IMG/VR virus record: IMGVR_UViG_3300011987_000007
Span: 1-37,970 of that record
Strand: one strand, 5' to 3'
DNA length: 37,970 nt
DNA from: a virus
Both the position numbers and the translations under genes were made by a program. The notes under the pieces were generated by a model. It saw only the letters and a list, made by a program, of their open reading frames with translations. It was not told where the DNA came from and made no database searches. Shown piece by piece: positions 1-37,970 of the stretch (positions within the stretch are counted from its first letter, which is position 1; the number at the start of each line of letters is the position of its first letter).

Positions 1-380
1 GTCTACAAGACCGGCAACGACATGGCCGTCCGGTCAGCGTTCGACGCGACCCGTGACGTCATCATGCCGGTCGCGCTCGCCGGCCAGCTCGCTGCGGGCG
101 GCGAGGTCATGGTGATCCTGCGCGTGGCGACCTCACAGCCGTTCGTGTCCCTCGTGCCGTCCGGGGCTGCTGATGCGGACGTGTGGCCCACCATCGCATC
201 GAGTGTGACGTCGACCGCGATCCACGGAGCGTCCGACGACAACTGCCCGATCAACGTCGGGTGGACCTACATCGGCGCGAACCACGGCTACAACGGCGGC
301 TCGACCGTCACCATGACCGCGCACGGGAAGACGGCCGCGGACCGTGGGTCGCAGTGGAGCGACGGCACCCGCACCTACAC
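1..380. repeat. Left copy of the near-repeat shared with the right end of the window
   Basis: This stretch aligns without gaps to 37591-37970. I count about 46 mismatches, concentrated at 120-240; bases 298-380 are identical to the last 83 bases of the window. The register is preserved, so both copies encode the same protein segment with substitutions. It is best explained as overlap of a circular genome assembled from two alleles; a genuine tandem duplication is possible. Confidence 0.85.
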
Positions 381-2046
381 GCTCCTCACGGTCATCGACG
401 TCGACACGCTCCTGATGGGGAACCAGTACACCGTCGCCGCCGGGATCGTCACCGGGTCGACGGTCGTGCCCGCTGCGTCGCTCACACACGTGGCCGGCGC
501 GACCAACACGGCGACCATCACGATCACCGGAGGCGTGACCGCCACCGAGCTCCACCCGGTCACGCAGACCCACACGGTCGACGCCCGGATCGACGGGAAA
601 CCCGTCCTCGACGCCGTCACCACCGGGCAACTCCTGACGATCACCGAGACGTACACGACGGTGAGCTTCAAGGCGCTCATCGACTGGTCCCAAGCGAACA
701 TCGGCGTCGACCCGTTCGCCAACCTGACGTCGATGGGCAGCCTGTGTCGCATCAGCAACACGTACCGTTTCTCTCAGGCACAGATCGTCGTCGCGCAGAC
801 CGTGAACGCGCTCGAAGCGATGACCCTCACCATGGGTGTCACGCAGGCGATCCCCCTCACCGTCTACTCGGGCGGGTCGAAGAAGCAGTTCATGCCCGGT
901 GTCGGCACGGTCGGCGGCCTCGACTTCACCACCCTCGCTGACCTCTCGACGATGACCGCCGACATCGACATCGCCCCGGCGAACTACACCAACGCGCTCG
1001 CACCGGCACAACGCATGATCCAGTGGGTGTACGACGGGTCGAGCGTCCCGCAGTACGGGTTCGCGATGGGGGTCCTCCCGACCGGCGATGGGCACCCGAC
1101 GCAGCGCGTGAAGAACGCTGTGACGAAGTCGTGGTTCATCAGCAACTCGTTCAAGAAGAACTACCCGCAGATCGTCTACGCGAAGACGCTGGCGATCGGC
1201 GCCACCGTGTCAGGCACCGCGTTCCGGCGGTACCTCGCCCCACCGGACACGGCATCGGGGACGACGGTCGTCGCGTCCGATGGTGCGTCCACGTGGGTGA
1301 TGCACGACAAGATCGGGACGACCACGAGCGCGCAGGTCCCGATCCCCGAGCTACTGGGTCGCCGGCTCCGTCCGGTGGGCCCGGTCGCGTTGGCCACCAC
1401 GTCGGATCAGGTCACCGCCGACGGGCTCACCTATGCGATCGCGACGTCACCCGGTTACGGGCTGTGGCGGGCGATGGACGACACCGGGAAAGTCGAGACG
1501 ATCCCCGGCGCGACCGCCACCATCGGCGACTACTTCGTCATGGATATGTCCGCGGTCTCGGCGCTTGCGCTCACCGGCTCTTACCAGATCCTCTACCTCT
1601 GGCCCATGTACCTGTCCGACGCGACACCCGTTGACCGTGCCTGCGTCGAGGTGACGGTCCTCGGCACCGGCGTGTTGCGTCACGGCGTCTATGACCACGA
1701 CCGGGCGACCGGCAAGCCGGTCCTTACCGGGCCGCTCGCCGACTTCGGCACCGTCGACCCGACCGCTGCCGCAGTCAAGGAGTCCACCCTCTCGCCGGCG
1801 GTTGTCCTGCCTGCCGGTTGGCATTGGTATGGGCTCGTCTGGCAAACGACCAACACGACCGCCCCGACGATCCGATTCGGCGGCATCGGTGCGCTCGTGC
1901 CGTTCGACATCGGCACCAGCAGCGCACTGATGTCCGGGTCCCGAAGGGGCTACTCGACGACCGGGGTCACCGGTGCCCTGGGTGCGCTCGGGACGCTCGC
2001 CGCCGCGGCGCTCCCCCTCCCGCGCGTCGCCTACCGGAGGGCCTGA
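1..2046 (+). CDS. Tail fibre / minor tail protein, C-terminal part (5' partial)
   Basis: The frame is open from base 1, so the gene begins outside the left edge; the first internal ATG at 22 is probably not the true start. The 681 visible residues are rich in Thr, Gly, Ala and Val, with no enzyme motif I recognise, as expected for an elongated virion fibre that contacts the host surface. The first 380 bases are a diverged copy of the last 380 bases of the window, in the same frame, so this is very likely the continuation of the frame starting at 36619 (about 1005 residues when joined at 37590/1). Residues around 200-340 look globular with aromatic positions; the last 150 resemble a beta-rich tip and end in a small hydrophobic Gly/Ala/Leu stretch. 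The stop overlaps the next ATG (ATGA at 2043-2048). Receptor binding is inferred from position and composition. Confidence 0.75.
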   Translation, partial: VYKTGNDMAVRSAFDATRDVIMPVALAGQLAAGGEVMVILRVATSQPFVSLVPSGAADADVWPTIASSVTSTAIHGASDDNCPINVGWTYIGANHGYNGGSTVTMTAHGKTAADRGSQWSDGTRTYTLLTVIDVDTLLMGNQYTVAAGIVTGSTVVPAASLTHVAGATNTATITITGGVTATELHPVTQTHTVDARIDGKPVLDAVTTGQLLTITETYTTVSFKALIDWSQANIGVDPFANLTSMGSLCRISNTYRFSQAQIVVAQTVNALEAMTLTMGVTQAIPLTVYSGGSKKQFMPGVGTVGGLDFTTLADLSTMTADIDIAPANYTNALAPAQRMIQWVYDGSSVPQYGFAMGVLPTGDGHPTQRVKNAVTKSWFISNSFKKNYPQIVYAKTLAIGATVSGTAFRRYLAPPDTASGTTVVASDGASTWVMHDKIGTTTSAQVPIPELLGRRLRPVGPVALATTSDQVTADGLTYAIATSPGYGLWRAMDDTGKVETIPGATATIGDYFVMDMSAVSALALTGSYQILYLWPMYLSDATPVDRACVEVTVLGTGVLRHGVYDHDRATGKPVLTGPLADFGTVDPTAAAVKESTLSPAVVLPAGWHWYGLVWQTTNTTAPTIRFGGIGALVPFDIGTSSALMSGSRRGYSTTGVTGALGALGTLAAAALPLPRVAYRRA

Positions 2047-2132
2047 TGAGCCCGTTTACCCAGAGCCACGGTCCGATCAGACAGGTCGTCCAGCGCATCC
2101 TCGGATGGTTCAGACGAAAGTGGGCGCGATGA
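2046..2132 (+). CDS. Small basic protein, 28 residues
   Basis: A 28-codon frame whose ATG overlaps the stop of the tail fibre (2044-2046) and whose TGA overlaps the ATG of the next gene at 2129. These two overlaps are the main reason to call it. The C-terminal half is basic and amphipathic (ends GWFRRKWAR), resembling a short membrane-associated helix. I do not recognise the family. Its place between the fibre and the lysis genes makes a lysis-accessory role possible but unproven. Confidence 0.5.
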   Translation: MSPFTQSHGPIRQVVQRILGWFRRKWAR

Positions 2133-2494
2133 CGGATAGCAGCGAGCCGACCGGCGTCAGGGGCTTGCAGTCGGAGTCGCTGCACGTCCAACTGACACGG
2201 ATGGAAGGCGTCCTGAACCTCGTCCTCGAGCGGACCGTCAACCTGGCCGACCGCATGGGCAAGGTCGAGGTGCGCACAGGCGACCTGGAAGCTGTAACCC
2301 AGCGCCTCGACCTCGATGCCGACGCCCGCGACAAGACCGCCGTGGCTCTAGCCCTGGCGCTCAAGGACGCTGAGGCTGAGCGCCGCACCAAGACCGAGAC
2401 AACCTGGTCGCCGTTCGCCAAGACCATCACCGGGATTCTCGCTGTTGCCGGGATCGCGTCGTTGGTCATCCAGTGGCTCGCCATGCGTCCGTGA
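2129..2494 (+). CDS. Coiled-coil protein with C-terminal membrane segment (possible holin-like)
   Basis: 121 residues. The start at 2129 is chosen because it overlaps the preceding stop; longer in-frame starts would run into the tail fibre. Residues about 15-85 are charged and helical with regular hydrophobic spacing, suggesting a coiled coil; residues about 97-117 form one hydrophobic transmembrane segment (from TGILAVAGIASLVIQWL), leaving a very short tail. Small phage proteins of this design just before the endolysin are often holin-like or holin regulators. The two-segment protein at 3865 is the better primary holin candidate, so this may be a second holin or an unrelated membrane protein. 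Confidence 0.65.
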   Translation: MTDSSEPTGVRGLQSESLHVQLTRMEGVLNLVLERTVNLADRMGKVEVRTGDLEAVTQRLDLDADARDKTAVALALALKDAEAERRTKTETTWSPFAKTITGILAVAGIASLVIQWLAMRP

Positions 2495-2512
2495 CATGGC
2501 CCGCACCGCCGG

Positions 2513-2674
2513 TCAGGTGACCGACTCGTCCGCATCAGTGGCCAAGGCTTCGGCGACCACGGCGAGCGTTGCCTCGATCCGATCCAACTGATCGAGGATC
2601 GGCCTGTTCGGGTCTTCGACCAGCCGCGCACGTTCTAGTTCCGGGTCTTCGTGGTCATCAGTGGGGTGCGACAT
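2513..2674 (-). CDS. Small acidic hypothetical protein on the opposite strand
   Basis: 53 residues read leftward. The ATG at 2674 is preceded by a strong GGGAGGGG ribosome site on that strand, which favours it over the longer frame starting at 2701. The protein is acidic and probably helical (from RPILDQLDRIEATLAVVAEAL). No family recognised. It is a lone leftward gene inside the rightward late region, so it could be separately expressed, for example from the prophage, or be a spurious frame. Confidence 0.45.
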   Translation of the reverse strand: MSHPTDDHEDPELERARLVEDPNRPILDQLDRIEATLAVVAEALATDADESVT

Positions 2675-2799
2675 CTCGACCCCTCCCTCTTTTGCCCCCA
2701 AGAGTGCCCCACGGCGCCCTCTGATACACCCCGCCCCCGCACCGAGCTACCCGACCACCCCGGCCGGGCGATCCGCCATGCCCAGAAGGGACCGAGCCG

Positions 2800-3555
2800 A
2801 TGACCGACCCGAACATGCCAGGCGTGCACACTGATCTCGGCCCGATCCTGCACGACACGAAACTGGTGGCCTACGAGGTCGTCAAGGCAGCCGCGGCGGC
2901 CGGACATCCCCTGTTCTACGTGTGGGGTATCGGTGGCTCTGGCGACCACGCGAATGGGATCGCCCTCGACTTCATGGTGTACGCCGACGGCACCGTTGCC
3001 CATCCCGGCCCGATCCGTGTCGAGGTCGGCAACTGGGTCGCCGACTACCTGTGGGCCAACCGGCTCCGCCTCGGCGTCCGATACACCATCTACAACCGGC
3101 GCATCCGATCCCGGACGGGCACACCCCCGAACGTGTGGCTGCCCTACCACGGCACCCCGGACCCGCACACGAACCACGTCCACATGTCCCGGCTGCAATC
3201 GGGACGGCCCGCATACCAGCCGCCGCACATCACCGAACTCCCGAAGCTGTTCCGGTCGTACTTCAACGCCGCCAGATCCGACATCCCCCGCGGCCGCGCG
3301 ATCATGGCCCACCCGCTGACCGTCCACGTCGTCGAACGCAGCCTCCGCGACTTCGGCTTCGCTGAGGGACCGGCGCCGGACGGGCACTACGGCGAGGGCA
3401 CCGACCGGAACGTCCGCGCGTTCCAGCGGCTCGTCTCCCCCGGCGACAAACCCGACGGCATCCTCGGCCCGCTCGAATGGGAGCGTCTCGCCGCCGGGCC
3501 CGACGCCCAACACCCCGCACGCTTCATCCCCTACGACGCCCCGAAAGGCACGTGA
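2800..3555 (+). CDS. Endolysin: M15-like peptidase plus peptidoglycan-binding domain
   Basis: 251 residues. Residues about 10-135 resemble a zinc D,D-peptidase of the M15/VanY-like group found in actinophage lysins: His50 and Asp57 in GDHANGIALDF and the HTNHVHMS motif around His126/His128 are plausible zinc and catalytic positions. Residues about 170-235 look like a PG_binding_1 domain, with the typical DGHYGEGTDRNVRAFQR pattern. It would cleave peptide cross-bridges of the cell wall at the end of infection. No signal peptide is seen, so export would need the holin at 3865. The ATG at 2800 has an AGAAGGGA ribosome site. The 125 bases upstream (2675-2799) are C-rich and hold no gene I can support. 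Confidence 0.85.
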   Translation: MTDPNMPGVHTDLGPILHDTKLVAYEVVKAAAAAGHPLFYVWGIGGSGDHANGIALDFMVYADGTVAHPGPIRVEVGNWVADYLWANRLRLGVRYTIYNRRIRSRTGTPPNVWLPYHGTPDPHTNHVHMSRLQSGRPAYQPPHITELPKLFRSYFNAARSDIPRGRAIMAHPLTVHVVERSLRDFGFAEGPAPDGHYGEGTDRNVRAFQRLVSPGDKPDGILGPLEWERLAAGPDAQHPARFIPYDAPKGT

Positions 3556-3556
3556 G

Positions 3557-3865
3557 ATGGCGATCACCGATGACCGGAACGATCCCGGCCTGGCCAAGAT
3601 CGGGTCGGACGGGATGCAGGAGTCGTACCTCGTGCTGTCCAACGAGGAACGCGCTAAGGGGTTCGTCCGGCCGGTCCGCCGGTCCTACATCCACGAGACG
3701 TGTGGCGCCGTGACGACGATGGGCCACGAGCTCGCCGAGACATACGCGCGCGACCCGAAGTTCTACGGCGGCACCTTCTGCGTCGCCTGCCGCGATCACT
3801 TCCCGGTCGGCGCCGCTGGCGAGTTCATCTGGGCCGACAGTTACGGCGAGAAGGTGGGCACGTGA
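3557..3865 (+). CDS. Conserved Cys-containing hypothetical protein of the lysis cassette
   Basis: 102 residues, starting one base after the endolysin stop and overlapping the holin start (TGATG at 3863-3867). Two Cys pairs are implied: Cys in HETCG near residue 49, and the CVAC pair near residue 74, followed by HFPVG; together with nearby His these could bind a metal. Proteins with the pattern SYxHxxCG ... ARDPxFYGxTFCVxC are common conserved hypotheticals in actinophages and often lie near lysis genes. Function unknown. Confidence 0.75.
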   Translation: MAITDDRNDPGLAKIGSDGMQESYLVLSNEERAKGFVRPVRRSYIHETCGAVTTMGHELAETYARDPKFYGGTFCVACRDHFPVGAAGEFIWADSYGEKVGT

Positions 3866-4122
3866 TGGCCGCTCCGACCGAAAACAAGGTGTGGGCGGCG
3901 ACGGTCGGCGGCGGGGCCGGTGTCACTGTCTCGACGTTCCTGTGCTGGGTCCTCGGCGTCCTCGTGTGGGGTGCCCCGGCGGATGCGTCGAGGGCGACCG
4001 ATGCTGTTGCGGCGGTGCCGGGCCCGGTCTCGGCGATCCTCATCCTCGGGCTGACGGTCGGGGCGACCTTCGCCGCCGGCTGGTACGCCAAGCACACGAC
4101 GCGGCCACCCGCAGGCGCCTGA
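3865..4122 (+). CDS. Probable holin, two transmembrane segments
   Basis: 85 residues with two hydrophobic segments (about 12-35 and 52-74) separated by a short charged loop, and a basic, Pro-rich C-terminus. Size, topology and position directly after the endolysin and conserved lysis protein fit a class II-type holin that permeabilises the membrane to release the endolysin. The ATG at 3865 is chosen because it overlaps the upstream stop; the frame is open further upstream but inside the previous gene. Confidence 0.75.
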   Translation: MAAPTENKVWAATVGGGAGVTVSTFLCWVLGVLVWGAPADASRATDAVAAVPGPVSAILILGLTVGATFAAGWYAKHTTRPPAGA

Positions 4123-4125
4123 CCG

Positions 4126-5250
4126 GTGACCATCAGCGAACAGCTCGCCGTGATCGGCGGGGCAGCGGACACGCTCGTCGCCAGCCTCGCCACCAGAATC
4201 CGCGAACTCGACGACCAGGCAGCGCTCGACGACGCGACCATCGTCCACCTCCGGGCCGCGCTCGACACGCTCGGCCAGTCGTACCTCGACTACGTCGCAG
4301 CAGCGCAGACACGCATCCTGCTCGTGGCGGGCGCCTACCGCCCGGACGCGTCCACCACCGGTGTCCTGCCCGGCTCGACCCTGACCACCGTCACCAACCA
4401 CACCCCTCAGGCCGGGCACACCTACCGCAACCTCGACGTCCGCTGCAGCGTGGTCCCCGGCCCGCTCGTCGGAAACGTCACCTACGTCAACTGCATCTTC
4501 CGAGGCCCGGCAGTCGCGCCGACAGCAACGAGCTCGCTCTACACGATGTTCCGCCCGCACAAACGCGGCTTCCTGTTCGTCGACTGCATGTTCCTGCCGC
4601 AGTGGCCGAGCCCGCGGTGGGTCGGTTTGCAGGGCTACGGATTCCGGCTGCTCCGCTGCGACCTCTCCGGCCTCGTCGACCAGGTCGAGGTGTTCAACGC
4701 CAACACCGGTGACTACTCCCCCGGCGTCGCGCTGCGCGACGGCCCGTCCGACGTCTCCGTCGAGCAGTGCTACTTCCACGACTCCGCCTACTGGCCCCCG
4801 GGCGTCGCGGGCGAGGCCAGCCGAGACGGATCACACTCCGACGACATCCAGTGGGAGGGCTGCACCGGTCTGGTCGTGCGCGGCAACTACTTCACCGGCC
4901 AACTCGGCCCGGCCTACCAGCCGAACTTCCGCGGTGGCACCACGACCAACACGGCGCTGATGATCAAACCCGACGTCGGCCGGATCGGCGGCGCCGTCAT
5001 CGAACAGAACTGGCTCGGCGGCGGCGCCGTCACCATCAACGTGGCCGACGCGCCCGCCAAGAACCGCGTCATCGACAACCTGGGGTCGTTGAGCCGCAAC
5101 CGCTTCTACCGCGACCAGTTCTACGCCCCGACGGCCATCAAGGTGCAGGTCGACCCCGCCATGCACGCCGCGATCGGCGGGACCTTCGACCAGAACGTCT
5201 ACGACGACAACGGTGCCGCCGTACCGACGACCCGCGCAGCCCTCAAGTAG
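4126..5250 (+). CDS. Right-handed beta-helix protein (tailspike / pectate-lyase-like)
   Basis: 374 residues from a GTG three bases after the holin stop. Residues 1-70 look like a helical N-terminal segment that could anchor or trimerise it; the rest consists of short beta-strand turns of the right-handed parallel beta-helix type (for example VTYVNCIFRG, GFRLLRCDLSG, DVSVEQCYFHDS, GLVVRGNYFTG, GAVIEQNWLGG). Such folds are used by tailspikes and polysaccharide lyases; actinophages often carry a similar protein beside the lysis genes. The motif HSDDIQWEG at about residues 235-243 is typical of this group, but I cannot assign catalytic residues. It could degrade or bind surface polysaccharide. 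It is the last large gene of the late operon. Confidence 0.75.
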   Translation: MTISEQLAVIGGAADTLVASLATRIRELDDQAALDDATIVHLRAALDTLGQSYLDYVAAAQTRILLVAGAYRPDASTTGVLPGSTLTTVTNHTPQAGHTYRNLDVRCSVVPGPLVGNVTYVNCIFRGPAVAPTATSSLYTMFRPHKRGFLFVDCMFLPQWPSPRWVGLQGYGFRLLRCDLSGLVDQVEVFNANTGDYSPGVALRDGPSDVSVEQCYFHDSAYWPPGVAGEASRDGSHSDDIQWEGCTGLVVRGNYFTGQLGPAYQPNFRGGTTTNTALMIKPDVGRIGGAVIEQNWLGGGAVTINVADAPAKNRVIDNLGSLSRNRFYRDQFYAPTAIKVQVDPAMHAAIGGTFDQNVYDDNGAAVPTTRAALK

Positions 5251-5258
5251 GTGACGAC

Positions 5259-5294
5259 ATGACCGCATTTCTCTGCTGGTGGTGGTACCGCTAG
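5259..5294 (+). CDS. Trp-rich micro-ORF, 11 residues (MTAFLCWWWYR)
   Basis: A tiny frame beginning 8 bases after the spike stop, with AGGTGA just upstream of its ATG. It encodes MTAFLCWWWYR. On its own it would be ignored, but a second frame at 8721-8753 encodes MTANCWWWWR with the same start (MTA) and the same Cys-Trp-Trp-Trp ... Arg end. It sits 24 bases before a strong terminator. Possible roles are a short membrane-active peptide or a translational leader; neither is demonstrated. Confidence 0.4.
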   Translation: MTAFLCWWWYR

Positions 5295-5318
5295 GCCACC
5301 CGCCACCGCCACACAAGC

Positions 5319-5354
5319 GACGCCGCTCGATCCCCCCACGGATCGAGCGGCGTC
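5319..5354 (+). terminator. Strong terminator at the end of the late operon
   Basis: A perfect 14-base-pair stem (5319-5332 with 5341-5354) around an 8-base loop, followed by a weakly T-rich ATTCTT. It lies between the rightward late genes and the convergent leftward cluster beginning at 6179, so it may stop transcription from both sides. Confidence 0.85.
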
Positions 5355-5364
5355 ATTCTTGCGT

Positions 5365-5514
5365 TCAGCCGATGCGGAGCCAGCGGGCGCAGACGTCCCG
5401 GATGCCCGCGAACGTGTGGCGGAAGAACCGTGAGAACGCACAGTCGGGACGCTCCGACACCACGAGCAACGCGACCAGCCATGCGACCGGGAACAGCCAA
5501 CCCCACGCGCTCAT
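5365..5514 (-). CDS. Small membrane protein of the leftward cluster
   Basis: 49 residues with one hydrophobic segment near the N-terminus (SAWGWLFPVAWLVALLVV) followed by a basic, aromatic tail. The ATG at 5514 is preferred over an upstream in-frame start because it leaves only 7 bases after the upstream gene and gives a compact membrane protein. No family recognised. As the last gene of a leftward cluster next to attP it is a candidate surface-modifying or superinfection-exclusion protein, by position only. Confidence 0.55.
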   Translation of the reverse strand: MSAWGWLFPVAWLVALLVVSERPDCAFSRFFRHTFAGIRDVCARWLRIG

Positions 5515-5521
5515 CGCCACA

Positions 5522-5737
5522 TCATCCCCCCGACGGCCCGTCGAGGATCTCAAGGATGCACTCACGGAGAATCCGGTCGGCCCACCGCTCAACCTCAGCG
5601 CGGATCGCGTCGAGCTTCGCGTTCAACTCGTCCAACTCCTCACCCATCGCCACGTGAGCCTCCTCGCGGCTGATCTCGCATCGGTAGCAGCCGTAGACGA
5701 ACACGCTGTGGAGATGCGGACTCCCGCCGCCGCTCAT
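5522..5737 (-). CDS. Small hypothetical protein with CxxC and coiled coil
   Basis: 71 residues; its ATG overlaps the stop of the upstream gene (ATGA at 5734-5737), indicating translational coupling. It has a GCYRCE motif near residues 16-21 and a helical, heptad-like stretch (about 32-60). It ends ILEILDGPSGG, matching the ILAILDGPTP end of its upstream neighbour, so the two may be distant paralogues or bind a common partner through this tail. Function unknown. Confidence 0.6.
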   Translation of the reverse strand: MSGGGSPHLHSVFVYGCYRCEISREEAHVAMGEELDELNAKLDAIRAEVERWADRILRECILEILDGPSGG

Positions 5738-6018
5738 GGCGTCGGCCCGTCGAGGATGGCGAGGATGTCCGCGATCGGCACGACGGGCCGACCGAGGCCG
5801 GGCTGCCAGCCGAGCGTCATCGCACGGACCGCGGCCAGCTTCGCGCGGGACGCCTCGACCTCATCGAGCAACGGGCCGACGTCGGCCGCTACGTCATGCA
5901 CGGCGTTCAGGTGCGGGGACTCAAGGCATGGGCAGGGAGTCGTTAGAGCCTGCCAGACCATCTGACGGAAGTCATCGACATCCACGGGAACATCGACCCA
6001 GATCATCGGCGTGCTCAT
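5734..6018 (-). CDS. Small acidic hypothetical protein of the leftward cluster
   Basis: 94 residues, linked by ATGA overlaps on both sides (6015-6018 and 5734-5737). It is predicted mostly helical, with two Cys in TTPCPCLES near residues 27-32, and ends ILAILDGPTP. I do not recognise a family. Its leftward orientation, opposite to the lytic genes, and its closeness to attP suggest expression in the lysogen. Confidence 0.6.
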   Translation of the reverse strand: MSTPMIWVDVPVDVDDFRQMVWQALTTPCPCLESPHLNAVHDVAADVGPLLDEVEASRAKLAAVRAMTLGWQPGLGRPVVPIADILAILDGPTP

Positions 6019-6179
6019 CGCTCTGCCGTCTCGGCGAGACGGGCCACGATCGCCAGCAACTCCACCGGCTGCCAGGTCGGGTCCGCAGCCAACGCCGCCG
6101 CAAGCTCACGGTAATGGGCGGCCGAGGCGGGCGCAGGGACGTTCGGAGGACGGTTCACAGGTGCCAGGGGGACGGGCAT
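6015..6179 (-). CDS. First gene of the leftward cluster, 54 residues
   Basis: A frame of 54 residues from ATG 6179 to TGA 6015, whose stop overlaps the next start, which is the best evidence that it is real. The N-terminus is Pro-rich; residues 20-54 form an Ala/Leu-rich helix (HYRELAAALAADPTW then ELLAIVARLAE). No clear ribosome site is seen upstream, but a TATATT sequence lies about 10 bases before the ATG, so a leaderless or near-leaderless transcript is conceivable. Confidence 0.55.
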   Translation of the reverse strand: MPVPLAPVNRPPNVPAPASAAHYRELAAALAADPTWQPVELLAIVARLAETAER

Positions 6180-6197
6180 GTCGCCAATATACGTTGC

Positions 6198-6405
6198 CTA
6201 GGTAACGGTTGACTAGTACCTAGCGGAAGCAATTAGAAGCGAGCGTGTCCGGGCTCCCGCGTGTCGCCGTTCGTTAGCTTCCGTTCACGGTGCCACAATG
6301 GTGGGGCATCAAGGGTTCGAATCCCTTGCCCTCCGCCGCTCCGGTGCAGGTCAGAGGCCCTATAGCGCACATGATCGACTGTAAGGTAACGGAACCAGGT
6401 AACAG
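6198..6405. other. attP: Probable attP region with core and arm-type repeats
   Basis: Three elements support this. A tRNA-like core lies at 6289-6337. Direct repeats of AGGTAAC(G/A)G occur at 6200-6208 on the left and at 6384-6392 and 6397-6405 on the right, all in the same orientation, like arm-type integrase sites. The integrase gene follows immediately. A palindrome CTAGGTA-N12-TACCTAG (6198-6204/6217-6223) overlaps the left arm and could bind a regulator or Xis. There is no convincing gene in 6180-6430; a TTGACT at 6209-6214 is a weak candidate -35 for the integrase. Confidence 0.75.
6289..6337 (+). other. 3' fragment of a class II tRNA (tRNA-Ser type), attP core
   Basis: The fragment folds as the 3' half of a tRNA: variable arm GGTGCC/GGCATC (6289-6294 with 6305-6310), T-stem AAGGG/CCCTT with loop TTCGAAT (6311-6327), acceptor 3' strand GCCCTCC (6328-6334), then G, C, C. 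A long variable arm plus discriminator G points to serine. There is no anticodon arm or 5' half, so it is not a functional tRNA. Integration would restore the 3' end of the host tRNA gene. Confidence 0.8.
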
Positions 6406-6430
6406 CCAGCAGAAGCAGGGGGGACCCAAG

Positions 6431-7564
6431 GTGGCATCATCCCAGTCACGACTCCGCGCCAACGGGACCATTGCACACCGTGTCGTCTACAGGTCCAAGG
6501 GCAGGCAGCGGGTCGAGACGTTCGACACGAAGAGCAACGCCGAGGCGTTCCTGAAGTCGATCAAGACCAGCGGACTGGCCGACGCGCTCGAGCTACTCGC
6601 CGCGAAGGACGCCTCCGCGATCGAGGTGATGACCGTCGCCGACTGGATCGACCACCACATCAACCTGCTGCCCAACGTCACCAACGGCACGCGCTCGGTC
6701 TACCACTCGTACAACGCCCGCGACATCCGCCCGAACCTCATCGGCAAGATGCCCGTCGACCAACTCAACCGCCGCACCGTCGAAGCGTGGGTGCTCTACC
6801 TCCACCGGGAGCGGCACCTGTCCGGCAAGTCGATCAAGAACCGGCAGGCGATCCTCTCCGCGGCGATGACCCGCGCCGTCCGCGACGACATCCGGGAATC
6901 CAACCCGGCTGAGGGCGTGCGCCCGCCAACGACACCGAAGCTCGCGAAGGTGTACCTGTCCGCATCCGAGTTCGCAGCACTGCGCGACGAGATCCCGTTC
7001 TACTACCGCCCGCTGATCGGCGTCCTGTACGGCACCGGAATGCGCTGGTCCGAGGCGACCGCCGTGCACGTCAGTGACGTTGACCTCGCGAGCGACCCGC
7101 CCACGATTCACGTCGGCTGGTCGTGGAAGCACCACCACGGCGGCAAGCCAGCCCTCGGCCCACCGAAGTCTGAGGCCGGCGACCGCACGATCTCGCTCCC
7201 GCCGCAGCTCGTCACGATGCTCGCCCGACTGGTCGACGGTCGCCAGCCCGACGACTTCGTGTTCGTCAACCACCAGGGTCACCCGGTTCGGGCGAACACC
7301 TTCCAGCGCATCTGGGCCGGCGCCGTGTCACGCTCCGAGAAGATCACCCGCAAGCACCCCAGAATCCACGATCTACGCCATTCCCACGCAAGCGCTCTGA
7401 TCAAGCTGGGCGTACCGCTGAACATCGTCCAGCGTCGGCTCGGGCACGAGAAGATCTCGACGACGCTCGACACGTACGGGCACCTGGCCGAGGACAGCCT
7501 GTCCGTCGCCGCACAGGCCGCCGCGATCTCACTGACGGACGCGTTCCCAGAGCTGGAGCCCTAG
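6431..7564 (+). CDS. int: Tyrosine integrase
   Basis: 377 residues from GTG 6431, chosen for the AGGGGGGA ribosome site 6 bases upstream; the longer frame (ATG 6371, or back to 6290) would run through attP. The N-terminal 60 residues resemble an AP2/arm-binding type domain, about 65-160 the SAM-like core-binding domain, and about 175-370 the catalytic domain. Catalytic residues visible are Arg205 (GMRWSEA), His313 and Arg316 (HDLRHSH), His339 (RLGHEKI) and the nucleophile Tyr349 (LDTYGHL). It would recombine attP with a host tRNA-Ser gene. The C-terminal coding end overlaps the leftward gene 7529-7720 by 36 bases. Confidence 0.93.
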   Translation: MASSQSRLRANGTIAHRVVYRSKGRQRVETFDTKSNAEAFLKSIKTSGLADALELLAAKDASAIEVMTVADWIDHHINLLPNVTNGTRSVYHSYNARDIRPNLIGKMPVDQLNRRTVEAWVLYLHRERHLSGKSIKNRQAILSAAMTRAVRDDIRESNPAEGVRPPTTPKLAKVYLSASEFAALRDEIPFYYRPLIGVLYGTGMRWSEATAVHVSDVDLASDPPTIHVGWSWKHHHGGKPALGPPKSEAGDRTISLPPQLVTMLARLVDGRQPDDFVFVNHQGHPVRANTFQRIWAGAVSRSEKITRKHPRIHDLRHSHASALIKLGVPLNIVQRRLGHEKISTTLDTYGHLAEDSLSVAAQAAAISLTDAFPELEP

Positions 7565-7720
7565 GCACATCACGCAGATGGCGATGACGGCGGACATGGT
7601 CGCGTTGACACGCATGGCGTGTTGCCGCGAGTGGACGCGCCGCACGCCCTCGGCCACGCCCTCGTGGTACGTGCGGTGATCGGGCAGACGGCTGACGTGG
7701 GTTGTCGTTTGGGTGGACAT
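7529..7720 (-). CDS. Small membrane protein downstream of the repressor
   Basis: 63 residues leftward from ATG 7720, with a basic His/Arg-rich N-terminal half and a C-terminal hydrophobic segment (MSAVIAICVMCLGLQLW). It begins 16 bases after the repressor stop and overlaps the 3' end of integrase on the opposite strand. Co-transcription with the repressor suggests a lysogeny-expressed membrane protein, with superinfection exclusion one possibility. A TTG start at 7756 would overlap the repressor and is less likely. Confidence 0.5.
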   Translation of the reverse strand: MSTQTTTHVSRLPDHRTYHEGVAEGVRRVHSRQHAMRVNATMSAVIAICVMCLGLQLWERVRQ

Positions 7721-7736
7721 GCGCGGAAGGTACCGG

Positions 7737-8123
7737 TTAGGCACCTTCTGCGACAACTCGACGCCGGGACGCGAGTTCGTCTAGGAGCTCGTCCTGCGTG
7801 GCCCGCTCCAACGTGACGTTCGTCCGGTCACGGACAACCGGAGTAGCGCCGGGCGGGCCGTCCTGACGCCCGTCGAGAATCGCGTGCGCCCAACCCTCGG
7901 GCCAGCCGAGCGCATCCTCGACCGCGAAGATCACCCGATCCCCCACCACGTCACCGGCTTCGAGCATCCCCAACGTCTTCGGACTGATCCCTGTCACGTC
8001 ATGCCACGCCCCGTTGAGCGTCTCGTACCCAGCCCTCCTGCGGGCGCGCTTCACAGCGAGCCCGAGGCGCTGGCGGTCGGCAAGGTTCGGCACGACGCGA
8101 CGATACCGAGGGGAAGCGAACAT
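7737..8123 (-). CDS. Immunity repressor-like HTH protein
   Basis: 128 residues leftward, divergent from the excisionase-like gene. Residues about 18-70 look like an XRE-type helix-turn-helix (RLGLAVKRARRRAGY ... TGISPKTLGMLEAGDVVGDRV); the rest is a short acidic/helical C-terminus without a peptidase motif, so RecA-stimulated self-cleavage is not evident. Position and orientation fit the phage repressor that maintains lysogeny. The ATG at 8123 lacks a clear ribosome site; a GTG further in (before PNLADRQRLG) is an alternative start. Likely autoregulated through the palindromes at 8131-8151 and 8176-8206. Confidence 0.75.
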   Translation of the reverse strand: MFASPRYRRVVPNLADRQRLGLAVKRARRRAGYETLNGAWHDVTGISPKTLGMLEAGDVVGDRVIFAVEDALGWPEGWAHAILDGRQDGPPGATPVVRDRTNVTLERATQDELLDELASRRRVVAEGA

Positions 8124-8221
8124 ACGCAACAGGGGGTGAACGGGACCCCCTAGATACCGACACGCCGAGAAACTTCCGATTGCTACTACCGAACGGAGGC
8201 AATCGGTGGTCTAATCGGCTC
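8124..8221. promoter_or_regulatory. Divergent promoter/operator region between repressor and Xis
   Basis: The region contains two perfect inverted repeats: AGGGGGT-N7-ACCCCCT (8131-8151) and CCGATTGC-N15-GCAATCGG (8176-8206). TCTAAT at 8210-8215 is a good -10 for the rightward gene and would place the transcript start at or next to the ATG at 8222, implying leaderless mRNA. On the other strand TATCTA (8152-8157) could be a -10 for the repressor. -35 elements are not clear. Confidence 0.6.
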
Positions 8222-8467
8222 ATGCCTACGGATCACTACGCATCGCCTCCGCCGACACGCAGCGAACGGGAAGCAGCCGAGCACCTCGGCGTCACCCGAT
8301 TCTGGCTCGCGAACCAGGCCCGCGCGGGTCGAGTCCCTTTCATCCAGCTCGGGCGCTACCGGCGGTACGGCGAGGAGCACCTCGCCAAGATCATCGCCGA
8401 CCACACGGTCAACCCCGAGAGTTTGGGCAGGTCGGCCCGCAGCCGTAAGCGCAAGGCCGCCGCATGA
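8222..8467 (+). CDS. Excisionase-like / MerR-type HTH DNA-binding protein
   Basis: 81 residues from ATG 8222. Residues about 14-60 match the winged-helix excisionase pattern (SEREAAEHLGVTRFWLANQ ... RVPFIQLGRYRRYGEEHL), and the C-terminus is strongly basic. As first gene of the rightward early operon, divergent from the repressor, it could act as Xis and/or a Cro-like regulator. There is no ribosome site at the usual spacing (GGAGG is 22 bases away), in line with a leaderless start from the TCTAAT -10. Confidence 0.75.
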   Translation: MPTDHYASPPPTRSEREAAEHLGVTRFWLANQARAGRVPFIQLGRYRRYGEEHLAKIIADHTVNPESLGRSARSRKRKAAA

Positions 8468-8724
8468 GCGCCTTCGTCTACACGTTCCGCGCCGCGGACG
8501 GCACCGCGCTCTACGTCGGTTACACGTACCACCCGAAGAGCCGAATCCAAGACCACCACCGCAAGCCGTGGTGGCCCGTCGTGGCTGACGTCCAGGTCAT
8601 CGAGTACCCCGACTGGCGCGACGCGAAGGCAACCGAGCGCTCGACCATCGAAGCGCTGCAACCGATCCACAACATCGTGTTCACCGAACGCTGGCAGTAC
8701 GCGCCCCGGCGGGTCGCGGCATGA
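8464..8724 (+). CDS. Small GIY-YIG-type nuclease domain protein
   Basis: 86 residues; its ATG overlaps the upstream stop. The N-terminus FVYTFRAADGTALYVGYT corresponds to the GIY ... YIG strands, followed by a helix with Arg27 (HPKSRIQDHH) and a Glu (ATERSTIEAL) at about the family positions, ending with Asn-containing PIHNIVF. It is the minimal domain without a DNA-binding extension, so either a small structure-specific nuclease or a degenerate homing-type element. Overlaps the micro-ORF at 8721. Confidence 0.75.
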   Translation: MSAFVYTFRAADGTALYVGYTYHPKSRIQDHHRKPWWPVVADVQVIEYPDWRDAKATERSTIEALQPIHNIVFTERWQYAPRRVAA

Positions 8725-8753
8725 CCGCGAACTGCTGGTGGTGGTGGCGATGA
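8721..8753 (+). CDS. Trp-rich micro-ORF, 10 residues (MTANCWWWWR)
   Basis: Ten codons encoding MTANCWWWWR. The ATG overlaps the stop of the GIY-YIG gene (ATGA 8721-8724) and the TGA overlaps the ATG of the next gene (ATGA 8750-8753), so it fits the ribosome hand-over chain of this operon exactly. It resembles the 11-residue frame at 5259-5294. The run of four UGG codons just before a coupled start suggests a leader whose translation rate could tune the next gene; a functional peptide is the alternative. Confidence 0.5.
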   Translation: MTANCWWWWR

Positions 8754-9019
8754 TCGCCGTCGACGGGACCGTCCACAACGCCTCGACGTACGCCCACCGG
8801 GGTTGCCGGTGTGACGTGTGTCGTGCAGCCCACGCGGCGCGCATGGCGACGCGGCGGGCCACCCTGCGCAGGTGGGTCGCCGCCCACGGGTTGCCTGACC
8901 ACGTCGAGCACGGCCCGTCTGCCTACAACAACTGGGGCTGCCGGTGCAACGCCTGCCGTGCCGGCAACGCGGCTGCTGGGTTCGCGTCGTATCACGCCCG
9001 TAAGCGGGCAGCCGCATGA
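8750..9019 (+). CDS. Zinc-binding-type protein with duplicated GCRCxxCRA motif
   Basis: 89 residues from ATG 8750, chosen for the overlap with the micro-ORF stop; an in-frame GTG at 8738 lies inside that ORF. Two similar halves each carry a His-X-X-Ser-X-Tyr segment and a Cys cluster: HNASTYAHRGCRCDVCRAAH (about 9-28) and the later HGPSAYNNWGCRCNACRAGN (about 54-73). Each half has three Cys and nearby His, fitting metal binding. Such repeats occur in small actinophage proteins of unknown role, possibly DNA-binding. Confidence 0.7.
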   Translation: MIAVDGTVHNASTYAHRGCRCDVCRAAHAARMATRRATLRRWVAAHGLPDHVEHGPSAYNNWGCRCNACRAGNAAAGFASYHARKRAAA

Positions 9020-9144
9020 GCGCCTGGTGGGCGATGCCGTGGTGGGTCCCCACGCTGTGCATCGCGATTCTGGCGGCCCTGGTTGTTGGCGCGGTGGGCA
9101 TCAGCCGCGATATCCGCCGCGACCTCCGCGACCCGCCTCCCTGA
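9016..9144 (+). CDS. Single-pass membrane protein, 42 residues
   Basis: An ATGA overlap with the upstream gene sets the start. It encodes a Trp-rich N-terminus (SAWWAMPWW), one hydrophobic segment (about 11-29) and a charged C-terminus (SRDIRRDLRDPPP). No family recognised. It would sit in the inner membrane with a short basic/acidic tail. Confidence 0.6.
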   Translation: MSAWWAMPWWVPTLCIAILAALVVGAVGISRDIRRDLRDPPP

Positions 9145-9280
9145 CCTCGGGACGGCGTTGCGTGAGCCCACGGCAGGGCACCCCGCCGTCTCGAGCAAGC
9201 CACACCACACAACAAGCAACGCGGCGCACCTCATCCCCGTAAGAGAAAGGCACGCCGCGTCAACCGAGAGGAAGTATCGC
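9145..9280 (+). promoter_or_regulatory. Intergenic region with inverted repeat before 9281
   Basis: 136 bases without a gene. It contains ACGCGGCG (9219-9226) and CGCCGCGT (9253-9260), an inverted repeat with a 26-base spacer, and a good ribosome site GAGAGGAAG just before the ATG at 9281. It is one of the few gaps in the early operon, so a promoter, processing site or weak terminator is possible; I see no convincing -35/-10 pair. Confidence 0.35.
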
Positions 9281-9592
9281 ATGAACCCGTCCGAGCTCCC
9301 GCGGCTGATCGCCGACGCGTTCGCGCGCTCGACGCCGTATGCCGTCGAGGCTGAATCCGACCTGTACGCCGAGAACAGCGCGGGCGCCGCCTACGCCGAG
9401 CCGATCGACCTCGGGCCGCTGATCGAGAAGCTGCGCGCCGGTGGCGTCGACGTCCAGGTCGCCCGCATCGAGTCGTCCGGGCCGCGCACCGTCGAGTGCC
9501 CAGAATGCTTCGAGCAGGAGACGATCCTGCGCCCGTCAGCGCACCCGGGCCACGTCATTCTCAGCTGCGGGCATACGGCGGTTGCGTCATGA
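9281..9592 (+). CDS. Zinc-ribbon-type hypothetical protein
   Basis: 103 residues from ATG 9281 with a strong GAGAGGAAG ribosome site. The C-terminal third carries CPEC at about residues 72-75 and CGH at about 96-98, a zinc-ribbon-like arrangement. The N-terminal part is acidic and helical. Function unknown. Its stop overlaps the start of the HNH-AP2 gene. Confidence 0.6.
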   Translation: MNPSELPRLIADAFARSTPYAVEAESDLYAENSAGAAYAEPIDLGPLIEKLRAGGVDVQVARIESSGPRTVECPECFEQETILRPSAHPGHVILSCGHTAVAS

Positions 9593-10077
9593 CGCGCGAG
9601 ATACCTCTGTCACGTGGACTCGTCGCGCTGATTGACGACGCCGATTACGACACGGTCGTTTCGGTTGGCAAGTGGTCCGCGAAAGAGAGCCGCGGCAGGT
9701 TCTATGGTCGCCGCCGAATCCCCACCCCCCGCGGCGAGAAGCAGCGGAGCATCTTGATGCACACGTTCATCACTGGCTGGGGTTTCGTTGACCACATAAA
9801 CGGCGACGGCCTCGATAACCGCAGAGAGAACCTGCGGCCCGCGACCGTTGCGACAAACCTGATGAACCGCGGCGTGCAGTCGAACAACACCTCAGGGTTC
9901 AAGGGGGTTACCCGCCGCGACTCGAAGTGGCGAGCGCAGATAAGTACGAAGGATAACTATTTCCATCTTGGAATTTTCGCCACACCGGAGGATGCCGCGC
10001 GCGCGTATGACGCCGCTGCCGCCGAACTCTTTGGCGAATTCGCTTGGCCCAACTTTCCGAAGGAGATCAGCGCATGA
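9589..10077 (+). CDS. HNH homing endonuclease with AP2 DNA-binding domain
   Basis: 162 residues. The central region has the HNH core (HTFITGW, VDHINGDGLDNRRENLRP) with the usual His-Asn-Asn/His catalytic pattern; the C-terminal 55 residues form an AP2 domain (NNTSGFKGVTRRDSKWRAQI and HLGIFATPEDAARAYDAAA). This is the classic free-standing HNH-AP2 homing endonuclease that cuts an unoccupied allele to spread itself. Its codons use more A/T at third positions (ATA, AAT, TTT) than the neighbours, suggesting later arrival. It is nevertheless stitched into the operon by 4-base overlaps on both sides. Confidence 0.85.
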   Translation: MTREIPLSRGLVALIDDADYDTVVSVGKWSAKESRGRFYGRRRIPTPRGEKQRSILMHTFITGWGFVDHINGDGLDNRRENLRPATVATNLMNRGVQSNNTSGFKGVTRRDSKWRAQISTKDNYFHLGIFATPEDAARAYDAAAAELFGEFAWPNFPKEISA

Positions 10078-10271
10078 CGCTCGACGAGGCGCGCGCACGC
10101 ATCGGCGACGGAGTCGTCTACGCCCGGCCTTACGGGGCACGGGAAACGGGTGTCATCACGAAGGTCGGCATTCTCTCGGTGTACGTCCGCTATGGCGGCG
10201 ACGCCTACAGCAGGCTCACGGCCGCCGCCGACCTGACGTTCGCCCCACCGACGCCGGACGGTGCGGCATGA
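10074..10271 (+). CDS. Small beta-rich hypothetical protein
   Basis: 65 residues; ATGA overlaps on both sides. The pattern GDGVVYARPYGARETGVI ... GILSVYVRYGGDAYSRLT resembles a small SH3-like beta-barrel of the type annotated as DUF-type phage proteins. The function is unknown. Confidence 0.6.
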   Translation: MTLDEARARIGDGVVYARPYGARETGVITKVGILSVYVRYGGDAYSRLTAAADLTFAPPTPDGAA

Positions 10272-11122
10272 CCGCCTCCGATCTGACCGTCTATGGCAAG
10301 CGCACCGGGTCTCTTTGGGACCGCCGGATCGGTGGCCGGTACGAGCTGACGGCAATCGGCGACACCGGCGGGACTGGCATGTGGGTGATGCTGCGACGGG
10401 TCGACGGGGGACACGAGCTTGCGATGTCGGTGCATAACCTGGGCGTCAACTACGTGTGCGTCCCGGAGAAGGCTGAACCCGCCGACGACGAGGCCGACTA
10501 CGGTCCCTCAGGCCCACAGGAACGCGGCCCGTTCGAGACGGAATGCCGGAAGTGTGGCCGACTCGCGTTCGAGCACGCGCAGGGCAAGACCAGCATCTAC
10601 GGGGTCTGCCCGCCCGCACTGCCCGCGCGGATCGGTGCGTGGGAGATCGACTCCCCGCCAGCCGTGGCCGAGCCGATCAAACCGTCCGACGTCCGCGACG
10701 GTGACCTTCTGACACTGGCCCGCATGGACGAGTGGGGTCAGGTCTGGACGACGCCTGATGCGCTCGTACAGATGCTCGGTGGTCGTGTGTGGATCGTGAC
10801 CGAGGGCGGGCGGTTCAAGCATCCGGTGTCAGTTGGTGAGGACTGGCTGGATGGACTCTCGGTGTCGTCTCGGAAGCCTGCCCCGGCCCCGTCGCTGCCG
10901 TGGGAGGAGCACCCCGACGCGTTCTGGCAGCGCGAAGACGGTATCGAGGCCTACCAGTCAAGAGCCCTCGATTCATCGGATGAGCCCGCCGAATGGCAGC
11001 GCGTCGCGGTCATCCCGTGGGACCTCATCGAGAACCTGCGCCGTAGCGAGCGCGCCACCACCGGCGACACACCCATCTTGGTCCAGGCCATCCTCGACGC
11101 CGCGGCCGGGGCGACGTCGTGA
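10268..11122 (+). CDS. Hypothetical protein with a Cys cluster
   Basis: 284 residues, the largest unknown of the early operon. Residues about 1-65 are beta-rich (a barrel-like start YGKRTGSLWDRRIGGRYEL); about 85-115 carry CRKCGRLAFEH and a later Cys (VCPPAL), a plausible zinc site; the C-terminal 140 residues are acidic and Trp-containing with no motif I recognise. It may be a fusion of small modules. Linked by ATGA/GTGA overlaps to both neighbours. Confidence 0.6.
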   Translation: MTASDLTVYGKRTGSLWDRRIGGRYELTAIGDTGGTGMWVMLRRVDGGHELAMSVHNLGVNYVCVPEKAEPADDEADYGPSGPQERGPFETECRKCGRLAFEHAQGKTSIYGVCPPALPARIGAWEIDSPPAVAEPIKPSDVRDGDLLTLARMDEWGQVWTTPDALVQMLGGRVWIVTEGGRFKHPVSVGEDWLDGLSVSSRKPAPAPSLPWEEHPDAFWQREDGIEAYQSRALDSSDEPAEWQRVAVIPWDLIENLRRSERATTGDTPILVQAILDAAAGATS

Positions 11123-11358
11123 GCCTTCACGCATACCGCGAAAGCCTGCGGATCGACGCCGACTCGTTCTCCGCGCTGATCATGGCCGCGTACCGCAAGG
11201 CCGACACGGCGAACGAAGCGAAACTGCGTGCCGCGTGGCCCGAGCTGTGCGTCGAGATGCAGTACCGGTATTGGAGCGCGGGCGGTCTGATGCCCGGCGA
11301 GGATGGCTACGACCCAGCCGGCGACGACAACCTGACCAGCGACGAGGCGACGTCGTGA
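11119..11358 (+). CDS. Small hypothetical protein
   Basis: 79 residues from a GTG overlapping the upstream stop. Helical N-terminal 45 residues (ADSFSALIMAAYRKADTANEAKL) and an acidic tail. No family recognised; the 4-base overlaps with both neighbours support it as a gene. Confidence 0.55.
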   Translation: MSLHAYRESLRIDADSFSALIMAAYRKADTANEAKLRAAWPELCVEMQYRYWSAGGLMPGEDGYDPAGDDNLTSDEATS

Positions 11359-11531
11359 CCGCCGGGCTGGGTCTAGCGATCTGCGTCGGCGTCTTCTTCG
11401 CCACGATGGCCGCGATGGTCGTCGTCGATGTCGTCCTCCACTGGTGGCGGCAGGGCGGTCACACCGTCGATGCCGCGCAGGATGCGGCCGCGGACGCCGA
11501 ACTCCGGGAAATGATCGAGGGTCCGCGATGA
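11355..11531 (+). CDS. Small single-pass membrane protein
   Basis: 58 residues from GTG 11355 overlapping the upstream stop (GTGA). One hydrophobic segment (about 3-28, GLAICVGVFFATMAAMVVV) followed by a charged helix (AQDAAADAELREMIEG). The topology is N-out/C-in or the reverse; function unknown. Confidence 0.55.
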   Translation: MTAGLGLAICVGVFFATMAAMVVVDVVLHWWRQGGHTVDAAQDAAADAELREMIEGPR

Positions 11532-11797
11532 GTGGCCTGAAGCTTCTGTGGTGGGAGACATGCGAGGCCAGCTGGAACAAGCCGCGTCGGCCCACCGGCT
11601 CCATGTGGTTCGGCAAGACGGTCGGCATGATGTCGCGCGTGTTCGTCCTCTGGTTCGCCGCTATCAAGCTCACCCCCGACGCTGGCTGGATCTACCACGT
11701 CTTGGCCTGGTGGGGCGGCATCGAGATCTTCTGGTGGGCCGCGTCGCTGCTGGCCCTGGTCGCCTACGCCATCAGCAAAGCCGGTGACGACAGATGA
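11528..11797 (+). CDS. Small membrane protein, two segments
   Basis: 89 residues; starts within an ATGA overlap. Trp-rich (10 Trp), with hydrophobic segments at about 36-55 and 63-83 and a basic N-terminus (ASWNKPRRPTGS). It follows another membrane protein, so the pair may act together in the host membrane. No family recognised. Confidence 0.55.
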   Translation: MSGLKLLWWETCEASWNKPRRPTGSMWFGKTVGMMSRVFVLWFAAIKLTPDAGWIYHVLAWWGGIEIFWWAASLLALVAYAISKAGDDR

Positions 11798-12039
11798 GCC
11801 CCGTCGCGTGGATGGAGCATCTCACGCCGGGTAACTGCGTGCTCTGTAACGAACCTCGGCTCACGCATGACGACGCGGCCTGCGCCCGGTTCACCACCGA
11901 CGACGAGCTGTGCGACGTCTGCGAGGGATCGGGAATCCTCGGCAACGTCCGCAGATCCGACTTCGACGGCCGGAAGTGCTCGGCGTGCGCGGGTGCCGGC
12001 TACGTCGAATCGTCAAGCCAGGCAGGGGAACCGGCATGA
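11794..12039 (+). CDS. Cys-rich protein with DnaJ-type zinc motif
   Basis: 81 residues. CVLC near 15-18 plus His/Cys (HDDAAC) make one possible metal site; CDVCEGSGILG (about 40-50) and CSACAGAGY (about 62-70) are the paired CxxCxGxG repeats of DnaJ central domains. Without a J domain it is probably a stand-alone zinc protein involved in protein or nucleic acid binding. Overlaps both neighbours by 4 bases. Confidence 0.65.
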   Translation: MSPVAWMEHLTPGNCVLCNEPRLTHDDAACARFTTDDELCDVCEGSGILGNVRRSDFDGRKCSACAGAGYVESSSQAGEPA

Positions 12040-12305
12040 GCGACGCCGTATCAACCACTCACGCCAAGTCGGATGGGACGGTCACAGTCACGCTGGCCGC
12101 GGGCCTTTGCGGCGAAGACTGGAAGGCCGCGGTGGACGAGATGCGAGCCACCTACCCGGGCAGGTACATCCACTGGTGGCTCGACGCTGAGGGCCGTGAC
12201 GTGTTCACGTTCGCCGCGGCGGCAGTCGTGGCACCCCTGCCGTGCAGTCTGTGCGCTGCCGGCCAACCGCACGGCCACGGTCACGGTCGCGGGAGCTACG
12301 CATGA
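12036..12305 (+). CDS. Small hypothetical protein with His-rich C-terminus
   Basis: 89 residues starting in an ATGA overlap. The first 65 residues look like an alpha/beta domain (GTVTVTLAAGLCGEDWKAAV ...); the end has CSLC followed by HGHGHGRG, a possible metal site. Function unknown. Confidence 0.55.
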   Translation: MSDAVSTTHAKSDGTVTVTLAAGLCGEDWKAAVDEMRATYPGRYIHWWLDAEGRDVFTFAAAAVVAPLPCSLCAAGQPHGHGHGRGSYA

Positions 12306-12565
12306 GCGAGCCGGTACCGATCCCGAGCGGAATCATCTACTGCTACACGAAGTGCTGGCCGTGCATGTTTGGTAGCCACGACTCGAGCTGGCACACGTGG
12401 GCCGACGAGGATGACATTGCTTACGCCGCTGAGCGACTTCAGCCGGACCCGTCGAAGACTCGCTGTGGCTGCGACTGCTGCGGAACCCCCGGCGTCCCCG
12501 ACGTCGCGGCCCAAGCCGAAGTCCTCGCCGAACTCGCCGCCGAAGCCGACGGGGACGTGCGATGA
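12302..12565 (+). CDS. Cys-rich hypothetical protein
   Basis: 87 residues. CYTKCWPC in the N-terminal part (about 14-21) and CGCDCC at about 55-60 provide seven or so Cys; a His pair near 26-31 could join them. A zinc-stabilised small domain is likely. It lies immediately upstream of the exonuclease gene, overlapping its start by 4 bases. Confidence 0.55.
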   Translation: MSEPVPIPSGIIYCYTKCWPCMFGSHDSSWHTWADEDDIAYAAERLQPDPSKTRCGCDCCGTPGVPDVAAQAEVLAELAAEADGDVR

Positions 12566-13356
12566 GCCTCCTGTTCTCTCCCGGAAACCACACCTACCGC
12601 ATGTCCCGCGTGGCGGGAGAGTCCAAGCGGGACAGGGTTCCTGGCGTTACCGGGCTCATCAAGGCTGGATTGCCGAAGCCTGCCCTCGTCTACTGGTCCG
12701 CGAAGTCGGTTGCCGAGTTCGTCGCTGACGAACCCGAGCAGGTCGGACGGCTCCGGGCGATGGGCCGCGCCCCGATGGTCGCTGCATTGAAAGAGGTTCC
12801 GTGGCAGGCCCGTGATACAGCCGGGGCACGAGGAACTGACGTCCATGCGCTCGCTGAGCGGATCGTCCACGGGCAAGAGGTCGACGTCCCCGAGCACTTG
12901 TTGCCGTACGTCGAGGGCTATGTCGAATGGTTGAACGCGTTCGACGTGCAGCCCGAGATCACTGAGCGCAGCATGGGGAATCGTCAATGGTGGTATGCGG
13001 GCCGCGCCGACTTCCGTGGCACCATCGCAGGCCGCCTCTGCACGGCCGACTGGAAGACGGCCTCGGGCGTGTATGGCGACAACGGGCTGCAGCTCGCGGC
13101 GTATGACCGTTGTGAGTTCTACGTGGACGACGACGACCGCGACACTGAGCACCCGATCGAACCGACCGGATCTCTTGCTGTGGTTCACGTTCAGCCATAC
13201 GAGACACGCCACTACTGGGTCAAGAACCCCGACGACGCGTGGCGATGGTTCCAGCATGTCGCCTACACCGGCCGCAACGCCGACAACATCAAGAACTGTC
13301 TCGGGCCTGCGGAACCGCTGCCCGACAACGACTCAACGACAGAAGGCGCAGCATGA
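12562..13356 (+). CDS. PD-(D/E)XK (Cas4/RecB-type) exonuclease
   Basis: 264 residues. Nuclease motifs: His95 in GTDVHALAE, Glu132/135 ahead of the core, Asp150 in YAGRADF, Asp163-x-Lys165 in CTADWKT, and Gln177 in NGLQLAAYDR, the usual order for RecB/Cas4-like phage exonucleases. With the RecT-like annealer directly downstream (4-base overlap) it forms the two-component recombination pair: it resects double-strand ends so that the annealer can load. The spacing of the motifs is normal, so it is probably active. Confidence 0.87.
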   Translation: MSLLFSPGNHTYRMSRVAGESKRDRVPGVTGLIKAGLPKPALVYWSAKSVAEFVADEPEQVGRLRAMGRAPMVAALKEVPWQARDTAGARGTDVHALAERIVHGQEVDVPEHLLPYVEGYVEWLNAFDVQPEITERSMGNRQWWYAGRADFRGTIAGRLCTADWKTASGVYGDNGLQLAAYDRCEFYVDDDDRDTEHPIEPTGSLAVVHVQPYETRHYWVKNPDDAWRWFQHVAYTGRNADNIKNCLGPAEPLPDNDSTTEGAA

Positions 13357-14333
13357 CCGAGATCGCACCGTATTCCCCACCACAGCAGAACATCGCCCTC
13401 ACCGACCCCACCGGGGGACGACTCGTCGCATGGGCCGAGGCAGCCGGCGCAGCGCACCAACTCGCGCTGTCGCTGTGTCAGACGTCGTTCGTACCGAAGG
13501 ACTTCGCCGGGAAACCGGGTGACGCGACTGCCGCGATCCTCATGGGCGATGAGCTTGGCCTGTCCCCGATCGCTTCCCTGCGGTCGATCTACGTCGTCCA
13601 CGGCACACCAGCCCTGTACGCCAAGAGCATGGTCGCGCTCGCACAGTCGCACGGTCACGAAGTGTGGACGGAGAAGTCCACTGCCGCTGAGGTTGTCGTC
13701 TGCGGCCAGCGGCGCGGATCCAGCCACGTCGAACGGTCGTCGTGGACGATCGCCCGCGCCACGAAGGCGAAGTACACGACCAACGCGAAGTACGCATCGA
13801 ACCCCGAAGAGATGCTCTATTCGAAGGCCGCTGCGGAGATCGCACGGAAGGTTGCCGCGGACGTCCTGGCCGGCGTGCCCTACTCGGTTGAGGATCTCGA
13901 GCTCGACCAGCCGCAGCCCACGTCCAGCGTGTCACGCGACGACGCCCCAAAGACGTCGGTGAAGCGCGCCGCCGCACCCGAACCGGAAGAACCGTCCTTT
14001 GATGGGCCGCCCGCTGCGGAACCAGAGCAGCCCGCGGAACCCGTCGAGTCCGCCCCCAGGCCCGCATCCCGCGATCAGGTCGTCAAGCTGAACATTCAGA
14101 TCCAGGAACTCGGGATCACAGGTCGCGAGGAGAAGCTCGACTACATCTCCACGATGGTCCAGCGTCCGATCAAGTCGAGCAACGACCTGACGATGGCGGA
14201 AGCGTCGAAGCTGATCGACGCGATGGAGAACCCCGAGGCCGCCGCACAGTACGTGCCCGACGCTGAGCCCACCGGCGACGAGTCGGCCCTCTTCGACCCG
14301 ACCTCGGAGCCGGGCTGGGGTGGCAGCGCGTAA
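13353..14333 (+). CDS. RecT-like single-strand annealing protein
   Basis: 326 residues. Residues about 15-175 follow the RecT family pattern seen in actinophages (SLCQTSFVPKDFAGK, TAAILMGDELGLSPIASLRS, YAKSMVALAQSHGHEVW, MLYSKAAAEIARKVAADVL). Residues about 190-240 are a Pro/Glu/Ala-rich linker, and the C-terminal part is helical with acidic end. It should bind single-stranded DNA and anneal complementary strands with the exonuclease at 12562. The start at ATG 13353 overlaps the exonuclease stop. Confidence 0.88.
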   Translation: MTEIAPYSPPQQNIALTDPTGGRLVAWAEAAGAAHQLALSLCQTSFVPKDFAGKPGDATAAILMGDELGLSPIASLRSIYVVHGTPALYAKSMVALAQSHGHEVWTEKSTAAEVVVCGQRRGSSHVERSSWTIARATKAKYTTNAKYASNPEEMLYSKAAAEIARKVAADVLAGVPYSVEDLELDQPQPTSSVSRDDAPKTSVKRAAAPEPEEPSFDGPPAAEPEQPAEPVESAPRPASRDQVVKLNIQIQELGITGREEKLDYISTMVQRPIKSSNDLTMAEASKLIDAMENPEAAAQYVPDAEPTGDESALFDPTSEPGWGGSA

Positions 14334-14530
14334 TGGCCTTCCTCCGAGCACTACCGCGGTGCAGCGAATACGGATGCGAACGTGCCGCTGCCGAGCAACT
14401 CCTGACCTTCCGGAACGACCTGTACGGGAGCTACTGCAAGAGCCACGGTGCCGCACGGCTCCGGAAGGTGCTGAAAGAGGAAGAGGCCTACTTCAAGGCC
14501 GAGCGTGAACGGAACGATGACCGTGGCTGA
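14333..14530 (+). CDS. Small zinc-type hypothetical protein
   Basis: 65 residues; ATG overlaps the RecT stop (TAATG). Cys9, Cys14 and the later YCKSH (about 34-38) suggest a C-C-C-H zinc site; the C-terminus is a charged helix (LRKVLKEEEAYFKAERERND). Role unknown, perhaps an accessory to recombination by position. Confidence 0.6.
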   Translation: MAFLRALPRCSEYGCERAAAEQLLTFRNDLYGSYCKSHGAARLRKVLKEEEAYFKAERERNDDRG

Positions 14531-14741
14531 CAACCGCGTGGCCGAGGCCGTCGACATCGTGGCCCGGTGGGCGCTCGCACACGACATCGAATGGGCCGAC
14601 TACCCGGAGATCTGCGAACGCGACTTCGACGCGATCCTGGTCCAGGCTGCGCTGATCGTCGCCTGCCCCAGCGTCGATGAATACGAAGCGGCCTACGACT
14701 TCTTGGCGGCACGCGCTGAGGGCGGGGAGGCGACCCGGTGA
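14517..14741 (+). CDS. Small acidic helical protein
   Basis: 74 residues from ATG 14517, overlapping the previous gene by 14 bases; a GTG at 14505 is an alternative start. Mostly helical and acidic (AEAVDIVARWALAHDIEW ... VDEYEAAYDFLAAR). No family recognised. Confidence 0.55.
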   Translation: MTVADNRVAEAVDIVARWALAHDIEWADYPEICERDFDAILVQAALIVACPSVDEYEAAYDFLAARAEGGEATR

Positions 14742-15142
14742 CCGTCTCCGTCGGCTTCCTCGTCCCCGCCGCGTGGGTGCTGAACGTGAATACCAGCCGC
14801 TACGCCCGGTGGCAGACCCGCATCGGCCCGGTCGCGAACATCCGCCAACTCGCCGGGATCGCCACGCAGAACGTCATGCGGAACAGCCGCCCGCAGGTCG
14901 ACCCGATCCACGAGCGGGTGCGGTGCGACGCCACCCTCACATTCGCCAGCCGCCACCACCGCGACATCGCCAACTGGTACCCCACCGCGAAGGCTGCTCT
15001 CGACGGCGTGGTCGATGCCGGATTCCTCGACGACGACGACACGGCACACGTCGACGGACCCCACCTCTATGAGGCGGTCGACCCGGCACTGGCCCGCGGC
15101 GGCGTCTGGCTCGAGTTCCTGTTCGAGCCGGTGACCGCGTGA
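14738..15142 (+). CDS. RusA-like Holliday junction resolvase
   Basis: 134 residues from GTG overlapping the upstream stop. The RusA core is visible: an N-terminal strand set, then RHHRDIANWYPTAKAALDG (about 72-90) and DAGFLDDDDTAHVDGP. In E. coli RusA the acidic triad is Asp70/Asp72/Asp91 in a DxDN motif; here the motif reads Asp76-Ile-Ala-Asn79, so the second Asp is replaced by Ala while the downstream Asp98-101 run is present. Related actinophage proteins often have this variant. It would resolve branched DNA from recombination or replication before packaging. Confidence 0.75.
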   Translation: MTVSVGFLVPAAWVLNVNTSRYARWQTRIGPVANIRQLAGIATQNVMRNSRPQVDPIHERVRCDATLTFASRHHRDIANWYPTAKAALDGVVDAGFLDDDDTAHVDGPHLYEAVDPALARGGVWLEFLFEPVTA

Positions 15143-15366
15143 CCCTCGAATCGAACTACACGGCGAAGGTTGTGCGGGCACGGAAGCGGCACCGCTGCGA
15201 CGGGCCGTACGACGGGCCGGGTCACATGATCTTGCCCGGCAGGAGATACGTCCGATCGGTCGTATTCCCCGGCCACGACGCGAGCAACGGCAAAGCGCCG
15301 TGGGTGCATCGCCTATGCGTCGACTGCGCGCAGCAGTACGACATCCCGAAGGCGCTGATCGCATGA
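15139..15366 (+). CDS. Small zinc-type hypothetical protein
   Basis: 75 residues from GTG 15139. Cys at RHRCDGPYDGPGHMI and the pair CVDC near 62-65 plus His residues suggest a zinc-binding fold. The pattern with 'ARKRHRCD' followed by 'I.PGRRYVRSVVFPG' is common in small actinophage proteins of unknown role. Confidence 0.6.
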   Translation: MTLESNYTAKVVRARKRHRCDGPYDGPGHMILPGRRYVRSVVFPGHDASNGKAPWVHRLCVDCAQQYDIPKALIA

Positions 15367-15677
15367 CCGCCGTCAAGGCCACCTACCGGAGCGGTTGGTG
15401 CACGACCGGCGCGGCGGCATGGTCACACGCCAAGTGCAGCCACACCTACGGTCACCCGCCGTACGAAGCGACCTGCGCGTGCACCTGCCACACACCGGAG
15501 GACCCCACCATCACCCGGCAGCGCGACATCTGGCGGCGTGCGCTCGACGCTGCCGACCTCGCGCGTGTCCACGCCGAGCGTGCGCACCAGCAGTGGCTCG
15601 ACGCCTGCGCTGAGCGCGACAACGAAGCCGTGCTCCTCGCACAGATGGCCATCGAGCCCGTGCAGGTGCCGCGGTGA
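15363..15677 (+). CDS. Cys/His-rich N-terminus plus coiled-coil protein
   Basis: 104 residues. The first 45 contain a dense set of Cys and His (WC, HAKCSH, TCACTCH), and residues 50-95 form one long charged helix (RRALDAADLARVHAERAHQQ). Unknown role; may be a metal-stabilised DNA-binding or scaffold protein. Confidence 0.55.
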   Translation: MTAVKATYRSGWCTTGAAAWSHAKCSHTYGHPPYEATCACTCHTPEDPTITRQRDIWRRALDAADLARVHAERAHQQWLDACAERDNEAVLLAQMAIEPVQVPR

Positions 15678-16324
15678 CCGTCTACTACCAGGACGAACTC
15701 GTGACGCTCTACCACGGCGACTGTCTCGAAGAACCGGCGTGGCTCGAGGCCGACGTGCTGATCATGGACCCGCCTTACGGCATCAACTACTGCAGCGGCT
15801 CCCGCCGGGACACTCTCGCTACTTCGATCACTGGGGATCAGGACACGTACGTCCGTGACGCAATCCTCGCGTCATGGGCACCAAAGCCAGCGCTCGTCTT
15901 CGGTACATGGAGAATCCCGCGCCCGGCAGGGACTCACACCCGTCTGATCTGGGACACGAAGGGTGCCCTCGGGATGGGCAACCTGACGGTGCCGTGGAAG
16001 CCTAGCGATCAAGAGGTCTACGTCATCGGCTATGGGTTCACCGGGCCACGCACGTCCAACGTGCTCAGCCACGCACCCGTGCAGTCGATATCCCGCAACG
16101 GGCGCGAGCACCCCCACCAGAAGCCGGTCGGCTTACTGCTCGACCTGATCCGCAAATGCCCACCCGGCGTGATCGCAGACCCGACCTCAGGGGCCGGCTC
16201 GCTGCTCGTGGCAGCGAAGCGACTTGGTGTTCCGTCTATCGGTGTCGAAATCGATGAGGCTTACTGCGAGGTCACAGCCAAGCGCCTCTCACAGGGCGTC
16301 CTCGACTTCGACGGTGCCGCATGA
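15674..16324 (+). CDS. DNA N6-adenine/N4-cytosine methyltransferase (orphan)
   Basis: 216 residues from GTG overlapping the upstream stop. The catalytic motif DPPYG lies at residues 32-36 and the AdoMet-binding motif DPTSGAGS at 169-176, that is, the order of the beta class. HQKPVGLLLDLI precedes it as expected. No restriction endonuclease gene is nearby, so it is probably an orphan enzyme that protects phage DNA from host restriction or marks it for regulation. Target sequence cannot be told from the sequence alone. Confidence 0.9.
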   Translation: MTVYYQDELVTLYHGDCLEEPAWLEADVLIMDPPYGINYCSGSRRDTLATSITGDQDTYVRDAILASWAPKPALVFGTWRIPRPAGTHTRLIWDTKGALGMGNLTVPWKPSDQEVYVIGYGFTGPRTSNVLSHAPVQSISRNGREHPHQKPVGLLLDLIRKCPPGVIADPTSGAGSLLVAAKRLGVPSIGVEIDEAYCEVTAKRLSQGVLDFDGAA

Positions 16325-16584
16325 CCGCCCTGCCTGATCCGATGTGGCTGATCGGCCAGCCGATGCCCGACCTCGCCCGCCAGCTCGAAGTGGAGCGCCG
16401 CGGCTTCGACACCAACGGCCGCGCACCCACGAACGAGCCGCCGTGGAAAGACGCCACGGCCAGCCTCAAGGAAACCCTGCTGTCCGTCTACCTCGACACA
16501 CCACGGCTGTGCGCCGGGCGGCGACGGGCACTCAACGCCGAGATCGACGCATACGGCAAAGACCACGGATGGGGAGCGGCATAG
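16321..16584 (+). CDS. Small hypothetical protein
   Basis: 87 residues, ATGA overlap with the methyltransferase and directly abutting the replication-type gene. Contains a helical, basic C-terminal part (TPRLCAGRRRALNAEIDAYG). No family recognised. Confidence 0.5.
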   Translation: MTALPDPMWLIGQPMPDLARQLEVERRGFDTNGRAPTNEPPWKDATASLKETLLSVYLDTPRLCAGRRRALNAEIDAYGKDHGWGAA

Positions 16585-16965
16585 ATGGCACGCATCCGCA
16601 CGATCAAGCCGTCGTTCTGGGCGGCCTGCGGGCACATGTCCCGTGACGCCCGCCTGCTCGCCGTCGGCCTGATCTCCATGGCCGACGACGCCGGGAGGTT
16701 CGTCGCCACACAGCAGGCGATCCTCGGATACGTCTTCCCGCTCGACACCGACATCAAACCGGCGAAGCTGACCTGTTGGCTCAACGAGGTCACAGACAAG
16801 AGGCCCAGCCACGACCGCCCACTCGTCGAGATGTACACGATCGACGGTGTGCCCTATGGGTACTTCCCGAAGTACCGAAAGCACCAGCGCATCAACCGAC
16901 CACAGCCGTCTTCACTGCCCTGCCCACCTCCCGACGGCCTCTTCGATCACGGGTGGAATCAGTGA
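16585..16965 (+). CDS. Replication-initiator-type winged-helix protein
   Basis: 126 residues. The start MARIRTIKPSFW followed by SRDARLLAVGLISMADDAGRF and the end FPKYRKHQRINRP is the hallmark N-terminal domain of phage replication/DnaD-like proteins in actinophages, probably recognising the origin. Family members commonly continue past the RINRPxPSxLP segment with a variable, Ser/Gly/Lys-rich tail. Here the frame stops at 16965, but the -1 frame goes on to 17135 with a stretch including HWGKGRGMEGKGEV, typical of that tail. So the gene may be truncated by a frameshift or be a short natural form. The stop lies inside tandem 12-base repeats. Confidence 0.75.
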   Translation: MARIRTIKPSFWAACGHMSRDARLLAVGLISMADDAGRFVATQQAILGYVFPLDTDIKPAKLTCWLNEVTDKRPSHDRPLVEMYTIDGVPYGYFPKYRKHQRINRPQPSSLPCPPPDGLFDHGWNQ

Positions 16966-17127
16966 ATCGTTCAGTGAATCGTTCAGTGAATGAATCCCGA
17001 CAGGATGCGTGCCCGATTCACTGGGGGAAGGGAAGAGGAATGGAAGGGAAGGGAGAAGTACTAAGAACGATGGTTCTGCAGTCATTCATCTACAGCCTGT
17101 ACCAGCGACCGGAGAGGACCCAAAGCC
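16959..17127 (+). repeat. Iteron-like tandem repeats and purine tract (candidate origin)
   Basis: TCAGTGAATCGT occurs at 16959-16970 and 16971-16982, with a third, partial copy at 16983-16991 (TCAGTGAAT). An inverted ATTCAC follows at about 17016-17021, then a long purine-rich tract to about 17068, and ATTCAT near 17084. Repeats at the end of an initiator gene plus a compositionally skewed stretch resemble the iterons of lambda-type origins. In the -1 frame these bases encode repeated Ser-Val-Asn-Arg, so a coding explanation competes. No other gene is seen in 16966-17127. Confidence 0.45.
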
Positions 17128-17367
17128 ATGAATGACTGCGAGATCACCGAGTTGCCAACCGACCAGTGCGCCCACTGCCTGCACCAAACCGGCCGATCCG
17201 ACAAGCCAGTGCGCTACGTCGGCACCGAGCGAGAGGCACGCTTCGACGGCGCGTGTGCGTGCTGCGGTGACCGGATCCACATCGGTGACGAGATCGTGTG
17301 CGCCGACGTCCAAGGCGACGGGTCCGACGAATGGTGCCTGCTCGACCACACACGGGATCCGTGGTGA
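17128..17367 (+). CDS. Zinc-finger-type hypothetical protein
   Basis: 79 residues from ATG 17128 with GGAGAGGA upstream. CAHC (about 14-17) and CACC (about 43-46) with a later Cys/His (WCLLDH) suggest two metal ligand pairs. The middle region (GDRIHIGDEIVCADV) is beta-rich. Unknown role; overlaps the next start by 4 bases. Confidence 0.6.
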   Translation: MNDCEITELPTDQCAHCLHQTGRSDKPVRYVGTEREARFDGACACCGDRIHIGDEIVCADVQGDGSDEWCLLDHTRDPW

Positions 17368-17861
17368 AAGCCATGAATGACCCACAAATCTCACGGGACG
17401 ATGCGCAGATCATCGCCAGGTGGGTTCACCAGATTCGCCCCACGTGGGACTTGCCCGGCATCCTCGCTGCACTCTCGAAGCGCGGCGACGCCCAACCAGC
17501 ACGCCTCGCCCTCGCCGCGCTCGCAGCAGCAGCGACCGCCAGCAACCGCAGCCCGGCTGTGATCGCGATGGACGGCAATCACTGGCGCATCGGCCACGCC
17601 ATCGAATCCGAGGCCGACCGTCACCCGTCGAACGAGGACGTGAGGACGTTGTGCGTCGAGTGCTACAAGCCGCAACGCGTCCATCCGTGGATCGGCTGCC
17701 CCGGCTACGTCGCCAAGCCCCAGCCGGCCGAGAACATGTACGACCTCCTCGACGCTGCCCGTGTCGAGGCTGCACGTGGCGGGCAGGCCCGTACCGACGC
17801 CGAGCACGCCACCGCCGCAGCGAAAGCCGGCGACCCCACCCTGGAAGGAACACCCGCATGA
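17364..17861 (+). CDS. Hypothetical protein, replication-associated by position
   Basis: 165 residues from GTG 17364 (GTGA overlap); ATG 17373 is an alternative. N-terminal residues are helical (DDAQIIARWVHQIRPTWDL PGILAALSKR), resembling the small helical proteins following actinophage replication genes. A CVEC pair and CPGY near residues 95-112 may bind zinc. The C-terminus is Ala-rich. Function unknown. Confidence 0.55.
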   Translation: MKAMNDPQISRDDAQIIARWVHQIRPTWDLPGILAALSKRGDAQPARLALAALAAAATASNRSPAVIAMDGNHWRIGHAIESEADRHPSNEDVRTLCVECYKPQRVHPWIGCPGYVAKPQPAENMYDLLDAARVEAARGGQARTDAEHATAAAKAGDPTLEGTPA

Positions 17862-18151
17862 ACGTGACCCTGACCAACGCGGCCGACGTCGACGAGTTCC
17901 ACGACTTCACGGAGACAGGCGGCGACGCGGCCGTCCTTGACCGCTACGGCTACGTCTGGGTCGTGACCGAGGACGACAGGGGCGACCTGTACGGCTACCA
18001 CGTCGAGGACACCGAGATCTCCTGGCAACAGATGCACAACCTCGTCGACCTCCTCGGCCCGCTCACCGTGATCCACGACCCCCGGGGTCATCGCATGACG
18101 GCCTCGCCGCAGGACCCGCGCCCGACACTGCCGAAGGGAAGCACCCCGTGA
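17858..18151 (+). CDS. Small acidic hypothetical protein
   Basis: 97 residues, ATGA overlap upstream and GTGA overlap with the hydrolase downstream. Very acidic, with beta-strand pattern (AVLDRYGYVWVVTEDDRGD LYGYHVE). No family recognised. Tight coupling to the HslV-like gene makes it a candidate partner or regulator. Confidence 0.55.
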   Translation: MNVTLTNAADVDEFHDFTETGGDAAVLDRYGYVWVVTEDDRGDLYGYHVEDTEISWQQMHNLVDLLGPLTVIHDPRGHRMTASPQDPRPTLPKGSTP

Positions 18152-18690
18152 CCACCGTCGTCGCCGTCGCCCACGGTCGCGACGTGTGGATGGCCGCCGA
18201 CACCATGACCAACATCTACGACCGGCCCGTCTACACCGCCCGGAAGATCCGGCGTGTCAGCACACCCTCAGGGGATCTCCTCCTCGGCTTCTCCGGAGAC
18301 GGCGCGCTCGCGGACATGATCCAATACCGCGTCGGATACCCCGCGCTCACCGACAAGGGATTCGACGTGTGGGCGACCGACATAGCGATCGCCATCAGCA
18401 AGCAGGGTGTCACCGAAGGCATCGTCGCCGACGGTCGGCTCGACGGGAACCTCATTCTCGGCGTCGGTGGTGGCCTCTGGACCCTGGTCCACATGCAAGC
18501 CGTCGCACACGACGACGGAATGGCCGCGATCGGAACCGGCGAAGGCCCGGCGATCGGCGCCCTCGAGACCCTGCTTCGGCTCGGAGAGAAACCCCAGTTC
18601 GCAGTCCAGCAAGCCTGCGCGGTCGGTATCTCCCGCGATCGGTACTCCGGCGGGGACGTCCAGGTAGAGCACCTCGAGGGGAACCGATGA
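18148..18690 (+). CDS. HslV / proteasome-beta-like N-terminal Thr hydrolase
   Basis: 180 residues from GTG 18148. The start MTTVVAV matches E. coli HslV (MTTIVSV): removal of Met would expose a Thr nucleophile. Counting from that Thr, Asp17 (WMAADTM) sits exactly where HslV has Asp17, and Lys32 in ARKIRRV aligns with Lys33 in KKVRRL. The glycine-rich GFSGDGALAD corresponds to GFAGGTADA, and AAIGTGEGPAIGALETLL to the AIGSGG ... ARALL helix. Length matches HslV (about 175). No HslU/ATPase partner is present. It could be a peptidase acting on a phage or host protein, or a non-proteolytic Ntn hydrolase. The fold and active site are inferred from sequence alone. It lies in the early operon between an acidic protein and a zinc/HTH protein. 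Confidence 0.8.
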   Translation: MTTVVAVAHGRDVWMAADTMTNIYDRPVYTARKIRRVSTPSGDLLLGFSGDGALADMIQYRVGYPALTDKGFDVWATDIAIAISKQGVTEGIVADGRLDGNLILGVGGGLWTLVHMQAVAHDDGMAAIGTGEGPAIGALETLLRLGEKPQFAVQQACAVGISRDRYSGGDVQVEHLEGNR

Positions 18691-19547
18691 GCGACGCGAC
18701 CTGCATCTGTGGCCAGCCAGCACCGGACGGCTACATCTGCCCGGCCTGCCGGACCCGGCTCGGCAACAACCTCGAACGACTCCCGCGTCTGTGGGACGAG
18801 CTCAGCGTGAAACTCGCCGGCCTCCGCGGCGTCGACTACGCAGCCATGGGCGAGGGTGGCAGCAGCAGCGAAACACCGATGGCGATCAACGAAGCCGCCT
18901 ACAACCTGCGCATAGCCATCCTCGCCAGCATCCGACAAGCCGCCGACTCCCTCGCCCTCGACATCTCCGAAGTCCAGACCCTCGTCGCGTACTCCACCCC
19001 GGAACCGAGCTTCGGGTTCCTTTGTCGACTCCTCCGACAGTTCGTCAACCACCTAGCCAACACCGAATGGGGCGCACGGTTCGCAGTCAACCTCGACACC
19101 AAGATCGACGAGATCGTCCGCAAGATCGACAGTCCACCCGCCCGGATCTACGCCGGCCGGTGCAGCTTCATCGGCGTCATCGGACCCGACGGGACACCCG
19201 GCGACCCCGACCCCGACTGGCTGCCATGCTTCACCGATATGTGGGTGCTTGAGGACGACCGGCGCCTCGCGACCACCGTGCGATGCCCGTGCTGCGGTGC
19301 CACATTCAGCCTCGCGAGCCGCCGTGAGTGGGTGCTCCAGCAGTACGCCGGCTACCTCGTCACACCCACCGAAGGCGCCGCGCTCATGGGCATCCCGAAG
19401 GACACGATCAAGAAGTGGGCCACCCGCAAGCGCGTACTACCGCGGTCCGCCGACGGCACATACTCCACCGACGCGAGCGAGCGCCGGCTGTACCTGCTCG
19501 ACGACCTCATGGAGTTGGCACGCCCGAAGCGTGACGACGCAGCGTGA
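18687..19547 (+). CDS. Zinc-finger plus HTH DNA-binding protein
   Basis: 286 residues from ATG 18687, chosen because it overlaps the upstream stop; the frame is open further upstream but within the hydrolase gene. N-terminal CICG ... CPAC (about 5-24) is a zinc ribbon; the middle is helical; a second Cys pair lies at CPCCGATFSLA (about 202-212); the C-terminal 60 residues carry a helix-turn-helix (PTEGAALMGIPKDTIKKWA) followed by basic residues. It closes the early operon and is a good candidate for an activator of the late genes, by position only. Confidence 0.75.
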   Translation: MSDATCICGQPAPDGYICPACRTRLGNNLERLPRLWDELSVKLAGLRGVDYAAMGEGGSSSETPMAINEAAYNLRIAILASIRQAADSLALDISEVQTLVAYSTPEPSFGFLCRLLRQFVNHLANTEWGARFAVNLDTKIDEIVRKIDSPPARIYAGRCSFIGVIGPDGTPGDPDPDWLPCFTDMWVLEDDRRLATTVRCPCCGATFSLASRREWVLQQYAGYLVTPTEGAALMGIPKDTIKKWATRKRVLPRSADGTYSTDASERRLYLLDDLMELARPKRDDAA

Positions 19548-19571
19548 CGACACGCCCTGCGGTCCTTGTGC

Positions 19572-19602
19572 TTGACAGGCATGTCCCCTAGCATGTGCCT
19601 AG
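19572..19602 (+). promoter_or_regulatory. Possible promoter and repeated element before the late region
   Basis: TTGACA at 19572-19577 is a perfect -35 hexamer, but no good -10 at 16-18 bases is seen. Overlapping it is a direct repeat of GCATGTCCCCTAG (19579-19591) and GCATGTGCCTAG (19591-19602), a plausible activator or repressor site. The rest of 19548-19654 is non-coding. This is where a late promoter would be expected. Confidence 0.4.
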
Positions 19603-19654
19603 CGTCGGTGTCCTGGTCCTAGGGCTCGGCGCATTCCCATGCCCGGAGGCAGCC

Positions 19655-19798
19655 ATGCACACCATCGCACTGGTTCTGCTCATCATCGCCGCCGTGTGCT
19701 TCGGCCTCGCCGTGCTCAGCGTGCCATCCCGCGTCGCATGGGTACCGCTCGGCCTCCTCGCCTGGGTGCTCGTGCCACTCATCACAGCACTGCGCTAG
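19655..19798 (+). CDS. Small membrane protein, 47 residues
   Basis: ATG 19655 has GGAGG 5 bases upstream, which decides the start over the longer frame from 19595. Two hydrophobic segments separated by a short Pro/Ser/Arg turn (SVPSRVAWVPLG) cover nearly the whole protein. No family recognised. First gene after the early operon. Confidence 0.6.
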   Translation: MHTIALVLLIIAAVCFGLAVLSVPSRVAWVPLGLLAWVLVPLITALR

Positions 19799-19838
19799 AC
19801 ACGCGTATCACGGCCCGAGTCGTGCCACTCTGTCCGAC

Positions 19839-20186
19839 GTGACCATCAAGCTGAACGCACTGCTCCTCACCCTCGGCGCCCTGCTCCTCGGGGTCGGTCT
19901 GATCCTCGGACTCACACCCATGAGCCAGAGCGGGTCCAACTGCGGCTCAGCATTCAGCCCGTCCAACGACGCACTCGCCTCCGACTACGCCGCCGTCTAC
20001 GGGGGCCAGGCGAACCCCGACGCGTCAGGCCGTTGCAGCGATGCGACGTCCAGCCGGCGCGGGATCGCACTCGCGCTTACCATCCCCGGTGCACTGCTCG
20101 CGATCGGTGGCTTGGCAGCAACAGGCGCAGGCAACCCAGCGAAGCGCTCGCAACCGAGCGACGAGTCACACTCGGATGCCCTCTGA
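19839..20186 (+). CDS. Membrane protein with two transmembrane segments
   Basis: 115 residues from GTG 19839. Hydrophobic segments at about 5-27 and 75-95 flank a soluble loop with two Cys (SNCGSAF and GRCSDA) that may form a disulfide outside the cell. The C-terminus is polar. Function unknown. Confidence 0.6.
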   Translation: MTIKLNALLLTLGALLLGVGLILGLTPMSQSGSNCGSAFSPSNDALASDYAAVYGGQANPDASGRCSDATSSRRGIALALTIPGALLAIGGLAATGAGNPAKRSQPSDESHSDAL

Positions 20187-20202
20187 CCCATGAGGTGAGC
20201 GC

Positions 20203-20544
20203 ATGGCGTGGGATCAGAAGCGACGCACGCCAGCCGACTACATCGACCGACACAAGGCAGCACGCATCCTTGTCGCACACGACGGCATCTGCCACCTATG
20301 CGGACACGGGCAAGCAGAGCAGGTCGACCACGTCATCGGCTGGGCAGAGTGGACACACCCAACGCTCTCAGTGCACGACGCGAGCAACCTCGCCCCCGCA
20401 CACGGCACGCCCTGCCCCACCTGTGGACGTGACTGCCACGCCGACAAGAGCAAGGCAGAAGCCGCACGCGGCAGAGCAGCCGGCCACGCCAAACGAGCGG
20501 CCCGAGGTAAGCGACCCATCGAGAAGCACCCCGGCGCCCTCTGA
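20203..20544 (+). CDS. HNH endonuclease next to terminase
   Basis: 113 residues from ATG 20203 with GAGGTGA upstream. The HNH/zinc fold is visible: CHLCGHG (about 30-36), VDHVIGW with the catalytic His (about 43-49), ASNLAPAH with Asn and His (about 62-69), and CPTCGRDCHADKSK. A terminase-adjacent HNH protein is typical of HK97-like phages that cut cos ends, where it helps the terminase complex. C-terminal tail is basic. Confidence 0.85.
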   Translation: MAWDQKRRTPADYIDRHKAARILVAHDGICHLCGHGQAEQVDHVIGWAEWTHPTLSVHDASNLAPAHGTPCPTCGRDCHADKSKAEAARGRAAGHAKRAARGKRPIEKHPGAL

Positions 20545-20734
20545 TATATCACCGGACGCATAGGGGTGGGGGAGGGTCCCCTAACCTAAGGGGTCCAGGG
20601 CGATGCTGGTTAGCAGGCCGGATCCTGCGTGCGCCGCGCTCCCGTTTTTTCGGCAGCCCGTACCCGCGTGCTGACTTAGCCGCGTCTGCACGATCGTGCC
20701 CTGGTGGTACGCACCGACCCTGGAGGTCATCGTC
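20545..20734. other. HNH-terS intergenic region, candidate cos/packaging region
   Basis: 190 bases without a convincing gene. The G-rich GGGGTGGGGGAGGG followed by TCCCC at about 20564-20582 and CCCCT/AGGGG symmetry around 20578-20593 recall cos regions found between HNH and terS in HK97-type phages. A perfect palindrome GCACGATCGTGC lies at 20688-20699, and a T6 run at 20645-20650. A GGAGG ribosome site for terS is at 20722-20726. Cleavage sites cannot be determined from sequence alone. Confidence 0.35.
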
Positions 20735-21091
20735 ATGGCTGCACCGAAGGCACCGGTTGGTCTGGGCAAGGCGGGTAGGGCTCAGTGGTCGTCGATCGCT
20801 GGCGCCTACAAGCTGCGCCCGGATGAGTTCTCGGTCCTTGAGGACGTCTGCCGGACGACTGACATGCTCACCGCGTTGACTGAGGCGTGGGTCGAGGATG
20901 GTTCCCCGATGACGACTTCGGGCAGCATGGGTCAACTCGTGATTCACCCGCTCATTCCTGAGATCGACAAGCACCGCAAGTCTCGGGCTGGGTTCTTCCG
21001 GCAACTGCACCTGCCTGATGGTGACGAGGTGCCGGCGGCGAACCAGCACCGCAGCGCGGCGGTCGCCAAGTGGTCTGCGCGTGGCGCGTAG
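20735..21091 (+). CDS. terS: Terminase small subunit
   Basis: 118 residues from ATG 20735, chosen for GGAGG 8 bases upstream over an in-frame start at 20696. Starts with APKAPVGLGKAGRAQW, and SSIAGAYKLRPDEFSVLEDVC then MGQLVIHPLIPEIDKHR matches the P27-type small subunit. It binds the packaging site and loads the large subunit. The downstream gene begins 11 bases before its stop. Confidence 0.82.
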   Translation: MAAPKAPVGLGKAGRAQWSSIAGAYKLRPDEFSVLEDVCRTTDMLTALTEAWVEDGSPMTTSGSMGQLVIHPLIPEIDKHRKSRAGFFRQLHLPDGDEVPAANQHRSAAVAKWSARGA

Positions 21092-22904
21092 CCTCGCTGC
21101 CTCCCAGACCCGCACCGCTGACTCTGACTACCGCGAGATCATCGGCTGGTACGGAGACCAGCTAGAGCGCGCGACACCGCCCGTGGGCCTCGCGTGGGAG
21201 CCGGTCAAGATCGGCCCGACGTGGCGGTACGAGAACGGCTGGGTTCTGCCGGCGGTGACGCTGGGGTGGCGCAACCTGGCGTGGGCTGGGCTGAACCTGT
21301 CGGCGCCCAAGGGTGGGCCGTGGACGTACACGCTTGAGCAGGCCCGGTTCATCCTGTGGGCTGACGCGCTCGACCCGGAGACGGGCGAGTTCCTGTACTC
21401 AACGTCGGTGCTCCAGCGCCTCAAGGGTTGGGGCAAGGACCCGGTCGGTGCGTGCGTGTCGGCCACGGACATCTGCTCTGAGGATGCCGTGTTCGACCAC
21501 TGGCGCGGAGACGTCCCTGTCGGTCGGCAGCAGGAGAACGCGTGGGTTCAGATCATCGCCACGGCGCAGCAGCAGACGCAGACGACGATGAAGTTCTTTC
21601 CCGGCCTCATACCTGCCGAGACGCGCAAGAAGTACGGCATCCAGATCGGCAAGCTGAACGTGTGGGCCCGGGGTGACACGGCGCAGATCGAGGCTGTGAC
21701 GTCGAACCCGCTGACGATTGAGGGCGGGCGTCCGACGCGGATCATCCGCGTGGAGACGCAGAACTGGAACACCTCGAACGGCGGTCACCTGATGGCCGGC
21801 GCGATCGAGGGTAACGCTGCGAAGAGCCCTGCTGGTGCGGCGCGGATCCTCGACATCTGCAACGCGTATCGGCCCGGCGAGGACAGCGTCGGGCAGAAGG
21901 CGCGCGAGGCGTTCGAGGCGACGCAGGGCACCCGCTGTGAGGTTCATGCGGCCTCGACGGACTGGCCTGAGTGCATCAACTGCCAGCGGCCCAAGTCGGC
22001 GGACTTCGGCCAGCTCTACGACTCGCTCGAGGCCCCACCCGAGGCGCCTCTGACTGTGGATGCTGCTCCTGGCGTGGTGGAGTCCATTCGGGGCGACTCG
22101 ATCTGGCTGTCCACGAAGCGGATCATCTCGTCCATCCTGAACCCGATGAACTCGCCGAGCGAGTCGCGGCGCAAGTGGTACAACCAGATCACGGCGCAAG
22201 AAGACGCCTGGTGCGACCCGAAAGACGTCGCGCTCGCAGCTCGGGACGAGTTGATCGAGCCCGGCACACCCGTCGTCCTGTTCGGTGACGGCTCCAAGTC
22301 CGACGACGCCACCGGCCTACTGGCTATCCGCATCAGCGACGGTCACGCCCAGGTGTTGCATGTCCAGCAGCCCAAGGCTGGGCAGATCGTCGACCGTGAC
22401 GCGCTCGATCATGCGGTGATCGAGGCGATGGCCACCTTCAAGGTTGTGGCGTTCTGGTTCGACCCGTCCCACGCGAAGGATGACGACGCTGAGGGCGATA
22501 ACCGTTTCTGGTGGCCGCTGTGTGACGAGTGGTCGAAGCGGTACGGCAAGCGGTTGAAGTGCTGGCCGGTCAAGTCCGGTAACCGTACTCATGCGGTCGC
22601 GTTCGACATGGCACTGGAGATCAACCAAGCGGTCTTTGTGCCGGCGTGCGAGCAGGTTCTAAACGAGCTCGAGGCGGGCGCGGTCACCTTCGCCAAGTCG
22701 GCGTGGCTGATCGAGCACATGGGCAACGCCAAGCGGGCGCCGGGCAAGTACGGCATCTCGATCCGTAAGGACAACCGCGAATCGCGTCACAAGATCGACC
22801 TCGCCGTCTGTCTGGTCGGTGGCCGGATGCTTCGCCGGATCTACCTGCTCAGCATCAAGAAAGGCACGCCCGGCAAGGGTCGGGTGATCCTCCTAGGCGA
22901 CTAA
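21081..22904 (+). CDS. terL: Terminase large subunit
   Basis: 607 residues from GTG 21081, inside the end of terS. N-terminal ATPase: the GWGKDPVG segment (about residues 115-122) is the Walker A-like motif of this actinophage TerL family. C-terminal nuclease: acidic residues in LFGDGSKSDDATG, VVAFWFDPSH and KIDLAVCLVG follow the RNase H-like order. It pumps DNA into the prohead and cuts it. The stretch about 250-330 contains CEVHAASTDWPECINC, a Cys pair set that may be structural. Confidence 0.93.
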   Translation: MARSLAASQTRTADSDYREIIGWYGDQLERATPPVGLAWEPVKIGPTWRYENGWVLPAVTLGWRNLAWAGLNLSAPKGGPWTYTLEQARFILWADALDPETGEFLYSTSVLQRLKGWGKDPVGACVSATDICSEDAVFDHWRGDVPVGRQQENAWVQIIATAQQQTQTTMKFFPGLIPAETRKKYGIQIGKLNVWARGDTAQIEAVTSNPLTIEGGRPTRIIRVETQNWNTSNGGHLMAGAIEGNAAKSPAGAARILDICNAYRPGEDSVGQKAREAFEATQGTRCEVHAASTDWPECINCQRPKSADFGQLYDSLEAPPEAPLTVDAAPGVVESIRGDSIWLSTKRIISSILNPMNSPSESRRKWYNQITAQEDAWCDPKDVALAARDELIEPGTPVVLFGDGSKSDDATGLLAIRISDGHAQVLHVQQPKAGQIVDRDALDHAVIEAMATFKVVAFWFDPSHAKDDDAEGDNRFWWPLCDEWSKRYGKRLKCWPVKSGNRTHAVAFDMALEINQAVFVPACEQVLNELEAGAVTFAKSAWLIEHMGNAKRAPGKYGISIRKDNRESRHKIDLAVCLVGGRMLRRIYLLSIKKGTPGKGRVILLGD

Positions 22905-22921
22905 CGGAAGGGGGGCGTGGG

Positions 22922-24451
22922 ATGGTCGGGTTCACCGATTGGGTTCCGTCAACGTTCGCCCCGACCAGTATTCCAACCCTGCCGCTCTTGGGTTTGTCTG
23001 AGGATGAGCGTCAGTTGATCGCGAGGCTGCAGATGCGGCAGCAGCATGACCGCAACAACATGCAGTTGTGCAAGTCGTATTTCAAGGGTGCGCAGATCAT
23101 CGACAACCTCAAGATGGCCGTGCCGGATGACATCGCCAAGGCTCTACGCACGCTGGTGGGCTGGCCTCGTCTCGCAGTGAACCCGTATGTGGAGCGTCTC
23201 GCTCGTGACGGGTTCCGCCTTCCTGGCGAGACTGACATCAATCAGGATCTGGAGGACGTCTGGGTCGACAACGGGTTGGCCGCTGAGCAGAAGTTGGCGT
23301 TCAAGGACGCCTTGACGATGGGCCGCGGCTACTGGCTGATCGGATCGCCTGATGAGCCGGGCGGGTCACCGAAGATCACTGTTGAGTCGCCGCTGAACAT
23401 GGGTGTGCTGTGGGATCTGACCGGCACTCGCGCGAAGTCGGCCATCCAGTCGTACATGGTCGACAACCAGCGCCACTCTGTGGTTCTGGTTCCGGGCAAG
23501 ACGCTAGAGGTCGCACAGGACGAGAACTTTGTGTGGCAGTTGGTGAATCGTGACGAGCACGGTTTCGATTTCGTGCCGGTCGTGCGGATGGCGAATGACC
23601 CTGAGACGGACAACCGTGACGGGAACTCTGCGATCACACCGGAACTCATGTCCACAGTGGACGCGGCGTGCCGCACCCTGCTCGGGCTTGAGGTCGCCCG
23701 CGAGCTGTACTCGGCCCCGCGCATCGCGATCCTCGGCGCCTCGGTGGACGACTTCCAGAACGCGGACGGGACGAAGCGCTCCTCGTGGGACACGTACATT
23801 CACAAACTGCTTGGGCTCGAGCGCGATGGTGACGGCAACCTCCCCGAGATCCACCAACTGCAGACCTACGACCCCTCGGTGTTCACGAAGCTGATCGAGA
23901 TGTACGGCTCTCAGGCCGCTGGCATCACAGCTGCGCAACCGCAGGAGTTGGGTCTGTACACGCAGGGCAACCCGATCAGCGCTGACGCCTATGACGGTGC
24001 GGACTTGACGCGGAACCGTCGCGCCGAGCTGATGCAGGACTACTTCGCTACGCCGATGATTCGCGTGATGCAGATGGCGATGCGCTTCCAGAACGGCGGC
24101 AACCTGCCCGAGCAGTTCCGTCGCATTGAGGTCGACTGGCGTTCGGTGCATCACGTGTCGCTGGCTCAGGCCGCGGACCCGATCAGCAAGATGATCGCCG
24201 CCGGGTCGTTCCCCGCCACTTCCGACGTGACACTCAAACTGGCCGGCGTCACGGCCGTGCAACGCCAGCAGATGGAGCAGGACCGCCAGTTGGACAAGGG
24301 CCAGTCGGAGCTCCAGCAGATCGCGTCGAGCATGGAGCTGCGGGCGATGAAGGCAGAGAAGGTGGTTACCGCCGACGCGCAGAGTCTCGCCGTGCCGACG
24401 CAGAACCTGATGCCGAAGCAGGTTCCAAGTGTCGCAGCAAACGGCGGCTGA
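22922..24451 (+). CDS. Portal protein
   Basis: 509 residues from ATG 22922 with GGAAGGGGGG upstream. The order TerL, this protein, MuF-like, scaffold, capsid is diagnostic, and the N-terminal pattern (DRNNMQLCKSYFKGAQIID, LVGWPRLAVNPYVERLARDGF) is that of SPP1/HK97-type portals in actinophages. It forms the dodecameric gate at one vertex, docking terminase and later the connectors. The C-terminal 60 residues are Gln/Met-rich and helical. Overlaps the MuF-like start by 23 bases. Confidence 0.93.
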   Translation: MVGFTDWVPSTFAPTSIPTLPLLGLSEDERQLIARLQMRQQHDRNNMQLCKSYFKGAQIIDNLKMAVPDDIAKALRTLVGWPRLAVNPYVERLARDGFRLPGETDINQDLEDVWVDNGLAAEQKLAFKDALTMGRGYWLIGSPDEPGGSPKITVESPLNMGVLWDLTGTRAKSAIQSYMVDNQRHSVVLVPGKTLEVAQDENFVWQLVNRDEHGFDFVPVVRMANDPETDNRDGNSAITPELMSTVDAACRTLLGLEVARELYSAPRIAILGASVDDFQNADGTKRSSWDTYIHKLLGLERDGDGNLPEIHQLQTYDPSVFTKLIEMYGSQAAGITAAQPQELGLYTQGNPISADAYDGADLTRNRRAELMQDYFATPMIRVMQMAMRFQNGGNLPEQFRRIEVDWRSVHHVSLAQAADPISKMIAAGSFPATSDVTLKLAGVTAVQRQQMEQDRQLDKGQSELQQIASSMELRAMKAEKVVTADAQSLAVPTQNLMPKQVPSVAANGG

Positions 24452-25193
24452 ACACCAGGCGGGTCAGGCCGCTCTCGTCTCACTGATCCCGGCGCTGCTG
24501 CGTCAGGCGTGGCCGTTGCTGGACCTGCACAACCTGCAGGCCACGATGCCTCGGTTCACGGCGGTGGTTCGGGCCATCGTCCAGCGGTACGGACGCGCGT
24601 CGGCCGCCGGCGCGCTGGCCTACTACCAGCGGGAGCGTCGGGCCGCGTCGGTGCCCGGCAGGCCCGTGTCGAAACTGGCTCCTGCGCTTGCGGATTCGGT
24701 GATCGAGTCGGCCGTGTCGTGGGCGACGACGGACCTGTACGGCCCGGTGACACCGCAGGCCACGGAGGCTGCGATGCGGCAACTCGACGGGGCCGTGCAG
24801 AACATGGTCCTCGATCAGGGCCGGGACACGATCATCGGCGCCGTTCAGCAGGACAAGTACGCGAAGGGCTGGGCGCGTGTCACGTCGCCGGGCGCTTGTT
24901 CGTTCTGCGTCATGCTCGCGCTGCGGGCGGGCGCCGGGTTCCTGTATAGGTCGAAGCAGTCCGCTGATTTCAGGGCTCACACGCCCAATGCGAACGGTAG
25001 CGGCGGGCTCTGCCAGTGCCACGCGGAGCCGGTCTTCAACGCCTACGAGCCGAGCGCGCACATGCGCGACATGCAGCAACTGTGGGCTGACTCCACAAAG
25101 GGCCGCTCAGGAAACGACGCGCGCAACGCCTTCCGTCAGGCCGTCGAAGGTCGCCCGGTGACGGGCAAGACCGGCCCCCTCAAGAAGGGTTGA
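24429..25193 (+). CDS. MuF-like minor capsid protein
   Basis: 254 residues from GTG 24429, within the end of portal. N-terminal 150 residues are helical; residues about 155-200 hold GACSFCVMLALRAGAGF and GGLCQCHAEPVF, the C-C ... C-x-C-H pattern of the MuF domain. Homologues are packaged inside the head and have often been annotated as capsid maturation protease. No separate prohead protease gene is seen, so processing, if any, would have to rely on this protein or not occur. Confidence 0.8.
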   Translation: MSQQTAAEHQAGQAALVSLIPALLRQAWPLLDLHNLQATMPRFTAVVRAIVQRYGRASAAGALAYYQRERRAASVPGRPVSKLAPALADSVIESAVSWATTDLYGPVTPQATEAAMRQLDGAVQNMVLDQGRDTIIGAVQQDKYAKGWARVTSPGACSFCVMLALRAGAGFLYRSKQSADFRAHTPNANGSGGLCQCHAEPVFNAYEPSAHMRDMQQLWADSTKGRSGNDARNAFRQAVEGRPVTGKTGPLKKG

Positions 25194-25194
25194 C

Positions 25195-25437
25195 ATGGCC
25201 GACTTGAGCGCGTCAGGACGTGAGCAGGCCGCGAAGTCAGGTGCGGCCATGCCAGGCGGACGTTTCCCGATCAAGACGATGGCCGACATGCACAACGCGA
25301 TCATGGCCGTGGGCCGCGCCAAGGGTGGCGCCGCAGGTCAGGCCGCGGTGCGTCGCTTCATCATGAAACGCGCCAAGGCTCTTGGCGGAATGGACCAGAT
25401 CCCGGCGTCATGGAACGCAGACGGATCTCTGAAGTAA
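25195..25437 (+). CDS. Small head-region hypothetical protein
   Basis: 80 residues from ATG 25195. Pattern GRFPIKTMADMHNAIMAVGRAKGG ... AVRRFIMKRAKALGGMDQIPASWN is a small conserved helical domain often found alone or fused to phage head maturation proteins. Role unknown; between MuF-like and scaffold genes, upstream of a terminator. Confidence 0.75.
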   Translation: MADLSASGREQAAKSGAAMPGGRFPIKTMADMHNAIMAVGRAKGGAAGQAAVRRFIMKRAKALGGMDQIPASWNADGSLK

Positions 25438-25456
25438 CACCCTCTCAACGCGTCGA

Positions 25457-25481
25457 AAGCCCCGGTCTGGTGCCGGGGCTT
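25457..25481 (+). terminator. Hairpin terminator before the scaffold gene
   Basis: A perfect 9-base-pair stem AAGCCCCGG/CCGGGGCTT (25457-25465 with 25473-25481) with a 7-base loop. There is no T tract, but the position is typical for an attenuating terminator that adjusts packaging versus capsid gene expression. Confidence 0.75.
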
Positions 25482-25513
25482 CGGTGTGACCGCTCAAAGT
25501 CCCTGGAGGACTC

Positions 25514-26206
25514 ATGTCTGAACAGCCAACCCCCGTCACGCCTGAGGCCCCCGCATCGCCTGCGGGCGTGACCGACGATCAGGCGTCCGCGCTACTGGCG
25601 GACGCCGTCGCGGCAGCAGAACGCGATGAGAGCGCTCTTGATGAGCACTCGCAGAAGGTTGTCGCGGCAATCCGAAACGACTTCAAGGCAGAACGGGCGA
25701 AGCGACAGGCCGCTGAGACCGCACTCAGCACATCGGCTGAGGCCGCACGGGCCGAACTCACCGCGTCCATCGCCAAGGCTCTCGGTCTGAACAAGGACGA
25801 GACGCCCGACCCGGTCAAGCTCACCGAGCAGTTGACCACGCAAACGGCAGAAGCAAGGCAGGCGCGAGTTGAACTCGCCGTCTATCGGGCAGCCGGCAGT
25901 ATCGCGGACCCGTCCGCGCTGCTTGATTCAACGAGCTTCCTGGCGTCGCTCAAGGACATCGACCCCACCGACTCCGCGGCTGTCACGGCTGCGATCACGT
26001 CGGCCGTCGCGTCGAACCCGCGGCTTGGCGCCGCACCCGGCACACCGCGTCCTCCTGCCCCGAACCCCGCACAGGGGTCGAGTGCCAGCGGATCCGGCGC
26101 GCCGGACTTCAAAAAGCAGATCGCTGACGCCATGAAGGCGGGCGACATCGGACTCAGCATCGCGCTCGAAGAGCAGCGCGCGGCGAGTCTCAAAACCAAG
26201 TCCTAG
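25514..26206 (+). CDS. Scaffolding protein
   Basis: 230 residues from ATG 25514 with TGGAGGA upstream. Acidic and Ala-rich, with long helices (about 20-130), a Pro/Gly/Ser-rich linker (about 170-195) and a short basic/helical C-terminus that usually contacts the capsid. It directly precedes the major capsid gene, as scaffolds do. It guides prohead assembly and is then lost. Confidence 0.82.
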   Translation: MSEQPTPVTPEAPASPAGVTDDQASALLADAVAAAERDESALDEHSQKVVAAIRNDFKAERAKRQAAETALSTSAEAARAELTASIAKALGLNKDETPDPVKLTEQLTTQTAEARQARVELAVYRAAGSIADPSALLDSTSFLASLKDIDPTDSAAVTAAITSAVASNPRLGAAPGTPRPPAPNPAQGSSASGSGAPDFKKQIADAMKAGDIGLSIALEEQRAASLKTKS

Positions 26207-26218
26207 AAGGGACTCACC

Positions 26219-27439
26219 ATGTCTGGTATCACCGCCATCGGAACCACGTTCAACGAACCCAACTACCACGGCCAGCTCCTGGCGCTCACCCCGGAGGACA
26301 CCCCGCTGTTCTCCGCATCCGGTGGGCTCAACGGTGCCGGCAGCGTCACCGACACCACGATCGAGTGGCAGACCTACGACCTGCGTGACGCCGCTTCACG
26401 GCCGCGTCTTGAGGGCGCTGACGCCCCCTCAGCTGAGGCCCGCGTGCGCGCCAACGCGCAGAACCGCGTCCAGATCTTCCAGGAGGCCATCAGCACGTCC
26501 TACTCGAAGCAGGCTGCGACCAACCAGTTCTACCAGGGCGCCGCAGGCAACAGCGCGCAGGGTGTCGGCAGCGTTGGCAACCCCGTTGTCAACGAGCACC
26601 AGTGGCAGATCATCCAGTCGCTGAAGCAGATCAAGCGGGACGTCAACTGGTGCTTCTGGAACGGCGTCCGCGTCGACCCGGCCACCAACGCGACCGCGCG
26701 GGCCATGAACGGCCTGCTGAATGTCTGCACGTCCAACGCGCAGGTGCTCTCGACGGGCCACGCGCTCTACACGGGCGCGTCCGCTGCGACGACCCACATC
26801 ACCGTCACCCATGACCTGGCCGTGAACGACAAGGTCGTGTTCACCGACGTCGGTGTGGCGACCACGATCGTGCCCAACCGGTACTACTGGGTGCAGGCGA
26901 TCTCCACGACCGCCACGTTCGACGTCTCTGCGACCAAGGGCGGCTCAGCGATCACCATCGGCACCGCAACCGTGTCGTTCTACGGCATCAAGGCCGCGAA
27001 CATCGCCACGGTGGACGCCATCAACGGTCTGCTCCAGTCGGTGTACGACAACGGTGGCATCACCGAGCAGGGCACCGCAACGCTCTTCGTGCCCTCGGGC
27101 CAGAAGCTCGCGCTGTCCAAGGCTTACGCCGCATCCGGTACGGCAGCGAACTTGCTGTTCGGCACGCGCAACGTCGGCGGCATGTCCCTCGACACGATCG
27201 TGACCGACTTCGGCACGCTGAACGTCGCGATCGAGCGGGCGCTGCCCTCCGACGCACTGGCAGTCGTGTCGCTCGATCAGGTTCAGCCGGTGTTCATGAC
27301 GATCCCCAACAAGGGCGTGCTCTTCGAGGAGGAGTTGGCCAAGACCGGGTCCGCCGACAAGACCCAGCTCTACGGCGAGATCGGCCTGGCGTTCGGCAAC
27401 CAGGCGGCTCACGGCGTCATGCGCGGCCTGTTCGCCTGA
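26219..27439 (+). CDS. Major capsid protein with inserted beta domain
   Basis: 406 residues from ATG 26219, with AGAAGGGA upstream. Residues 1-190 and 256-406 carry the HK97-like fold as in actinophage capsid proteins (PLFSASGGLNGAG, QTYDLRDAASRPRLEGAD, QIKRDVNWCFWNG, then IDAINGLL-type helix and GMSLDTIVTDFGTLNVAI). Between them, residues about 191-255 form a separate module (THITVTHDLAVNDKVVFTDVG ... YYWVQAISTTATFDVSATK), a beta-sandwich unit also found in phage tail proteins. This insert is probably exposed on the capsid surface. Confidence 0.88.
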   Translation: MSGITAIGTTFNEPNYHGQLLALTPEDTPLFSASGGLNGAGSVTDTTIEWQTYDLRDAASRPRLEGADAPSAEARVRANAQNRVQIFQEAISTSYSKQAATNQFYQGAAGNSAQGVGSVGNPVVNEHQWQIIQSLKQIKRDVNWCFWNGVRVDPATNATARAMNGLLNVCTSNAQVLSTGHALYTGASAATTHITVTHDLAVNDKVVFTDVGVATTIVPNRYYWVQAISTTATFDVSATKGGSAITIGTATVSFYGIKAANIATVDAINGLLQSVYDNGGITEQGTATLFVPSGQKLALSKAYAASGTAANLLFGTRNVGGMSLDTIVTDFGTLNVAIERALPSDALAVVSLDQVQPVFMTIPNKGVLFEEELAKTGSADKTQLYGEIGLAFGNQAAHGVMRGLFA

Positions 27440-27475
27440 CCCCAACCCAGTGGTACACGTCGAGAGGAGTCGGGC

Positions 27476-27847
27476 ATGACTACACCGATAGCCGTTCCGT
27501 CCGATCTCGGCGTGTACTTGGGTGTCGCGTCCATTGACAGCGCCCGTGCGACCCAGATCCTCGCCTTGTCGCAGGCGTTGTGCGAAACCATCTGGTCGAC
27601 CCTTGACGCCACGGCGCTACCCGTCGTGCTCGGTGTGGCCGGGCGGGCGTTCAACAACGTCACCTCTGCTCACTCCGTCGGCCTCGGCTCAGGACAGATC
27701 GCCTACGGCTCGCAGGGCTCGACCACAGGCATCGGCGGGCTGTACCTGTCCCGCTCTGACAAGTCCACCCTTCGCCGGCTCGCGGGCCGCTCCGGTGCGT
27801 TCAGCATCGACCTGCTGCCCGACCCGTGGCCGCCCGTCGTCGCATGA
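27476..27847 (+). CDS. Head-tail connector / adaptor
   Basis: 123 residues from ATG 27476 with GAGAGGAG upstream. First helices (SDLGVYLGVASIDSARATQIL ALSQALCE) and the later LYLSRSDKSTLRRLAG are the pattern of gp6/gp15-type adaptors following the capsid gene. It would join the portal ring to the tail. Overlaps the next gene by 4 bases. Confidence 0.8.
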   Translation: MTTPIAVPSDLGVYLGVASIDSARATQILALSQALCETIWSTLDATALPVVLGVAGRAFNNVTSAHSVGLGSGQIAYGSQGSTTGIGGLYLSRSDKSTLRRLAGRSGAFSIDLLPDPWPPVVA

Positions 27848-28161
27848 GCGCCATCTCGGTGTTCTTCATCCACACGGCAAGCGTGGCGACGTTCACAGGC
27901 GCGGGCGCGGGCGGTGACACCTACGCGACGGCGGTCGACGTCAAGGGCTTCCTCGACGACGGCGTCGTGCGCGTGCAGACCTCGTCCGGCGAGCAGTTGG
28001 AGCAGAAGTCGATCTTCTACGCCGCGCTCACCGACGCCGCCAAGTTCGTCCCTGAGTCCCGGGTCGCGGTCAACGGTCGCGCCTGCCAGGTCACGGCAGT
28101 ACGTCGCCGCGATGGTGGCTCGCTCGGACTGCCCGACCATTGCGAGGTCGACCTGACATGA
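27844..28161 (+). CDS. Head-closure / stopper protein
   Basis: 105 residues from ATG 27844 (ATGA overlap; the longer start at 27826 would lie inside the previous gene). Small beta-rich protein between the adaptor and the HK97-gp10-like gene, the slot of the head-closure (stopper) protein. Function is inferred mainly from gene order. Confidence 0.7.
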   Translation: MSAISVFFIHTASVATFTGAGAGGDTYATAVDVKGFLDDGVVRVQTSSGEQLEQKSIFYAALTDAAKFVPESRVAVNGRACQVTAVRRRDGGSLGLPDHCEVDLT

Positions 28162-28508
28162 CGATGACGTGGGAGAACAACCTCCACCTCGAGGACATTC
28201 TGGCCAGGGTCCGCGCCAACGTCGAGGACGCTCTGGCTGAGGGCGCTGACATCATCCTCACGCGGGCCGATGAGTTGGTTCCCAAGGTGTCTGGCGTCCT
28301 CGCGGCGACCGGGTCGGTGAAGAAGGATCGCGGCGGGCTGAACACCGTGGCCATCACCTACACGTCGGTTTACGCCCGCTGGATCGAGGATCACCTCAGT
28401 TTCTCCCACCCTCACGGCGGCGGCGCCCGGTTCCTCGAACTCGGCATAGTCGAGAGGGGTGAGGCGGCCATCCAGAAGACCGGCGAAGTCCTCTGGGACA
28501 AGCTATGA
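28158..28508 (+). CDS. HK97 gp10-like tail/head-tail component
   Basis: 116 residues from ATG 28158 (ATGA overlap). Pattern RANVEDALAEGADIILTRADELVP ... YTSVYARWIEDHLSFSHPHGGGARFLELG is typical of the HK97 gp10/SPP1 gp16-like family between stopper and tail terminator. It would complete the neck or the tail end. Confidence 0.82.
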   Translation: MTMTWENNLHLEDILARVRANVEDALAEGADIILTRADELVPKVSGVLAATGSVKKDRGGLNTVAITYTSVYARWIEDHLSFSHPHGGGARFLELGIVERGEAAIQKTGEVLWDKL

Positions 28509-28948
28509 GCTTCACCGGTGACCTCCTGACCGGCCTCGCCGGCTACCTCGCGGCCGCGGGTATCGGCGTCACCTACCGGCCGTCCACGCCCTACGTCGCG
28601 GGCGAGACGGGCGTGTTCTTCGGCCTCTACCCGACCAGCCCGGACCGGTGCATCGCCTTGACTGCCTACGCCGCCACCGATGAGCCGAAGGTGGCGCTGT
28701 CCAAGATCCGGGTCGAGGTCGCGCTACGGGGCGCGGTGAACGACAGCCTCGACGTCCACAACCTCGGGGATGCCATCTTCAACGTCCTGCAGGGCGCGGA
28801 AAACCTCACCTTCGGCACCGCGCATGTGGTGCAGGCCCTGCGTGTCATCAGCGCCTCAGGGGGCGTTGACGCCAACAAACGCTCCATGCGCAGCGATTCC
28901 TACGATCTCGACACGGACGTGCCCATCACGTCCGGTCGTCCCTGGTAA
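28505..28948 (+). CDS. Tail terminator protein
   Basis: 147 residues from ATG 28505 (ATGA overlap). Compact alpha/beta with FFGLYPTSPDRCIALTAYAATD and ALSKIRVEVALRG, fitting the tail terminator that caps tail tube growth. Position directly before the major tail protein supports this. Confidence 0.8.
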   Translation: MSFTGDLLTGLAGYLAAAGIGVTYRPSTPYVAGETGVFFGLYPTSPDRCIALTAYAATDEPKVALSKIRVEVALRGAVNDSLDVHNLGDAIFNVLQGAENLTFGTAHVVQALRVISASGGVDANKRSMRSDSYDLDTDVPITSGRPW

Positions 28949-29020
28949 CAAACAGCCAGCATCAAAGCCTCACGACGTCCGTCATGGGGCTCTTTCGTAA
29001 TGCCCGAGAAAGGGCTCACC

Positions 29021-29734
29021 ATGTCTACTGCCTTGGCCCGCAAGTTCCGAGTCGACGTCACCTCCGACCTCACGCTGGCCGCCGGCTGGCTGCAGCTCAA
29101 CGGCATCTTCTCCTTCAAGCCCGACGTCACCCCCAAGACGATCGACACGTCCGCGTACGACACGAACGGCTGGGATTCCAACGAGGTCGTCGGCAACGGC
29201 TGGGCCGTCACCGCGGACTTCTGGCGTAGGACCGCTGCCGGCGTGTACGACCCGGGTCAGGAGCTTGTCCGTGCGTGTGTCGGGCAGACCGGTGACGGTT
29301 CCCGGATCGGTGTCCGCTGGTATGACAAGAACGGCGGCCCGGAAGCAGGCCAGGGTGTCGCCGTGGCTGCCTGGTCGCGATCCAAGGATGGCGTCGCCGA
29401 CGGTGACTCCGCGTCGATCGTGCTGACCGGTGACGGCGCGCTGACCGTCATCACCAACCCGGGTGTCGCTGCTGTGGTTCCGGTCATCCTGTCGGCGCTG
29501 CCGTCGTCTGTGGCTGCGGCCGGCCTGGTGACCATCACCGGTTCGGGCTTCACGGGCACTGTTGCCACGTCCGGCGTGAAGTTCAACTCGGTCAACGCCA
29601 CCTCGTGGTCTGTCGTGTCGGACTCGGTCATCGTCGCGGTCATGCCGACCGGTTCCGCTGGTGTGGGCAACATCCTCGTGACCAACGCCGTTGGACCCTC
29701 CACCCCGGCCTTCGCCTACACCCGCGGGGCCTAG
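29021..29734 (+). CDS. Major tail (tube) protein with C-terminal IPT/TIG domain
   Basis: 237 residues from ATG 29021 (AGAAAGGG upstream); a longer in-frame start at 29000 is less likely. Residues 1-150 match actinophage tube proteins (DLTLAAGWLQLNGIFSF, PKTIDTSAYDTNGWDS, WRRTAAGVYDPGQE). Residues about 152-233 form an immunoglobulin-like IPT/TIG domain (VPVILSALPSSVAAAGLVTI ... TITGSGFTG ... VAVMPTGSAGVGNILVTNA). Such domains decorate the tail and may touch surface glycans. A hairpin terminator follows. Confidence 0.88.
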   Translation: MSTALARKFRVDVTSDLTLAAGWLQLNGIFSFKPDVTPKTIDTSAYDTNGWDSNEVVGNGWAVTADFWRRTAAGVYDPGQELVRACVGQTGDGSRIGVRWYDKNGGPEAGQGVAVAAWSRSKDGVADGDSASIVLTGDGALTVITNPGVAAVVPVILSALPSSVAAAGLVTITGSGFTGTVATSGVKFNSVNATSWSVVSDSVIVAVMPTGSAGVGNILVTNAVGPSTPAFAYTRGA

Positions 29735-29741
29735 CTCAGTC

Positions 29742-29779
29742 GTGGCGCGGGCGGCTTCGGCTGTGGTCGCCCGCGTCAC
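29742..29779 (+). terminator. Hairpin terminator after the major tail gene
   Basis: GTGGCGCGGGCG (29742-29753) pairs with CGCCCGCGTCAC (29768-29779) over 12 positions, with one G-U pair, around a 14-base loop. There is no T run. Terminators at this place lower downstream tail assembly gene levels relative to the abundant tube protein. Confidence 0.7.
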
Positions 29780-29818
29780 CTCAACAGCCACCCACAGCCG
29801 ACAGTCAAGGAGACAGCC

Positions 29819-30295
29819 ATGCCACTCAAGGCGTTTGAGCAGGTCGCACCCGAGCCCCTCATCTTCCCGGTGAACGGCAAGCAGTACGAGATCCCGCCTG
29901 TGGGATACCTGAGGGGTCTTCGCCTTTCCGGGATGCTCAACGGCACCGACCACACGATGGAAGCCGAGAGCCCAGATGTCCTCTGGGAGTTCATTCTGGG
30001 CGACGTGTGGGCGCAGATGAAGGCCGACGACGCGCCTTTGGAGGCGATGAACCGGGTTGCGTTTGCGACCCTGACCGACTTCCAGCTTGGCCGTGAGGCC
30101 GCCGAGAAGGTCTGGGAGAGTGGTATCCCCCCGGAAGCACTGGCCGCCGTTCAGGCGGCCATCCAGGAGAAGACCGCGCAGCCGCCGCAGTCCAGTACGG
30201 TCGCGGCACCCAAGACCCGGCCACGGGCCTCTTCGAGTGGTACGAGTTCCCCGAGGGCTTCGACCCGCAAGGCAGCGGTGAAGGCGAAGGGCTGA
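29819..30295 (+). CDS. Tail assembly chaperone, unshifted product (gpG-like)
   Basis: 158 residues from ATG 29819 with AAGGAG upstream. N-terminal 100 residues are alpha/beta with VNGKQYEIPPVGYLRGLRLSG and a helical part; the C-terminal 55 residues in this frame are Ser/Pro/Arg/Lys-rich low complexity. It sits between the major tail protein and the tape measure, the place of the G/GT chaperones. A slippery heptamer CCCCCCG at 30127-30133 would allow part of the ribosomes to enter the -1 frame. Confidence 0.85.
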   Translation: MPLKAFEQVAPEPLIFPVNGKQYEIPPVGYLRGLRLSGMLNGTDHTMEAESPDVLWEFILGDVWAQMKADDAPLEAMNRVAFATLTDFQLGREAAEKVWESGIPPEALAAVQAAIQEKTAQPPQSSTVAAPKTRPRASSSGTSSPRASTRKAAVKAKG

Positions 30296-30489
30296 CCGTC
30301 ATCACCGTGCTCGGGCAGTGGCCGCTGATCGTGGCCGACTTCGCCAGCGAGTACGGGATTCGCCTGCACGCCGAGACGAACGAATCCTTGACGTGGTTGG
30401 TGTTCTTCACGTACCTGACCGGGCTGATGGTTGCTGACACCCGGTTGTCTCGCCACTTCGCCAAAGATCCCGAACCCGAAGGGGGCTAG
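30127..30489 (+). CDS. Tail assembly chaperone extension via -1 frameshift (gpT part of GT)
   Basis: At 30127-30133 the zero frame reads ATC CCC CCG, that is C CCC CCG, a proper X XXY YYZ slip site. A -1 slip reads the next codon from 30133 and stays open to the stop at 30487-30489, adding 118 residues: LFEWYEFPEGFDPQG, then VLGQWPLIVADFASEYGIRL and WLVFFTYLTGL. This second part is the usual T-domain that recruits tape measure and tube protein. The fused product is about 223 residues. The internal ATG at 30307 is not needed. Other slip points upstream of about 30220 are less good but cannot be excluded. Confidence 0.8.
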   Translation, partial: PPGSTGRRSGGHPGEDRAAAAVQYGRGTQDPATGLFEWYEFPEGFDPQGSGEGEGLTVITVLGQWPLIVADFASEYGIRLHAETNESLTWLVFFTYLTGLMVADTRLSRHFAKDPEPEGG

Positions 30490-30491
30490 CC

Positions 30492-33400
30492 GTGGCCGAG
30501 ACCAATGCGGGCGCGATCATCGGGACGCTTCGCCTCAATATCCGCGACTTCGAGGATGGCATCGCTAAGGCGATGGCTCTAGCGGACAAGCTCGACGGCA
30601 AGAACGTCGACGTCCAGGTCAAGGTCGACACGGCCGGCGCTGAGACGAAACTCGCTGCCGTCGCTGCGTCTGAGGACAAGGTTGACGCGGGCAATAAGCG
30701 GGTGGCGTCGTCCAGTCAGCAGGCGGGCAAGGGCATGGGCGGGCTGGCGATGGCCATCATCGGCCTCGGTCCGGCGATTGTCCCCCTGGCCGCGGCCACC
30801 ACCGGCCTGGCTGTGGGCTTCGGTGCGATGGGCGCCGCTGGTGTCCTGGCCATCGTCGGCATCGCCAAGGAGATGAAAGCCGGGACGCCGCTGGGCGGGG
30901 CGTACACGACGATGCTGGACACCCTCGAGGGTGACCTCACCAAGCTCAGCCACACCGCTGCCGATGGCGTCCTGGCACCGTTCCAGAAGGAAGTCGCCAC
31001 CCTTCAAGGCCAGATGCCCGCACTGAACGGCATCATCGGCGAGTTCTCGGTCATCACAGGCAAGACCGCTGGGTTGCTGGTCTCTGGGCTCGTGGCGGCG
31101 TTCATCGCCCTTGAACCTCTCGCGCGTGACGCGGGCGTGTACGTCCTAGATCTGTCCCAACGCTTCGCGGCGCTCATGTCCGGGCCTGGTGTCGTGTCGT
31201 TCGGTGACTATGTGCGCTCGGTGTTCCCTCAGGTCATGCAGGCTGTCGAGTCCATCGTCGGTGCCGCCTTGCACCTCGTGGCCGCACTGGCGCCGCTCGG
31301 TCTTGGCACGTTGGGGATTCTGCGGACCTTCACGGACCTGATCAACGCCATCCCCGTGGATGTTCTCGCGGTCCTGGCTCAGGGTGCGGTGTCGGTCTAC
31401 CTCGGATTTAAGACGTTTTCCTTGCTCAGTGGCGGGATCACTGCCGTCGGTGCTGCGCTGCAGGGTGTGGGTGTCTCTGCTGAGACTGCGGCTGTCGGTA
31501 TGCGTGCCCTGAACATCGCCGCCGGTGCCATCGGCATTCTCATTACTGCGGCGACGCTCATCTTCTCCGCGAACGCTGAGGCGACCCGGCAGAACACGCA
31601 GGCCGCCAACGACTACGCCGACGCGCTGCGGGCATCCAACGGTGTCATCGACCAGTCCATCCGTCAGATGGCAGTCAAGAAGTTGTCGGACGAAGGGGCG
31701 TTCACAGCGGCCAATCAACTTGGGATCAGCGTGTCTCGCCTCACAGATGCCGCGCTCGGCAACCCGGCCGCCATTGCGGAGATGACCGCTGCCACCAAGC
31801 CATTCGCTGATGCAATTGCCGTGACGACGCACGCCGTAGGTGATAACTCGAAGGAGACCATAGCCAACGGCTTGGCAGCCCAGAAGCTGAGGACTGCATG
31901 GGGCGGACAGAACACCGACCTCAAGAATGGGATCCAAACCTGGAAAAACCAGACCGCCGCTACAAAGTCGAGCACTGGCGCACAGAAGGCCGCGGCTGAC
32001 GCGCAGCAGGCCCTCGCCGCCAAGGTTGGCACAACAGGCGCAGCCCTCGTGCTCGCCACAGCGGCGCAGAAGACGACCGCCGACGCCGCAGCCCAGGCAG
32101 CCGCGAAGATGTACCTCGAGAACGACGCCGCGGGCATCCTCAAGAACGCGCTGGACCGGCTCAACGGCGAGACCATCAACGCCGCCCAGGCCCAGAACTC
32201 GTTCGACTCCTCGCTGGTCAACATGGGTGACCACGTCAACGCCACAGGCAAGAAGATCACCTTCACCACGACCAGCATCGGCAACATGTCCTCAGCGTCC
32301 GTGGCGCTGCGTGGCCAACTCAACGGGCAGGTGACCAACCTGCAGGCCGTGGTCGAGGCCAACGGTGGGCTAGCAGACAGCACCGGCAAGGCGCGCGCGC
32401 AGATGGTCACGATGCGCAAGCAGATCATCGACAACGCCGTCGCCCACGGCGTCAACCGGAAGGCCGTCACCGACTACGTCGACAAGCTGCTGGCCATCCC
32501 GCGCAAGATCCCGCCGACGAAACTCGACGTGGACAAGGCTGCCGCCGACAAGAACATCGCCGACATGCAGAAGCGGATCACCGCCATCAAGCAGGGTAAG
32601 GCCCCTGGGCTCCATGCCGACTCGACGGCAGGTAAGGCGACGATCGCTGCCCTACAGCTGGGTATCGACCGCATCAAGCAGGGCAAGGCTCCGGGCGTCA
32701 CGGCCAACATCACGCCCGGGCAAGCGCGGATCGTGTTGTACCAGAAGCAGATCGATGCGATAAAGCAGAAGCTGGCCACCGGGCTGGACGCCAACCCTCG
32801 GGCCGCGCGGCTCGCCATCACTGCCCTGCAGGCGAAGATCGACGCCATCAAGCAGGGCAAGCCTCCGGGACTGGACGCCAACAGCACCGCGGGCAACAGG
32901 AAGCTCACGGAATTCCAGGACCACATCACCGGCATCAAGCAGCGCACGCCCCCTGGGTTGACCGTCGCCACTGCTGCGGGCATCCGGAAAATCGGCGACT
33001 TGCAGGCGACGATCGACCGGCTGAACGGCAAAACCGTTGGCGTCGTGATCCAGTACAGCGCCAACGGGGTGAGGCTCACCTCGCCCTCAAGCCTGCACCA
33101 CGGGACGGGGGCGCCCAAGGCTGCTGGTGGTCCGATCGACGGACCTGGCACCGGGACGTCCGACTCGGTGCCCATCATGGCGTCCAAGGGCGAGCACATG
33201 CTGACCGCCGGCGACGTCAACGCCGCTGGCGGTCACGGTGCTGTCATGGCGTGGCGCAAGTCGCTGCACGGCTACGCCGGTGGCGGGCCGATCGTCATTA
33301 CGATGCCGACCGGGGCCGCAGTGCGCGCAGCGTTCAACACGGGCGCCGCCAATGGCGCTACGCAGTTCCCGGCACCGTCGCTCGGTGGTGGCGGTGGCGC

Positions 33401-34004
33401 CGGTGGTGCCGGTCGGTGGGCGTCGATGGCGTTGCAGGTGTTGATGATGCTCGGGCAGCCGGCGAGCTCGCTCGCCGGGAACCTTCGCCGAATCAACTTC
33501 GAGAGCGGCGGCAACCCGAACGCCATCAACCTGACAGACAGCAACGCCAAGGCGGGGCACCCGTCCATAGGGTTGATGCAGACGATCCTCGGCACGTTCA
33601 ACGCTTACGCGGGCCCATTCCGCAGCCGTGGCCAACGCGACCCGTTCGCCGACATCTACGCCGGGGACAACTACGCGATCCACCGGTACGGCTCTGTCGC
33701 GGCAGTCGACCCGCTGCGTATGCACAGCGGGTACGACATGGGCGGCGTGATGATGCCGGGCGGTGTGGGGAAGAACTACGGGACCAAGGCCGAGCGGGTC
33801 CTGTCCGGGTCTCAGACGGACTGGTTCGAGGCGGGCCGGGCTGCCGCCGGCAAAAGCGGAAGCGACGTCGACATGTCCGGGGTGCGTGCCGACCTGGCCG
33901 AGCAGACCGGCGTGATCCGTGGCCTCGTCGCCGGGTTCGGCGTCGAACTCAACCGCCAGGCCCGGACGATCCAGACGATGCAGCGACAGATGGCGAGTGC
34001 CTGA
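30492..34004 (+). CDS. Tape measure protein with lytic transglycosylase domain
   Basis: 1170 residues from GTG 30492, two bases after the chaperone stop. The N-terminal 60 residues and long helical stretches, with hydrophobic segments at about 75-125 and 255-370, are typical. About residues 685-850 hold tandem repeats (units of about 30-35 residues with IKQGKAPG or variants, see findings). Residues about 975-1090 form a lysozyme-like SLT domain: RRINFESGGNPNAIN with catalytic Glu1004 and HPSIGLMQTI. The length predicts a tail of about 170-180 nm if the usual 1.5 Angstrom per residue holds. The lytic domain would open the cell wall during DNA entry. Confidence 0.93.
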   Translation: MAETNAGAIIGTLRLNIRDFEDGIAKAMALADKLDGKNVDVQVKVDTAGAETKLAAVAASEDKVDAGNKRVASSSQQAGKGMGGLAMAIIGLGPAIVPLAAATTGLAVGFGAMGAAGVLAIVGIAKEMKAGTPLGGAYTTMLDTLEGDLTKLSHTAADGVLAPFQKEVATLQGQMPALNGIIGEFSVITGKTAGLLVSGLVAAFIALEPLARDAGVYVLDLSQRFAALMSGPGVVSFGDYVRSVFPQVMQAVESIVGAALHLVAALAPLGLGTLGILRTFTDLINAIPVDVLAVLAQGAVSVYLGFKTFSLLSGGITAVGAALQGVGVSAETAAVGMRALNIAAGAIGILITAATLIFSANAEATRQNTQAANDYADALRASNGVIDQSIRQMAVKKLSDEGAFTAANQLGISVSRLTDAALGNPAAIAEMTAATKPFADAIAVTTHAVGDNSKETIANGLAAQKLRTAWGGQNTDLKNGIQTWKNQTAATKSSTGAQKAAADAQQALAAKVGTTGAALVLATAAQKTTADAAAQAAAKMYLENDAAGILKNALDRLNGETINAAQAQNSFDSSLVNMGDHVNATGKKITFTTTSIGNMSSASVALRGQLNGQVTNLQAVVEANGGLADSTGKARAQMVTMRKQIIDNAVAHGVNRKAVTDYVDKLLAIPRKIPPTKLDVDKAAADKNIADMQKRITAIKQGKAPGLHADSTAGKATIAALQLGIDRIKQGKAPGVTANITPGQARIVLYQKQIDAIKQKLATGLDANPRAARLAITALQAKIDAIKQGKPPGLDANSTAGNRKLTEFQDHITGIKQRTPPGLTVATAAGIRKIGDLQATIDRLNGKTVGVVIQYSANGVRLTSPSSLHHGTGAPKAAGGPIDGPGTGTSDSVPIMASKGEHMLTAGDVNAAGGHGAVMAWRKSLHGYAGGGPIVITMPTGAAVRAAFNTGAANGATQFPAPSLGGGGGAGGAGRWASMALQVLMMLGQPASSLAGNLRRINFESGGNPNAINLTDSNAKAGHPSIGLMQTILGTFNAYAGPFRSRGQRDPFADIYAGDNYAIHRYGSVAAVDPLRMHSGYDMGGVMMPGGVGKNYGTKAERVLSGSQTDWFEAGRAAAGKSGSDVDMSGVRADLAEQTGVIRGLVAGFGVELNRQARTIQTMQRQMASA

Positions 34005-34396
34005 TGACCACCGTCACCGTTGCGTTCGCCGGGACATGGCTCACGGACCCGACCGACCCGGCCGTGAGCCTGCAGCTGTCCAAGCAAACCCGATCCGAAA
34101 CCGCCTACGTGTCGGCCTACGTGCGGACCTATGCAGGTGGACGACGTCGGATCATCTCCACCCCTGGCGATGACCGATCATCAGCGCTGACCTTCCAGCG
34201 CGCCTCGGGCGCCGACGTGGAGCAGTTGCGCGCGTGGCGTGGCCGGCTCTTGTTGCTGCGCGACTTCCAGGGCTGGCGACGGTGGGGCATGTTCGCTGAC
34301 ATCGCTCCGGTGTCGATCAACCGTGGCCCGGGGCGGGACCCGATCTATGCCGTGTCGCTGACGTGGATAGATGTCGACTACAGCGAGGCGGTCTAG
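34004..34396 (+). CDS. Distal tail / minor tail protein (130 residues)
   Basis: Starts at ATG 34004, one base overlapping the tape measure stop. 130 residues, beta-rich: VTVAFAGTWLTDPTDP ... LRDFQGWRRWGMFADIAPVS ... YAVSLTWIDVDY. It falls in the position of the first minor tail protein (Dit-like) that links tube and hub. The function is inferred from order and the beta-rich pattern. Confidence 0.75.
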   Translation: MTTVTVAFAGTWLTDPTDPAVSLQLSKQTRSETAYVSAYVRTYAGGRRRIISTPGDDRSSALTFQRASGADVEQLRAWRGRLLLLRDFQGWRRWGMFADIAPVSINRGPGRDPIYAVSLTWIDVDYSEAV

Positions 34397-35530
34397 ATGC
34401 AGCCACTCACCGCTCCCCCGCGTAGCGCTTTCACGGCGGCGCAGGTGACCGCGCTCCTCGTCGCCCCGGACCTCGACGTGGATTTCGGGGTGGAGCTGCT
34501 CGACGCGGACCTGACCGTGGTCGAGGACATCTCGGCGGACTGTTCCGCAGGCACGGTGCGTCGGGTCATGGCTGCGGATGTGCACGGCACGGTGGAGCTT
34601 TCGATCTCTCGCGAGCTGGCGTGGGGTCGCGACCGAGTGCGCCCGTACATGCTCCTGTCTTCCGCTACCGCGGGCGTGTCCGGCTGCCGGTTCAATCAGG
34701 GTGTGTTCCTGTTGACGACCCCGGATCGGGCGTTGGGCGAGAGCGTCGCCACCTACGCGGTGACCGGGTTCGATCAGCTTTACCTGCTACAGAACAACAT
34801 CGGCGACTCGTGGCCGGTGGCCGCCGGCGCGAACGTCCTGGCCGCGGTCCGTGCCGTGCTCACCGCGGCCGGCGTCCAGGCCCCGATCCTCCTCGACTCC
34901 ACAGGCGCCGCGAAGACGTTGGCCACGGCGCGGACGTGGCCGCAGACATCCTCCGACAGCCCGACGTGGATCACTGTCGCCAACAAACTGCTGGCGATGG
35001 TCGGATATCGCGGACTCTGGGTCGACTGGAACGGAGCTTTCCGATCCGGGCCCTACGTTCTGCCGGCGGAGAGGCAGTCCGAGTTCGACCTGAACGTAGG
35101 CGATCTGGTTACCGGGATCGTCGCCGCGGACCGCTCCGTCTCTCACGACACCTGGGGAATCGCAAACTGGTGGAGGTTCATCGCCAACCAGGACACCACC
35201 CCAACCGAGGGCTCCGGTCGCTACACCACGACCAACCCCTCGACGGGACCGTCCTCGATCGCATCGGTCGGGATACGACGAGCCCCGGTGCAGTATCTCG
35301 ACGCGACCTCGCAGGCCGACCTTGTGGTGCAGGGGGATCGGATCAAGGCGGCTGCGATGAGCGTCCCCGAGATCATCACCGCGAAACTGTCACCCTTCCC
35401 GATCGCCTGGCACGCCGACCGCGTCACCTACTCCGATGCGGCACTAGGTGCTGACAGGCAAGCCCAATGCCGCTCCTGGTCGCTATCCCTCGACGGCAGC
35501 GACGGCGAATATGTCCTGGAGAGTGTCTGA
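34397..35530 (+). CDS. Minor tail protein, tail hub (Tal/gp27-like)
   Basis: 377 residues from ATG 34397 immediately after the preceding stop. N-terminal beta-barrel type segment (DVDFGVELLDADLTVVEDISAD ... GTVELSISREL), then FDQLYLLQNNIGDSW and the LTAAGVQAPILLDS helix-strand, typical of hub proteins that form the tail tip ring. It lacks an obvious enzymatic module. Role inferred from place and pattern. Confidence 0.75.
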   Translation: MQPLTAPPRSAFTAAQVTALLVAPDLDVDFGVELLDADLTVVEDISADCSAGTVRRVMAADVHGTVELSISRELAWGRDRVRPYMLLSSATAGVSGCRFNQGVFLLTTPDRALGESVATYAVTGFDQLYLLQNNIGDSWPVAAGANVLAAVRAVLTAAGVQAPILLDSTGAAKTLATARTWPQTSSDSPTWITVANKLLAMVGYRGLWVDWNGAFRSGPYVLPAERQSEFDLNVGDLVTGIVAADRSVSHDTWGIANWWRFIANQDTTPTEGSGRYTTTNPSTGPSSIASVGIRRAPVQYLDATSQADLVVQGDRIKAAAMSVPEIITAKLSPFPIAWHADRVTYSDAALGADRQAQCRSWSLSLDGSDGEYVLESV

Positions 35531-35700
35531 TGAGTGAGCGTGCTGTCGTGACTACCGCGTCTCCGCTGACTGTGACCCTCGACTCTGGTGACGAGGCCGT
35601 GCCCGCACTGCGTCTCGCGTCGTACACGCCGGTAAACGGTGATCGTGTCGCCGTGGTCCAGTTGCCCGACCAGATCCTCGTCCTCGGCCAGGTGATCTAA
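35530..35700 (+). CDS. Small tail-tip beta-barrel-like protein (56 residues)
   Basis: 56 residues from ATG 35530 (TGATG overlap). Pattern TASPLTVTLDSGDEAVPAL ... YTPVNGDRVAVVQLPDQILVLGQVI is the small OB-like domain seen in tail spike/hub proteins of other phages, here as a separate gene. Overlaps the next start by one base. The function is unknown; a cap or plug on the hub is plausible. Confidence 0.65.
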   Translation: MSERAVVTTASPLTVTLDSGDEAVPALRLASYTPVNGDRVAVVQLPDQILVLGQVI

Positions 35701-36605
35701 TGACGATCTCAGCGCCGCCGTACGCGCCGTCGCTCCGGCTGCCCCTGGACGGCACCTGCTTCCTGTCGTCCGATCCTGTCGTGTTCACCTGGAGCCACTA
35801 CGCGCCGGGGCATCCGTTCGGGCAGACTGCCGCGGACCTTCGGTACAAGGTGTACGGCGCCGGGGCGTGGACGACGATCACGACCGCCGCGACGACGGCC
35901 GAGACGTACACGATGGCCGGTGGCACGTGGCCTCCCGGCGATCCTTCGACGTCGGCGTCGCAGTACGAGTGGCAGGTTCGGACCTACCGCGCCGGGTCGA
36001 CGGCTGGGCCGTGGTCGAACTCGTTCTATTTGACGTCGATCGACCAGTGGGCCGCGGCGACGATCACCGCCCCCGCCGACGCTTCGGCGCAGACGGTGAC
36101 GCCCGTCCTCGTCACCTGGACTCTCCCGGTGGCGGTCGACTGGTTGGACGCCTACCGGGTCCGGCGGGCGAACACCGCAGCCGGCACGGGGACCGTCTAC
36201 TACGACTCGGGCATTGTCGACATGACCGGCAAACCTGAGGCTCGCGTCCCTCTGGACGTGTGCACCGCCCGCACCGACTACCTGCTGCTGACGTATCGGT
36301 TCCTCGGTGTCTGGTCCGTGGCTGCCGTCGCGTCGATCGTGGTCACCATCCTCGCCCCGAAGGTGCCGCTGTTCACGGCGATACAGGTTCCGGGCCGCCC
36401 GGAGGTGGTCATCTCCATCGCCAGAACCGATGGGTTCATCGGCTGGGAGGCGACCGCTTTCAACGACATCTACCGGGGCTCTGTGCGGATCGCCACGAAC
36501 GTTATCGACGGCGGCAGTTTCACGGACCTGCTGCCGGGCGCGGAGCCGAACACCTACACCGTCCACGGCATCACCGCCGGCGGCGCCAGAACGATTTCCT
36601 ACTGA
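35700..36605 (+). CDS. Minor tail protein with fibronectin-III-like domains
   Basis: 301 residues from ATG 35700. Contains two or three Ig/Fn3-like beta sandwich units (VVFTWSHYAPGHPFGQTAADLRYKV ... YEWQVRTYRAGSTAGPWSNS; then VLVTWTLPVAVDWLDAYRVRR; then EVVISIARTDGFIGWEATA). Such modules are common in tail tip proteins and can bind carbohydrates. There is no enzyme motif. Followed after 13 bases by the fibre gene. Confidence 0.75.
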   Translation: MTISAPPYAPSLRLPLDGTCFLSSDPVVFTWSHYAPGHPFGQTAADLRYKVYGAGAWTTITTAATTAETYTMAGGTWPPGDPSTSASQYEWQVRTYRAGSTAGPWSNSFYLTSIDQWAAATITAPADASAQTVTPVLVTWTLPVAVDWLDAYRVRRANTAAGTGTVYYDSGIVDMTGKPEARVPLDVCTARTDYLLLTYRFLGVWSVAAVASIVVTILAPKVPLFTAIQVPGRPEVVISIARTDGFIGWEATAFNDIYRGSVRIATNVIDGGSFTDLLPGAEPNTYTVHGITAGGARTISY

Positions 36606-36618
36606 TGATGGAGACGAC

Positions 36619-37970
36619 GTGAGCCTGCCAGCGGAAGTGCTCTTCGGGACGGTCATAGGCTCACACTTCGCGGCTGTGGTCGATGGTTCGGATACGGGCA
36701 CCGACCCGGATTCTGTGGCTCTGACGGGGCAGGTGACGTTCACCCCCGACTTGGTGGACGGGACAGGTCGGTGGAATGGTCGGCTGCTGATCACGACCTC
36801 CACCCCGCCGGTGATGTTGACGGTTCAGCCGGTCCCGGTCGAGCTGACCGCGGGCGCGTACTCGGTGAGCCTGATCGCCACCGACATAGCTGACGCGCTG
36901 CCAACGGCCTTCACGTGGACGGCCAGCTTCAACCTGTCCGCGAACGGTGCACCGGTGAGCATTCCCCCGGTCACGTTCGTGCTGCCCTCCGGGACGACCG
37001 TCGACGTGACACTGGTGGCACCGGTGTCGACCTCGGACGGCTGGGAGGCGTACGTCTCTGTTGCCGCGTCCGCTGCTGCCGCTGCCGCCTCCGCTGCGTC
37101 CGCTGCCGCGTCGGCTGCGTCTGCCGCTATGGCCGGCGGCACGATGGGCAAGAACCTGTTCGACCAGTCCGCTGCGTCCGGCCCGAACCTGTTCTGGAAC
37201 GGCGCCGCGGACACGCCCGTCACCCTCTCCGGCTACTACGCCTCCGCCAAGATCCCCGTCGTTGTCGGCACCGCCTACACGATCAACAACGCCCGCGACA
37301 TCGCCTTCTTCAAAGCTGACGGCACCCACACCGCCACCTCGGCATACGTCAACAACACGACGTCGGCGCCCTACACGTTCACGCCATCCGGGCTCGATGC
37401 GTTCATCGGCTACAACGTCACGACGGCGAACCTTCCGTTGTCACAGATGGAGGTCGGATCGTCGGTCACCAGTTATGAGCCGTACGGCGTGTACGTCCCG
37501 CACCTCCTCGTCAGCGGCGCGTATGCGACGGACACGCTCGCAGCGATCGAAACGTCTGCGGCCTCCGCCCGCCGTGCCGGTGGGGTGACGGTCTACAAGA
37601 CCGGCAACGACATGCTCGTCCGGTCGGCGTTCGACGGGACCCGTGACATTGTCATGCCGGTCGCGCTCGCCGGGCAGCTCGCTGCTGGCGGTGAGGTCAT
37701 GGTGATCCTGCGCCTGGACACCGCCCCGTCATATGTGTCGCTGGTGCCATCTGCTGCTGCCGACGCCTCGGTCTGGCCCGCCATCGCGAGCACCGTGGCG
37801 TCGACCGCGATCCACGGCCCATCCGACGACAACTGCCCGATCAACGTCGGGTGGACCTACATCGGCGCGAACCACGGATACAACGGTGGCTCGACCGTCA
37901 CCATGACCGCGCACGGGAAGACGGCCGCGGACCGTGGGTCGCAGTGGAGCGACGGCACCCGCACCTACAC
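36619..37970 (+). CDS. Tail fibre, N-terminal part (3' partial, continues at base 1)
   Basis: Open from GTG 36619 to the right edge (450 complete codons), no stop. Residues 1-140 are beta-rich (LTAGAYSVSLIATDIADALPTAF). Residues about 150-180 are an Ala/Ser low-complexity stretch like those linking fibre segments. Residues about 182-300 form a carbohydrate-binding-like beta-sandwich (NLFDQSAASGPNLFWNG ... QMEVGSSVTSYEPYG is a pattern shared by many phage tail proteins). Residues after 325 duplicate the start of the window (see repeats). With bases 1-2046 it gives about 1005 residues. It likely makes the first contact with the host surface. Confidence 0.82.
   Translation, partial: MSLPAEVLFGTVIGSHFAAVVDGSDTGTDPDSVALTGQVTFTPDLVDGTGRWNGRLLITTSTPPVMLTVQPVPVELTAGAYSVSLIATDIADALPTAFTWTASFNLSANGAPVSIPPVTFVLPSGTTVDVTLVAPVSTSDGWEAYVSVAASAAAAAASAASAAASAASAAMAGGTMGKNLFDQSAASGPNLFWNGAADTPVTLSGYYASAKIPVVVGTAYTINNARDIAFFKADGTHTATSAYVNNTTSAPYTFTPSGLDAFIGYNVTTANLPLSQMEVGSSVTSYEPYGVYVPHLLVSGAYATDTLAAIETSAASARRAGGVTVYKTGNDMLVRSAFDGTRDIVMPVALAGQLAAGGEVMVILRLDTAPSYVSLVPSAAADASVWPAIASTVASTAIHGPSDDNCPINVGWTYIGANHGYNGGSTVTMTAHGKTAADRGSQWSDGTRTY
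37591..37970. repeat. Right copy of the near-repeat shared with the left end
   Basis: This is the counterpart of 1-380 with the same reading frame. The two copies differ at about 46 positions by eye, mainly in the segment of bases 37710-37830, and the final 83 bases are identical. See the left copy for the interpretation. Confidence 0.85.

Follow-up and report, generated by a model that had tools for sequence, protein, structure and literature searches.

A distantly branching HslV/proteasome-beta-like threonine hydrolase gene in a predicted actinobacteriophage contig

The locus and its viral genome

The gene under study lies in a virus contig of IMG/VR that is 37,970 bases long and classed as linear; this whole contig is called the window from here on. 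An earlier note on this DNA had proposed an HslV/proteasome-like reading frame at positions 18148 to 18690, and our analysis confirmed it there. The gene, its neighbours and the other features of the record needed below are the following:

6290-7564: integrase
17858..18151, plus strand: upstream acidic protein, 97 aa (from its translation; function unassigned, one weak PHROG match)
18148..18690, plus strand: HslV/proteasome-beta-like N-terminal threonine hydrolase, 180 aa, GTG start
18687..19547, plus strand: downstream Cys-rich and MerR/HTH-like protein (phrog_908, E 1.8e-27; MerR-like phrog_2474, E 6.5e-4; Gordonia phage HTH proteins)
20203..20544, plus strand: HNH endonuclease (phrog_333, E 5.5e-8)
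20696..21091, plus strand: terminase small subunit, TerS (phrog_1496, E 1.1e-14)
21018..22904, plus strand: terminase large subunit, TerL (phrog_9, E 7.5e-47; frame open from 21018, true start possibly later)
22922..24451, plus strand: portal protein (phrog_104, E 1.2e-100; PF05133)
24429..25193, plus strand: VG15/MuF-like head protein (PF25310, E 2.5e-37; phrog_193 'head maturation protease'; CxxC...H...CxC motif)
25514-26206: scaffold-like gene

The GC content by codon position in the peptidase frame is 0.70/0.47/0.83, a coding-like pattern in a record with 66% GC. The gene shares the bases GTGA (18148-18151) with the gene of its acidic neighbour, as had been noted before, and ATGA (18687-18690) with the downstream gene, and it is translationally coupled to both neighbours in the window. 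The further suggestion of a three-gene unit did not hold: nothing next to the homologues in related phages matches either neighbour, and a conserved three-gene module was therefore rejected.

The record also carries genes for an endolysin, an exonuclease, RecT, a replication initiator, a methyltransferase, an SU10-type capsid protein and tail proteins. Its terminase is closest to those of phages of Microbacterium, Bifidobacterium, Mycobacterium and Streptomyces, and its TerL is 54% identical to that of Microbacterium phage Footloose. Based on this gene content, which includes the integrase and an actinophage-like terminase, we classify the virus from its sequence as a temperate actinobacteriophage. 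The PHROG name 'head maturation protease' for 24429-25193 may mislead, given the PF25310 (VG15) match and the MuF-like Cys/His motif. The ends of the record, 1-300 and 37591-37890, are 85% identical over 300 bases and the gene order is also circle-like, as if the contig formed a circle with one end varied, or the start of a tail gene were duplicated. A 71-base repeat occurs three times at positions 32556-32887, with 66-76% identity to the reference copy, within a 1170-aa frame (30492-34004) that is probably the tape measure gene.

Homology, predicted fold and catalytic residues

The profile search matched residues 2-177 of the protein to PHROG 1040, 'peptidase HslV family', with an E-value of 1.1e-13. 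As a single sequence, the protein scored weakly against Pfam PF00227 (E 8e-4, under the gathering score) and matched HslV structures at E about 0.005, while a profile of its close relatives matched HslV chains in the PDB at E about 1e-5. The hhalign comparisons gave E-values of 1.5e-9 to HslV, 8.6e-12 to the Moorella/Geobacillus/Ochrobactrum phage type and 5.8e-14 to the Vibrio/T5-like phage type.

The AlphaFold2 model, built from a 71-sequence alignment of the collected homologue loci, reached a pLDDT of 94.6 and a pTM of 0.90, and contains the beta core and all four flanking helices (53-61, 72-90, 132-144 and 149-162). In the Foldseek search against the PDB, the top match was HslV 1m4y (E 2.2e-12), followed by matches to BPH, with TM-scores up to 0.81, and to 20S beta subunits, at a probability of 1.00. 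The structure matches in BFVD were phage proteins, mostly uncharacterised, one of them from Gordonia phage Daredevil. The core and helices that define the proteasome-like (Ntn) fold family are thus found both in the AlphaFold2 model and in the Foldseek matches. The Pfam score below the gathering cut-off is the one result that could speak for a chance resemblance or a spurious frame, an explanation of negligible probability that the PHROG match (E 1e-13), relatives 44-51% identical, the high-confidence fold and the PDB matches already refute.

The residues expected of this family are listed below, numbered so that the Thr after the initiator is residue 1. The counts refer to 57 aligned homologues, except for Thr1 (n=56), where the N-terminally truncated L114 was omitted.

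18151..18153, plus strand: codon of Thr1, the predicted nucleophile, which immediately follows the GTG initiator (Thr in 54/56 and Ser in 2/56 homologues)
18199..18201, plus strand: Asp17-equivalent codon (Asp in 56/57)
18244..18246, plus strand: Lys32 codon, aligned with Lys33 of HslV and the proteasome (Lys in 51/57)
18286..18288, plus strand: oxyanion-hole Gly codon in the GFSG loop (Gly in 49/57)
18526..18540, plus strand: AIGTG motif, from the alignments (T at the serine position of HslV AIGSG)

The offset between Lys32 and HslV Lys33 corresponds to a loop that is one residue shorter in the window protein, and the oxyanion-hole position is the one named Gly47 in PMC8665760. The exceptions at the Lys and Gly positions are mostly short divergent proteins whose alignment is uncertain. 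The set formed by Thr1, Asp17, Lys33 and the oxyanion Gly is therefore present in the sequence and kept across homologues, the close relatives among them. The earlier note had named Thr1, Asp17, Lys32 as the counterpart of HslV Lys33, the glycine loop and AIGxG, and the alignments contain every one of them; the structure prediction that it offered as a check returned the Ntn fold, and the second check, the Thr/Asp/Lys triad in homologues, likewise came out in its favour. The initiator is directly followed by Thr in the window protein and in L001 and L110, from which we predict that Thr1 is exposed after Met removal. Taken with residue conservation, the modelled fold suggests the catalytic geometry of the predicted Thr1/Asp17/Lys centre.

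A serine replaces threonine as the predicted nucleophile (MSVVVAV...) in an HslV-like subfamily that comprises L025, L026, L128 and L129, from ruminant Clostridia MAGs, and in one genome of this subfamily a second HslV-like match lies about 1 kb away.

Close relatives and phylogenetic placement

Three close relatives were found, all in uncultivated viral contigs. The window protein is 44% identical to L001/L115, 51% to L110/L113 and 45% to L114, whose N-terminus is cut by the contig end; in the comparison of the loci the values were 38% for L115 and 46-49% for L113 and L114. Both relatives with a complete N-terminus share the GTG/Thr/Thr start with the window. A pattern search requiring an ATG start matched nothing, because the relatives start with GTG, and a looser start pattern recovered L110. 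The packaging proteins of these phages are less alike, with identities to the window of about 25% for TerL (L113 and L115) and 26-29% for the portal (L113 and L114). The contig of the closest relative, L110/L113, is the 121-kb IMGVR_UViG_2929701070, whose TerL and portal are very unlike those of the window; within the 20 kb compared, no other gene is as well conserved between the two as the one for the HslV-like protein. The search for phage relatives of the window at the DNA level returned none, and the plasmid search gave no match. Among the genome contigs searched with the window protein there was no relative either, so that no host can be named from a prophage.

In the trees, the window protein and its three relatives form one clade on a long stem, with support of 99/99 and 100/100. 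This clade lies outside HslV, which forms its own clade (100/100), and outside the bacterial/phage MTCIVGLV-type, the Vibrio/T5-like type and the short MTTIA-type; the deeper branching order among the HslV-like groups has moderate support only. The scores against the HslV equivalogs, 22.6 bits for NF003964 (cut-off 137 bits) and 20.3 bits for TIGR03692 (cut-off 157.75), fall far short. Because of these failed scores and the separate clade, HslV proper was rejected: the HslV/proteasome fold proposed earlier stands, and the identification with HslV itself gives way to a separate lineage. By sequence, we consider the protein a new, distantly branching member of a known family, outside every phage group sampled.

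Proteasome-like peptidases encoded by phages, PPH and AAH, were described by Fuchs, Alva and Lupas in 2021 (PMC8665760), an HslV without HslU was noted in a Salmonella jumbo phage (PMC7823757), and a proteasome-like gene is listed for Alteromonas phage V22 (PMC7289586). Our searches of a phage collection matched 193 records with one query, 183 with another and 494 with a third, this last set including Microbacterium and Arthrobacter phages with genes annotated as 'protease'. The earlier note was thus right that the hydrolase is phage-encoded and overlooked that it belongs to a described and widespread class, of which the window protein is a new divergent member. Hundreds of cultured phages carry such peptidases; we came across no publication that had tested what they do, nor any measurement of activity or oligomeric state in a phage member. 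In Aeromonas phage 2L372X, L007 (114931-115482) and the adjoining gene across the origin are both annotated 'peptidase HslV family' and may represent a two-subunit arrangement.

Genomic context

In the window and its close relatives, the peptidase gene is followed within about 3.3 kb by TerL (the window, L113 and L115) or by the portal gene (L114); among these phages the immediate neighbours are not conserved, and the packaging module is. In L115, TerL lies 0.9 kb downstream of the peptidase gene, and in L113 an HNH gene, TerL and the portal gene are near it. Similar positions were seen in unrelated small phages. TerL lies 1.7 kb downstream of the homologue in Microbacterium phage LeeroyJenkins, and Arthrobacter phage Hum25 has a closely window-like order that crosses the genome ends (HTH, protease, HNH, TerS, TerL, portal). 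The homologue lies between TerL and the portal gene in Salmonella phage SeSz-2, near the portal gene in Klebsiella phage VLCpiS13d, directly after a portal-like gene, read by eye, in ct2KA10, between head-completion and head-closure genes in Vibrio phage 1.147.O, and near capsid/head genes in Vibrio phages L1 and K59.

There are exceptions. In Jerseyvirus/Kagunavirus the homologue is nearer the lysis genes, with the terminase about 3.5-4 kb away; in the Jedunavirus IME346 it is near tail genes; and in large phages it stands among ThyX, PhoH, RNR or RNase H genes. Among the large neighbours with a name in 58 other IMG/VR loci, TerL and portal came up most often, each at about 10% only, a frequency that is suggestive and not clearly above a rough chance estimate; a general enrichment near terminase or portal is therefore unproven. 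The terminase-distance survey with PF03237 found a match in 9 of 50 viral records, too few to use. The apparent head-module pattern was noticed post hoc, and PMC8665760 reports no suggestive genomic context for phage homologues. The recurring terminase, portal or head position in unrelated small phages nevertheless makes a role in particle assembly an idea that can be put to the test, also in those relatives with short genomes that can be grown on E. coli.

Proposed function

Our preferred reading, with a probability of roughly 0.45, is that the gene encodes an ATP-independent threonine peptidase that would act late in the phage cycle and support particle assembly or proteostasis. The host methionine aminopeptidase would remove the Met and expose Thr1, which together with Asp17 and Lys32/33 would form a proteasome-type catalytic centre, as the residues and the predicted fold suggest. 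By analogy with HslV and BPH, the protein would probably self-assemble into a ring, whose chamber may admit unfolded or short substrates without an ATPase of its own, an idea that draws on the ATP-independent hydrolysis suggested by BPH. At a late stage it might, more tentatively, trim or clear phage assembly or host proteins during particle production. A late use appears the most likely one because the gene stands where the packaging/head module starts, a position with parallels in several unrelated small phages. Conservation also speaks for the preferred reading: the peptidase is 46-49% identical to those of L113 and L114 and 38% to that of L115, against about 25% for TerL and 26-29% for the portal. 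We regard a more specific form of this idea as unlikely, namely that in small tailed phages the peptidase is part of the packaging/head module, as an unfoldase-free ring that would process or clear portal, scaffold or minor head proteins, replacing the canonical prohead protease or working beside it.

The absence of an unfoldase from the genome, stated in the earlier note, agrees with our searches: PF07724 and PF00004 were negative for AAA+ unfoldases across the 37,970-base record, which may be incomplete, and none appeared in the contigs of the relatives, which may be fragments. A host HslU is also unlikely for an actinobacterial host, because HslV is not recorded in Actinobacteria (Table 1 of PMC8665760).

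The strongest competing explanation, somewhat less plausible than the preferred one, is a general peptidase for proteostasis or host takeover that would work alone or with a host AAA+ protein (e.g. Mpa/ARC or Clp ATPases) and remove damaged proteins, defence proteins or regulators of the host. On this view the gene would stand beside the terminase only because actinophage genomes have a hot spot for cargo near their packaging end. The company of ThyX, PhoH, RNR and RNase H genes in large phages agrees with it, as do the many small accessory genes left of the terminase in actinophages and the ATP-independent roles and housekeeping partners discussed in PMC8665760. Against it speaks that unrelated small phages repeatedly have the gene in the TerL-portal-head interval, and no host partner is known.

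We consider it improbable that the protein takes the place of a canonical prohead protease in the maturation of capsid or scaffold. The repeated linkage to head genes would fit, searches of the record for an S78 prohead protease or a ClpP-like protease were negative, and the gene with the PHROG name 'head maturation protease' carries the MuF-like Cys/His motif instead; but this negative covers S78 and ClpP-like proteases only, so that other prohead protease families are possible. The record also has its own scaffold-like gene (25514-26206), and phages of the SPP1/P22 type, which use a scaffold, do without a protease.

Very improbable, in our estimation, is a protein that keeps the fold as a specific ligase or amidase of the connectase kind, or as a non-catalytic ring. 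Connectase, a ligase built on a proteasome-like fold, illustrates that such a change can occur (PMC8665760). In the window protein, however, the triad is intact, and its predicted secondary structure lacks the two-helix insertion between S3 and S4 that marks connectases.

Comparison with known systems

The window protein shares with HslV (ClpQ) the fold, the N-terminal TT[IV]V, Asp17, Lys33 and AIG[S/T]G, and differs in its far lower equivalog scores, its separate clade and the lack of an HslU match in the record. To the BPH structures (5ovs, 5ovt and 5ovu) it has the highest listed TM-scores, 0.79-0.81, with 13-18% identity, a likeness that refers to the overall fold.

PPH and AAH resemble it as Group I-like compact phage proteasome homologues with Thr1/Asp17/Lys33 and no AAA+ partner. 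However, PPH is described as a protein of about 140 aa in which helix H2 is missing (PMC8665760), a description that the window protein, with 180 aa and four helices, does not fit. The MTCIVGLV...SAGV-type proteins are probably AAH, an assignment made here; the window protein lies outside their clade (hhalign E 8.6e-12). AAH was not found in actinobacterial phages (PMC8665760). By its sequence, the window protein is probably an actinophage member of a lineage other than the proteins taken as AAH.

The members of PHROG 1040, from T5-like, 121Q-like, Vibrio, Aeromonas, Moorella and Geobacillus phages, have in common with it the profile family (E 1.1e-13), the fold, the catalytic residues and the phage origin. 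Their identity to the window protein is about 16-25%, its clade (100/100) lies outside them, and it lacks their SFRMGQLL and C-terminal FSxGV motifs.

The actinophage 'protease' genes (gp16 of Microbacterium phage LeeroyJenkins and gp135 of Pumpernickel, gp81 of Arthrobacter phage Hum25 and gp77 of Pitbull) are very distant from it in sequence and belong to other tree branches. They also encode HslV-like Ntn proteins, and those of LeeroyJenkins and Hum25 lie near the terminase, as in the window. With the window protein, the proteasome-like class also reaches small temperate actinophages, where it forms a lineage of its own.
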